DNA of 43,122 bases from Actinomycetota bacterium (GTDB lineage: Bacteria; Actinomycetota; Actinomycetes; Actinomycetales; Kineosporiaceae), in the NCBI GenBank assembly GCA_030837345.1, contig JAUPKQ010000079.1, forward strand, positions 1 through 43,122. Direction: 5' to 3'. This document shows positions 1-43,122 of this stretch, one piece after another. The first letter of the stretch is position 1. Each line of letters starts with the position of its first letter. The notes beneath the pieces were generated by a model. The model had not been told where the DNA came from and did not search any database. It saw nothing but the letters and a program-made list of their open reading frames with translations. Both the position numbers and the translations under genes were made by a program.

Positions 1-531
1 CACGATCGTGTCGGAATCAGCCGACGGAAGGAGAAGCCTGCGAGTCCCCTCATCACGGAATGCGACAGTGCGGCACGTTTGGGTACGGATAGCGAGTATT
101 TCCGCCAAACGGTTCGTAGCGGTGGATGAACGGCGACTTCGATCATATGGTGCGGTCGTGCTCGGTGTGGCGGAGGACCAGCACGGCTGCCGTGATCGCG
201 CCGATCCGCCAGGGGCAGTCGCAGCGTCGGCGTGGGCAGCGGTCACATCACGACTCGTTGCACGGAAAGGCCCGGTCCCCGGGGGGTGCCGTGTCCCACC
301 CGGGGCGTAACGAGGGGATCGGTCTGTCCGTGATCCGGAGGAGTGATTCCGATCATCACCGGGCAGCGCCTCCGCTTCACGGACCGCAGGGAATCAGCGT
401 GTGCAATCACCGTCGTGATAACGACAGCGATTGCACACGCTGATTTCTCCACACCGACAAGACGGGTCAGGTACCCGACATTGGGGTAGGTGAGGTGCTT
501 CTGGGCGGTGATCGAGATATTCTCGACAGCT
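1..531. other. Non-coding or unassigned stretch
   Basis: Short open frames exist on both strands, but none has a recognisable domain, a good ribosome binding site, or the strong third-position GC bias of the neighbouring genes. GC content is visibly lower than in the rest of the window around 330-490. Apart from the hairpin at 392-445 I see nothing assignable. It could hold the 3' surroundings of a gene outside the window. Confidence 0.5.
392..445. repeat. Long perfect inverted repeat / hairpin
   Basis: Perfect 17-base arms at 392-408 and 429-445 flank a 20-base centre, which itself contains a 5-bp stem (412-416 with 421-425) around a GATA loop. The structure is followed on the plus strand by TTTCTCC. 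It lies about 90 bases beyond the stop of the minus-strand protease gene and outside any convincing gene. It could be a transcription terminator, since the following T-run is only on the plus strand, or a protein-binding palindrome. The structure is certain, the role is not. Confidence 0.6.
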
Positions 532-3500
532 TCAGCCCCGGATGGCGCGGCAGGTCGAGGGGCAGGTGCCCGCCGCCCACATCCAGGAAGCCAGGGACGG
601 GGTGCCCGCACGGGCCGGGGTCAGGGTGATGCCCGCCCCGGAGCCCGGGCCGGAGCCGGGATCGCCACCACCTGGGTCCCCGCCACCAGAGTCGCCGCCG
701 GGATCCCCAGCGCCGGGACCGTCACCGCTGCCCGGCTCGGACGGCGACTGCCCGCCGGGAACCGTCGCTGAGGGGGAAGGGCCCGGAGCACCAGGGTCAG
801 CACCCGGTGGGTTGCCATCACCTGGCGGGGTCTCGGTCCGGGTACTGCCCGGAGCCGAACCGGACGGGGACCCGGCTTGCGTGTCGACGTAGGTGAACGC
901 CGATTCCAGGCTCCCTCGTCGTCCGTCGGAACTCCAGACAGTGACGTCCACCGGCCCGGCGGACACGCCGGGAGGAGTCACGACGATCAGGAGGTCCCCG
1001 ACCTGCTGGACGGTCCGCGCGGCCACGCCACCGAACTGGACGGTCGCGCCGTTGGGGAGCCGGGTCCCCATGATGGTCACCGTCGTTCCTCCGGCCACGC
1101 CACCAGCGGCGGGCACGATCGAAGCGATGCCCCACACGCCTCCGATCGACCCGTCCCCGGGATTCGTTCCCGGGCCGGGAGCCGGGCCGGTAACCGGAGC
1201 CGGCGTCGGGCCGGGAACCGCTCCCGTCGAGGAGAGAGAGGGGCGCGTCGAGGAGAAGGAAGGGCGCGCGGTCCCGGATCCCGGGGCGGGGGCGGGTGGC
1301 GCCACGGTGGGACCTGGGCGAGTGGGCGCCACGCTCGTGGGGCCGGTGACGGGCCCGCCGGACGTGGGCGCGGCCCCTCCGCCAGGAGGCGGTGCGGTCG
1401 TGGCCGTGGAACCGCCCGCGGATGATCTGGTGGCGGGGGCTGTCGCCGGCGGACCCGGGGTCGCGCCGGTGTAGGTGAACGCCGCCCGGAGGACCTCGGA
1501 CCGCCAGTCCGGTGCCCACACGACGACGTCGACGGCGCCGGTGAAGGCCGACGGCGGGATCCGGACGACGATCCGGTCGGCGGTGTGCGGCAACGTGGTG
1601 GCGAACACCGCTCCGACCTGCACGAACGCGCCCTCGGGGAGCCGGGTTCCGGCGATCGTCAGTTCACCGTTCCCGCTGACGCTCGCCGAGGGAGGGGCCA
1701 GGTAGGTGATACCCCACAGGGGCGTGCCTCCGGGGTAGTCGAGCCGGGGGCTCGGCAGGGCTCCCGCCGGGGCACTCGTCGGCGCGCTCGTCGGCGCCGG
1801 GAGAGTGGGGGCGGCCGTCGGCGCGGGACCGGTCGGCGTCACCGCGGGAGGAATCGTCGGGGCGGCCGTCGGCACCGGGACCGTCGGCACCGGGACCGTC
1901 GGGGCGGCGGTCGCCGAGGGAGGCGACGCCGGAGGCTGAGGAGCCCCGCCTCCGCCCTCGTTGCCGGAGGACGGGGAGACGACCGGCGAGCCGCCGTCCG
2001 TCACGTCGAACACGCCGAACTGGGCCGCGGTGACCGGAAGCCCCTCGGACACCAGCCGGACGGCGACCCCGTACCGGCCCTGGGGCAGCGTGAAGCCGAG
2101 GGGAACGGTCACGCCCCCGCGCAACCTCGCCGCCGTCAGACCGGGAGGTGTGAGCACCACGGCCCCCGCGGCGTCCGTGGTGGCGGTCCCGGCATCGCCC
2201 GCGTCGATCGTCGCCCCGCCGACGGTGAACGTGGTGCCGCCGGAACGCGCCAGGAGGTCGAGGCGCACCTGGAGGGGACCGGTGGGCAGGTTCTCCCCGC
2301 TTCCGGCGAGCGTCGCGGAGGCCCGGACCGGCGTGGACGACGCGAGTCCCGACAAGCCCTCGAAGGTCACCCTGACGGGTTCGGGCATCGCGGCGACGGC
2401 GTTGCCCGCGTCGAGACGGCCGCCGGAGACCGATCGGCCCGCGAACGCCGCCTTCGGGATCGTTCCGTCGAGCAAGCGCTCGCGGAGGACGGCGACGGGC
2501 GAGGCCGGATTGACGCTCCGCATCATCGCCACGGTCGCCGCGACGATCGGTGACGAGAACGACGTCCCCGAGGCCGTGACGGTGTCGCCCCCGACGTCCG
2601 GGACCGGCAGGGAGGTCCCGGGGGCGAACAGGTCGACGGTCGCGTCGCCGTAGGCCGAGAACGACGACACGGAGTCGTCGGCCGCCGACGCCCCGACGAC
2701 AAGCATGTTCGGCTCGCGGAAGCTGGCCGGGTACATCGGGGCCGCCTCGCGATCGGCACCGTCGTTGCCCGCCGCGACGACGACGAGCACGTCGTGGTCG
2801 CCCGCGTACCGGATGGCGTCCCGCAACGTCAGGTCGTCGGGGGCCGGTGTGTTCCGCACCCCGCCGAAGGACAGGTTGATGACGTCGGCCCCGTGGTCCG
2901 TGGCGTAGCGGACGGCGCGCGCCGCCGCCGGGACGTGCACGGTGCGGTCGTATCCGGCGACCAGCGGCATGATCACCGCCTCGGGGGCCGCTCCACCGGC
3001 GCCGGTCCGGTTCCCGACCGCCGCGGCGGCCGATCCGGCCACCATCGTCCCGTGCCGGGATCCCTTGGTCCCGTTGATGGTGTTCGTGACGTCCGGGGAG
3101 TTCAGGTAGAAGTTCCACCCGTGGCAGTCACCGACAAGGCCGTCCCCGTCGAGATCGATCACCGAGCCGCACGGCTCGTCCGGGTTGGTCCAGATCCCGG
3201 AGGCGATCTCCGGGACGGCGAGGTCGGCACCGGTGTCGACCACGGCGATGACGCTTCCCGCCCCTCGGGTGCGCTCCCAGGCACGCAGGGCATTGATGTC
3301 CGCGCCCGCCCTGGCGGGCAGTGAGAGAGGGGTTCCGCTGCCGTCGTTGCGCAGGTTCCAGGCATAGGACAGGAACGGGTCGTCGGGAAGATCGGTCAGG
3401 TCGAGGGTCCGCGCCGTCGTCTGCCGTCGCACGTCCGTGACGAAGGAGGCGATCGACAGTCCCGTACCCGGCTCGGCGGCGACGAGGGCCTGGTCACCGC

Positions 3501-3846
3501 TGCCCTCGACGGCGAACCGCACGCCCTTCACCCGGCGGAGCGCCGACAGGGCGGCCGCGAGGCGGTCGCCCCGGGTGGCGGCCGTCGACGTGACGGCGAC
3601 CGTTGACGGGGCCGCGGGAGGCCTCGGGACGACGGACACCTCGACCCGGGAGAGGTCGAGATCGACGACCATCCGGTCCAGGCCGTCCCCCGGGTGGGCG
3701 AGTTCCCACGCGAGGATCGACTCGGGGTACGACGACCGGATCAGCAGCGCGTAGACCGGGACGGCGCCCGCCGCCGTGACGAGGGCGATGGTCACTCCCA
3801 GGGCCCATGCCTGGGTCATCGAGAGACGATCGAGGAACCGGCCCAT
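532..3846 (-). CDS. Subtilisin-like (S8) serine protease with two IPT/TIG domains and proline-rich linkers
   Basis: Predicted surface or secreted protease, 1104 residues. A hydrophobic segment near residues 14-36 looks like a signal peptide or anchor. The S8 triad is visible: Asp204 in VVDTGAD, His265 in SRHGTMVAG, Ser429 in SGTSFSSP, with the oxyanion Asn361 in AAGND. After the catalytic domain come a beta-rich region, a long Pro/Thr/Ala linker, an IPT/TIG domain (about 708-792), another low-complexity linker, a second IPT/TIG domain (about 898-985) and a Gly/Pro/Asp-rich tail. No LPxTG sorting signal is seen. The last 25 residues (with a CPSTC pair) look unrelated to the rest. ATG at 3846 is supported by AGAGGTG a few bases upstream. 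A sigma-28-like promoter lies at 3924-3898. Fold and catalytic class are secure; substrate is unknown, and flagellin processing or surface remodelling is only a guess. Confidence 0.9.
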   Translation of the reverse strand: MGRFLDRLSMTQAWALGVTIALVTAAGAVPVYALLIRSSYPESILAWELAHPGDGLDRMVVDLDLSRVEVSVVPRPPAAPSTVAVTSTAATRGDRLAAALSALRRVKGVRFAVEGSGDQALVAAEPGTGLSIASFVTDVRRQTTARTLDLTDLPDDPFLSYAWNLRNDGSGTPLSLPARAGADINALRAWERTRGAGSVIAVVDTGADLAVPEIASGIWTNPDEPCGSVIDLDGDGLVGDCHGWNFYLNSPDVTNTINGTKGSRHGTMVAGSAAAAVGNRTGAGGAAPEAVIMPLVAGYDRTVHVPAAARAVRYATDHGADVINLSFGGVRNTPAPDDLTLRDAIRYAGDHDVLVVVAAGNDGADREAAPMYPASFREPNMLVVGASAADDSVSSFSAYGDATVDLFAPGTSLPVPDVGGDTVTASGTSFSSPIVAATVAMMRSVNPASPVAVLRERLLDGTIPKAAFAGRSVSGGRLDAGNAVAAMPEPVRVTFEGLSGLASSTPVRASATLAGSGENLPTGPLQVRLDLLARSGGTTFTVGGATIDAGDAGTATTDAAGAVVLTPPGLTAARLRGGVTVPLGFTLPQGRYGVAVRLVSEGLPVTAAQFGVFDVTDGGSPVVSPSSGNEGGGGAPQPPASPPSATAAPTVPVPTVPVPTAAPTIPPAVTPTGPAPTAAPTLPAPTSAPTSAPAGALPSPRLDYPGGTPLWGITYLAPPSASVSGNGELTIAGTRLPEGAFVQVGAVFATTLPHTADRIVVRIPPSAFTGAVDVVVWAPDWRSEVLRAAFTYTGATPGPPATAPATRSSAGGSTATTAPPPGGGAAPTSGGPVTGPTSVAPTRPGPTVAPPAPAPGSGTARPSFSSTRPSLSSTGAVPGPTPAPVTGPAPGPGTNPGDGSIGGVWGIASIVPAAGGVAGGTTVTIMGTRLPNGATVQFGGVAARTVQQVGDLLIVVTPPGVSAGPVDVTVWSSDGRRGSLESAFTYVDTQAGSPSGSAPGSTRTETPPGDGNPPGADPGAPGPSPSATVPGGQSPSEPGSGDGPGAGDPGGDSGGGDPGGGDPGSGPGSGAGITLTPARAGTPSLASWMWAAGTCPSTCRAIRG

Positions 3847-3897
3847 TCACCTCTCCCTGACCCACGGGATCCCTGCACCCGTACAAGTGTCAAAGAG

Positions 3898-3924
3898 GTG
3901 TCGGCGGGGACCGGCATCCCCTGA
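3898..3924 (-). promoter_or_regulatory. Sigma-28-like promoter upstream of the S8 protease
   Basis: On the minus strand TCAG (3924-3921) is followed by exactly 15 bases and GCCGACAC (3905-3898). This matches the FliA-type pattern TNAA-N15-GCCGATAA at GCCGA and in spacing, but the last bases differ. Predicted transcription start is about 45 bases before the ATG. Weaker than the fliC promoter. Confidence 0.4.
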
Positions 3925-3959
3925 ACGGCCGGCCTGGCTGTCCACCCGGACTTTCCGCT

Positions 3960-3992
3960 CGAACCGGCGCGATCGTGCCGGTTCGAACCGGC
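3960..3992. promoter_or_regulatory. Three alternating GAACCGGC half-sites (nested palindromes)
   Basis: The half-site GAACCGGC occurs at 3961-3968, inverted at 3977-3984, and direct again at 3985-3992. The last two form a perfect 16-base palindrome (3977-3992); the first two form 9-bp arms (3960-3968 with 3977-3985) around an 8-base centre. It sits between two divergent surface-protein genes. A binding site for a dimeric regulator is the simplest reading; an RNA hairpin is the alternative. Confidence 0.5.
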
Positions 3993-4124
3993 GGGGTGAC
4001 AGACCGCCGAGGCCAGCGCGAGAAACCACTCCCCGGGGGGACTCGGACGGCGGAGGCCGCCGGACGGGGTGTGACCGCGGGGGGCGAACGCGCCCCCGAG
4101 CGAGTGGTCCGGGCCCCGAACCCA

Positions 4125-4151
4125 TCACGACGACGCCGGAGATGCCGATGA
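4125..4151 (+). promoter_or_regulatory. Weak sigma-28-like site before the IPT/TIG protein
   Basis: TCAC (4125-4128), 15 bases, then GCCGATGA (4144-4151). Spacing and the GCCGAT core fit the FliA pattern, but both ends deviate. It would start transcription about 75 bases before the gene. Listed because its mirror partner serves the divergent protease. Confidence 0.25.
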
Positions 4152-4233
4152 GTCCTGGCGAGGGGACATGACGACCCCAGCCCGTGGGGTCACACCGGCC
4201 TCACGACATCTCTCACGGAGGAGAACATCCGGA

Positions 4234-5268
4234 ATGAGTATTCTTACGAAGGTAGCGACGTCAAAGGTCGCACGAGTCACGGCCATCACCGCGCTGGTCG
4301 GCGGCACGATGATCGGTCTGACGACGAGTTCCGCGCAAGCCGCCACCGCTCTGACGCTCTCCCCCGCCACCTCTGACGCGGCCGGTGGCGCGGTGATCGC
4401 CGTCAAGGGCTCGGGCCTCGCCGATGCGACGAACGCCCCGAAGGTCCTCGCGGCGACCTTCTCGACAACGGTCTGCAATACGACGACGGTCTCCGGCACG
4501 GCGGCGGCGAGCTTCGCGGTCGAATCGGCGACGGTCGCCTACGTGACGACCCCGGTCCTCGCCGCCAACACGTGGTACCTGTGCCTCTATGACGTCGCCT
4601 CGGGCGCCGGCAACCTGCTCGGACAGGGCACGCTGGTCACCGCGGCCGCGCCGACGGTCACCTCGATCGCCCCGGTAGCCCCGGCAGCCCCCGTCAAGGG
4701 CGGCACGAGCATCACGCTGACCGGCACCAACTACACCAAGGCCACCAAGGTCCTGGTGGACGGCGTCGCCGCGAAGACGACGTACGTCAGTGCGACCTCC
4801 CTGCTCGCCGTCCTGCCCGCTCACGCGGCCCAGAAGGACGTTCCGGTCAAGGTGGTCTCGGAGTACGCCTCGGTCACGACGGCGGCCGACGCGAACTACG
4901 TCGACTACTTCCCGTCGATCACGGTCACGCCCGCCAGCGGTAACGGTGGCGCCAACCAGTGGATCACGGTCAAGGGCAGCGGTTTCAACGCCCTGACCTT
5001 CGGAGCCGCGGCGACCAACCAGGTCGTCACCCTGGTTCCCGGTGGAACGACGCTGACCGCCGCCACCACGGTGATTCTCACCGCGACCAAGCCGTGCGCC
5101 ACCCTGATCAGGGTCAGTGACACCCAGCTGAGCTGCCTGCTTCCGACACCCATCTCGGGCGCCTACTCGGTGATGATCATCGCTCGGGACGGCACGACCG
5201 CCGCCAACTACGGCAGCACGACCATCCCGATCATGAAGACGGGCACCTACACCGCGGCGAGCATGTGA
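4234..5268 (+). CDS. Secreted IPT/TIG-domain protein
   Basis: Predicted secreted protein of 344 residues. The N-terminus is a clear Sec signal peptide (positive SILTKVATSKVAR stretch, hydrophobic core, likely cut after AQA at residue 36). The mature part consists of about three Ig-like IPT/TIG repeats; the second (around 137-222) is the clearest, beginning VTSIAP and containing GGTSITLTGTNY. Cysteines occur in pairs in the first and third repeats. I chose ATG 4234 because GGAGGAG lies 10 bases upstream and the signal peptide begins there; an upstream in-frame ATG at 4168 adds an unlikely leader. It diverges from the S8 protease, which carries the same domain type, so the two may act on the same surface layer. 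Function unknown; an adhesin or surface-layer role is inference. Confidence 0.85.
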   Translation: MSILTKVATSKVARVTAITALVGGTMIGLTTSSAQAATALTLSPATSDAAGGAVIAVKGSGLADATNAPKVLAATFSTTVCNTTTVSGTAAASFAVESATVAYVTTPVLAANTWYLCLYDVASGAGNLLGQGTLVTAAAPTVTSIAPVAPAAPVKGGTSITLTGTNYTKATKVLVDGVAAKTTYVSATSLLAVLPAHAAQKDVPVKVVSEYASVTTAADANYVDYFPSITVTPASGNGGANQWITVKGSGFNALTFGAAATNQVVTLVPGGTTLTAATTVILTATKPCATLIRVSDTQLSCLLPTPISGAYSVMIIARDGTTAANYGSTTIPIMKTGTYTAASM

Positions 5269-5290
5269 TCCGGCGCTCACCCGGTATCAC

Positions 5291-5324
5291 CTGATCAGCA
5301 CCGTCTGATCAGCAACACCTGATC
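5291..5324 (+). repeat. Tandem CTGATCAGCA repeats after a stop codon
   Basis: CTGATCAGCA occurs at 5291-5300 and 5305-5314, followed by a partial CCTGATC at 5318-5324. They lie just downstream of the IPT/TIG gene and just before its terminator hairpin. No function is evident. Confidence 0.5.
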
Positions 5325-5331
5325 CGACCGG

Positions 5332-5360
5332 AGGCCCGGCCCTTTCGAGGGACCGGGCCT
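5332..5360 (+). terminator. Probable intrinsic terminator of the IPT/TIG gene
   Basis: AGGCCCGG (5332-5339) pairs perfectly with CCGGGCCT (5353-5360) around a 13-base loop, followed by TCGTCGTTG. It lies 63 bases after the stop codon, with no other gene between. The T-tract is poor, as is common in GC-rich actinobacteria. Confidence 0.6.
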
Positions 5361-5380
5361 TCGTCGTTGCCGGGGGACCA

Positions 5381-5414
5381 CCAGCTGTTTCGAGAGATCA
5401 CCAGCTGTTTCGAG
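5381..5414 (+). repeat. Short direct repeat with 20-base period
   Basis: CCAGCTGTTTCGAG occurs at 5381-5394 and 5401-5414. The end of the second copy also repeats part of the preceding terminator loop (TTTCGAGGGACCGG). It looks like a local duplication in non-coding DNA. Confidence 0.5.
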
Positions 5415-5529
5415 GGACCGGCCATGGTCCGTTCCCCCGATACCGCGCGGGCACCGGAGCGGCGTGTCGCCGGGCCGTTCCCTCCGGGTGCACGCTGAGC
5501 ACGCCACGCGCCAGGCCGAGGAGGTCCCG

Positions 5530-6279
5530 ATGAGCACAGCAGGGCTCTCGCCCCCGACGGCCAACGTCCTGCCCCGGTCCTCGGGTTCGGGGCGGCACCG
5601 GGGCCGGCAGCAGCTCGCCGTCACGGCGGCGGCCGGCGCGATAGGCCTCGCCGGGATCATCGCCGCCCTGCTGATCCCGGGGGGCAAGGGACTCGCCGGG
5701 ATCGGCCTGGACGGCGTCGATCTGCCGTTCGGGATGGCGTCACCGGACGCCCGCCAGCGGGTCGCGGGACCCTTCGGCGGGACACCGCGCGACGCCGCCG
5801 AGGAGGAGTCCATCCTCGCGATGGTTCCCCCGGCCCCGCCGTCCGCACCGGTGTTCCTGCCCGAGGAGGTGGCGGGCCTGTCCCGGCTGCCCCTCGCCGA
5901 CGACCCGACCCTCACCCCGGACTGGAGGAAGCAGGCCGCCGAGGCGGCCGCCGGGGCGACCATCACCGTCCGGACCTACGGGACCGCCGACGGACGCGAG
6001 ACCGTCCGGACCGCCGCCGCCCGCACCGACCTGGCCGGGAAGCTGCACCTCACCTGGCCCGCCGACGGTGGTACCCGGGTCGGTGACAACCGCTGCACGC
6101 AGTACGTGCGACCGGCGCCCGGGGCCGAGGTGAAGGTCCGCGACGGCGTGGTGATCTGCTGGCGGATCTCCTCCCGTCTCAGCGCCTACGCTCTGTTGAT
6201 CTCCACGGAGGGGGCGGTCACCCTGCCGGAGGGGTCCGCGGCGCTGGACCAGATCTGGGACACGGCCTCCGCCCGGTGA
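5530..6279 (+). CDS. Hypothetical membrane-anchored or secreted protein
   Basis: Predicted protein of 249 residues that I do not recognise. It has a short cytoplasmic N-terminus (about 27 residues, basic just before the membrane: SGRHRGRQQ), one hydrophobic segment (LAVTAAAGAIGLAGIIAALL), and an extracellular part of about 200 residues with two cysteines in the C-terminal half (NRCTQYV and VICWRIS), which could form one disulfide. ATG 5530 was chosen because GAGGAGG lies 5-11 bases upstream. No catalytic motif is visible. It stands alone between the IPT/TIG gene and the CoA-transferase gene. Codon use matches its neighbours, so it is very likely a real gene. Confidence 0.75.
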   Translation: MSTAGLSPPTANVLPRSSGSGRHRGRQQLAVTAAAGAIGLAGIIAALLIPGGKGLAGIGLDGVDLPFGMASPDARQRVAGPFGGTPRDAAEEESILAMVPPAPPSAPVFLPEEVAGLSRLPLADDPTLTPDWRKQAAEAAAGATITVRTYGTADGRETVRTAAARTDLAGKLHLTWPADGGTRVGDNRCTQYVRPAPGAEVKVRDGVVICWRISSRLSAYALLISTEGAVTLPEGSAALDQIWDTASAR

Positions 6280-6352
6280 CCGGACACCACTGACCGCTGG
6301 CCGGACACCCCTAACCGGAACGAACCACCCCGAGGGGGCGAATATTTGCCCT

Positions 6353-6358
6353 TAAAGT
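6353..6358 (+). promoter_or_regulatory. Minus-10 element of a probable leaderless promoter
   Basis: TAAAGT (TANNNT type) ends 6 bases before the ATG at 6365. The gene has no ribosome binding site, and this spacing is typical of leaderless actinobacterial transcripts that begin at the start codon. No clear minus-35 is seen. The surrounding AT-rich stretch (AATATTTGCCCTTAAAGT) stands out in this GC-rich sequence. Confidence 0.5.
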
Positions 6359-6364
6359 GCCCGG

Positions 6365-7666
6365 ATGACTGGATCATCCACCGATGACCTGACCGAGAAC
6401 GACAGCGCTTCGTCCGGCCCCTCAGCGGGCCCGCTCGCGGGCTATGTCGTCGTCGATCTCACCCGGGCTCTCGCCGGACCCCACGCGAGCATGATGCTCG
6501 GCGATCTCGGGGCCCGCGTCGTCAAGGTCGAGACCCCCGGATCCGGTGACGACACCCGGGGCTGGGGGCCGCCCTTCGTCGACCCGGGGCCCGGCGAGGA
6601 CGGCGTCCCGCGCCCGCCGGAGTCCACCTACTTCCTCTCGTGCAACCGCAACAAGGAGTCGATCGCCCTCGACCTCAAGTCGGACGACGGCCGGGAGGTC
6701 CTCACCCGGCTGGTCGAGCGGTCCGACGTCCTGATGGAGAACTTCCGCCCCGGCGTCCTCGACCGCCTCGGATTCGACGTCGCCCGGCTGCACGAGATCA
6801 ACCCTCGCCTGGTGATCCTCTCGATCTCCGGTTTCGGGCATGACGGCCCGGAGGCCTCACGGCCCGGCTACGACCAGATCGGGCAGGGTGAGGCGGGGAT
6901 CATGTCCCTCACCGGCTCCGGTCCCGACGATCCCCAGCGCGTCGGCGTCCCGATCGGTGACCTTCTCGCCGGCATGTACGGCGCCTACGGCGTCCTCGCC
7001 GCGCTCCTGGAACGGACCCGCACCGGACGCGGGCAGGTGGTCCGGACGAGCCTGCTCGCCGCGCTCGTCGGCGTCCACGCCTTCCAGGGCACCCGGTACA
7101 CCGTGGCGGGCGAGGTCGGGCGGGCCGCGGGCAACCACCACCCCGCGGTCGCGCCGTACGGACTCTTCCGCTGCCGGGACGGCGCGGTACAGCTCGCGAT
7201 CGGCAGCCAGGGCCTGTGGCGGAGCCTCTGCGCCGGGTTCGGCCTCGACCCCGGCACCCCCGGCATGGCCTCGAACGCCGACCGGGTGGTCAACCGGGAG
7301 ACCGTCGTCAAGACCCTGGAGTCGCTCTTCGAGGACTGGGAGGCCGGGCCCCTGCTGGAACGGCTCGCCGAACTGGGGATCCCCGCGGGCAGGGTGCGCA
7401 CCCTCGACGAGGTCTACGCCTGGGAGCAGACGCTCTCGCAGGGTCTCTTGATCGACGTCGAGCACCCCTCGCTCGGGCAGCTGAAGCTGCCGGGGCCGCC
7501 GGTGCGCTTCTTCGGCGGGGGGAACGACGGGCTCGTCGAGGTCACCCGGCGCGCCCACACGGCCCCGCCGACCCTGGACGAGCACGGATCCTCCGTCCGC
7601 GCCTGGCTGGGTCTGGACCAGCGGCCCGACGCGCCACCCCAGGTTCCGGTCACCGCGGACAGATAG
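6365..7666 (+). CDS. Class III CoA-transferase (CaiB/BaiF family)
   Basis: Predicted cytoplasmic enzyme of 433 residues, the usual family length, which transfers CoA between an acyl-CoA and a carboxylic acid through an aspartyl-CoA thioester. Visible family features: the N-terminal LAGYVVVDLTRALAGPHASM segment, LGDLGARVVKVE, the FLSCNRNKESIALDLK block, the catalytic aspartate at residue 170 in GYDQIGQGEAG, and a C-terminal domain with GIPAGRVRTLDEV. The substrate cannot be told from sequence; formyl-CoA, succinyl-CoA:dicarboxylate and similar transferases all look alike here. The gene is followed 60 bases later by an EtfD-like oxidoreductase in the same direction, which fits a fatty-acid or dicarboxylate degradation context. 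Probably translated from a leaderless mRNA. Confidence 0.9.
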   Translation: MTGSSTDDLTENDSASSGPSAGPLAGYVVVDLTRALAGPHASMMLGDLGARVVKVETPGSGDDTRGWGPPFVDPGPGEDGVPRPPESTYFLSCNRNKESIALDLKSDDGREVLTRLVERSDVLMENFRPGVLDRLGFDVARLHEINPRLVILSISGFGHDGPEASRPGYDQIGQGEAGIMSLTGSGPDDPQRVGVPIGDLLAGMYGAYGVLAALLERTRTGRGQVVRTSLLAALVGVHAFQGTRYTVAGEVGRAAGNHHPAVAPYGLFRCRDGAVQLAIGSQGLWRSLCAGFGLDPGTPGMASNADRVVNRETVVKTLESLFEDWEAGPLLERLAELGIPAGRVRTLDEVYAWEQTLSQGLLIDVEHPSLGQLKLPGPPVRFFGGGNDGLVEVTRRAHTAPPTLDEHGSSVRAWLGLDQRPDAPPQVPVTADR

Positions 7667-7726
7667 CCGCGATCTACTGTTACCGGGCACCAGATGGGTG
7701 CCCGGGGACGGCCCAAGGAGGGTGTC

Positions 7727-9967
7727 GTGACACTTGCCATCGGCCTCGTGATCACCGTCATCGGCCTGACCGTCGCGGGGCGCCGCCTCTGGTGGCTGGT
7801 GACATTGATCAGGAGCGGCCAGCCGGCGAGCGGCCGCTTCGACGGCCTGTCCCGGCGGCTCCGCACGGAGCTGAAGGAGGTGGCCGGTCAGAGCAGGCTG
7901 CTCCGGTGGTCGGTTCCCGGGATCGCCCACTTCTTCACGATGTGGGGCTTCATCGTCTTGTCCCTGACCATCGTCGAGCTGTACGGGACCCTGGCCGACG
8001 AGAACTTCGCGATCCCGTTCTTCGGCCGTGAGGCCTGGCTCGGGTTCGTCGAGGATTTCTTCGCCGTCGCCGTCATCGCGGCCCTGGCCGTGTTCGCCGT
8101 CCTGCGGGTGCGTCACGCTCCGGTCCGGCGGAACCGGGAGTCACGCTTCTACGGCTCGCACACGGCCGTCGCCTGGACGATCCTCGGCATGATCGCCCTG
8201 GTCGTCGGCCTGCTGCTGGTCTGGCGGGCGGCCCAGATCAACACGGGTCGCTTCCCGTACGGCGAGACCTGGTGGGCGTTCGGATCGATGGCCCTCGCGC
8301 GGCTGCTCCGCCCCCTCGGCGAGCAGGCGAACGCCTGGATCGAGAATGTCCTGCTGATCGCCCAGATCACCACTTTGATGATCTTTCTTGTCGTCGTCGC
8401 CCACTCGAAGCACCTGCACATCGGAGCCGCCCCCGTCAATGTGCTCGCGAAGCGCGAACCCGTGGCGCTCGGCCCCCTGCTGCCGATGGAGTCCGGCGGC
8501 GCCCCGATCGACCTCGACAACCCGGACGACGACGCCGTCGTCGGTCGCGGCACGATCGAGGACTTCACCTGGAAAGGCATGCTCGACTTCGCCACCTGCA
8601 CCGAATGCGGCCGCTGTCAGAGCCAGTGCCCCGCCTGGACCACCGGCAAACCCCTCTCACCGAAGCTCCTGATCATGGATCTACGGGATCACCTGTTCGC
8701 CAAGACACCGACCTTCCTCGACACGTTCGACCGCACGTCCAACGGCCTCGCGACACTCCCGACGGAACCGTTCGTCCCGGTCGAGGCCCCCTCACCCAAC
8801 GGACATCACGCCGTACCGGCGTCCGGTTTCCGCCTGGTCCCCGCGCCGGGACCGGGACGGACCGCCCGGCCGCTCGTCGGGACCCCCGCCGAGAATGGCG
8901 TGATCGACCCGCGGGTCCTGTGGTCGTGCACGACCTGCGGCGCCTGCGTCGAACAGTGCCCGGTCGACATCGAGCACCTCGATCACATCGTCGACATGCG
9001 CCGGCACCAGGTCCTTCGGGAGTCGGCGTTCCCCGGCGAACTCGGCGGCCTGTTCACGAACCTGGAGACGTCCGGCAACCCGTGGGGAGCCCGCGCCCGG
9101 ACCCGGCTGGACTGGGCGAGGGGACTCGACTTCGAGATCCCCGTCGTGGGCTCCGGCGTCGCGGACCTCACCGAGGTCGACTACTTGTTCTGGGTCGGCT
9201 GTGCCGGAGCGACCGACGACCGGGCGAAACGGACGACGCGTGCCGTCGCGGAGCTGCTGCACCGCGCGGGCGTCACGTTCGCCGTCCTCGGCGAGAAGGA
9301 GACCTGCACCGGCGACGCCGCGCGGCGCGCGGGCAACGAGTCCCTCTTCCAGCTGCTGGCCTCACGGAACGTCGTGACCCTGGACGGGGCCGCGGCCACC
9401 AGGATCGTCGTGACCTGCCCGCACTGCCTCAACACGTTGAAGAACGAGTATCCGCAGGTGGGAGGCCATTACGACGTGGTGCACCACACGCAGTTACTCA
9501 ACCGGCTCGTCCGTGAGGGGCGGCTGACACCGCTGGCACCGCCGTCCGGCGGCGGGCGGATCGTCACCTACCACGACCCGTGCTACCTCGGCCGCCACAA
9601 CGACGTGTACGAACCTCCCCGGGATCTGATCGAGAGCCTGCCGGGGCTGGCCCTCACCGAGATGCCGCGCGCCTCCTCCGGCTCGTTCTGCTGCGGGGCC
9701 GGAGGCGCCCGCCTGTGGATGGAGGAGGACCTCGGACAGCGTGTCAACGACGTCCGGGCCGCCGAGGCGGTGGCGACGGGGGCCGAGCAGATCGGCGTCG
9801 CCTGCCCGTTCTGCCTGATGATGCTCGGCGACGGGGTGGCGGGAGCGACGGCCCCGGCCCCGGGGCGCGAAATCGAGGTCGTGGACGTCGCGCAGATGTT
9901 GCTCCGCGCCGTCCGCGACGGCGACAACGACGCGGGACCCGCGGCGCAGACCCCAGCGGCCACCTGA
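7727..9967 (+). CDS. Membrane-bound Fe-S oxidoreductase, EtfD-like (4Fe-4S + CCG domains)
   Basis: Predicted integral membrane electron carrier of 746 residues. About five membrane helices at the N-terminus (respiratory-nitrate-reductase-gamma-like) are followed by a two-cluster ferredoxin domain with CTECGRCQSQCP (near residue 290) and CTTCGACVEQCP (near 403). Two CCG (cysteine-rich) domains follow, with VGCAG near 488 and CCGAGGARLWMEE near 655. This is the architecture of the mycobacterial protein EtfD, which is thought to pass electrons from electron-transfer flavoprotein to the menaquinone pool during beta-oxidation. I chose GTG 7727 because AAGGAGG lies 9 bases upstream; an in-frame ATG at 7694 precedes that site. 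It follows the CoA-transferase gene and ends 24 bases from convergent csrA. Confidence 0.9.
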   Translation: MTLAIGLVITVIGLTVAGRRLWWLVTLIRSGQPASGRFDGLSRRLRTELKEVAGQSRLLRWSVPGIAHFFTMWGFIVLSLTIVELYGTLADENFAIPFFGREAWLGFVEDFFAVAVIAALAVFAVLRVRHAPVRRNRESRFYGSHTAVAWTILGMIALVVGLLLVWRAAQINTGRFPYGETWWAFGSMALARLLRPLGEQANAWIENVLLIAQITTLMIFLVVVAHSKHLHIGAAPVNVLAKREPVALGPLLPMESGGAPIDLDNPDDDAVVGRGTIEDFTWKGMLDFATCTECGRCQSQCPAWTTGKPLSPKLLIMDLRDHLFAKTPTFLDTFDRTSNGLATLPTEPFVPVEAPSPNGHHAVPASGFRLVPAPGPGRTARPLVGTPAENGVIDPRVLWSCTTCGACVEQCPVDIEHLDHIVDMRRHQVLRESAFPGELGGLFTNLETSGNPWGARARTRLDWARGLDFEIPVVGSGVADLTEVDYLFWVGCAGATDDRAKRTTRAVAELLHRAGVTFAVLGEKETCTGDAARRAGNESLFQLLASRNVVTLDGAAATRIVVTCPHCLNTLKNEYPQVGGHYDVVHHTQLLNRLVREGRLTPLAPPSGGGRIVTYHDPCYLGRHNDVYEPPRDLIESLPGLALTEMPRASSGSFCCGAGGARLWMEEDLGQRVNDVRAAEAVATGAEQIGVACPFCLMMLGDGVAGATAPAPGREIEVVDVAQMLLRAVRDGDNDAGPAAQTPAAT

Positions 9968-9991
9968 CGGCGGTCTTCCTCCCGGACCGGG

Positions 9992-10432
9992 TCACACCCG
10001 CCGTGGCGGCGGTGGCCCCGGCTTCGGTCGGGCGGGTTCCGGTGCCGCCGGCCCCGGACCGGCCGGCCGGCCCGGCGACACGGGGGACGGCGGCTCGGGC
10101 GACGGGAGCTCGGGCGACGGCGGCTCGGGCGACGGCGGCGGCGGTGTGTCCCCTGTGCCTGTCCCGGCCCGGCGGGCGGGCCGGGGGCGGCGGCCCGGGG
10201 GTTTGGCGAGGCGATGCAACCGGCTGGCGAGGGCTCCGAGATCGTCGATCGAGCTCGCGGCGGCGGCGTTGGCGGCCTGGACCTCGGCGTAGACCTCGGC
10301 CCGGTGCACCTGGACGCTCCGGGGAGCCTCGATCCCGAGACGCACCGTGTCCCCTCGGACGTCGAGGACCACGACGCGGACGTCGTTCCCGATCACAATG
10401 CTCTCCCCTGCACGGCGGGTGAGGACCAGCAC
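9992..10432 (-). CDS. csrA: Carbon storage regulator CsrA with an unusual proline-rich C-terminal tail
   Basis: RNA-binding translational regulator, last gene of flgN-flgK-flgL-fliW-csrA. Residues 1-60 form a normal CsrA: MLVLTRRAGESIVIG start, VRLGIEAPR, and VHRAEVY; the RNA-contact residues Leu4 and Arg44 are present. CsrA proteins usually end at 60-80 residues, but this one has 146. Residues 61-78 could extend the C-terminal helix, and 79-146 are a Pro/Arg/Gly/Ser/Glu tail containing a PSPEP-type repeat encoded by a 15-bp tandem repeat (10092-10136). GTG 10432 is preceded by AAGGAG. In flagellated Gram-positives CsrA represses flagellin translation and is antagonised by FliW, encoded just upstream with a 65-base gap. 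The tail has no known function. Confidence 0.93.
   Translation of the reverse strand: MLVLTRRAGESIVIGNDVRVVVLDVRGDTVRLGIEAPRSVQVHRAEVYAEVQAANAAAASSIDDLGALASRLHRLAKPPGRRPRPARRAGTGTGDTPPPPSPEPPSPELPSPEPPSPVSPGRPAGPGPAAPEPARPKPGPPPPRRV
10092..10136 (-). repeat. 15-bp tandem repeat in the csrA tail
   Basis: Three nearly identical 15-base units (plus-strand GGCTCGGGCGACGGC) lie head to tail and encode the repeated Pro-Ser-Pro-Glu/Val-Pro stretch of CsrA. Copy number could change by slippage, altering tail length. Confidence 0.6.
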
Positions 10433-10497
10433 GACGGGCTCCTTCCATGGATCCCACCAGGTCCGGCCACCCGCCCCCGGGATGGCTCGGCGAGCGG

Positions 10498-10950
10498 CTA
10501 GGCGATGGCGGCTCGCACCGGCCAGGTGGTCCCCGAAAGGATCACCTGAGCGGCCGAACGGGTCCGGGCGTTGATGACGACCGGTGCCAGAAGGTTAGCG
10601 GTCGTAGACAGAGAGTCATCTCCACTCGTCACAAGAACGAGGACCAGTGCCTCTTCGGCGTCCCTGAGGTCGAGATCACTACAGGCTGGTTCGTCCAGTT
10701 CGAAGGTGTAGTCCGGGAAGAAGGCCGTCGGAACCCCGACGAGGAACCTCACCTCCGGCTGCTCGACGCTGCGCAGCTCGTAGAGAACGGGGTCCGCCTC
10801 GCCGTCCCGGTCGTCCAGCTGGACGAGGAAGAACCTGGTCAGCCCGTCGAAGCCCGGCATCGGCCGGACCAGTTCGATCTCGGGAAGGTCCTCGGCCCCC
10901 GGATCTATGACCTCCCCGCACGGACGGCCCTGGAGCGGTACGCCGCTCAC
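10498..10950 (-). CDS. fliW: Flagellar assembly factor FliW
   Basis: Small cytoplasmic protein of 150 residues. In Bacillus subtilis, FliW binds either free flagellin or CsrA; when flagellin is exported, freed FliW sequesters CsrA and lets flagellin be translated. Family features seen: the PGFDGLTRFFLVQLDD segment, then a block around LYELRSVEQPEVRFLV, DLDLRDAEEALVLVLV and LLAPVVINARTRSAAQVIL. The GTG start overlaps the flgL stop (GTGA at 10950-10947), so translation is probably coupled to flgL. The start is not certain to the residue, since the first 15 codons are not typical of the family. Its position next to csrA and the hook-filament genes is the conserved arrangement. Confidence 0.93.
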   Translation of the reverse strand: MSGVPLQGRPCGEVIDPGAEDLPEIELVRPMPGFDGLTRFFLVQLDDRDGEADPVLYELRSVEQPEVRFLVGVPTAFFPDYTFELDEPACSDLDLRDAEEALVLVLVTSGDDSLSTTANLLAPVVINARTRSAAQVILSGTTWPVRAAIA

Positions 10951-11819
10951 TTGAGGAAGTCCACGAGCGAGATCTGCTGGATCTTCGCCGCCGACTGCAG
11001 CGCAGCCTCGTACCCCACCCGCTGGGCCTCCAGTTTCATGATGGTCTCCGGCATGTCGACGTCCTCGTGGACGGAGATGCGCGAGGTCAGGTCAAGCCGG
11101 TGCGTGTCGACCATCGACCTGGTCTGGTTGACCCGTTCGGAGCGGGCACCGACGTCGCCCATGGCCCACGCCACCTGCTCCAGGGCCTTGTCGATCACTT
11201 GCAGGTCGGTGTCCCCGACGGTACCGCCGGCGACGTTCGCCGAGATCTGGCTGAGGGAGATCGGCACCGTGTCGGCGCCGACCGCGGTGCCGGTGACGTC
11301 GACCCGGACGACGGCGTCCGTCGCGATGCGGGTCTCGACGGCGCCGTCGTCCCCCACATAGACCCCGGACGCGTCGACCGCCGTCAGGCCGCGCACGGTG
11401 CCACCGAAGATCGGGCGGTCGAGGTAGGTCGAGTTGTAGAGGTCGAGGATCTCCGCCCGCACGGCCTCGACGTTGGCCGCGACGCCCGCGAGGCTCTCGG
11501 GGCCCAGGGCGCCGTTGCGGGCCGTGATGATCAGGTCCCGGACGTTCCGCAGACGGTCGCTGAGCTGGGTCAGGGCGTTGTCGGTCACGGTGAGGCGACC
11601 GATCGCCTGGTCGATGTTGCGGATGAACTGCTCGTCGGCGGACCGGCGGGACCGGAGGGTCATCGACGACACGGTCGCCGACGGGTCGTCGCTCGGCTGG
11701 GACACCTTGCGCCCGCTGGAGAGCTGCTGCTGGAGCTTCTGCAGCCGGGTGAGGTTGGACTGGAGACCGCGCAGGGCGGTGTCCGCGATGGTGTTCTGCG
11801 TGATCCGCGAGCTGCTCAC
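10947..11819 (-). CDS. flgL: Flagellar hook-filament junction protein FlgL (HAP3)
   Basis: Exported structural protein of 290 residues that joins filament to hook with FlgK. The flagellin-like N-terminal coiled coil is clear (RITQNTIADTALRGLQSNL, LQQQLSSGRKVSQPSDDPSA), and the C-terminal helix contains MKLEAQRVGYEAALQSAAKI and ends SLVDFLK. No Sec signal, as expected for a type III export substrate. GTG start at 11819 follows a GAGGGGGG ribosome binding site. It lies 37 bases after flgK and overlaps fliW by GTGA. Length is normal for the family. Confidence 0.95.
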   Translation of the reverse strand: MSSSRITQNTIADTALRGLQSNLTRLQKLQQQLSSGRKVSQPSDDPSATVSSMTLRSRRSADEQFIRNIDQAIGRLTVTDNALTQLSDRLRNVRDLIITARNGALGPESLAGVAANVEAVRAEILDLYNSTYLDRPIFGGTVRGLTAVDASGVYVGDDGAVETRIATDAVVRVDVTGTAVGADTVPISLSQISANVAGGTVGDTDLQVIDKALEQVAWAMGDVGARSERVNQTRSMVDTHRLDLTSRISVHEDVDMPETIMKLEAQRVGYEAALQSAAKIQQISLVDFLK

Positions 11820-11856
11820 GATCTCAGCCCCCCCTCGCTCAGCACGCCGCGGGAGG

Positions 11857-13275
11857 TCACAGCCCCACCCGGCCGGTGCGGTTGATCAGTGTCTCCAGGA
11901 GGTCGTCGGTCGTCGTGATCACACGGGCGGACGCCTGGTAGGCGCGCTGGAACAGCATGAGGTTGGTCATCTCCTCGTCGAGGTTCACTCCCGCGTCCGA
12001 CTGGACGGAGTCCTCCGCGGCGCTGACGACGGCGTCCTGCACCGCTTCGGCGGTCTTCAGGCTCTGGAGCTGCACGCCGAGGGTGGTGGTCAGGTTGCGC
12101 CATTGCACGGACGCCCCGTCGCCGCCCACTCCCGCGGCGGCCAGGGTGGCGGCGGAGATCGCGTCGTCCGCGAGGTCACCGACGCGGCGGGCGACGCTGC
12201 CGTCGGCGATGCCGGCCGCCGAGGCGATCGCGAGCGAACCGCCCACGGCGGGGACGACGGAGATCGACTTGGCGTCGGTGCCAGAGAAGAAGGCGAGGCC
12301 CGTGTCACCGTTCGAGTCGTACCCCAGCGCGTAGACGGCGTTCACGGATTCGATCATGCTCAGGGCGACCGAGTCCACCTTGGCGGAGAGTTCCGGAAGG
12401 TCGGTGCGGAGGGTGGCGAGCAGACCCGCGGCCGAACCGTACTCCACCGGCACCGAGTACGAGCCGACCGTCAGCCCGGGCGGGTCGCTGCCGGCCGTCG
12501 AGAGGTCGAAGGCGCCGCTGACGGTGATCTCCGACCAGTCCGACCCCGAGACGATCGAGACGCCGTTGACGCTGACGGAGACCAGCCCCTCGTCGTCCGT
12601 CGTCGCGTACCCGCCGACGTATCCCGCGAGGTCACGGACCAGCTGGTCACGCTTGTCGAGCAGTTCGTTCACCGGTTTGCCGGAGGCCTGCCCGGCGCGG
12701 ATCCCGTCGTTGAGGGTCGCGAGCTCGGACGACGCCTGGTTGACTCTGGCCGCGACGTCGACGAGGGTGTGCCGGGCGACGGTCCACTGGGACGACAGGC
12801 CCGTGCTGACGGACTTCAGCTGCTGGGCGACGGCGAGGCCCCGCTGGATCACCACGGATCCGGCGGAGGAGTTCGTCGGGTTGCTCCCGAGGTCGTGCCA
12901 GGCGCTGTAGAAACTGTCCATCGAACTCTGGAGGCCGGTCTCACCCGGCTCGGCGAGCAGGAGCTCGGTCCCCTGAAGGATCTGGGTGCGGGACGTCAGG
13001 GCCGCCTGGCGCCCTCCCGCCGCCGCCCGGGTCGCCTCGAGGAAGGCGTCACGGATACGGACGACGTCCGAGACCCGGACCCCGCCGACCGCCGTCTTCG
13101 AGTTGCCGGTGTGGAACGACGCCGCCGGGGTCCCGCCCAGGGAGGCGAGCAGGACACGTTGCCGCGAGTAGCCCGGGGTGTTCGCGTTGACGATGTTCTG
13201 GCTCGTGGCGTCGATGGCCCGCTGCGCCGCCGAGAGGCCGCTCGTCGCCGTGCTGAGTGTCGAGAAGTTACTCAT
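11857..13275 (-). CDS. flgK: Flagellar hook-filament junction protein FlgK (HAP1)
   Basis: Exported structural protein of 472 residues. The N-terminus carries the rod/hook-family motif (NFSTLSTATSGLSAAQRAI followed by QNIVNANTPGYSRQRV), and the C-terminus has the matching helix (NLDEEMTNLMLFQRAYQASA and ITTTDDLLETLINR). The frame is open far upstream, but ATG 13275 fits the conserved start and overlaps the flgN stop as ATGA, so the pair is translationally coupled. The order flgN-flgK-flgL is the usual one, FlgN being the export chaperone of FlgK and FlgL. Confidence 0.95.
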   Translation of the reverse strand: MSNFSTLSTATSGLSAAQRAIDATSQNIVNANTPGYSRQRVLLASLGGTPAASFHTGNSKTAVGGVRVSDVVRIRDAFLEATRAAAGGRQAALTSRTQILQGTELLLAEPGETGLQSSMDSFYSAWHDLGSNPTNSSAGSVVIQRGLAVAQQLKSVSTGLSSQWTVARHTLVDVAARVNQASSELATLNDGIRAGQASGKPVNELLDKRDQLVRDLAGYVGGYATTDDEGLVSVSVNGVSIVSGSDWSEITVSGAFDLSTAGSDPPGLTVGSYSVPVEYGSAAGLLATLRTDLPELSAKVDSVALSMIESVNAVYALGYDSNGDTGLAFFSGTDAKSISVVPAVGGSLAIASAAGIADGSVARRVGDLADDAISAATLAAAGVGGDGASVQWRNLTTTLGVQLQSLKTAEAVQDAVVSAAEDSVQSDAGVNLDEEMTNLMLFQRAYQASARVITTTDDLLETLINRTGRVGL

Positions 13276-13769
13276 AGCGACCGGTCCACGACGGTTCGGG
13301 CATGACCTGCGATCGTCTCGCTCCGGCCCTGGGCGTCGTACCCCAGCGAGGTCGTGCCCTGGCGGAGCCCGAGATTGGCCATCGCCGTCTCGACGGCCTT
13401 CATCCCCGCCGCCATCAGGTGACGGTTGGCCTCGGCGAGGGCGGACAGCTCGCTCGTCAGGGTGATCAGCGCCTGCCGGTGCTCGATGAGGACCTCGGTC
13501 CACGGCGGCTGGACGGATCCCGCGATCTCCTCCAGCGTCGCTCCGGGGTCGAGCCCGAACTCGGCGCCCACGCGGTCCGCGATGGCGGACCGTTGCATCT
13601 CGACGATGCTCATCTCCCCGAGAAGTTGCTCGACCTCGGCCGTCGCGACGCCGAGGAACCGGGTGTGCCCGGCCGCGACGAGAAGCTGCTCGCATTCGAG
13701 CCGGTAGATCAGGCACTCGGCCAGCTCGCGCTGACGCCAAAGCACCGCGGCGAGATCGGGGATGCTCAT
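13272..13769 (-). CDS. flgN: FlgN-family flagellar export chaperone
   Basis: Predicted cytoplasmic, mostly helical protein of 165 residues that would escort FlgK and FlgL to the export gate. The N-terminal helix (SIPDLAAVLWRQRELAECLIYRLECEQ) and the middle heptad-rich part fit the FlgN fold, and the C-terminal part ends with a short conserved SLGYDAQGR stretch common in actinobacterial FlgN. The open frame extends upstream, but ATG 13769 has GGAG 8 bases before it and matches the family start. First gene of the minus-strand late operon; a sigma-28-like promoter lies at 13846-13820. FlgN sequences are poorly conserved, so position contributes to the call. Confidence 0.88.
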   Translation of the reverse strand: MSIPDLAAVLWRQRELAECLIYRLECEQLLVAAGHTRFLGVATAEVEQLLGEMSIVEMQRSAIADRVGAEFGLDPGATLEEIAGSVQPPWTEVLIEHRQALITLTSELSALAEANRHLMAAGMKAVETAMANLGLRQGTTSLGYDAQGRSETIAGHARTVVDRSL

Positions 13770-13819
13770 GGCGGCTCCAGACGTTGGCCCATTCACCGTG
13801 TCGTGGTCGTTCGAGTCTT

Positions 13820-13846
13820 CTGTCGGCAGACACCCGGCGGACCTGA
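13820..13846 (-). promoter_or_regulatory. Sigma-28-like promoter of flgN-flgK-flgL-fliW-csrA
   Basis: On the minus strand CTCAG (TCAG at 13846-13843), 15 bases, then GCCGACAG (13827-13820). The spacing and the GCCGA core equal those of the fliC promoter, and the C before TCA is shared with fliC and flbD. Predicted start about 60 bases before flgN. It fits late-class hook-filament genes. Confidence 0.55.
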
Positions 13847-13921
13847 GGAAATCCGGGCCCGTCATCTTCGCCCTTCCGGGTGATTCGGATCCCCCGGTCG
13901 TCCCCTCACTGGTCTGAGACC

Positions 13922-13949
13922 GAAAGAGGGACGCCGGGGACGCCGACAA
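13922..13949 (+). promoter_or_regulatory. Possible autoregulatory sigma-28 site at fliA
   Basis: GAAA (13922-13925), 16 bases, then GCCGACAA (13942-13949). The minus-10 is a one-mismatch fit to GCCGATAA, but the minus-35 and spacing are imperfect. It ends 7 bases before the GTG of fliA, so a transcript from it would start at or next to the start codon and be leaderless. Confidence 0.35.
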
Positions 13950-13956
13950 CTCATCC

Positions 13957-14916
13957 GTGCCGCAACCCACCGCAGACGTCGACGAGTTGGTGAGCGCCAA
14001 TCTGGCCCTGGTGGGTCACCTTGCGCGCGAGACCGCGTCGCGCCTGCCGCGGCACCTCGACTCCGACGACCTCTACGGCGCGGGTGCGCTGGCCCTGGTC
14101 CAGGCAGCCAAGTCGTTCGACTCCTCCCTCGGCGTCCCCTTCGTGCGGTTCGCCTCCACCCGGGTCCGGGGAGCGATGATCGACCACATGCGCCAGCGCG
14201 ACTGGGCGACGCGCTCGATCCGCTCACGGGCCAGGGCGCTGACGACGGTGACGGAGGAGCTGACCCGGGCGATGCACCGGGCGCCGACGGAGAGCGAGGT
14301 CGCCGCCGCGAGCGGCATGACCGAGCAAGAGGTGCGCCAGGTGATCGCCGGGACCGACCGCGCGTCCCTGCTGAGCCTCGACCCGCTGACGGCGGACGAC
14401 GCCGGGCTCGGGGCCGGGCTCGTCGACGGCGCTCCCCGGCCTGACGAGGCCCTCGTCGCCGCGGAGCGGGTCGGCTATCTCAGGGACGCGATCGCCGAGC
14501 TGCCCGAGCGTCCCCGGCGGGTCGTCACCGGCTACTACCTGGAGAACCGGCAGCTCAGCGAGATCGCCGAGGAGCTCGGGGTGACGCAGTCACGCGTCTC
14601 CCAGCTCCGGGCGGAAGGCCTGGACCTCCTGCACGAGGCGCTCTCCCGCCTCCTTCGGGACGACTCCGCCGGCGGGTCCGCGAGCGCGTCCGCCGGCGGG
14701 TCCGCCGGTGGGGGGACGCCGGGCGGGGACCCTGCGCCGTCCCCCGAGAACGAGGGGATCAAGGCGCGCCGCCGGGAGGCGTACGTCAGCGCGGTGGCGA
14801 GGCGCTCCTCGGTACGGGAGCGGGCCGACGTCCAGGCCTATCTGGCCGGCGCCTCGCTGCACCTCACCCACGGCGAGGGATCCGAGGCCGCGCGCCGGGC
14901 CCCGACGGGCGCCTGA
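13957..14916 (+). CDS. fliA: Flagellar sigma factor FliA (sigma-28 / WhiG family)
   Basis: RNA polymerase sigma factor for late flagellar genes, 319 residues. Region 2 includes HLDSDDLYGAGALALVQAA and FVRFASTRVRGAMIDHMR (about 33-80), followed by DWATRSIRSRAR typical of the FliA/WhiG group. Region 3 spans about 95-135, and region 4 has the helix-turn-helix LSEIAEELGVTQSRVSQLRAEG (200-221). FliA is usually about 240-260 residues; here a Gly/Ala/Ser-rich linker from 237 leads to an extra C-terminal segment with KARRREAYVSAVARRSSVRER. The GTG start at 13957 has no good ribosome binding site, so the start may be leaderless or lie slightly downstream. It diverges from flgN. No FlgM-like anti-sigma gene is found in the window. 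Confidence 0.94.
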   Translation: MPQPTADVDELVSANLALVGHLARETASRLPRHLDSDDLYGAGALALVQAAKSFDSSLGVPFVRFASTRVRGAMIDHMRQRDWATRSIRSRARALTTVTEELTRAMHRAPTESEVAAASGMTEQEVRQVIAGTDRASLLSLDPLTADDAGLGAGLVDGAPRPDEALVAAERVGYLRDAIAELPERPRRVVTGYYLENRQLSEIAEELGVTQSRVSQLRAEGLDLLHEALSRLLRDDSAGGSASASAGGSAGGGTPGGDPAPSPENEGIKARRREAYVSAVARRSSVRERADVQAYLAGASLHLTHGEGSEAARRAPTGA

Positions 14917-14974
14917 GGACGGGTCCTTCCCGGGCTTCCGGGCAACACCACCCGATCGGCGTACGCCTGACCCC

Positions 14975-15001
14975 TCAACAACCCTTGGCCCCCGCCGATA
15001 G
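14975..15001 (+). promoter_or_regulatory. Sigma-28 promoter of fliC
   Basis: TCAA (14975-14978), exactly 15 bases, then GCCGATAG (14994-15001). This is an almost perfect match to the FliA consensus TAAA-N15-GCCGATAA. Predicted transcription start is near 15008, directly before the leader hairpin, giving a leader of about 50 bases. Confidence 0.85.
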
Positions 15002-15011
15002 GAACCACGAG

Positions 15012-15031
15012 CCGGTCCACGGATGGACCGG
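15012..15031 (+). promoter_or_regulatory. fliC leader hairpin with CGGA loop: probable CsrA site
   Basis: CCGGTCCA (15012-15019) pairs perfectly with TGGACCGG (15024-15031), presenting CGGA in the loop. The segment CACGGATG resembles the CsrA consensus RUACARGGAUGU, whose GGA is normally shown in a hairpin loop. A second GGA lies in the Shine-Dalgarno AAGGAGG (15047-15053), 8 bases before the GTG. Two sites, one hairpin and one over the ribosome binding site, are how CsrA represses hag in Bacillus. GGACC occurs again at 15036-15040, so an alternative pairing is possible. Confidence 0.6.
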
Positions 15032-15058
15032 TACCGGACCCGAACCAAGGAGGACACC

Positions 15059-15925
15059 GTGGGTCTTCGTATCAACAACAACATCGCAGCGTTCAACGCC
15101 TACCGGAACCTGTCCGTAACCGACGGCCAGATGTCGAAGTCGCTGGAGAAGCTGTCCAGTGGTTACCGGATCAACCGGGCGGCGGACGACGCCGCGGGGC
15201 TCGCCATTTCGGAGAGCCTGCGCTCGCAGATCGGCGGTCTGAAGGTTGCTGTCCGTAACGCCCAGGACGGCATCAGCGTCGTGCAGACCGCTGAAGGTGC
15301 GCTCAACGAAACCACCTCGATCCTCCAGCGCATGCGTGACCTGTCCGTCCAGGCCGCGAACGGCGGTTCGCAGGACACCACGGCCCAGGCCAACGCGAAC
15401 ACCGAGTTCCAGCAGCTCAACTCCGAGCTCGACCGTATCGCCGTCACCACGAAGTTCGGCCAGCAGTCCCTGCTGGACGGCAACTACGCCGGCGCTTTCC
15501 AGGTCGGTTCGGATTCGCAGACCGTCAACGCCTCGAACGTGATCACTGTCGACATGACGTCGGCCGGGGCCCTTGCCGGTCTGACCATCACCGGTCTCGA
15601 CTCGGCCGGTCTCGCCCTGAGCAGCAGCGACCTGGCGACTACGGCCACGGCCACGGCCGCCATCGACTCGCTCGACACCGCTCTCAAGGACGTCTCGACC
15701 GTCCGGGCCAAGCTCGGTGCTTTCCAGAACCGGTTCGAGCACACAGTCAACAACCTCAACGTCGCGGTCGAGAACCTGTCCGCGTCCGAGAGCCGGATCC
15801 GTGACACCGACATGGCGTCGGAGATGGTGAACTTCACCAGGTCGCAGATCCTGTCGCAGGCCGGCACGGCAATGCTGGCGCAGGCGAACCAGTCGCCGCA
15901 GGGTGTCCTCAAGCTCCTGGGGTGA
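15059..15925 (+). CDS. fliC: Flagellin
   Basis: Filament subunit of 288 residues, a compact flagellin. The N-terminal D0/D1 helices are classical ([50 protein letters not shown]), as are the C-terminal ones ([40 protein letters not shown], ending LKLLG). The variable middle (about 160-205) is short and rich in Ser/Thr, giving possible O-glycosylation sites. GTG 15059 is preceded by AAGGAGG. The gene has its own sigma-28 promoter and a strong terminator, so it is probably monocistronic. Translation is probably controlled by CsrA/FliW through the leader hairpin. Two glycosyltransferase genes lie 2.7 kb downstream. Confidence 0.97.
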
Positions 15926-15931
15926 TCATGG

Positions 15932-15966
15932 GCCCGGCGGCGGCGGTGCTACCGCCGCCGCCGGGC
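15932..15966 (+). terminator. Strong hairpin terminator of fliC
   Basis: A perfect 16-bp GC-rich stem (15932-15947 with 15951-15966) closes on a 3-base loop six bases after the fliC stop. There is no real T-tract, only ACTTCG after it. It separates fliC from fliD and may also stabilise the abundant fliC mRNA. Confidence 0.8.
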
Positions 15967-16001
15967 ACTTCGCACGTCGCCACTAGCGCGGGAGCGTAGC
16001 C

Positions 16002-17876
16002 ATGTCCTCAGGAGTGACGATCTCCGGAGCGGTCTCCGGGCTCGACACGGCAGGCATCATCGAGCAGCTCGTCGCCGTGCAGCGAAACCAGCAGACGATC
16101 CTTCGGTCCCAGCAGTCCGCCGTCCAGAAGCGCGCCGACGCCTACGCCTCCCTGGTGACGTCGCTGAACTCCCTCGGGACCCTGTCCGCCGATCTCGCGA
16201 AGACCAGCGCCTGGACGGGTTCGAGCGCGACCTCCTCGTCGTCCTCGGTCACGGCGACGGCCACGGGGACCGCCACCTCGTCGATCAGCTTCGACGTGGT
16301 GAGCCTGGCCGCCGCCCACAGCGTCGGGTCGACGAGCGGGGTCATCTCGACGAGCGCGGTCGTCGCGGGCAGCGGTTCGATCACCCTGACCAAGGGCTCC
16401 AGCTCGACCTCGATCTCCGTCGGGACCGGCTCGCTCAGCGAGGTCGTCTCGGCGATCAACAACTCCGGCAACGGCCTGCACGCGGCCGCCGTCAAGACGA
16501 ACGACGGCCTGTACCGACTCCAGGTCACCTCGGCGACGACGGGCGAGGCCTCGACGTTCTCGCTCAGCGGGCTGACCGGTTTCACCGGTACGGGCATCCT
16601 CACCGACGGCAGCGACGCGACGATCCGCGTCGGCGGCGGCGCGGGGTCGACCACCAGCTACGACCTGACCTCGACGACGAACACGTTCGCGGACACCGTG
16701 CCCGGCCTGTCGTTCACGGTGGGCAAGGTCGAGAACGGCGTCACCGTCGGCACCAAGATCGACGGGACGGCGGTCGCCGACAAGGTGAGCAAGCTCGTCT
16801 CCGCGGCGAACAGCATCCTCTCGGACATCACGTCCAAGACGACCTACGACACCAAGACGAAGACCGCCGGAGTGTTCAGCGGTGAGAGCACCGTGCGGTC
16901 GCTCCAGCAGAACATCCTCTCCACGGTCTCCGGTACGGGCGCCCCCGGCATCCACCTCACCCGTGACGGGAAGATCACCTTCGACCAGGCCGAGTTCCTC
17001 AAGGCCTTCGAGGCGAGCCCCGCCGCCGTGGCCGAGAAGTTCGGCCACGACTCGACCTTCAACTCCTCCGTCGGCGTGGCGAGCACCAACGTCACCGTGA
17101 CCAACGCCCTGAAGACGGCCCGCGGAGGCACCTACGGCATCACCGTCACCCAGGCGGCCACCGCCGAGCAGTGGCAGATCTCGTCCGGAGCCGGGACCTT
17201 CGCGAGCCGGACCGTCGCGCTCACCCGGGGGTCGACGAACATCACCTACACGGCGACCCCGGCCGACACGGCGGACACGATCGCCACGCAGGTCAACCAG
17301 CTGTCCGCGGCGGCGGGCCTCGGGATCACCGCCACGGCGGCCCTGACCGGAACGACCCTCACCTTCGCCGCCGCCGGGGTCGGCAGCGCCACCGCCTTCA
17401 CCGCCACTCTCGACAGCACCGCCGGAACCCGGATCGTCGCGGGCTCCGACATCGAGGGGATGATCGACGGCGAGGCCGGAACCGGTCTCGGAACCGTCCT
17501 CTCCCTGCCGTCGGGGACCAGCGGCGCGATCGGCCTCTCCCTGGACATCCACACGACCAGCGCGGACCTGGTGGCCAGCGGCGGTTCCATCGGCTCGCTG
17601 ACCTTCACCCCCGGGCTCGCCCAACGGCTCTCGACGCTCGTCAGCGACGCCACGGCGTCCGCGACGGGAGGCGTCACCACCGCCCAGCAGACCGCCCGCA
17701 CCGAGATCAAACGCTTCGACCAGGCGATCGACGGCTGGGACGCCCGCCTGACGAACTACCGGGAGAGCCTCACCCGGCAGTTCACCGCGATGGAGACGGC
17801 GCTGGCGAAACTCAAGTCGTCGACGAGCGCCCTGTCCGGCTTGATCAAGACTACGAGCAGCGACTCCGAGAGCTGA
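16002..17876 (+). CDS. fliD: Flagellar filament cap protein FliD (HAP2)
   Basis: Exported cap protein of 624 residues that helps flagellin polymerise at the filament tip. N-terminal signature: SSGVTISGAVSGLDTAGIIEQL followed by a coiled coil (QRNQQTILRSQQSAVQKRADAYASL). The long middle is Thr/Ser/Ala/Gly-rich with repeated Ig-like or IN-motif segments. The C-terminal helix (IKRFDQAIDGWDARLTNYRESLTRQFTAMETALAKL) is the FliD C domain. ATG 16002 is preceded by GGAG. Somewhat longer than the enterobacterial protein (about 470 residues) because of the central domains. Its chaperone fliS/fliT-type genes follow. Confidence 0.95.
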   Translation: MSSGVTISGAVSGLDTAGIIEQLVAVQRNQQTILRSQQSAVQKRADAYASLVTSLNSLGTLSADLAKTSAWTGSSATSSSSSVTATATGTATSSISFDVVSLAAAHSVGSTSGVISTSAVVAGSGSITLTKGSSSTSISVGTGSLSEVVSAINNSGNGLHAAAVKTNDGLYRLQVTSATTGEASTFSLSGLTGFTGTGILTDGSDATIRVGGGAGSTTSYDLTSTTNTFADTVPGLSFTVGKVENGVTVGTKIDGTAVADKVSKLVSAANSILSDITSKTTYDTKTKTAGVFSGESTVRSLQQNILSTVSGTGAPGIHLTRDGKITFDQAEFLKAFEASPAAVAEKFGHDSTFNSSVGVASTNVTVTNALKTARGGTYGITVTQAATAEQWQISSGAGTFASRTVALTRGSTNITYTATPADTADTIATQVNQLSAAAGLGITATAALTGTTLTFAAAGVGSATAFTATLDSTAGTRIVAGSDIEGMIDGEAGTGLGTVLSLPSGTSGAIGLSLDIHTTSADLVASGGSIGSLTFTPGLAQRLSTLVSDATASATGGVTTAQQTARTEIKRFDQAIDGWDARLTNYRESLTRQFTAMETALAKLKSSTSALSGLIKTTSSDSES

Positions 17877-17886
17877 GCAGCACCGG

Positions 17887-17933
17887 CCTGACCAGCAGCA
17901 CGCACCAGCCGTCCTGACCAGCAGCACGCACCA
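17887..17933 (+). repeat. 21-bp direct repeat between fliD and fliS
   Basis: A 21-base unit containing CTGACCAGCAGC occurs at 17887-17907 and 17913-17933, and a shorter third copy (TGACCAGCAC) follows near 17940. It lies just after the fliD stop, which has a similar context (TGAGCAGCAC), suggesting repeated duplication of sequence around the stop codon. Confidence 0.6.
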
Positions 17934-17963
17934 CCGACGTGACCAGCACAGCGAGGAGACCCG

Positions 17964-18386
17964 ATGTCCTACGGATTGGCGCAGGCCCGCTACGCCAGCG
18001 ACGCCGCCGCGACCGTGACCCCGGCTCGATTGCTCACCATGCTCTACGACCGGCTGGTCCAGGATCTGACCGTCGCGGAGACCGCGATGCGGGCGTCCGA
18101 CACCCAGGCGGTCGGCCGGCACCTCGGACGCGCCCAGGAGATCCTCCTGGAGCTGCACTCCACCCTCGACCTGGCGGTGTGGCCGGACGGCGAGCCCCTC
18201 GCCCGCCTCTACCTCTGGATCGTCGGGGAACTGTCCCACGCCCGGCTGAACAGCGAACCGCAGCGCGTGATCGACTGCCGTGACCTCCTCCAGCCGCTGC
18301 GGGAGGCCTGGCACGCCGCGGCCTCCGGCCAGACCCCCGGGCTCGACCCCGTGGGCGCGGGGAGCGGAATCGGAGGGGCCGCGTGA
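17964..18386 (+). CDS. fliS: Flagellin export chaperone FliS
   Basis: Cytoplasmic chaperone of 140 residues that binds the C-terminal helix of flagellin before export. Family features: YGLAQARYASDAAATVTPARLLTMLYDRLVQDL at the N-terminus (residues 3-35), the helical core with LGRAQEILLELHSTLD, and LYLWIVGELSHARL. It carries a short Gly/Pro/Ala-rich extension at the C-terminus. GAGGAG lies upstream of the ATG. The stop overlaps the next gene start as GTGA. Confidence 0.94.
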   Translation: MSYGLAQARYASDAAATVTPARLLTMLYDRLVQDLTVAETAMRASDTQAVGRHLGRAQEILLELHSTLDLAVWPDGEPLARLYLWIVGELSHARLNSEPQRVIDCRDLLQPLREAWHAAASGQTPGLDPVGAGSGIGGAA

Positions 18387-18703
18387 GCGTGGCGGAGTGG
18401 GACAGCTGGCTCGGCGATCTGACGGACGCCGCGAACCGGCTGGAGGCACAGCTCGCCGCCGGTGAACCGCTGGCCTTCCCCGACCTGCCCCCGCCCCCCG
18501 TCCACTCGGACTCGCCGCGGCTCCCCTCCGAGCACCTCTCGCGGGCGGCCGGGCTGCTGGACCGCCTCGAACGCCTCGAACGCATCGCCGAGACCCAGCG
18601 CGACGCCCTCCACGCGCAGCTCCACACCCTCGCGGTACCCCGCCCCCGGCGGACCGAGGTCCCCAGTTACGAGCTGGGTGCCGTCTTCGACGCCGCCGGC
18701 TGA
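18383..18703 (+). CDS. Small coiled-coil protein, possible FliT-like chaperone
   Basis: Predicted cytoplasmic protein of 106 residues, translationally coupled to fliS by a GTGA overlap. N-terminal helix (EWDSWLGDLTDAANRLEAQL), proline-rich link (FPDLPPPPVHS), then a second helical part (LLDRLERLERIAETQRDALHAQL). The position after fliD-fliS and the size are those of FliT, the FliD chaperone, but sequence similarity is too low to be sure. Its 3' end overlaps the convergent glycosyltransferase gene by 37 bases. Confidence 0.65.
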   Translation: MSVAEWDSWLGDLTDAANRLEAQLAAGEPLAFPDLPPPPVHSDSPRLPSEHLSRAAGLLDRLERLERIAETQRDALHAQLHTLAVPRPRRTEVPSYELGAVFDAAG

Positions 18704-20031
18704 GGCCGGGGCTTCATGTTCCGAGGCGCGGCCTCCCCGTAACGGGCGAGCCCCGCCGCGACCTCCGGTCCGGGTGGGTCGCAACGCCCCAGCTCACGGG
18801 AGACCGCCAGCAGGTGTTCCGGGGCGGACGCGGCGTTCGCCAGCAGTTCGGCCAGCGCGTCCGCGGACCGTGTCCCCCACAGGGTGAGCAGGAGCGACCC
18901 GAGCCCTTCGGGCCGCCCGTACCCGGCCATCAGCCGGATGCAGCACGCCGCCGCCTCGTCGACGGCCCCGACCCGCCCCGCGGCGATCATCTGGGCCCCG
19001 ATCACCGGGGTGAGATCGTGGCTGCGCCCGACGGCGTCCACCAGGTGGTCGATGGTGCGCAGCAGCGGCAACGCCTCGGCGTACCGGGCCTGGGCGAGCA
19101 GCACCTGGGCCTCCAGCCAGCGGCAGTACCGCTCGTCGACCCCCGCCGCACGCAGCCGCCCGACCAGGGACGGCACCGGCCCCAGCTCCCCGGAGGCGAG
19201 GAGCAGCTGGGCGAGGACGTCACGGCCCCACGTCCGTTCGGCGACGGCGGCCTCGGACCCGTCGAGCCGCTCCAGGTCGGCGCGGGCGTCCGCCAGACGG
19301 CCGGCGGAGATCAGCGTGCGTCCCCGCTGGTACAGGGCCCGCGCGAGAGCGGCTCCCCCTTCGCCGTCCGTCCCGGCGAGCAGAGCCTCGACGTCCGCGT
19401 CGGCGATGGCGAGGTTGCGTTCGGCCTTCGCCCGCACGACGACCGGGTCCACGTAGCCCAGGTGACGCAACCGGACGACGTCCGGGGACTGCTCGGCGAA
19501 CCGGAGCTCGCCCGCGGCCGGGTCCAGCGGCTGCACCCGCTCGTGGACCCGGCCCGCGAACCGGGCCCGGTCCGGCCGGTGGATCCGGCCGAGGGGGGCG
19601 GAGTACATGTCCGTCCCGTCCGGGGCGACGTTGACGAGCGGGACGATGAGCGCGTCCAGCTCGGAGGAAGGACGAAGCCCCGCAGACAGGACATCGCGCA
19701 GCCGGTCGACGTCCGCGACGACGCGCTCGTCGGCGTCGACGCAGATCACCCACCGGGCCGTGGTGAGCGCGACGGCGGCGTTGCGGGCGCGGGCGAAGTC
19801 GCCGTCCCAGAACCCTCGCTCGACCCGGGCCCCGAGTTCGCGGGCGAGTTCGGGGCTCCGGTCCGTCGAGCCGGTGTCGTAGACGGCGATGTGGTCGAGC
19901 AGCGGCCCCAGCGTCCGCAGCGAGGCGAGGCAGTCCGGCAGGTTCGCGACCTCGTTCCGGACGATCAGCGCGGCGGCGAGCAGGGGAGTTGCCATGGTGT
20001 CTGCATCGGCATCGGGTGGGGCCAGGCCCAT
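18667..20031 (-). CDS. Family-2 glycosyltransferase with C-terminal helical repeats (paralogue B)
   Basis: Predicted cytoplasmic glycosyltransferase of about 454 residues. GT-A fold motifs: LAAALIVRNEVANLPDCLASL, VYDTGSTDRSPELARELGARV, FWDGDFARARNAA and the metal/nucleotide-sugar site VDADERV. The second half is helical and TPR-like (repeated A..LL.AGR..A patterns), then CDPPGPEVAAGLARYGEA. The same motifs, in the same order, occur in the adjacent gene, so the two are paralogues. The frame is open further upstream; I prefer ATG 20031 (GGACAGGGG before it), with ATG 19995 as alternative. Probably co-transcribed with paralogue A, 25 bases upstream. Flagellin glycosylation is inferred from location and the sigma-28 promoter. 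Acceptor and sugar are unknown. Confidence 0.85.
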   Translation of the reverse strand: MGLAPPDADADTMATPLLAAALIVRNEVANLPDCLASLRTLGPLLDHIAVYDTGSTDRSPELARELGARVERGFWDGDFARARNAAVALTTARWVICVDADERVVADVDRLRDVLSAGLRPSSELDALIVPLVNVAPDGTDMYSAPLGRIHRPDRARFAGRVHERVQPLDPAAGELRFAEQSPDVVRLRHLGYVDPVVVRAKAERNLAIADADVEALLAGTDGEGGAALARALYQRGRTLISAGRLADARADLERLDGSEAAVAERTWGRDVLAQLLLASGELGPVPSLVGRLRAAGVDERYCRWLEAQVLLAQARYAEALPLLRTIDHLVDAVGRSHDLTPVIGAQMIAAGRVGAVDEAAACCIRLMAGYGRPEGLGSLLLTLWGTRSADALAELLANAASAPEHLLAVSRELGRCDPPGPEVAAGLARYGEAAPRNMKPRPQPAASKTAPSS

Positions 20032-20056
20032 CCCCTGTCCGGCGGGTCCGGCGCGG

Positions 20057-21412
20057 TCAGAGCCCCGCGGTGACCACCGGGTCGGTCTCCGCCGGGCCGG
20101 TCTCCGCCGGGGAGGCCAGGGAGGCCAGGGCCTCGGCGACCTCGGGTCCGGGGGCCCGGCAGGAGGCGAGCTCGGCGGTGATCCGATCGACCGGGCGCAC
20201 GGAGCGACCGCCCCGACGCCCCCCAAGGTGACTGCCCGGGTGTCCGCCCTGACCGCGGAACGTCAGCTCCTCGGACAGGATCGCCGCCAGGTCCGACGGC
20301 GGGCGCGCGCCCCAGAAGTCGAGAAGGAGAGCTCCCCTGCCCGTGATCCTCCCGTGGCGGGCCATCGCGCGGGCCAGCCAGCGCACCGCCTCGTCAGGCT
20401 GCCCGGCGAGGCTCGCGACGAGGGCGTGCATCTCGCTGACCTGCCCGAGGTCGAGTTCCCGGCCTGCGGGGTCCCGCAGGAGGTCGACGCCCCGCAGCAG
20501 GTCGAGGGCTTCCTCGACGCCCCCGAGCTGGGCGAGGGCCTGGGCCCGCAGCCAGTCGCAGTACCGGGGGTCGGTCCCTCCCGAACGAAGATCCTCGGCG
20601 AGCACGAGGACGATCTCGTCCATCCCGGCGGCGAGCAGCAGCCGGCCGAGGGAGTCGGTCGCCTCCAGGGCGCGCCGCGTCCCCGGGACCAGGGTGCGCA
20701 CGGTCTCCAGCGCGTCGACCGCCTCCTGGTGCCGTCCGAGGACGACGAGGCCGCGCCCGGCGTTGAGAAGGACACGGGCGAGAATCCCCGGGTCGGTGTG
20801 TGGCCTGTCGAGTTCGGCGAGAGCGATCTCGACGTTCCGGGCGGCCTTGGCGCGGACGACGTCCGGGTCGGCGTACCCCAGATGGTCGAGGACGAGGAGG
20901 AAGGTCGGGCAGGCACCGGTCGTGCCGTCCCGGCGCGAGGTCGGCTGCTCGTGGACATGGCCGACGTACCGGACCACCTCGCGCCGCAGCAGGCGGGGCC
21001 CGGGGTGCTGGTAGCTGCCGCCGAACTCCTCCGGGTAGACGTTCCGGACGGCGACGGTCAGCACGTCGTGGGGGGTCTTCGCGAGCAGGCGCCGGAGTCC
21101 CTCCAGATCGGGGTGGGGGCCGGCGGACACACGCTCGTCGGCGTCGAGAACGAGTACCCAGTCGGCCCCGGTCAGCTCCATCCCCGCGTTGCGGGCGCGG
21201 GCGAAGTCGTCGTCCCAGTAGCCCTGGGTCACCCGGGCACCGGCGGCACGAGCGATCTCGGCCGTCTCGTCGACCGACCCCGTGTCGTAGACGACGATCT
21301 CGTCGACGACGTCCCGCAGGCCGGCGAGGCACTCGGGCAACTGCTCGGCCTCGTCCCGGACGACGAGCACCGCGGCGAGCGTGACGGCCTGTTCGGTCCG
21401 ATGCTCCTGCAT
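20057..21412 (-). CDS. Family-2 glycosyltransferase with C-terminal helical repeats (paralogue A)
   Basis: Predicted cytoplasmic glycosyltransferase of 451 residues. GT-A motifs: LAAVLVVRDEAEQLPECLAGL, VYDTGSVDETAEIARAAGARV, YWDDDFARARNAG and VLDADERV, followed by a YVGHVHEQP acceptor-region motif, a TPR-like helical half, and a tail with CRAPGPEVAEALASL matching paralogue B. I chose ATG 21412, which has AAGGGG 5 bases upstream; GTG 21418 is in frame but overlaps that site. A near-perfect sigma-28 promoter at 21486-21460 sits about 40 bases upstream, so the pair is expected to be expressed with flagellin. Diverges from flgB. Role in O-glycosylation of flagellin Ser/Thr is inference. Confidence 0.88.
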   Translation of the reverse strand: MQEHRTEQAVTLAAVLVVRDEAEQLPECLAGLRDVVDEIVVYDTGSVDETAEIARAAGARVTQGYWDDDFARARNAGMELTGADWVLVLDADERVSAGPHPDLEGLRRLLAKTPHDVLTVAVRNVYPEEFGGSYQHPGPRLLRREVVRYVGHVHEQPTSRRDGTTGACPTFLLVLDHLGYADPDVVRAKAARNVEIALAELDRPHTDPGILARVLLNAGRGLVVLGRHQEAVDALETVRTLVPGTRRALEATDSLGRLLLAAGMDEIVLVLAEDLRSGGTDPRYCDWLRAQALAQLGGVEEALDLLRGVDLLRDPAGRELDLGQVSEMHALVASLAGQPDEAVRWLARAMARHGRITGRGALLLDFWGARPPSDLAAILSEELTFRGQGGHPGSHLGGRRGGRSVRPVDRITAELASCRAPGPEVAEALASLASPAETGPAETDPVVTAGL

Positions 21413-21459
21413 GATCACCCCTTGCCGACCCGATGGGAGTCCGTCGTCGTCCGTCCCTC

Positions 21460-21486
21460 CTATCGGCCGGAGACCACCTCGATTCA
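21460..21486 (-). promoter_or_regulatory. Sigma-28 promoter of the glycosyltransferase pair
   Basis: On the minus strand TGAA (21486-21483), exactly 15 bases, then GCCGATAG (21467-21460). The minus-10 octamer is identical to that of fliC, and the spacing is the same. Predicted start near 21452, about 40 bases before the ATG. Confidence 0.8.
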
Positions 21487-21705
21487 GGCGGCGAACGGGG
21501 GACCCGCATCACGGTGGGTCGCGACGGTTGCTCTCCTCGGTGGAACCCCTGTCCGGTTTCGCCCATCTCGCCTCAAGCCGCACTTCGCCGTTGACGAATC
21601 CCATCAGGAGCACGGACCGCTCGGCAGCGCCACGGAACGGCGCACCTTGAAAGCAGCGTGCCGGCGTGAGAGCGCCTGGACGCCGGTGAGGATGTGGGGT
21701 CCGTC

Positions 21706-22053
21706 ATGTTGGATGACGTCTCGATCGACACCCTGCACGCCGCCCTTAACGGGCTGGCGTCGCGGCAGCGTGCGATCAGCGACGACATCGCGAATGTCAA
21801 CACCCCGTTCTTCCGCGCCCGGTCGGTGACGTTCGAGGGGAACCTGAAGCAGGCGGTGGAGAGCGGGAAGAATCCGCTCCTGGCCGAGCAGAACGTCGTC
21901 TTCTCACCGGAACCGGTCGGTCTGACGTACAGCAACGTCGACCTGGCCGCCGAGACGATCTCCTCCGTCAACACCCAACTCGCCTACGAGCTCGTCCTGC
22001 GCGCGACCGGTGACCGGTTCACCATCCTGCGCACGGCCGGTAAGGCGGTGTGA
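21706..22053 (+). CDS. flgB: Flagellar proximal rod protein FlgB
   Basis: Exported rod subunit of 115 residues, slightly short for the family. The rod signature is present: LHAALNGLASRQRAISDDIANVNTPFFRARSVTFE at the N-terminus, and a C-terminal helix with VNTQLAYELVLRATGDRF. ATG 21706 gives the usual FlgB start (LDDVSIDTLH); GTG 21694 is in frame and preceded by GGTGAGG, so four more residues are possible. First gene of the long plus-strand basal-body operon. About 290 bases separate it from the divergent glycosyltransferase gene; no clear promoter for flgB is recognised there. Confidence 0.93.
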   Translation: MLDDVSIDTLHAALNGLASRQRAISDDIANVNTPFFRARSVTFEGNLKQAVESGKNPLLAEQNVVFSPEPVGLTYSNVDLAAETISSVNTQLAYELVLRATGDRFTILRTAGKAV

Positions 22054-22056
22054 GCG

Positions 22057-22455
22057 ATGTTCGAGGCGCTGGGAATCTCCGGGAGCGGGCTGACGGTCCA
22101 CCAGAAGTGGCTGGACGCCATCTCGGACAACATCGCGAACATCAACACGGTACGGCCGACGAACGAGGCGGCCTTCCAGGCACGGTACGTGGTCGCGGCG
22201 GCCCTCGAGAACGGCGGTACGGGCGCGGGTGTCGCGGTGGCCGGGATCAAACTCGGGAACGCCGAGGGCCGGCTCGTCTACGACCCCGAGCACCCGCTGG
22301 CCGACGCGCGGGGGATCGTCCGTCTCCCCGACATCGACCTCGGTGAGCAGATGACCACCATGATCATGGCGCAGCGCGGTTTCCAGGCGAACACGGCCAA
22401 CCTGGACCGGGTACGCGCCTCCTACCAGGCCGCGATCCAGATGGGTCGTGGCTGA
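22057..22455 (+). CDS. flgC: Flagellar proximal rod protein FlgC
   Basis: Exported rod subunit of 132 residues, normal size. N-terminal rod motif [34 protein letters not shown]-terminal block [21 protein letters not shown] then [20 protein letters not shown], typical of FlgC. It starts 3 bases after the flgB stop, and its TGA overlaps the ATG of fliE, so flgB-flgC-fliE are tightly coupled. No Sec signal, consistent with type III export. Confidence 0.95.
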
Positions 22456-22850
22456 TGGCGGTCTCCCCCCTCGGAGGGTTCGGGAGCACCTACATCTCCT
22501 CGTTGGCCCAGGCGTACCGGCAGGAGGTGGTCCGGCCGTCGGCGACGGCCGGTGCGGAGAACGCGGTCCGCGCCGCCGAGACGGGAGCCGCGGGGGCCGG
22601 AAGCGCCGCGAGAGCCGGAGGGGTACCGGGCGCGGACATCGCCCAGGCAGCCGGAAACGCCCTGAAACAGGTCGAGGCCCTGGACCGGACCGCGACCGAC
22701 AAGGCGGTCGCCGCCGCGACGGGTGACCTCACCGACATCCATGACTACGTCGTCGCCGCCACCGAGGCCCAGACCATGACGGAGCTGACCACCACGGTAC
22801 GGAACAAGGCCCTCGAAGCCTTCAACGAGATCATGAGGATGCCGTTATGA
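22455..22850 (+). CDS. fliE: Flagellar hook-basal body protein FliE
   Basis: Small exported protein of 131 residues that links the MS ring (FliF) to the rod. The C-terminal half is diagnostic: [41 protein letters not shown]. The N-terminal half is an Ala/Gly-rich insert longer than in enterobacteria (FliE is about 104 residues there). Overlaps fliF as ATGA. Confidence 0.93.
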
Positions 22851-24478
22851 GCCGCCTCACGCCCGTCGTCGACCGGGCGAAGAGGATGCTGGCGGGCTTC
22901 ACGCTCGGCCAGAAGGCGATCGTCGTCCTCGCGGTCCTCGCCCTCGTCCTCGGAGCGGTCGCCCTGGGCCGGTGGGTGTCGCAGCCGACCTGGTCCCCGC
23001 TGTTCTCGGACCTGTCCGCCGCCGACGCGAGTGCGATCGTCGAGGAGCTGACGACCGAGGGAGTGCAGTACAAACTCGCGAGCGGCGGTTCGACGATCAT
23101 GGTCCCGCGGGCACAGGTGTACGACCTGCGCGTGGCGCTCGCCGGTAAGGGCCTGACGAACAGCAGCGAGACCAGCAGCTACTCGGTGCTCGACAACCAG
23201 GGGATGACGGCGACCGACTTCCAGCAGAACATCGCCTACCAGAGGGCGCTGGAGGGCGAGCTGAACCGCACCCTCGGGGCGGTCACCGGGGTCAAGACGG
23301 CGATCGTGCACCTGGCGATCCCGGAGAAGGACGTGTTCACGACCGTCGAGGACCGTCCCACGGCGTCGGTCCTGCTGTCCCTCGCCCCCGGGACCGCCCT
23401 CGGACGCGCCCAGATCCGCTCGGTGATGCATCTCGTCGCCGGCAGCGTGCCCGGCCTGAACGCCAGCGACGTCACCGTCAGCGACGCCGCGGGGAACCTG
23501 TTGTCGGTCCGTGAGGACGGCGAGGCGGGCACGGCGGGCTCGGCCGGGGACGCCGAGGAGCAGACGCAGGCGTTCGAGGACGCCAAGGGGACGGCTCTGC
23601 AGACCATGCTCGACAAGGTCCTCGGGAAGGGACGGGCCGTCGTCCGGGTCAACGCGGAACTGAACTTCGACACCAACCACACGACGAGCAAGACGTTCGT
23701 CAGCCAGACCGGTCTCCCCCCGATCGCGGAGGCGACGAGCAGCGAGAGCTACTCCGGCGCGAACAACGGGGTGGGCGGGGCGCTCGGCCAGACGTGGCCC
23801 ACCCTCTCGGCCGGGGCCGGTGGGGCCGGGGGCGGCAACTACGTCAAGGTCGAGCGGACGGTGAACAACCCGGTCGGCGAGGTCGTCAGCGAGACCAAGG
23901 CGGCACCGGGGTCCGTGAAACGGCTCTCGGTCGCCGTCGTCCTCGACTCGAAGGCCGCGGCCGGCGCGAACACGAGCCAGATCCAGCAGCTGGTGGCGAA
24001 CGCCGTCGGTATCGACCCGGCGCGAGGCGACACGGTGCAGGTGGACCGGCTGGAGTTCGACACCGAGGCCGCCGCCGCGGCGGCGAAGGAGCTCGCCCAG
24101 GCGCAGGCCGCCGCCAAGACGGCGCAGTACGTCGACCTCGGCCAGAAGGCCGGGGTGGGACTGCTGCTGGTGATCCTCGCCTTCGTCTTCCTCCGCCGCC
24201 GGAAGAGGGACCTCCCGCAGGTCGAGGCGGTCGCCAGGGACCTGCCGCCGATGATCGTGACTCCCCCGCCCACCGCGACGCCCGTCATCTTGCCGTCGGA
24301 GGAGGAACGCCTCGCGATCGGCGCCGCCGCGCTGGAGAACCGGGACATCGCCCCCGACGCCCTCGACCCGAGCCTGGAGCGCGAACTGCTGCGCAACGAG
24401 GTCTCGCGGTTCGTCGAACAGCAGCCCGACGAGATCGCGGCCATCGTCCAGGGCTGGCTCAGCCAGCGCAAAGGCTGA
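22847..24478 (+). CDS. fliF: Flagellar MS-ring protein FliF
   Basis: Inner-membrane ring protein of 543 residues, standard length. First membrane helix [20 protein letters not shown] (about 22-41), followed by the ring-building YscJ-type domains ([55 protein letters not shown]). A periplasm-like loop with Gly/Ala-rich segments follows, then the second helix [13 protein letters not shown] near residue 440. The cytoplasmic tail ([26 protein letters not shown]) is the FliG-binding end. Overlaps fliE, 15 bases before fliG. Confidence 0.96.
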
Positions 24479-24493
24479 GCGGGGGGACAGGCG

Positions 24494-25510
24494 ATGAGCG
24501 TGATGACCCTAGGGATGACGGGCCTGCGAAAGGCCGCGATCCTCCTCGTCCAGCTCGGCCGCGAGAAGGCCGTCAAGATCATGTCAAGGCTCCCCGACCA
24601 GATGGTCGAGGACCTGACCGCCGAGATCGTCCGCCTGCGCGAGGTGAGCCACGACGACGCGACGGCGGTTTTGCTCGAGGCGCGGACCCACCTGGCGAGC
24701 ACCGACGTCGCCGGGCGCGGAGGGCTCGAACTCGCGCGTGAGCTGCTCGCCGACAGCGTCGGCCAGGAGAAGGCCGACGAGATCATGGAGCGTCTCGGCG
24801 CGACCCTCGCCGAGATGCCGTTCGAGAGCATGCGCCGGGCCGACGCCCGCCAGCTGCTGACCTTCCTCGCCGACGAGCACCCCCAGACGATCGCGCTGGT
24901 GCTCGCGCACCTGTCACCGCAGCAGTCCGCCGTCGTCCTGTCCGGTTTCGACCAGCGCCTCCAGGCGAACGTCGCCCACCGGATCGCGCTGATGGAGCGG
25001 GCTGCCCCCGACGTGATCCGCCTGGTCGAGAAGGAGCTCGACCGCCGGATGTCCACCGTGCTCGGGCCTCAGGAGATGTCCGCGGTCGGTGGGGTCGAAC
25101 CGCTCGTCGCGATCATCAACCGTGCGGACCGTTCGACGGAACGGATGATCCTCGAAGGCCTGGAGACGGTCAGCCCGGAGCTCGCCGAGCAGGTACGGGC
25201 GAAGATGTTCATCTTCGAGGACATCGTCACGCTCGACGACAAGGCGATCCAGCTCGTGCTCCGCAACGTGCAGAGCGGCGACCTCGCGCTCGCCCTCAAG
25301 GGCGTCAGCACCGCCGTCCGCGAGAAGATCATGCGCAACCTCTCGACACGCGCCGCCGAGAACCTGTCCGAGGAGATCGAGCTGCTCGGCCCGAAACGTC
25401 TCTCCGAGGTCGAGGAGGCCCAGGCCAAGGTCGTCGCCGAGATCCGCACGCTGGAGGCGGGCGGCCAGATCGTCATCGTGAGGGGTGGTGACGAGGCCCT
25501 TGTCGACTGA
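24494..25510 (+). CDS. fliG: Flagellar motor switch protein FliG
   Basis: C-ring protein of 338 residues, standard length, which transmits torque from MotA. Family features: GLRKAAILLVQLGREKAVKIMSRL at the N-terminus, the EHPQTIALVLAHLSPQQSA motif in the middle domain, and the C-terminal torque helix region AIQLVLRNVQSGDLALALKG followed by VREKIMRNLSTRAAENLSEEIELLGP with the conserved charged residues. GGGGACAGG precedes the ATG. Its end overlaps the fliH start by 26 bases. Confidence 0.96.
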   Translation: MSVMTLGMTGLRKAAILLVQLGREKAVKIMSRLPDQMVEDLTAEIVRLREVSHDDATAVLLEARTHLASTDVAGRGGLELARELLADSVGQEKADEIMERLGATLAEMPFESMRRADARQLLTFLADEHPQTIALVLAHLSPQQSAVVLSGFDQRLQANVAHRIALMERAAPDVIRLVEKELDRRMSTVLGPQEMSAVGGVEPLVAIINRADRSTERMILEGLETVSPELAEQVRAKMFIFEDIVTLDDKAIQLVLRNVQSGDLALALKGVSTAVREKIMRNLSTRAAENLSEEIELLGPKRLSEVEEAQAKVVAEIRTLEAGGQIVIVRGGDEALVD

Positions 25511-26186
25511 CGCCACGAGCCTGCCGCGGGTGACGACCGGGGACGACGCCCGGGCCGCCCGGCCGGTCAGTTTCGACCGCCCGCTGGTCGAGATGCCCGG
25601 ATGGGCGGACTCGCGCCTCGCCCGGCACATCGCCGAGATCTCCTCCGCGGCCCGGCAGCAGGGCCTCGCCGAGGGGTACGCGGCGGGCTGGGCCGAGGGA
25701 CGACGGGCCGCCGCGGAGCGCGAGGCCGTCGAGGCCGAGGCCCGGGGCCAACGGGAGGAGGCCAACCGGCGGCAGTTGCTCGCCCGGATCCAGCCCTTGC
25801 TCACAGCGCTCGCGCAGACGGCGCGGACACTGTCCGACGAGGTCGCCCCGGCCTGGGACGAACTGGTTGAGGCCGTCCTCGACGGCACGCTGCGCCTGGC
25901 CGCCGCGAGCCTGTCCCGGGAGCTCCGGACCGTGGACGCCGAGGTCCTGGAGGCGACCCGCGCGGCCCTGCGCCTGCTGCCGTCGGCCGAACCCGTCTCG
26001 CTGCACGTCCACCCCTCGGACGTCGCCCTCCTGTCCGACGGGTTCAGCGACGCCGTCGAGGGACTGACCGTCGTGCCCGATCCCGCCGTCGAGGCCGGTT
26101 CCGTCATCGCCCGGACAGCGATGCACTCCCTCCCCCTCAACCTGCTCGCCGGGCTGCGGGCGGCCGAGGAGGTGCTGCGGTCATGA
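25485..26186 (+). CDS. fliH: Flagellar export apparatus protein FliH
   Basis: Peripheral stator-like partner of the FliI ATPase, 233 residues. The middle has the typical glycine-spaced helix (GLAEGYAAGWAEGRRAAAEREAVEAEARG) and the C-terminal half the FliH/SctL fold (LVEAVLDGTLRLAAASLSREL, followed by HVHPSDVALL). GTG 25485 or the next codon GTG 25488 can serve as start; both lie inside fliG and neither has a strong ribosome binding site. Overlaps fliI as ATGA, so it is coupled to it. Confidence 0.9.
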   Translation: MVTRPLSTDATSLPRVTTGDDARAARPVSFDRPLVEMPGWADSRLARHIAEISSAARQQGLAEGYAAGWAEGRRAAAEREAVEAEARGQREEANRRQLLARIQPLLTALAQTARTLSDEVAPAWDELVEAVLDGTLRLAAASLSRELRTVDAEVLEATRAALRLLPSAEPVSLHVHPSDVALLSDGFSDAVEGLTVVPDPAVEAGSVIARTAMHSLPLNLLAGLRAAEEVLRS

Positions 26187-27580
26187 CGATCATCTCGTCC
26201 CATCCGCTGTCGGCAGCCGCGACGGATCCCGGCGTCGCGCGCCTGATCGAGGGAATCGCGGAGATCATGGACCTCCTGAACGCCCGGGTCGACGACGCCG
26301 TCCCTCGGGCGGCCCCCGTCGTCCGGGGCCAGGTGACGGACGTGATCGGGCTCGGGGTACGGGTCCAGGGCATCCGGGTCGCCGTCGGTGACCTCGTCGT
26401 CATCGAGACGTCGAACGGTCCCCTGCCGTCACAGGTCGTCGCCGTCTCCTCGTCGGGGGCGACGTGCATGCCGTTCGGGACGACGACGGGAATCACCCCC
26501 GGTGACGGCGTGATCCCCTCCGGGTCCGCCGCGACCGTCCCCGCGGGCCACGGCCTGCTCGGCCGGATCGTCGACGCGCTCGGCCGCCCGATGGACGGCG
26601 CCGGTCCCCTGACCGACGTCACCTCGGTCCCGCTCGACCAGTCGGCGCCCAACCCCCTGAGCCGCCGCCGGGTCGACACCGCCCTGCCGACGGGAGTGCG
26701 GTCGATGGACACGCTCATCCCGGTCGGCGCCGGTCAGCGGGTCGGCATCATGGCGGGTTCCGGCGTCGGTAAGTCGACCCTGCTCGGGATGGCGGTCCGG
26801 GGGACCGCCGCCCCGGTCCGCGTCGTCGCCCTCGTCGGCGAGCGCGGCAGGGAGGTCCGGGAGTTCCTGGAGGACACGCTCGACGAGGCCGCCCGGGCAC
26901 GGACCGTCGTCGTCCTCGCCACCGGGGACGACCCGCCCATGCTGCGCCGCACCGCCGCCTTCACCGCGACCCGCATCGCCGAGTGGTTCAGCGACGAGGG
27001 CCTCGACGTGCTCCTCGTCGTCGACTCCGTCACCCGGACGGCGCTCGCGCAGCGTGAGGTCGCCCTCGCGGCGGGCGAGCCGCCTGCCACCCGCGGCTAC
27101 CCGGCCAGCGTGTTCGCCATGCTCCCCCAGCTGCTCGAACGCACCGGGCCGGGCGCGAACGGCAGCATCACCGCGCTGTACACCGTGCTCGTCGAGGGCG
27201 ACGACCTCCAAGACCCGATCGGGGACACGGTCCGGGGCATCCTCGACGGCCACGTCGTGCTGTCCCGCCGGCTGGCGACGGCCGGGCACTTCCCGAGCAT
27301 CGACGTCCTGGAGTCGGTCTCCCGTGTCGACCGCGCCGTCCTCGACGAGAATCAGCTGGCCCTCGCCACCACGGCGCGGCGTCTGCTCGCCGCCTTCCGC
27401 GACGCCCGCGAACTGATCGAGGTCGGCGCCTACGCCGTCGGCAGCGACCCGGACGTCGACCTCGCGATCCAGCTGCGGCCGCAGCTCGAAGCCTTCTTGC
27501 GGCAACGGCCCAACGAGGTCGTGGACGCCTCGGCCGCCTGGGCGCATCTTGCGGCCGTTCTCGCCGGGAGCCTGCCGTGA
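26183..27580 (+). CDS. fliI: Flagellum-specific ATPase FliI
   Basis: Type III export ATPase of 465 residues related to the F1 beta subunit; it energises unloading of export substrates. Walker A at 191-199 (AGSGVGKST), GERGREVREF near 225, Walker B ending at Asp281 (VLLVVDSVTR), and TRGYPASVFAMLPQLLERTG. The first residues MTIISSHPL are a short leader of the usual size. Overlaps fliH (ATGA) and fliJ (GTGA). Confidence 0.97.
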   Translation: MTIISSHPLSAAATDPGVARLIEGIAEIMDLLNARVDDAVPRAAPVVRGQVTDVIGLGVRVQGIRVAVGDLVVIETSNGPLPSQVVAVSSSGATCMPFGTTTGITPGDGVIPSGSAATVPAGHGLLGRIVDALGRPMDGAGPLTDVTSVPLDQSAPNPLSRRRVDTALPTGVRSMDTLIPVGAGQRVGIMAGSGVGKSTLLGMAVRGTAAPVRVVALVGERGREVREFLEDTLDEAARARTVVVLATGDDPPMLRRTAAFTATRIAEWFSDEGLDVLLVVDSVTRTALAQREVALAAGEPPATRGYPASVFAMLPQLLERTGPGANGSITALYTVLVEGDDLQDPIGDTVRGILDGHVVLSRRLATAGHFPSIDVLESVSRVDRAVLDENQLALATTARRLLAAFRDARELIEVGAYAVGSDPDVDLAIQLRPQLEAFLRQRPNEVVDASAAWAHLAAVLAGSLP

Positions 27581-28014
27581 GCCGCCGGTTCCGGCTCGCG
27601 GCCGTCGAGCGGATGCGGTCGGGCGCCCTGGCCGAGGCTGCCGGGGCCCTCGCCGCGGCCCGCCGGGAGCTGATCGAGGCGATCACGCGCCGTGACCGGA
27701 TCCGGAAGGAACTCGCCGTCACCGTCGCGGCGAGGAAGGGACCCCCCGTCGAGTACCAGGCCGCCGCCGCCCGCCGGCAGCGCCTGCGCGACGACCTGAC
27801 CGGTGCCGCCGAACGCTGCGTCGCCGCGTACGAGCAGGAACTGGCGACACTCGCCGCGTGGAACGCGGCGCGGGCCGAACTGCGCGCCGTCGAGGTCCTC
27901 CACGAGAGGCACCGGGCGGCGCTCGCGGAGGCCGACGCCCGGGCCGAGCAACGGGAGATCGACGAGTTCGCGGCCCTCACCCACCGCCGCCGATCCGAGG
28001 GTGATTCCCGATGA
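27577..28014 (+). CDS. fliJ: Flagellar export protein FliJ
   Basis: Predicted coiled-coil protein of 145 residues, the size of FliJ, which acts as the stalk-like subunit of the FliI ATPase and chaperone recycler. Sequence is nearly all helix with heptads (for example RRELIEAITRRDRIRKELAV and EVLHERHRAALAEADARAEQ). Low sequence conservation is normal in this family. The position between fliI and fliK-type genes, with GTGA overlap, is the strongest support. Confidence 0.88.
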   Translation: MSRRFRLAAVERMRSGALAEAAGALAAARRELIEAITRRDRIRKELAVTVAARKGPPVEYQAAAARRQRLRDDLTGAAERCVAAYEQELATLAAWNAARAELRAVEVLHERHRAALAEADARAEQREIDEFAALTHRRRSEGDSR

Positions 28015-29048
28015 GCACGTCGATGAACGAGATGAACGCGCGGATCGCGCAGCTCCAGTCGCTGCTCGGCGTCCGCACGGTCTCGTCCCCCAGCGGCGTG
28101 GCCACGGGGACCCGGACGTCGTCCACCGACTTCGCCCAGGTCCTGAGCGAGGCGATGGGGACGGCGGACACCGAGCCGAAGCCGGACACCCCCGCGGTCG
28201 GCCCGAAGGCCGTGGAGATCGCACGCGGTTACTCGGGAGTGCCCTACCTCTGGGGTGGCGAGAACCCGTCCAAGGGTCTGGACTGCTCGGGGCTCGTCCA
28301 GGTCGTGTACGGCAAACTCGGGATCAAACTCCCCCGGGTCGCGGCCGACCAGGCCCGCGCGGGGGTGAAGGTACCGTCACTCGCCCAGGCCCAGCCCGGT
28401 GACCTGCTCTTCTTCGGCTCCCCCGCCCACCACGTCGGCATCTTCGTCGGTGACGGAAAGATGATCGACGCTCCCCGCCGGGGCAAGACCGTCGGCGTCC
28501 ACTCCCTCTCCGGCTACGGCAAGATCTCCTCGATCCGGCGGGTGAGCGGCGACGCGGCGAACGGCACGATCTCCACCGGTCGCACGAACGTCCTCAACCT
28601 CGCGGCGGCAGAGCTGCTGTCGGCGTCCGGGCTGTCGGCGACGGCGGGTTCCGCCACCTCGGCGCTGACGGGACCGTACGCGGGGCTCTTCACCAGCGCC
28701 GGCCGCAAGCACGGCGTCGATCCGTCCTTGCTGTCCGCCATCGCGAAGACCGAGAGCAGCTACAAACCGTCCGCCGTCAGCTCGGCCGGAGCCCGAGGGC
28801 TCATGCAGTTGATGCCGGGCACCGCGCGCTCCCTCGGCGTCGACCCCGACGATCCGACGCAGGCCGTCGACGGGGCCGCACGCCTGATGAAGAACCTGCT
28901 CGCCCAGTTCGGCGGAAACATCGATCTCGCCCTCGCCGGTTACAACGCCGGGCCGGGGGCCGTCCGGCGGTACGGCGGCGTCCCGCCCTACCCGGAGACC
29001 CAGACCTATGTCCGCCGAGTGAACCGCGCCTGGGAGGCCCTCCGATGA
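28011..29048 (+). CDS. Two-domain peptidoglycan hydrolase: NlpC/P60 + SLT lytic transglycosylase
   Basis: Predicted wall-cutting enzyme of 345 residues encoded inside the basal-body operon, ATGA-coupled on both sides. Residues 63-180 are an NlpC/P60 endopeptidase: YLWGG, catalytic Cys92 in LDCSGLVQVVYG, and His141 in HHVGIFVGDGKMID. Residues 223-345 are a soluble lytic transglycosylase domain: catalytic Glu248 in IAKTESSY, GARGLMQLMPGTA, and LALAGYNAGPGAV. The N-terminus (STSMNEMNARIAQLQSLLG; STDFAQVLSEAMG) has no Sec signal and resembles type III substrates, so it may be exported through the growing rod, taking the role of FlgJ in opening the wall. Enzyme classes are secure; export route is inference. 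Confidence 0.92.
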   Translation: MSTSMNEMNARIAQLQSLLGVRTVSSPSGVATGTRTSSTDFAQVLSEAMGTADTEPKPDTPAVGPKAVEIARGYSGVPYLWGGENPSKGLDCSGLVQVVYGKLGIKLPRVAADQARAGVKVPSLAQAQPGDLLFFGSPAHHVGIFVGDGKMIDAPRRGKTVGVHSLSGYGKISSIRRVSGDAANGTISTGRTNVLNLAAAELLSASGLSATAGSATSALTGPYAGLFTSAGRKHGVDPSLLSAIAKTESSYKPSAVSSAGARGLMQLMPGTARSLGVDPDDPTQAVDGAARLMKNLLAQFGGNIDLALAGYNAGPGAVRRYGGVPPYPETQTYVRRVNRAWEALR

Positions 29049-31102
29049 CCACGACACCCATCACCTCGGCCACGCCGACACCGCGTTCCCCGTCTCTCCC
29101 GGAGCAAGGCGTCCCCGCCGCGACCACCAGTACCTTCCTCGACATCCTCACGGCCGCCCTCGGCCCGGTGGCCGAGGCCGACACCCCGGACCGGACCGGG
29201 CGACCGGACCGGACCGACCGGGCGGACCGGACCGATCCGGCCGACCGGGCTGACCGAACAGACCGGGCCGACCGGCCAGACCGGGCCGACCGGCCAGACC
29301 GGGCGGGACGACGCGATCATCGGCACGGCGGCGCGGCGGACGACGTGAGGCGCGGTCCCCGTACCCGTCCGTCCCGTGGCCCGGCGGACACCGACAGGTC
29401 CGTACGACGGGCTGACGCGGCCGGCGCGGCGGACCCGGCGACCGCCTCGGTCGAGGACGTCGCTCCGGACGACGCACCTGCCGCCGTTCCGGGGTCCGGG
29501 GAGTCCGTCCCGGTGACCGGTCCGGAGGCCGCGATGGCCGCCGCGACGGCGAGGACGCCCCTCCCGGCGGCCCCCGCACCAGGGATCCCGGTGCCAGGGG
29601 CCCCCGCGCCGGCGGCCTCCGCCGTACCCGTGGCCCCCGCCGTACCCGTGGCCCCCGCCGTACCGGTGACCCCCGCCGTACCGGACTCCTCCGGAACGAC
29701 CGACGGAACCGGAACGACCGACAGCGCGGGAACGGCCGACGGCACCGGGGCGGCCCCCGGCGGGACAACGGCCGGGACCACCCCTACGGGACCTGACGCC
29801 GTCCTCCCCGGCCAGGGCGTCCCTCCCGGCCAAGGGATCCCTCCCGGCCAGGGCGTCCTTCCCGGGCCCGGCGCCGTGACGACGGGCGGCCCATTCACGG
29901 CAGGCCTTCCGACGGCCGGGGAGCCAGCCGTCGGCGCACCGGCGGCCACACCGACGTCCGTGGTGCCGACGTCCGTGGTGCCGACGTCCGTGGTGCCGGG
30001 CCCCGCGACGTCGCCCACCGGGAACGAGCAGGCCGCGGGCGGCACGGTCCCGCAGGGCGGTCCCGATCCGGCGAGGCCGCCCTCGGGAGCGACCGGGAGG
30101 ACGGACGCCCTCGCCCCGGCCGGGGACACCGCACCGGCCCTCACGTTCATCGACCCTGTCGCCGCCGACACGACGACCGCCCCCGCTGTCACCGGATCGG
30201 TGGCAGGGCCGGCTGGCGGAACGACGGCCGGACCGGTCCCGGGAGACGCCACCGCGGGAACGCCCACCACCGCGGGAACGCCCACCACCGCGACGACAAC
30301 CGGCCCTGTCACCGAGACGACAACCGGCCCTGTCACCGAGACGGCGGCCGGACCCGTACCGGCTGGTACTCCCCCGGCGGCCTCGCTCTTCCCCTCCTTC
30401 GTGTCGGCAACGGCCGGAGGGCCGGCCGGGGGGCTGGCCGGGGGGACGGGTCCGGTGACCGGCGGCGGGACGGCGGCCCCCGTCTCCGCCACGGACGAGC
30501 CCTCGGGGCAGGCGACCGTTCCCGGCCTTCCCGGAGCCGGGGCGGCGGCCACGGTGTTCGACACGACGCCCCCGGTCGCCGAGGGCCGCCAGCGCCCGCC
30601 GTCCCCGGTGGCACCGGCCGTCGCCGACCAGCTCGCCCGTCACCTGACCGGTTTCCGGACCCTCCGGGACGGTACGCACCACACGGTCCTGCGTCTCAAT
30701 CCCGACAACCTCGGCGCGCTCACCCTCACGGTCGACGTCCGGGCAGGATCCGTGAACCTGACGGTCACGGGCAACGAGGCCGCGCTCGCCGCCCTGCGGG
30801 ACGGGATGGGCGACCTGGCCGCGTCGTTCGACGACTCGGGGCTGGAGCTCGCGGACGTGACCCTGCGCCAGGAGGCCGGGGATCCGGGCCGTGGCCAGAA
30901 CAGGGGAGAACCGGATGGATCCGGGCTCTTCCGGCCCGGCGAAGGCGCCGGTGAGCAAGGAACCCGCCGCGGACCGAGAGGTCCTGACGGCCCGCGCCCG
31001 GCGGACACCCGGCCTTCCGGAGAGGAGAACCGACCTTTCACCCCGGCACGAGCCCGTCCGGGGACGTCCGACCGGCCGGGCACGTTCGACGTCCGGATCT
31101 GA
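29045..31102 (+). CDS. fliK: Flagellar hook-length control protein FliK
   Basis: Exported ruler-type protein of 685 residues, much longer than enterobacterial FliK (about 400). The C-terminal hook-length domain is recognisable near 525-615: [20 protein letters not shown], then [21 protein letters not shown] and [19 protein letters not shown]. The rest is extreme low complexity: an Asp/Arg repeat (49-92, [10 protein letters not shown] type), then long Pro/Ala/Gly/Thr stretches with several tandem repeats. ATGA overlap with the hydrolase gene. Position before flgD and flgE supports the call. Because ruler length sets hook length, the repeats may be functionally relevant. Confidence 0.92.
29188..29305 (+). 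repeat. GACCGG-rich imperfect tandem repeats in fliK
   Basis: Degenerate tandem units of GACCGGNCN encode an Asp-Arg-Ala/Thr/Pro periodic stretch near the FliK N-terminus. The period at protein level is three residues. Such a stretch is highly charged, unlike the neutral Pro/Ala/Thr rest of the protein. Confidence 0.7.
29951..29995 (+). repeat. Three perfect 15-bp tandem repeats in fliK
   Basis: The unit CCGACGTCCGTGGTG is repeated exactly three times and encodes PTSVV. Perfect identity suggests recent duplication and possible slippage, which would change FliK length in steps of five residues. Confidence 0.75.
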
Positions 31103-31153
31103 TCGCGCCCCGGGGCCCGCGGGCCTCGTGGCATCTCACGGAAAGGAGCTGAC

Positions 31154-31642
31154 ATGACCACCCCCAGCGTGATCGCCTCCGCGACCACCACCTACGGACC
31201 GATCGGCGCCATCGGGACGGTCGGTACGTCGACCGCGGGAACGTCGAACTCGTCCTCACCGACGTCCGCCACGGACCCCAACACCATCGACAAGGACATG
31301 TTCCTCAAACTGCTCGTGGCGCAGATGAAGTACCAGGACCCGAACAACGCCACGGACCCGTCGACCTTCATCTCCCAGACCGCCCAGTTCACGACGGTCG
31401 AGAAACTGAACGCCCTTGAGGCGCTGAGCCAGAAGGTCTACGACAGCGGACGCCAGCAGAACGCGACCACGATGCTCGGACGGACCGTGACCTTCACGGA
31501 CGCCGCCGGCGCGACCCAGACGGGCATCGTCACCGGCGTCAGCGTCGGCGCCTCCACCCCGAATCTCACCGTCGGCGGGATTCAGGTCCCCCTCGACTCC
31601 GTCACGGCCGTCGCCTCGGTGACACCTCCCGCGAGCGGATGA
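31154..31642 (+). CDS. flgD: Flagellar hook scaffold (cap) protein FlgD
   Basis: Exported hook cap of 162 residues that guides FlgE assembly and is discarded later. The N-terminal domain is diagnostic: TIDKDMFLKLLVAQMKYQDP, NATDPSTFISQTAQFTTVEKLNAL. It is short, lacking the larger C-terminal FnIII/tudor part of enterobacterial FlgD but keeping a small beta segment (LGRTVTFTDAAGATQTGIVTGV) typical of Gram-positive FlgD. GGAAAGGAG precedes the ATG. A hairpin lies directly after the stop codon. Confidence 0.95.
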   Translation: MTTPSVIASATTTYGPIGAIGTVGTSTAGTSNSSSPTSATDPNTIDKDMFLKLLVAQMKYQDPNNATDPSTFISQTAQFTTVEKLNALEALSQKVYDSGRQQNATTMLGRTVTFTDAAGATQTGIVTGVSVGASTPNLTVGGIQVPLDSVTAVASVTPPASG

Positions 31643-31643
31643 C

Positions 31644-31679
31644 CGGAAGCGGACGACCCGGAAGGGCCGTCCGCTTCCG
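31644..31679 (+). terminator. Hairpin between flgD and flgE
   Basis: A perfect 12-bp stem (31644-31655 with 31668-31679) begins 2 bases after the flgD stop codon, with a further CCC/GGG pairing in the loop. No T-tract follows. Because it stands inside the long operon it may be a partial terminator or mRNA-processing or stability element that sets different levels for flgD and the abundant hook protein. Confidence 0.5.
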
Positions 31680-31792
31680 CCCCGCGAAACCGGCCGGCAT
31701 GACGCTGGCCGCACACCACCCGGCACGGATGCCACCCGCACCACCCGACCGGCCGCCAGGGCGTCCCGCCCGGCGACCTTCAGGAGGTAGTC

Positions 31793-32998
31793 GTGCTGCG
31801 ATCACTGTTCTCCGGCATCACGGGCCTTCGGGCCCACCAGACACTGATGGACGTGGTGTCCAACAACATCGCCAACGTGAACACGACGGGCTTCAAGTCG
31901 AGCACCGTCGTCTTCGAGGACACTCTGAGCCAGACCATCCGGAACGCGGCCGCACCGACGCCGGTCATCGGGGGCATCAACCCGGCCCAGATCGGCCTGG
32001 GGGTGCAGCTGGGAGCCGTCAGTACGACGTTCGGCCAGGGGTCGGCCCAGAACACCGGCAAGTCGACCGACCTGATGGTCCAGGGTGACGGCTTCTTCGT
32101 CCTCCGCAACGGCGGCGAGTCGACCTACTCGCGCGCCGGCGCGTTCACCTTCGACACGAACGGCCGTCTGGTGACGCCCCAGGGTGCCGTCGTCCAGGGG
32201 TGGATCGGCACCAACGGCGTCGTCAACACCGACAACCCGGTGACCGACATCGTCGTCCCGGCCGGGACGCTCATCCCGCCGACGGTGTCGACCACCGTCA
32301 CCCTCGGCGGCAACATCAGCGCCGGGACGACGACGCCGATGACCCTCGGGGCGACCGTGTACGACTCGACGGGCGTGGGGCACTCCCTCGCGATCGTCCT
32401 GACGACGACGGGCAGCGCACCGCCCGTCTACACGATCGACGTCAGCGAGCCGGCGGACGCCACCGTCACTCCGGTGTCCGGCTCGGTGAACTTCCAGGCG
32501 AACGGCAGCTATGACACCACGACGACGCCTCCGCAGATCACCCTGGCGGACGGCAGCGTTATCACGATCGACCCGAGCGGCCTGACCCAGTTCGGTGGCG
32601 AGAAGTCCCTCAGCGTCACCAAGACGGACGGCGCCGCCGCCGGAAGCCTCCAGCAGTTCCAGATCGGGTCGGACGGCGGCGTGCTCGGCATCTTCAGCAA
32701 CGGCCAGAAGCTCACCATGGCAAAACTCGCCCTGGCGAACTTCAACAACCCGCCCGGTCTGGAGAAGATCGGGAGCACGTCGTTCCGTGCCACCCCGAAC
32801 TCGGGGCTCGCCCAGGTGGGAATCCCCGGATCGGGCGGCAGGGGCGGGCTGCTCGGCGGCACGCTGGAGATGAGCAACGTCGACCTCGCCCAGGAGTTCA
32901 CCAACCTGATCATCGCCCAGCGCGGGTTCCAGGCGAACTCCCGAGTGATCACCACGAGCGACGAGATGCTCCAGAACCTGGTCGACATCAAGCGCTGA
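31793..32998 (+). CDS. flgE: Flagellar hook protein FlgE
   Basis: Exported hook subunit of 401 residues, normal length. N-terminal motif LRSLFSGITGLRAHQTLMDVVSNNIANVNTTGFKSS; central LMVQGDGFFVLRNGGESTYSRAGAFTFDTNGRLV; C-terminal [37 protein letters not shown] 31793 follows AGGAGG (31782-31787). It is the only hook/distal-rod type gene in the window; FlgF and FlgG are absent. Separated from flgD by 150 bases that contain a hairpin and no gene. Confidence 0.95.
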   Translation: MLRSLFSGITGLRAHQTLMDVVSNNIANVNTTGFKSSTVVFEDTLSQTIRNAAAPTPVIGGINPAQIGLGVQLGAVSTTFGQGSAQNTGKSTDLMVQGDGFFVLRNGGESTYSRAGAFTFDTNGRLVTPQGAVVQGWIGTNGVVNTDNPVTDIVVPAGTLIPPTVSTTVTLGGNISAGTTTPMTLGATVYDSTGVGHSLAIVLTTTGSAPPVYTIDVSEPADATVTPVSGSVNFQANGSYDTTTTPPQITLADGSVITIDPSGLTQFGGEKSLSVTKTDGAAAGSLQQFQIGSDGGVLGIFSNGQKLTMAKLALANFNNPPGLEKIGSTSFRATPNSGLAQVGIPGSGGRGGLLGGTLEMSNVDLAQEFTNLIIAQRGFQANSRVITTSDEMLQNLVDIKR

Positions 32999-33078
32999 CC
33001 AGGGCTGATCCGGGTCGTCGCCCGGTGTGTCCGCCTGACCCGAACGGCGTACGTCCCCAGGGCCGCCCGGTGGATCCC

Positions 33079-33105
33079 TCAAGTCACCCGGCCGGGTGCC
33101 GACGA
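33079..33105 (+). promoter_or_regulatory. Sigma-28 promoter of flbD-motA-motB
   Basis: TCAA (33079-33082), exactly 15 bases, then GCCGACGA (33098-33105). The minus-35 and the C before it are the same as in fliC; the minus-10 differs from GCCGATAA at two positions. Predicted start near 33112, 40 bases before flbD. It makes the motor genes late genes, as motAB are in enterics. Confidence 0.65.
33085..33098. repeat. 14-bp perfect palindrome in the promoter spacer
   Basis: CACCCGGCCGGGTG lies almost exactly between the minus-35 and minus-10 boxes of the flbD-motAB promoter. A regulator bound there would block RNA polymerase. Chance occurrence in GC-rich DNA cannot be excluded. Confidence 0.35.
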
Positions 33106-33152
33106 GAGCTTCGGGACGACAAGCACGCCTACGGAGATCGAGGACGGACACC

Positions 33153-33434
33153 GTGATCATGCTGACCAGGCTGGGGGGGCGTCCCTTCGCCCTGAACCCC
33201 GACCTGATGGAGAAGGCCGAAGCCACCCCGGACACGGTCATCACCATGGTCGACGGTCACAAGTTCGTGGTCACCGAACCGGTCGAGGACGTCGTCGGCC
33301 TGATCCTCCTCTGGCGGGCCTCGGTCACCGCGAAGGCCTTCGAGCTGACGAGCGCGCCCGAGACCGACGATTCCCCCTGCCGCGACGCCGGGGACCGGGC
33401 CAGGGTGCTCCAGTTGCCGGCCCGGGAGGAGTGA
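33153..33434 (+). CDS. flbD: FlbD/SwrD family flagellar protein
   Basis: Small protein of 93 residues. The family core is clear: IMLTRLGGRPFALNPDLMEKAEATPDTVITMVDGHKFVVTEPVEDV. In Bacillus the orthologue SwrD increases motor power and lies in the same position before the stator or fliL genes. The C-terminal 30 residues are not conserved. GTG 33153 is preceded by AGGACGG; ATG 33159 is an alternative. It starts a new transcription unit 154 bases after flgE. Confidence 0.92.
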   Translation: MIMLTRLGGRPFALNPDLMEKAEATPDTVITMVDGHKFVVTEPVEDVVGLILLWRASVTAKAFELTSAPETDDSPCRDAGDRARVLQLPAREE

Positions 33435-33437
33435 CCC

Positions 33438-34217
33438 ATGGACCCGGCAACCATCATCGGCGTCATCGTCACCTTCGCCTGCGTGATCTTCTCGATGGTC
33501 ATGGAGGGCGGAAGCCCGATGGCGATCGTCAAGATCCCCGCCCTCGTCCTGATCTTCGGCGGCACCCTGGGCGCCTGTATGGCCGGAACGACGATCGCCG
33601 GCACCCTCGGCGCGTTCAAGTGGCTGGCCGCGGCCCTGACCGCGAAGAAACCGGACATGGAAGCGGTGATCGACCCCCTGGTCAAGATGGCGGAGCGGGC
33701 CCGGAGGGAAGGCCTCCTCGCCCTGGAGGCCGAGATGGACGCCGTCGACGACCCCTTCATGAAGAAGGGTCTTCAGATGGCGGTCGACGGCACCGACCCT
33801 GACGATCTGTACGACATCCTGTCCGCCGAGGTGAAGTCGAAGAAGGCGGCCATCGCGCAGGGTGCGTCGTTCTGGGGCGACGCGGGAGGCTACTCGCCGA
33901 CGATCGGCATCATCGGCACCGTCCTCGGTCTGATCCACGTGCTGGAGAACCTGAGCAACCCCGCCTCCCTCGGCGAGCTGATCGCCGCGGCGTTCGTGGC
34001 GACCCTGTGGGGGGTTCTCTCGGCCAACGCGATGTTCCTGCCGTTCGCCGCCCGGATCAAGGCGGTGGGCAAGGCCGAGGCGATCCGGATGGAACTGATC
34101 ATCGACGGCGTCCTCGCGATCCAGGCCGGCGCGAACCCGCGGGTCGTGGCGACGAAGCTCAAGTCCAAGATCGTCCCGACCGGGCCGCAGGCGCCGTCCG
34201 AGGAGGCCGCGGCATGA
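33438..34217 (+). CDS. motA: Flagellar stator protein MotA
   Basis: Integral membrane stator subunit of 259 residues with four predicted helices: TIIGVIVTFACVIFSMVM, the following IPALVLIFGGTLGACMAG, GYSPTIGIIGTVLGLIHVL, and LIAAAFVATLWGVLSANAMFLPFA. The cytoplasmic loop has the charged stretch VKMAERARREGLLALEAEMD that touches FliG. With MotB it forms the ion channel that drives rotation. It starts 3 bases after flbD. Confidence 0.96.
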   Translation: MDPATIIGVIVTFACVIFSMVMEGGSPMAIVKIPALVLIFGGTLGACMAGTTIAGTLGAFKWLAAALTAKKPDMEAVIDPLVKMAERARREGLLALEAEMDAVDDPFMKKGLQMAVDGTDPDDLYDILSAEVKSKKAAIAQGASFWGDAGGYSPTIGIIGTVLGLIHVLENLSNPASLGELIAAAFVATLWGVLSANAMFLPFAARIKAVGKAEAIRMELIIDGVLAIQAGANPRVVATKLKSKIVPTGPQAPSEEAAA

Positions 34218-34248
34218 CAGGGGTCGCCTCCCCCGCCCGGACCCGGCG

Positions 34249-35358
34249 ATGAGCGGTCAGGGTGGGCGCCGCCGGACGATGGAGGAGGACCCCGAGGAGC
34301 ACATCAACCACGAACGCTGGATGGTGAGCTACGCGGACATGATGACGCTGCTGATGGTGCTCTTCATCGTCATGTTCGCCATCAGCCAGGTGGACTCCAA
34401 GAAGTTCACCGCTCTGCGAGTGGGTCTCGCCTCGGGGTTCGGCGCCCCGCTCGACAACCTCGGCGGATCGCCGGGCCTGCTCGACAACGGCAACCAACTC
34501 GGTCAGGAATCCCCGAACTTCGGTACCTCCGAAGGGGAGAAGTACGACCCGTCGATGAAGGGCAAGGCGGGCGCGGGCTCTGTCATGAACCCCGAGCAGG
34601 TCTCCGAACTCGTCAAGGCGACCTCGGCGGGGCAGGTGAAGGCCGAGGTCGAGAACCTCAAGAAGGCGCAGGCCCAGCTGAAGAAGGCGCTCGCCGTCGC
34701 CGGTGTGGCGAACGGGGCGACCTTCCGGTTCAACGAGCAGGGCCTCGTCGTCACCATCGTCACGGACAAGGTGCTGTTCGACAGCGGCCGGGCCGTGCTG
34801 CTGCCCGGAGGCCGGAAGATCCTCAGCGCTCTCGCCCCGACCCTGCGCAGGCTGCCCAACCGGTTGAGCATCGACGGACACACGGACTCGAACCCGATCT
34901 CGACGGCGTTGTTCCCGTCGAACTGGGAGCTGTCGACCGCCCGGGCGACGGGGGTGCTGCGGTACCTCCGCGCGGCGCACCGGATCCCGTTCAGCCGGAT
35001 GTTCGCCACCGGGTACGCGGACACCCGGCCCCTCCTGACGGGCAAGAGCGCGAAGGCCCTGAGCGCCAACCGCCGCGTGGAGATCATCGTGGTCGCCCGA
35101 GTCGACGACTCGCTCGGCCGATCCGTCGAGCAGCTCGGCAACGCTCCGGAGAGCACGGCCGCCCCCACCCCGGCGGCGACGCCGAGCCCGACGACCTCCG
35201 CTCCGGCCGGCACGCCGTCCGCGAGCAAACCCGGCACGAAGACACCCGGCACGAGCACACCCGGCGCGGCCACGCCGTCGGCGACGACGCCACGCACACC
35301 GGCCGACATCGGACTGGATCTACCCAAGATCGGCTCGCCGTTCGGCGGGAACGACTGA
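34249..35358 (+). CDS. motB: Flagellar stator protein MotB with long Ser/Thr/Pro tail
   Basis: Stator subunit of 369 residues. One membrane helix follows the plug-like start, with the ion-binding Asp30 in SYADMMTLLMVLFIVMFAIS, conserved for proton motors. An OmpA-like peptidoglycan-binding domain (about 165-285) includes SIDGHTDSNPI, WELSTARATGVLRYL and GYADTRPLL with NRRVEIIV. After it come about 80 residues of Ala/Pro/Ser/Thr with repeats of TPG and ATPS type, longer than usual for MotB (about 300 residues) and perhaps extending into the thick Gram-positive wall. Gap to motA is 31 bases. Confidence 0.95.
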   Translation: MSGQGGRRRTMEEDPEEHINHERWMVSYADMMTLLMVLFIVMFAISQVDSKKFTALRVGLASGFGAPLDNLGGSPGLLDNGNQLGQESPNFGTSEGEKYDPSMKGKAGAGSVMNPEQVSELVKATSAGQVKAEVENLKKAQAQLKKALAVAGVANGATFRFNEQGLVVTIVTDKVLFDSGRAVLLPGGRKILSALAPTLRRLPNRLSIDGHTDSNPISTALFPSNWELSTARATGVLRYLRAAHRIPFSRMFATGYADTRPLLTGKSAKALSANRRVEIIVVARVDDSLGRSVEQLGNAPESTAAPTPAATPSPTTSAPAGTPSASKPGTKTPGTSTPGAATPSATTPRTPADIGLDLPKIGSPFGGND

Positions 35359-35376
35359 GTGATCAGGAGGATCACC

Positions 35377-35898
35377 ATGGCGAAGGACACCGAGGCCGTC
35401 ACGGAAGACGGCGAGAAGAAGGGCTTCCTCGGAGGAAAGCTCAAACTGGTCGCGATCATCCTTCCGGTGCTCCTGCTGGCCGGTGGCGGCCTCTACTTCT
35501 TCGTCTTCGCCGGTGGGTCCGGGCAGGGGACGTCCTCCAGCTCCTCGGAGGCGTGCCCCGAGGGCGAGACATGCCCCGAGGACGAGGTGGTCGCGGCCGC
35601 GAAGCACACCGAGAAGCCCGGCGAGGTCGTCACGGTCGAGGCGGTGACGGTCAACCTCGCCGGAGGGCACTACCTGAAGGTCGGGCTGGCGCTCCAGGCG
35701 ACCGCGGACGCCGGTGAGGAGGTCGCGCCCGGAAAGGCCGCTGACGCCCTGATCGCCGAGTTCAGCGGGAAGACGATGGACGAGCTGGCGACCGGGGAAG
35801 GCCGGGAGGCTGCGAAGGAAGCACTTCTGAAGACCATCAAGGCGGTCTACGAGAAGAAGGTCTACGAGATCTTCTACACGACCTTCGTCATGAACTGA
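35377..35898 (+). CDS. fliL: Flagellar basal-body-associated protein FliL
   Basis: Single-pass membrane protein of 173 residues that surrounds and stabilises the stator. Membrane helix KLVAIILPVLLLAGGGLYFFVF (about 25-46), short Gly/Ser linker with two cysteines (EACPEGETCPEDE), then the FliL domain (VEAVTVNLAGGHYLKVGLALQ and a C-terminal LKTIKAVYEKKVYEIFYTTFVMN). ATG 35377 has AGGAGG upstream; an in-frame GTG at 35359 lies before it. Standard position after motB and before fliM. Confidence 0.94.
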   Translation: MAKDTEAVTEDGEKKGFLGGKLKLVAIILPVLLLAGGGLYFFVFAGGSGQGTSSSSSEACPEGETCPEDEVVAAAKHTEKPGEVVTVEAVTVNLAGGHYLKVGLALQATADAGEEVAPGKAADALIAEFSGKTMDELATGEGREAAKEALLKTIKAVYEKKVYEIFYTTFVMN

Positions 35899-35973
35899 CC
35901 CGACTGCCGCGGGCGGCCGCGCGTCGTTCGTCAACCGGCCGACGGCACCTCTCGGGCGTCCGGGGGAAGCCTG

Positions 35974-36933
35974 GTGAGGGGGCTCAAGCCCACGGCGGGT
36001 TCGCCCGAAGTGAAATCCGTGGCGTACTCCAATCAGGCGACGGCCGACCGGCGGCGGCGACGCGGCGAAGCCCGCACCTACGACTTCCGCCGTCCGGTCC
36101 GGCTGGCCCGTGAACACGCCCACGTCCTGCGGGTCTCGATGCAGACGTTCGCCCGCCAGACGGCGACGCTGCTGACGACGAGCCTTCGCGTCGTGTGCCA
36201 GGTGTCGAGCGCCCAACTGGAGGAACTCAGCTACGACGAGTACCTGACCAGCGTCGCCGAGGGATCGGTCTGCGCCGTCCTGACGATGGAGCCCTGGCAG
36301 GGCCGGGCGCTCCTGACCTTCGACGTGACGACGTTGCTGACGATCGTCGACCACCAGCTCGGGGGACCGGGCGGCGAGGAACAGCCGGACCGGCCGCTGA
36401 CGGACATCGAACAGGCGCTGATCCGGCAGGTCCTCCTGCGGACGCTCCGCGAGCTCGCCTACTCGCTGGAATCCCTCGGCCACGTCAATCCCCAGCTGCA
36501 AGGGCTGGAGAGCAACGTCGGATTCGTCCAGGCGGCCGCCCCGACCGACCCGGTCGTCGTCGCCAGGCTCGAACTGTCCGTCGGCAACCACTCCAGCGAG
36601 TTCACCCTCTGTCTGCCCTTCGCGATGCTCAGCCCGGCGCTGTCCTCCCTCACCGAGAGTTCCGACGCGGCCGAGAAGGAACGGGCCCGAAGAATCGCCT
36701 CCGAGCGCACGGAACGCCGGCTCTCCGACGTCGAGGTGCCCGTCGCCGTCCGGTTCGACCCGATCCGGATGTCGTCGTCCCTCATCGGGCGCCTCGAAGT
36801 CGGGGACGTCGTCTCGCTCGATCACGGAACCTCCCGCCCGCTGTCGGTGGTCTCCGCCTCCACGACCTTCGCGCGAGCCGTCCCCGGTGCCTCGGGCAAG
36901 CGGCTCGCCGTCCTGATCGTCAACCCGAACTGA
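35974..36933 (+). CDS. fliM: Flagellar motor switch protein FliM
   Basis: C-ring protein of 319 residues. The middle domain starts with YDFRRPVRLAREHAHVLRVSMQTFARQTATLL and continues to the CheC-like fold (DVTTLLTIVDHQLGG; TDIEQALIRQVL); the C-terminal SpoA domain includes IGRLEVGDVVSLDHG. The N-terminus lacks the LSQxEIDxLL motif that binds CheY-P in other phyla and is instead a basic DRRRRRGEAR stretch. GTG 35974 is used; GTG 36019 is an alternative start. About 75 bases of spacer separate it from fliL. Confidence 0.94.
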   Translation: MRGLKPTAGSPEVKSVAYSNQATADRRRRRGEARTYDFRRPVRLAREHAHVLRVSMQTFARQTATLLTTSLRVVCQVSSAQLEELSYDEYLTSVAEGSVCAVLTMEPWQGRALLTFDVTTLLTIVDHQLGGPGGEEQPDRPLTDIEQALIRQVLLRTLRELAYSLESLGHVNPQLQGLESNVGFVQAAAPTDPVVVARLELSVGNHSSEFTLCLPFAMLSPALSSLTESSDAAEKERARRIASERTERRLSDVEVPVAVRFDPIRMSSSLIGRLEVGDVVSLDHGTSRPLSVVSASTTFARAVPGASGKRLAVLIVNPN

Positions 36934-36954
36934 CGCCCCGGCGCGAGGACTGAC

Positions 36955-37746
36955 ATGCCTTTCTCCACCTCCCCCCTCACTCCCGACCAGAGCTCGCCCA
37001 CGGACGGCGAAACCTGGCGACGGGCGGCGCAGCGCGTGCTCAGCGCGGTGACCGAGGCGATGCCCCAGATCCCGAGCCCGGCCCCGCTGATGCCCGACGC
37101 CCCGACCGAGGCCCCGGGCCCCGGGTCGATGCCCGACCCGCCCGGGAGCGCGATCACCGCCTACCTCGGCGGCGGGATCGAGGGGAAGGTCCTGCTCGTC
37201 GTCGGCGCCGATCTCGTCACCGCCCTGGCGGGCACGCCCTTCGGCGACGTCGAGCCCGCGCAGGCGCTCACCCCCGCGCTGGAGACGTTCGCCTCGGCCC
37301 TCGGCGGAAGGCTGGAGGGGTCCGCCACGGCGATCGACCTCGAAGACTGCCTCGGCGTGCTCACCGGCGGAACGACCGTTCTCGTCCCGCTGCTCGCCGG
37401 GGAGTCCGTGCACGTGCTCATCGGTGTCAGCCTCAGCGAGACCGCGACCAGCAGGTCCGCCGCCGGCGGTCCCACGGCGGGCAGCGCGGCGACGAGCTGG
37501 GGCATCGACATGCTCCGGGACGTCGAGATGGAGGTCACCTGCGAGCTCGGCCGCACCCGGATGACGGTCCGCCAGTTGCTCGCCCTCGCCCCCGGTGACG
37601 TCGTCGAGCTGGACCGGCTCGCGGGTTCACCCGCTGATCTCCTGGTGAACGGCACGCTCCTCGCCCGCGGCGAGGTGGTCGTCGTCGACGAGAGCTTCGG
37701 GCTGCGGATCACCGAGATCGTCACGAAGGACGCGCCGGGACGATGA
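36955..37746 (+). CDS. fliN: Flagellar motor switch protein FliN (FliY-like)
   Basis: C-ring protein of 263 residues, much longer than enteric FliN (137). The C-terminal SpoA domain is clear (about 182-258: IDMLRDVEMEVTCELGRTRMTVRQLLALAPGDVVELDRL, ending VDESFGLRITEIV). The preceding part (about 68-155) resembles the CheC-like module of FliY: GSAITAYLGGGIEGKVLLVVGADL and ALETFASALGG. The N-terminus is Pro-rich and carries no CheY-binding motif. 21 bases after fliM. Confidence 0.92.
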   Translation: MPFSTSPLTPDQSSPTDGETWRRAAQRVLSAVTEAMPQIPSPAPLMPDAPTEAPGPGSMPDPPGSAITAYLGGGIEGKVLLVVGADLVTALAGTPFGDVEPAQALTPALETFASALGGRLEGSATAIDLEDCLGVLTGGTTVLVPLLAGESVHVLIGVSLSETATSRSAAGGPTAGSAATSWGIDMLRDVEMEVTCELGRTRMTVRQLLALAPGDVVELDRLAGSPADLLVNGTLLARGEVVVVDESFGLRITEIVTKDAPGR

Positions 37747-37765
37747 CCATGATCGCAGGCTCGCC

Positions 37766-38383
37766 ATGAGCGCGGACGTCACGCTCCTCGTCCGGGTCAC
37801 GGCGTCACTTCTCGCCGTGGTGCTCCTGGCGTTCGTCGCCGCCGCGCTGGTGCGCCGGAGCGGCGGACAGCGGGGACGCGGAGATCTCCAGGTCCTCGAC
37901 CGCGTGGGGCTCACCCGCGACTCGGCGGCCGTCATCATCCGGTCGGACGGGCGCCGCCTTCTCCTCGGCGTCGGTTCGGGACACGTCACCCTTCTCGCCG
38001 ACCTCGGCCCCGACACCCCGGCTGCCCCGGCCCAGGCCCCGGCCCCGGCCCCGGACTCCATCGCCACCCCGGCCGCCCCGGACACCCGTCCTCTCCCGAT
38101 CGTCCCGGCCGCCCGGGACACCGCTGCCGCCCGGGACACCGCTGACGCCCCGGCGACCCCGGATGCCCCGGATGCCCCGGATGCCCGGGTGGCGGCGGCC
38201 CTGACGTCCCTGCCGCGTCAGGGCACCGCGGCCCCCCTGTCCCGCAGGGCGATCCGCGAGCTGAACAGCAAGCGCCGGATCGCCACCCCGCCGACACAGC
38301 GCGGCACGGGGTCGGTCCTCGACCCCCGCACCTGGCACCAGGGCCTCGAAACCCTGCGCGACTTCACCGCGAGGCGGGGATGA
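37766..38383 (+). CDS. fliO: Flagellar biosynthesis protein FliO
   Basis: Single-pass membrane assembly factor for FliP, 205 residues. One helix (LLVRVTASLLAVVLLAFVAAALV, 7-29), then the FliO domain with LQVLDRVGLTRDSAAVIIRSDGRRLLLGV. A long Ala/Pro/Asp low-complexity segment (about 85-150, with DAPDAPDA repeats) precedes a basic tail. FliO is poorly conserved; the helix, the motif and the position before fliP support the call. ATGA overlap with fliP. Confidence 0.9.
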   Translation: MSADVTLLVRVTASLLAVVLLAFVAAALVRRSGGQRGRGDLQVLDRVGLTRDSAAVIIRSDGRRLLLGVGSGHVTLLADLGPDTPAAPAQAPAPAPDSIATPAAPDTRPLPIVPAARDTAAARDTADAPATPDAPDAPDARVAAALTSLPRQGTAAPLSRRAIRELNSKRRIATPPTQRGTGSVLDPRTWHQGLETLRDFTARRG

Positions 38384-39285
38384 GCGGGGCCGGGCGGCCG
38401 ATCAGAGCGGGACTGGTGGCGCTCGCCGCGTGCGTCGTCGTCCTGGGAGGAGCGCCGTCAGCCTCGGCGGATCCACCGGCCGGCGGGGAGACGTCTCCCA
38501 CCGCGACCGTTTCGGCGACCGTTGCCGCGGCCACCACGGCGGACGCCGCGGCGCCTGCGGTCCGGCTGGCGGCGACGCAGCCGGTCGGGCCGACCCGACC
38601 CGGCGCCCCCGCGCCGACGGGGACCGGCAGCCCGGCGATCACGGTCGACGTCCCGGGGGAGCCCAGCAAGGTGATCGGGCTCATCGTCCTGATCACGGTG
38701 CTCGGGGTGGCGCCGTCGCTTCTGCTGATGTGCACGGCGTTCACGAAGATCATCGTGGTTCTCTCCCTGACCCGCAGCGCCATCGGGACCCAGACCGTCC
38801 CGCCGAACCAGGTCCTCGTCGGACTGGCGCTGTTCCTGTCCCTCTTCATCATGGGTCCGACCGTCGACGCGATGCAGGCCAAGGGGATCACCCCCTACCT
38901 CGGCGGGACCAAGAATGCCCAGAGGGCCTACACGGACGCCTCTGTCCCTCTGCGCGAATTCATGCTCAACCATACTCGCGACGAAGACCTCGCCCTGATG
39001 ATCAAGGCCGCCGGACGACCCTTGCCCAAGGACCGTGAGGTGACCGACCTGCGCACTCTCATTCCCGCTTTCGTATTGAGTGAACTGCGGGGGGCATTCA
39101 TCATCGGCTTCGTCATCTTCGTGCCGTTTCTCGTGGTCGACCTCGTCGTCAGCGCCATTCTCATGTCGCTCGGCATGGTCATGCTTCCACCCTCCCTCAT
39201 TTCCCTCCCTTTCAAATTGCTCTTGTTCGTTCTGGTCGACGGCTGGTCCCTGATCGTGACCACGCTGCTCGGCGGATATCGCTGA
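38380..39285 (+). CDS. fliP: Flagellar export gate protein FliP
   Basis: Core of the export gate, 301 residues. A cleavable signal peptide (LVALAACVVVLGGAPSASA) and an Ala/Thr/Pro-rich linker precede four membrane helices: VIGLIVLITVLGVAPSLLLM, VLVGLALFLSLFIMG, and the C-terminal pair from ELRGAFIIGFVIFVPFLVVDLV to MVMLPPSLISLPFKLLLFVLVDGW. The motif FTKIIVVLSLTRSAIGTQTVPPNQ is diagnostic. The 3' part (about 38940-39260) has visibly more A/T in third codon positions than the surrounding genes. Confidence 0.96.
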   Translation: MSGAGRPIRAGLVALAACVVVLGGAPSASADPPAGGETSPTATVSATVAAATTADAAAPAVRLAATQPVGPTRPGAPAPTGTGSPAITVDVPGEPSKVIGLIVLITVLGVAPSLLLMCTAFTKIIVVLSLTRSAIGTQTVPPNQVLVGLALFLSLFIMGPTVDAMQAKGITPYLGGTKNAQRAYTDASVPLREFMLNHTRDEDLALMIKAAGRPLPKDREVTDLRTLIPAFVLSELRGAFIIGFVIFVPFLVVDLVVSAILMSLGMVMLPPSLISLPFKLLLFVLVDGWSLIVTTLLGGYR

Positions 39286-39294
39286 GGAGGCGAC

Positions 39295-39564
39295 GTGTCC
39301 GACAATGTCATACACATCGTCGCGGGAGCCCTGCTCACCGCGACCAAACTCTCGGGACCGATTCTCATCACCACGCTGGTCGTGGGCCTGGCGTTGTCCG
39401 TCATCCAGTCGGCGACCCAGATCCAGGAATCGACGCTGACGTTCGTCCCCAAGCTCGCGATCGCCGCCGTCGTCCTCGTCGTCACGGGAGCCTGGTGCCT
39501 GCGGGTGCTCGAGGGCTTCACGCGAGAGATCTTCGCGATGATCCCCGAAATGGTGGCGTCGTGA
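39295..39564 (+). CDS. fliQ: Flagellar export gate protein FliQ
   Basis: Two-helix membrane protein of 89 residues, the exact family size. Visible: the first helix region LTATKLSGPILITTLVVGLALSVIQSATQIQESTLTFVPKL (residues 13-53) and the second helix IAAVVLVVTGAWCLRVL. GTG 39295 is preceded by GAGGAGG. Its stop overlaps the start of the next gene, an unknown secreted protein, rather than leading straight into fliR. Confidence 0.95.
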   Translation: MSDNVIHIVAGALLTATKLSGPILITTLVVGLALSVIQSATQIQESTLTFVPKLAIAAVVLVVTGAWCLRVLEGFTREIFAMIPEMVAS

Positions 39565-40580
39565 GGGCGGCGGCGTCCGGGGTCGTGGGGGCGGCCCTGG
39601 CTCTTCTCGCCCAGCTGGCCCTGGTCCCGGCGGCCGCGGGAACCACCGGGATCGCCGCGGCCAGCGGAGCCACGGCGTTCCCGGGCGGACGCAAGACCTT
39701 CGTCGTCTCGGTGATGGACGGCAAACCGCAAGCCCTCTCCGTGAGGCTCGCGACCTACGAGTTCAAGGCCGACGGAACGGTGACCGAGCGGTACTGGGCC
39801 TGGCAACAGAACGCCATCTCCGGCAAGGGCAACGCCCGCTGGACCAAGCCCGCCAGCGGCTACCGGACCACGGGATGCCAGTACACCTGCCCGATCCGCA
39901 CCCCCGCCGGGTTCCAGAAGGGACGCTCTCCGCACGTCTTCACCGGCCGGTGGTCGATGGAGCAGGGATCGGTGCTCGCGATCCGCTGGACCCCGGCCTA
40001 CCCGGTGGAGCGCTGGAAGGTCGACACGAGCCGTGACGAGATCGCCGGGCTCCGTCTCCTCTCGGCGCGGGACGGCGGCCACGGCTGGGGAGCGGGGTCG
40101 AACGCCCCGGCGAACCGCGGCGTCAGCCTGGCCCAGGTCTACAAATCCGACTGGATCACCGGGCCCTTCGTGTCGAACGTCTACAGCCCCAAGAGCTCGG
40201 TCGCCTGGGTCGGTCTCAGCGCCCGGGACTACCGCCTCTGCAACACCGGGACCTGCCTGCAGGGCACCAAGATGGGCGGAAGCAACCGCAGCACCTGGTA
40301 CCACTCCTACCTCGCGGCGAACCCGGCCGTCGACGGACGCAAGGTCTACTGGAACAACCAGACCGGCGTCGTCCAGCAGTTGGAGAACCCGAACACCACC
40401 TGCATCAGCGCCTCCGGGGGCGGGCACACCAACGCTCTGCTCCAGGTCCTGGACGACAACGGGAGGTTCGCCGGATTCGTCGGCGTCGAGGCGAGCCTCA
40501 ACCAGCGCGTGTACGGACAGGCCGTCGTCGCGGCCTTCGCCATGGTGACGCCGTCCCTGCTGCCGGCCATCGAGAGCTGA
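39561..40580 (+). CDS. Unknown secreted protein embedded between fliQ and fliR
   Basis: Predicted secreted protein of 339 residues that I do not recognise. The N-terminus is a Sec signal peptide (RAAASGVVGAALALLAQLALVPAAA), with cleavage near residue 27-30. The mature protein is rich in Trp, Tyr, Asn and Gly, with no further membrane helix and five cysteines: a pair in TTGCQYTCP, a pair in LCNTGTCLQ and one in NTTCIS. Segments such as TERYWAWQQN, WSMEQGSVLAIRW and GRKVYWNNQTGV suggest an all-beta, possibly carbohydrate-binding fold, but no domain can be named. GTG 39561 overlaps the fliQ stop (GTGA), so it is translated with the export gate. fliQ and fliR are normally adjacent. Confidence 0.88.
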   Translation: MRAAASGVVGAALALLAQLALVPAAAGTTGIAAASGATAFPGGRKTFVVSVMDGKPQALSVRLATYEFKADGTVTERYWAWQQNAISGKGNARWTKPASGYRTTGCQYTCPIRTPAGFQKGRSPHVFTGRWSMEQGSVLAIRWTPAYPVERWKVDTSRDEIAGLRLLSARDGGHGWGAGSNAPANRGVSLAQVYKSDWITGPFVSNVYSPKSSVAWVGLSARDYRLCNTGTCLQGTKMGGSNRSTWYHSYLAANPAVDGRKVYWNNQTGVVQQLENPNTTCISASGGGHTNALLQVLDDNGRFAGFVGVEASLNQRVYGQAVVAAFAMVTPSLLPAIES

Positions 40581-40606
40581 TGATCGACCTCTGACAGGAG
40601 ACCCCC

Positions 40607-41377
40607 TTGACCGGCTTGCAGGTCGCCGTCGGCGAATCGGCGCTGGCGGCGTTCCTGCTCGCCATGGCCCGCGTGGCCGGGTTCATCCTCGTCGCCCCGC
40701 CCTTCAACACCCGGACCGTCCCGGGGAAGGTCAAGGTCGCTCTGGCGGCCGGGCTGGCCCTGCCCCTCTCCGTCGCGTACAGCGACCCCCCGTCCCTCGG
40801 GTCGGCCGCGATGCTGCTCAACGCCCTGCTCCAGGTCCTGACCGGGATGGCCCTCGGGTTCCTCGTGCTCGCCGCCGTCTCGACGATCCAGTCCGCCGGT
40901 GACCTGCTGGACACCGTCGGCGGGTTCAGCATCACGATGGCGATGGACCCGCTGATGATGATGCAGACGTCGGTCCTCGGCCGGCTCCACCAGATGACCG
41001 CGGCGGTGCTGCTCTTCGTCACCGACGGGCACCTCCTGATCCTGCGCGGCCTGACCCGCGGCGTGGAGACGATGCCCGGTCCGCTGGCCTCCTGGGCGGA
41101 CGCCGCCCGCGCCGCGATCGCCGCGCTCTCGTCCCTGTTCGCCGGGGCCTTGCAGATCGCGGCACCGGTCGTCGCGGCGATGCTCGTCGCGGACGTCGCG
41201 CTCGGCCTGCTCACCCGCGCCGCACCGGCCCTCAACGCCTTCGCGATGGGCTACCCGCTGAAGATCCTCTTCACTCTCCTCCTCGCGGTCCTGGTGGTCT
41301 CCCGGCTTCCGGGCGCGCTGGAGATCCTCGTGTCCGGCGCCGTCGGCGAGGTCCTCCGCCTGACCCGCGGGGGGTGA
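40607..41377 (+). CDS. fliR: Flagellar export gate protein FliR
   Basis: Polytopic membrane protein of 256 residues, normal size. Features: LAAFLLAMARVAGFILVAPPFNTRTVPGKVKVALAAGLALPLS, then the GFLVLAAVSTIQSAGDLLDTVGG segment, and the C-terminal RAAPALNAFAMGYPLKILFTLLLAVLV. The TTG start at 40607 is supported by AGGAG about 6 bases upstream and by the family start; rare but plausible. Gap of 26 bases to the unknown secreted gene, 3 bases to flhB. Confidence 0.95.
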   Translation: MTGLQVAVGESALAAFLLAMARVAGFILVAPPFNTRTVPGKVKVALAAGLALPLSVAYSDPPSLGSAAMLLNALLQVLTGMALGFLVLAAVSTIQSAGDLLDTVGGFSITMAMDPLMMMQTSVLGRLHQMTAAVLLFVTDGHLLILRGLTRGVETMPGPLASWADAARAAIAALSSLFAGALQIAAPVVAAMLVADVALGLLTRAAPALNAFAMGYPLKILFTLLLAVLVVSRLPGALEILVSGAVGEVLRLTRGG

Positions 41378-41380
41378 GAC

Positions 41381-42550
41381 ATGGCCGACAACGACGGCAA
41401 GACCGAGGATCCGACCCCGAAGAAACTGCGGGAGGCCCACAAGGAAGGGCAGGTCCCGCGCACCCCCGACCTCGCCACCTGGTTCGCGATCGCCGCCGCG
41501 GCCGCCACCTTGCCGATGAGCTGCTCTCTCCTCTCAGAGTCCTTCACCCGGCTGCTTCGTGGCCGGCTCGCCGAGATCGTCGCCGACCCCACGCCCGTCC
41601 AGGCGCTCGGGGTGCTGACGGAACTGCCGCGCGCCGTCCTCGTACCCCTCGCCCCGGTGGGGCTGGCCGCCATGGCCGGAGCTCTGATCGGCACCGCCGG
41701 TCAGGGGGTCTACCTCACCGGCAAGACCCTCAAACCGAAGATGAGCAGAATGAGCCCCAAACAGGGCTTCCAGCGCATGTTCGGCAAACGGGCGCTCTGG
41801 GAGGCCGTCAAGGCCCTGATCAAGGTGATCACGATCGGGATCGTCGTCTACGTACTGTCCCGTTCGATGATTCCCTCCCTCGTCGGCGCCGGGCTCATGC
41901 CGATCTCCACAGTGCTGAACCACACCTGGGACGGCATCGAGACGCTGCTCTGGGCGACGGCGCTGACCGGGGTCGTCCTCGCCGGGGCCGACTACGCCTT
42001 CCAGCGCCGCACGGTGATGAAGCAACTGCGGATGACGCCGCGCGAGATCAAGGACGAGATGCGCCAGACCGAGGGCGATCCGTTGATCAAGAGCGCGATC
42101 CGGGCCCGGCAGATGGCGATGAGCCGCAACCGGATGCTCCAGTCGGTCTCGACGGCCGACGTCGTCGTCGTCAACCCGACCCACCTCGCCGTCGCCCTGA
42201 AGTACGAACGCGGACGAGGAGCCCCTCGTGTCGTCGCCAAGGGGAGCGGGTCGCTCGCGGCGAAGATCCGGGAACGGGCGCGGGAGCACCGGGTCCCGGT
42301 CGTCGAGGACCGGTCTCTCGCCCGGACGCTGTACCGGGTCTGCGACCTGGACGACGAGATCCCGGCCGAGCTGTACCTCGCGGTCGCCCGTGTCCTCGCC
42401 TTCATCATGGCGGCGGGCCGCCCCTCCGCGACCGCCGGAGCCCGCAGACCCATGAGCAGCACGCCGGTGCCGGATCTGCCCAAGAAGTCCGTACTGCGCG
42501 CCCGTCGGGCCCAGGAGGAGCGTAAATCCCGACGCGCTTCCCACAAGTGA
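41381..42550 (+). CDS. flhB: Flagellar export switch protein FlhB
   Basis: Export-gate membrane protein of 389 residues that switches substrate class after hook completion. N-terminus KTEDPTPKKLREAHKEGQVPRTPDL is classic, followed by four membrane helices up to about residue 215. The cytoplasmic domain holds the autocleavage site Asn265-Pro-Thr-His (VVNPTHLAVALKYERG). The C-terminal 35 residues are a basic extension (KKSVLRARRAQEERKSRR). FlhA normally follows but is absent here. Confidence 0.96.
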   Translation: MADNDGKTEDPTPKKLREAHKEGQVPRTPDLATWFAIAAAAATLPMSCSLLSESFTRLLRGRLAEIVADPTPVQALGVLTELPRAVLVPLAPVGLAAMAGALIGTAGQGVYLTGKTLKPKMSRMSPKQGFQRMFGKRALWEAVKALIKVITIGIVVYVLSRSMIPSLVGAGLMPISTVLNHTWDGIETLLWATALTGVVLAGADYAFQRRTVMKQLRMTPREIKDEMRQTEGDPLIKSAIRARQMAMSRNRMLQSVSTADVVVVNPTHLAVALKYERGRGAPRVVAKGSGSLAAKIRERAREHRVPVVEDRSLARTLYRVCDLDDEIPAELYLAVARVLAFIMAAGRPSATAGARRPMSSTPVPDLPKKSVLRARRAQEERKSRRASHK

Positions 42551-42565
42551 TCCGCACCGACGGAC

Positions 42566-42571
42566 TAGGGT
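42566..42571 (+). promoter_or_regulatory. Minus-10 element of a probable leaderless promoter
   Basis: TAGGGT (TANNNT type) ends 7 bases before the ATG at 42579, which lacks a ribosome binding site. The spacing suggests transcription starting at the ATG. It would separate this gene from the flagellar operon. Confidence 0.4.
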
Positions 42572-42578
42572 TCTCGCC

Positions 42579-43122
42579 ATGTCGGGGGAGACAGGGCTCG
42601 GTGACGACGCCGGTCCGCGCAAGGGACGGCGTCGGTGGCTGCGCCGTTTGGTCGTCGGCACCCTCTGCCTGGGGGCCGTCGCTCTCGCCCCGGCTGGTTT
42701 CGTGCGGGTCAGCACCGCGGGGGCGATCCACCACGACGTCGCGGACGTCGACGGCACCCCGGTCGCCATCGTGCTCGGGGCCGGTGTCGACGCGGCGGGA
42801 CGACCGAGCCCCTTCCTGGCGCAGCGCGTCGAGGTCGGTGCGGATCTCTACCGGGCGGGGCGGGTCAAGGCCTTGCTGATGAGCGGCGACAACTCCCGCA
42901 AGAACTACGACGAGGTCGGCGCCATGGCGGCGGAGGCGCTCCGCCTCGGCGTCCCGAGCAGTGCGATCGTGACCGACCACGCCGGATTCGACACCTATTC
43001 GTCCTGTTACCGGGCACGATCCGTCTGGGGAATCTCGCGGGCCGTCGTCGTGAGCCAGCCGTTCCACCTGCCCCGCGCCGTCTGGATCTGCCGCGAACTC
43101 GGGATCGACGCCCAGGGGGCCG
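42579..43122 (+). CDS. DUF218 / SanA-YdcF family membrane protein (partial, cut by window end)
   Basis: The first 181 residues of a protein that continues beyond the window. A basic cytoplasmic start (KGRRRWLRRL) leads into a membrane helix (VVGTLCLGAVALAPAGFV). An extracytoplasmic DUF218 domain follows, with VAIVLGAGVDAAGRPSPFLAQRV, LLMSGDNSRKNYDEVGAM, DHAGFDTYSSCYRA and VVVSQPFHLPRAVWI, all typical of SanA/YdcF proteins, which are linked to envelope integrity. It follows flhB by 28 bases but probably has its own leaderless promoter and no flagellar role. Confidence 0.88.
   Translation, partial: MSGETGLGDDAGPRKGRRRWLRRLVVGTLCLGAVALAPAGFVRVSTAGAIHHDVADVDGTPVAIVLGAGVDAAGRPSPFLAQRVEVGADLYRAGRVKALLMSGDNSRKNYDEVGAMAAEALRLGVPSSAIVTDHAGFDTYSSCYRARSVWGISRAVVVSQPFHLPRAVWICRELGIDAQGA

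Follow-up and report, generated by a model that had tools for sequence, protein, structure and literature searches.

The FliP, FliQ and FliR proteins form the gate of the flagellar export apparatus, and FliO, a membrane protein, acts as an accessory factor in the assembly of this gate. In actinobacterial flagellar systems the order of genes has been described as relatively conserved (PMC10746217), and the passages of that survey consulted make no mention of an insert between fliQ and fliR. Here we describe an operon of this type in which the order is interrupted. It lies in a contig of a Kineosporiaceae genome (GenBank assembly GCA_030837345.1, contig JAUPKQ010000079.1), whose 43,122 nucleotides are henceforth called the window, and contains between fliQ and fliR a gene, here termed X, for a predicted secreted protein of 339 residues. 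The relevant features are:

37766-38383, fliO (Pfam)
38380-39285, + strand, fliP (PF00813, E 4.7e-76)
39295-39564, + strand, fliQ (PF01313, E 8.4e-24)
39561-39564, + strand, GTGA, in which the start of X lies on the stop of fliQ (sequence)
39561-40580, + strand, gene X, encoding a 339-aa predicted secreted protein (ORF list, homologues, codon conservation)
39561-39641, + strand, probable Sec signal peptide, approximately residues 1-27 (hydropathy; VPAAAG cleavage site by eye)
39693-40106, + strand, predicted N-terminal beta-barrel, residues 45-182, with C106 and C110 (AlphaFold2)
40116-40556, + strand, predicted C-terminal beta-barrel-like domain, residues 186-332, with C227, C232 and C281 (AlphaFold2)
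40596-40600, + strand, AGGAG, likely ribosome-binding site of fliR (sequence)
40607-41377, + strand, fliR, with a TTG start at 40607 (PF01311, E 4.2e-51)
41381-42550, + strand, flhB (PF01312, E 1.8e-110)

X shares with fliP, fliQ and fliR an operon of overlapping frames; unlike their products, to which it is not homologous, it is predicted to be an exported all-beta protein. With fliO it shares the status of a non-core gene of the operon, but fliO is present here as a separate gene, and neither Pfam nor NCBIfam revealed homology of X to any known flagellar protein. The end of X is 26 bases from fliR. No Shine-Dalgarno sequence was seen before the GTG of X, which is usual for a gene translationally coupled to the one preceding it, and we infer from the overlap that X is coupled to fliQ in this way. 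Between 37700 and the end of the window the + strand shows no terminator-like sites. The fliO-flhB genes together with X form the terminal part of a large flagellar cluster, which also holds flagellin, FliD, FliF, FliG, a FliI-type ATPase, FliK, FlgE, MotA, MotB and FliL. Several other genes of the window are worth recording in their own right. A DUF218 gene (42579-43121) comes after flhB, and flhA is encoded on a separate contig (C215). A fusion of NlpC/P60 and lytic transglycosylase (SLT) domains, located within the flagellar cluster before fliK (28011-29048), is a candidate wall-opening enzyme for passage of the rod. A gene for a sigma-70 family factor that has regions 2, 3 and 4 (13957-14916) directly precedes the flagellin gene, and upstream of the cluster lie genes (532-5268) for a 1104-aa subtilase with TIG domains and for a TIG-repeat protein.

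Given that long frames come cheaply at 70% G+C, as the 499-aa antisense ORF overlapping X illustrates, the length of X is by itself no proof of a gene. However, its frame is kept in homologues, which argues that the gene is real. The copy in another member of the family, Kineosporiaceae MAG-70 (JAEUJN010000122), is 53% identical at the amino-acid level over 330 residues, and the identities at the three codon positions (0.61/0.70/0.56) follow the same pattern as those of FliR (0.63/0.74/0.56). The third-position G+C of X is 0.93, as in the neighboring genes. The description of X in the initial annotation, namely a 339-residue protein with five cysteines and many aromatic residues whose gene overlaps fliQ by GTGA, is accurate: the cysteines are residues 106, 110, 227, 232 and 281, and 11 tryptophans, 12 tyrosines and 9 phenylalanines make up about 10% of the mature protein. 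Its proposal that X is secreted agrees with the features of the N-terminus, which carries a single charged residue, a segment of high hydropathy that peaks from residue 11 (Kyte-Doolittle mean 2.39 for the best 12 residues) and the cleavage-type motif VPAAAG. On the strength of this hydropathy, export via Sec is predicted; no lipobox is apparent by eye.

To place this arrangement among its relatives we surveyed the fliQ-fliR junction in 248 sampled genomes of the order Actinomycetales. FliQ was detected in 76 of these and FliR in the same 76, and the two genes are adjacent in 73, with their domain matches 69-137 bases apart, which bears out the premise that these gate genes are normally contiguous. 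All three exceptions belong to Kineosporiaceae: the window genome, with 1124 bases between the two domain matches; a genome (G004) with 6053 bases between them; and MAG-70, in which fliQ and fliR lie on different contigs. In the remaining ten genomes of the family fliQ adjoins fliR. The G004 junction holds a 6-kb insert on the opposite strand (L015 5538-11508, G004:C200), including a DUF6571-type ORF of 961 aa and two lipoprotein-like paralogues; it is unrelated to X, of which no trace was found in this interval. In MAG-70, X directly precedes fliR, from which it is separated by 14 bases, and flhB and then flhA follow; X and fliR share the same strand. Directly before X lies a gene for an acyltransferase-3/SGNH fusion protein resembling OafA (L004 17608-19818, C52), and fliQ is found at the end of another contig (C36). 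The contig with X ends, upstream of the acyltransferase gene, in a C-rich run, and the fliQ contig dissolves into a G run; joining the two would give the order fliQ-acyltransferase-X-fliR, which is likely. Accordingly, the overlap of fliQ and X is visible in only one of the two operons with X, that of the window genome.

While FliR is present in all 13 Kineosporiaceae genomes, X occurs in two of them, and it is absent from 394 of the 396 Actinomycetales genomes searched, both carriers being these Kineosporiaceae. Its position before fliR is no recent accident, because a second genus keeps it too. The two copies at this position are 53-55% identical, a divergence equal to that of the corresponding FliR proteins (53%). 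The window genome encodes in addition a paralogue of X (C127:2295-3506, 40% identical), which lies away from flagellar genes and adjoins a gene of the nitrate-reductase-delta type, that is, a chaperone gene. X, the MAG-70 copy and this paralogue form one clade (SH-aLRT 99 and 100). In a tree of FliP, FliQ, FliR and FlhB the window genome, MAG-70 and a third genome, G001, group weakly (bootstrap 83 for the window genome with G001, 60 for all three). G001 has a tight fliQ-fliR junction and lacks X anywhere in its genome; hence either one loss or two gains of X must be invoked. We favor descent in place with a loss, since X and FliR have diverged equally.

Beyond Kineosporiaceae, about 65 further actinobacterial loci encode proteins of the X family, at about 30% identity. 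A profile search of a collection of genome contigs recovered 63 X-family loci and further searches the others; a close-relative scan of genome contigs with X as the sole query gave no match, its patterns being too specific. The genera include Nonomuraea, Streptosporangium, Sphaerisporangium, Actinomadura, Phytoactinopolyspora, Streptomyces, Stackebrandtia, Allokutzneria, Amycolatopsis, Rugosimonospora and Phytohabitans, among others, and those outside Kineosporiaceae are mostly non-motile mycelial organisms. In the fetched flanks of the family loci checked, no fliO-flhB genes were found except beside the MAG-70 copy, and no widely conserved neighbor genes emerged among 32 loci. Confinement of homologues to unrelated contexts had been named beforehand as telling against a flagellar tie; the outcome is mixed, as nearly all homologues do lie in such contexts but the nearest one does not. 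An origin of X as phage or plasmid cargo was considered and rejected: there was no match to phage records, and the sole plasmid match was a chromosome-sized Nonomuraea record.

Each of the five cysteines of X is shared by 97-100% of the other family members, and together they conform to the family pattern C-x3/4-C ... C-x4/6-C ... C. A motif of the form QxxDDxGxFxGxVGxEAS, corresponding to residues 295-312 of X, is present family-wide, and the invariant residues include W143, E150, W152, R260, H289, D298 and E310. X retains 43 of the 74 strongly conserved columns of the family alignment (A4). The Kineosporiaceae clade, however, alters several positions that are otherwise fixed (e.g. W266 to N, W306 to F or L, P292 to A), and its ligand or partner may therefore differ. 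As initially noted, no domain is recognizable in X: it has no match in Pfam, NCBIfam or the sequences of PDB chains. Scans of all 39 aligned family members against Pfam and NCBIfam gave stray weak matches alone, among them Lipocalin_4 (PF13648; E 0.011) and DUF5640 (PF18692; E 0.011) in three members; the bacterial proteinase inhibitor 1jiw_I was likewise matched weakly by sequence (E 1.3). We found no literature on such a secreted calycin- or lipocalin-like actinobacterial family. By these profile comparisons the X family is unnamed and new to the curated libraries, with neither a Pfam nor an NCBIfam entry.

An AlphaFold2 model built from the 39 sequences, which replaced one built from 9 (pLDDT 67.8), has a pLDDT of 78.9 and a pTM of 0.80 and predicts an all-beta protein that divides into two halves, at residues of about 45-182 and 186-332, whose strands fit two up-and-down antiparallel barrels of the eight- to ten-stranded kind typical of calycins. 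The Foldseek/VIA matches are nearly all beta-barrels, and several are double-barrel proteins: DUF3598 (2o62), BFA1 (5yvf), the TbpB lobes and an engineered avidin (2c4i). For the N-terminal half designed barrels match best (Z up to 6.9), VIA aligning residues 37-182 at 2.3-2.7 A; for the whole protein the matches are of the DUF3598 and TbpB-lobe type, with Z about 6 and Foldseek TM-scores of about 0.2-0.3. Among the matches listed the best Z overall is 6.9, against a background of about 8; values under 8 are common without kinship, and all the structural matches of X fall under that level. As no match rises above the chance level, the calycin-like two-barrel fold of X is a reasoned guess from the model, helped by the weak sequence matches. 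Like DUF3598 and BFA1 (2o62: Z 6.4, 151 residues, 4.1 A), X is predicted to comprise two consecutive antiparallel barrels, but it differs from them in its 8-9% identity, the lack of any profile match, its predicted export and its conserved cysteines. The lobes of TbpB, HpuA and factor H binding protein, which are surface lipoproteins of Gram-negative bacteria, are exported beta-barrels, as X is predicted to be (Z near 6, with 170-180 residues aligned at about 5 A), but X has neither sequence similarity to them nor a lipobox visible by eye. Lipocalins resemble X in the predicted up-and-down barrel of its N-terminal half and in the weak matches of single family members, but have one barrel rather than two, and X itself matches no lipocalin Pfam profile. 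The cysteines may be paired.

The interpretation that we favor, if at slightly under an even chance, is that X is a Sec-exported lipocalin-like binding protein that was recruited into the operon for co-expression in the motile stage and is not a component of the gate. X would consist of two consecutive antiparallel calycin-type barrels, stabilized by cysteine pairs, and would bind, beyond the cytoplasmic membrane, a ligand that is small or hydrophobic. An ancestor of some Kineosporiaceae would have acquired an X-family gene at the fliQ-fliR junction, and the gene would have been retained because its translational coupling to fliQ synchronizes its production with the building of flagella; it would thus be an accessory lineage-specific protein useful in motile cells, outside the export gate. 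Vertical inheritance in place predicts that X should diverge as fast as FliR, so that their equal divergence counts for this proposal, as do the embedding in the operon, the place of the MAG-70 copy, the conserved cysteines and the barrel-type model and matches. Against it stand the background-level scores of those structural matches and the presence of the fliQ-X overlap in just one of the two operons. The gene, its embedding, its place before fliR in two genera and the mostly non-flagellar settings of its family are established, secretion and fold are predicted, and the cysteine pairing, the ligand binding and the advantage to motile cells are inferred. Next, and not far behind since this junction has also accepted other cargo, is the reading that X is a pure hitch-hiker at a site that tolerates insertions, has no motility-linked function and could just as well be lost. 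Taken singly this is a possible though rather unlikely account: the unrelated antisense 6-kb insert of G004, the acyltransferase-SGNH gene adjoining X in MAG-70, and the tight junction of G001, which groups with the window genome (support 83) and lacks X, all speak for it, but across two genera with FliR proteins just 53% identical X stays directly before fliR and co-directional with the operon, whereas a useless gene would be expected to decay.

The initial annotation had suggested a role for X at the flagellar base, and what stands of this is the embedding in the gate operon and the retention of the place before fliR by another genus. It is weakened by the occurrence of X in no more than two of the family's 13 genomes and two of the order's 396, by the situation of the checked family loci away from fliO-flhB and by the non-flagellar paralogue of the window genome. 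That X is a true flagellar accessory part of this lineage, acting beyond the membrane either at the basal body or within the wall, accordingly seems unlikely: the overlap with fliQ, the linkage to fliR in two genera and the predicted secretion support it, but 11 of the 13 family genomes with FliR lack X, as do all the other Actinomycetales sampled, the X family is found mainly away from flagellar genes, and the paralogue adjoins a nitrate-reductase-delta-type gene. We hold in similarly low, if marginally higher, regard the version in which X is a recruited double-barrel protein made with the FliPQR gate and working in the wall round the Kineosporiaceae flagellar base. A general flagellar role is disfavored by the distribution, and on balance we doubt that X functions in the flagellum. 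The suggested carbohydrate- or wall-binding function finds no backing, as there is no sign of such a domain and X is instead predicted to fold into two lipocalin-like barrels. Least probable is that X is an extracellular two-domain calycin-type enzyme rather than a binding protein; the pericyclases CghA and Phm7, kievitone hydratase and a 25-phosphosteroid lyase do appear among the Foldseek matches, and the invariant R260, H289, D298 and E310 could form a site, but those matches are weak.

The arrangement is thus real, unusual and, as far as the searched libraries show, undescribed; X itself is probably no part of the gate but a lodger whose synthesis accompanies that of the flagellum. The fliQ-fliR order is kept in nearly every flagellated relative, and the Kineosporiaceae break it in more than one way, one such change being stable over genus-level divergence. 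The case also reveals that dozens of actinobacterial species share a family of secreted proteins with five cysteines that has so far had no name. Should X prove important for swimming, it would be a rare example of an extracytoplasmic protein whose production is built into that of the gate; if it is irrelevant to swimming, the junction would be shown to tolerate cargo.
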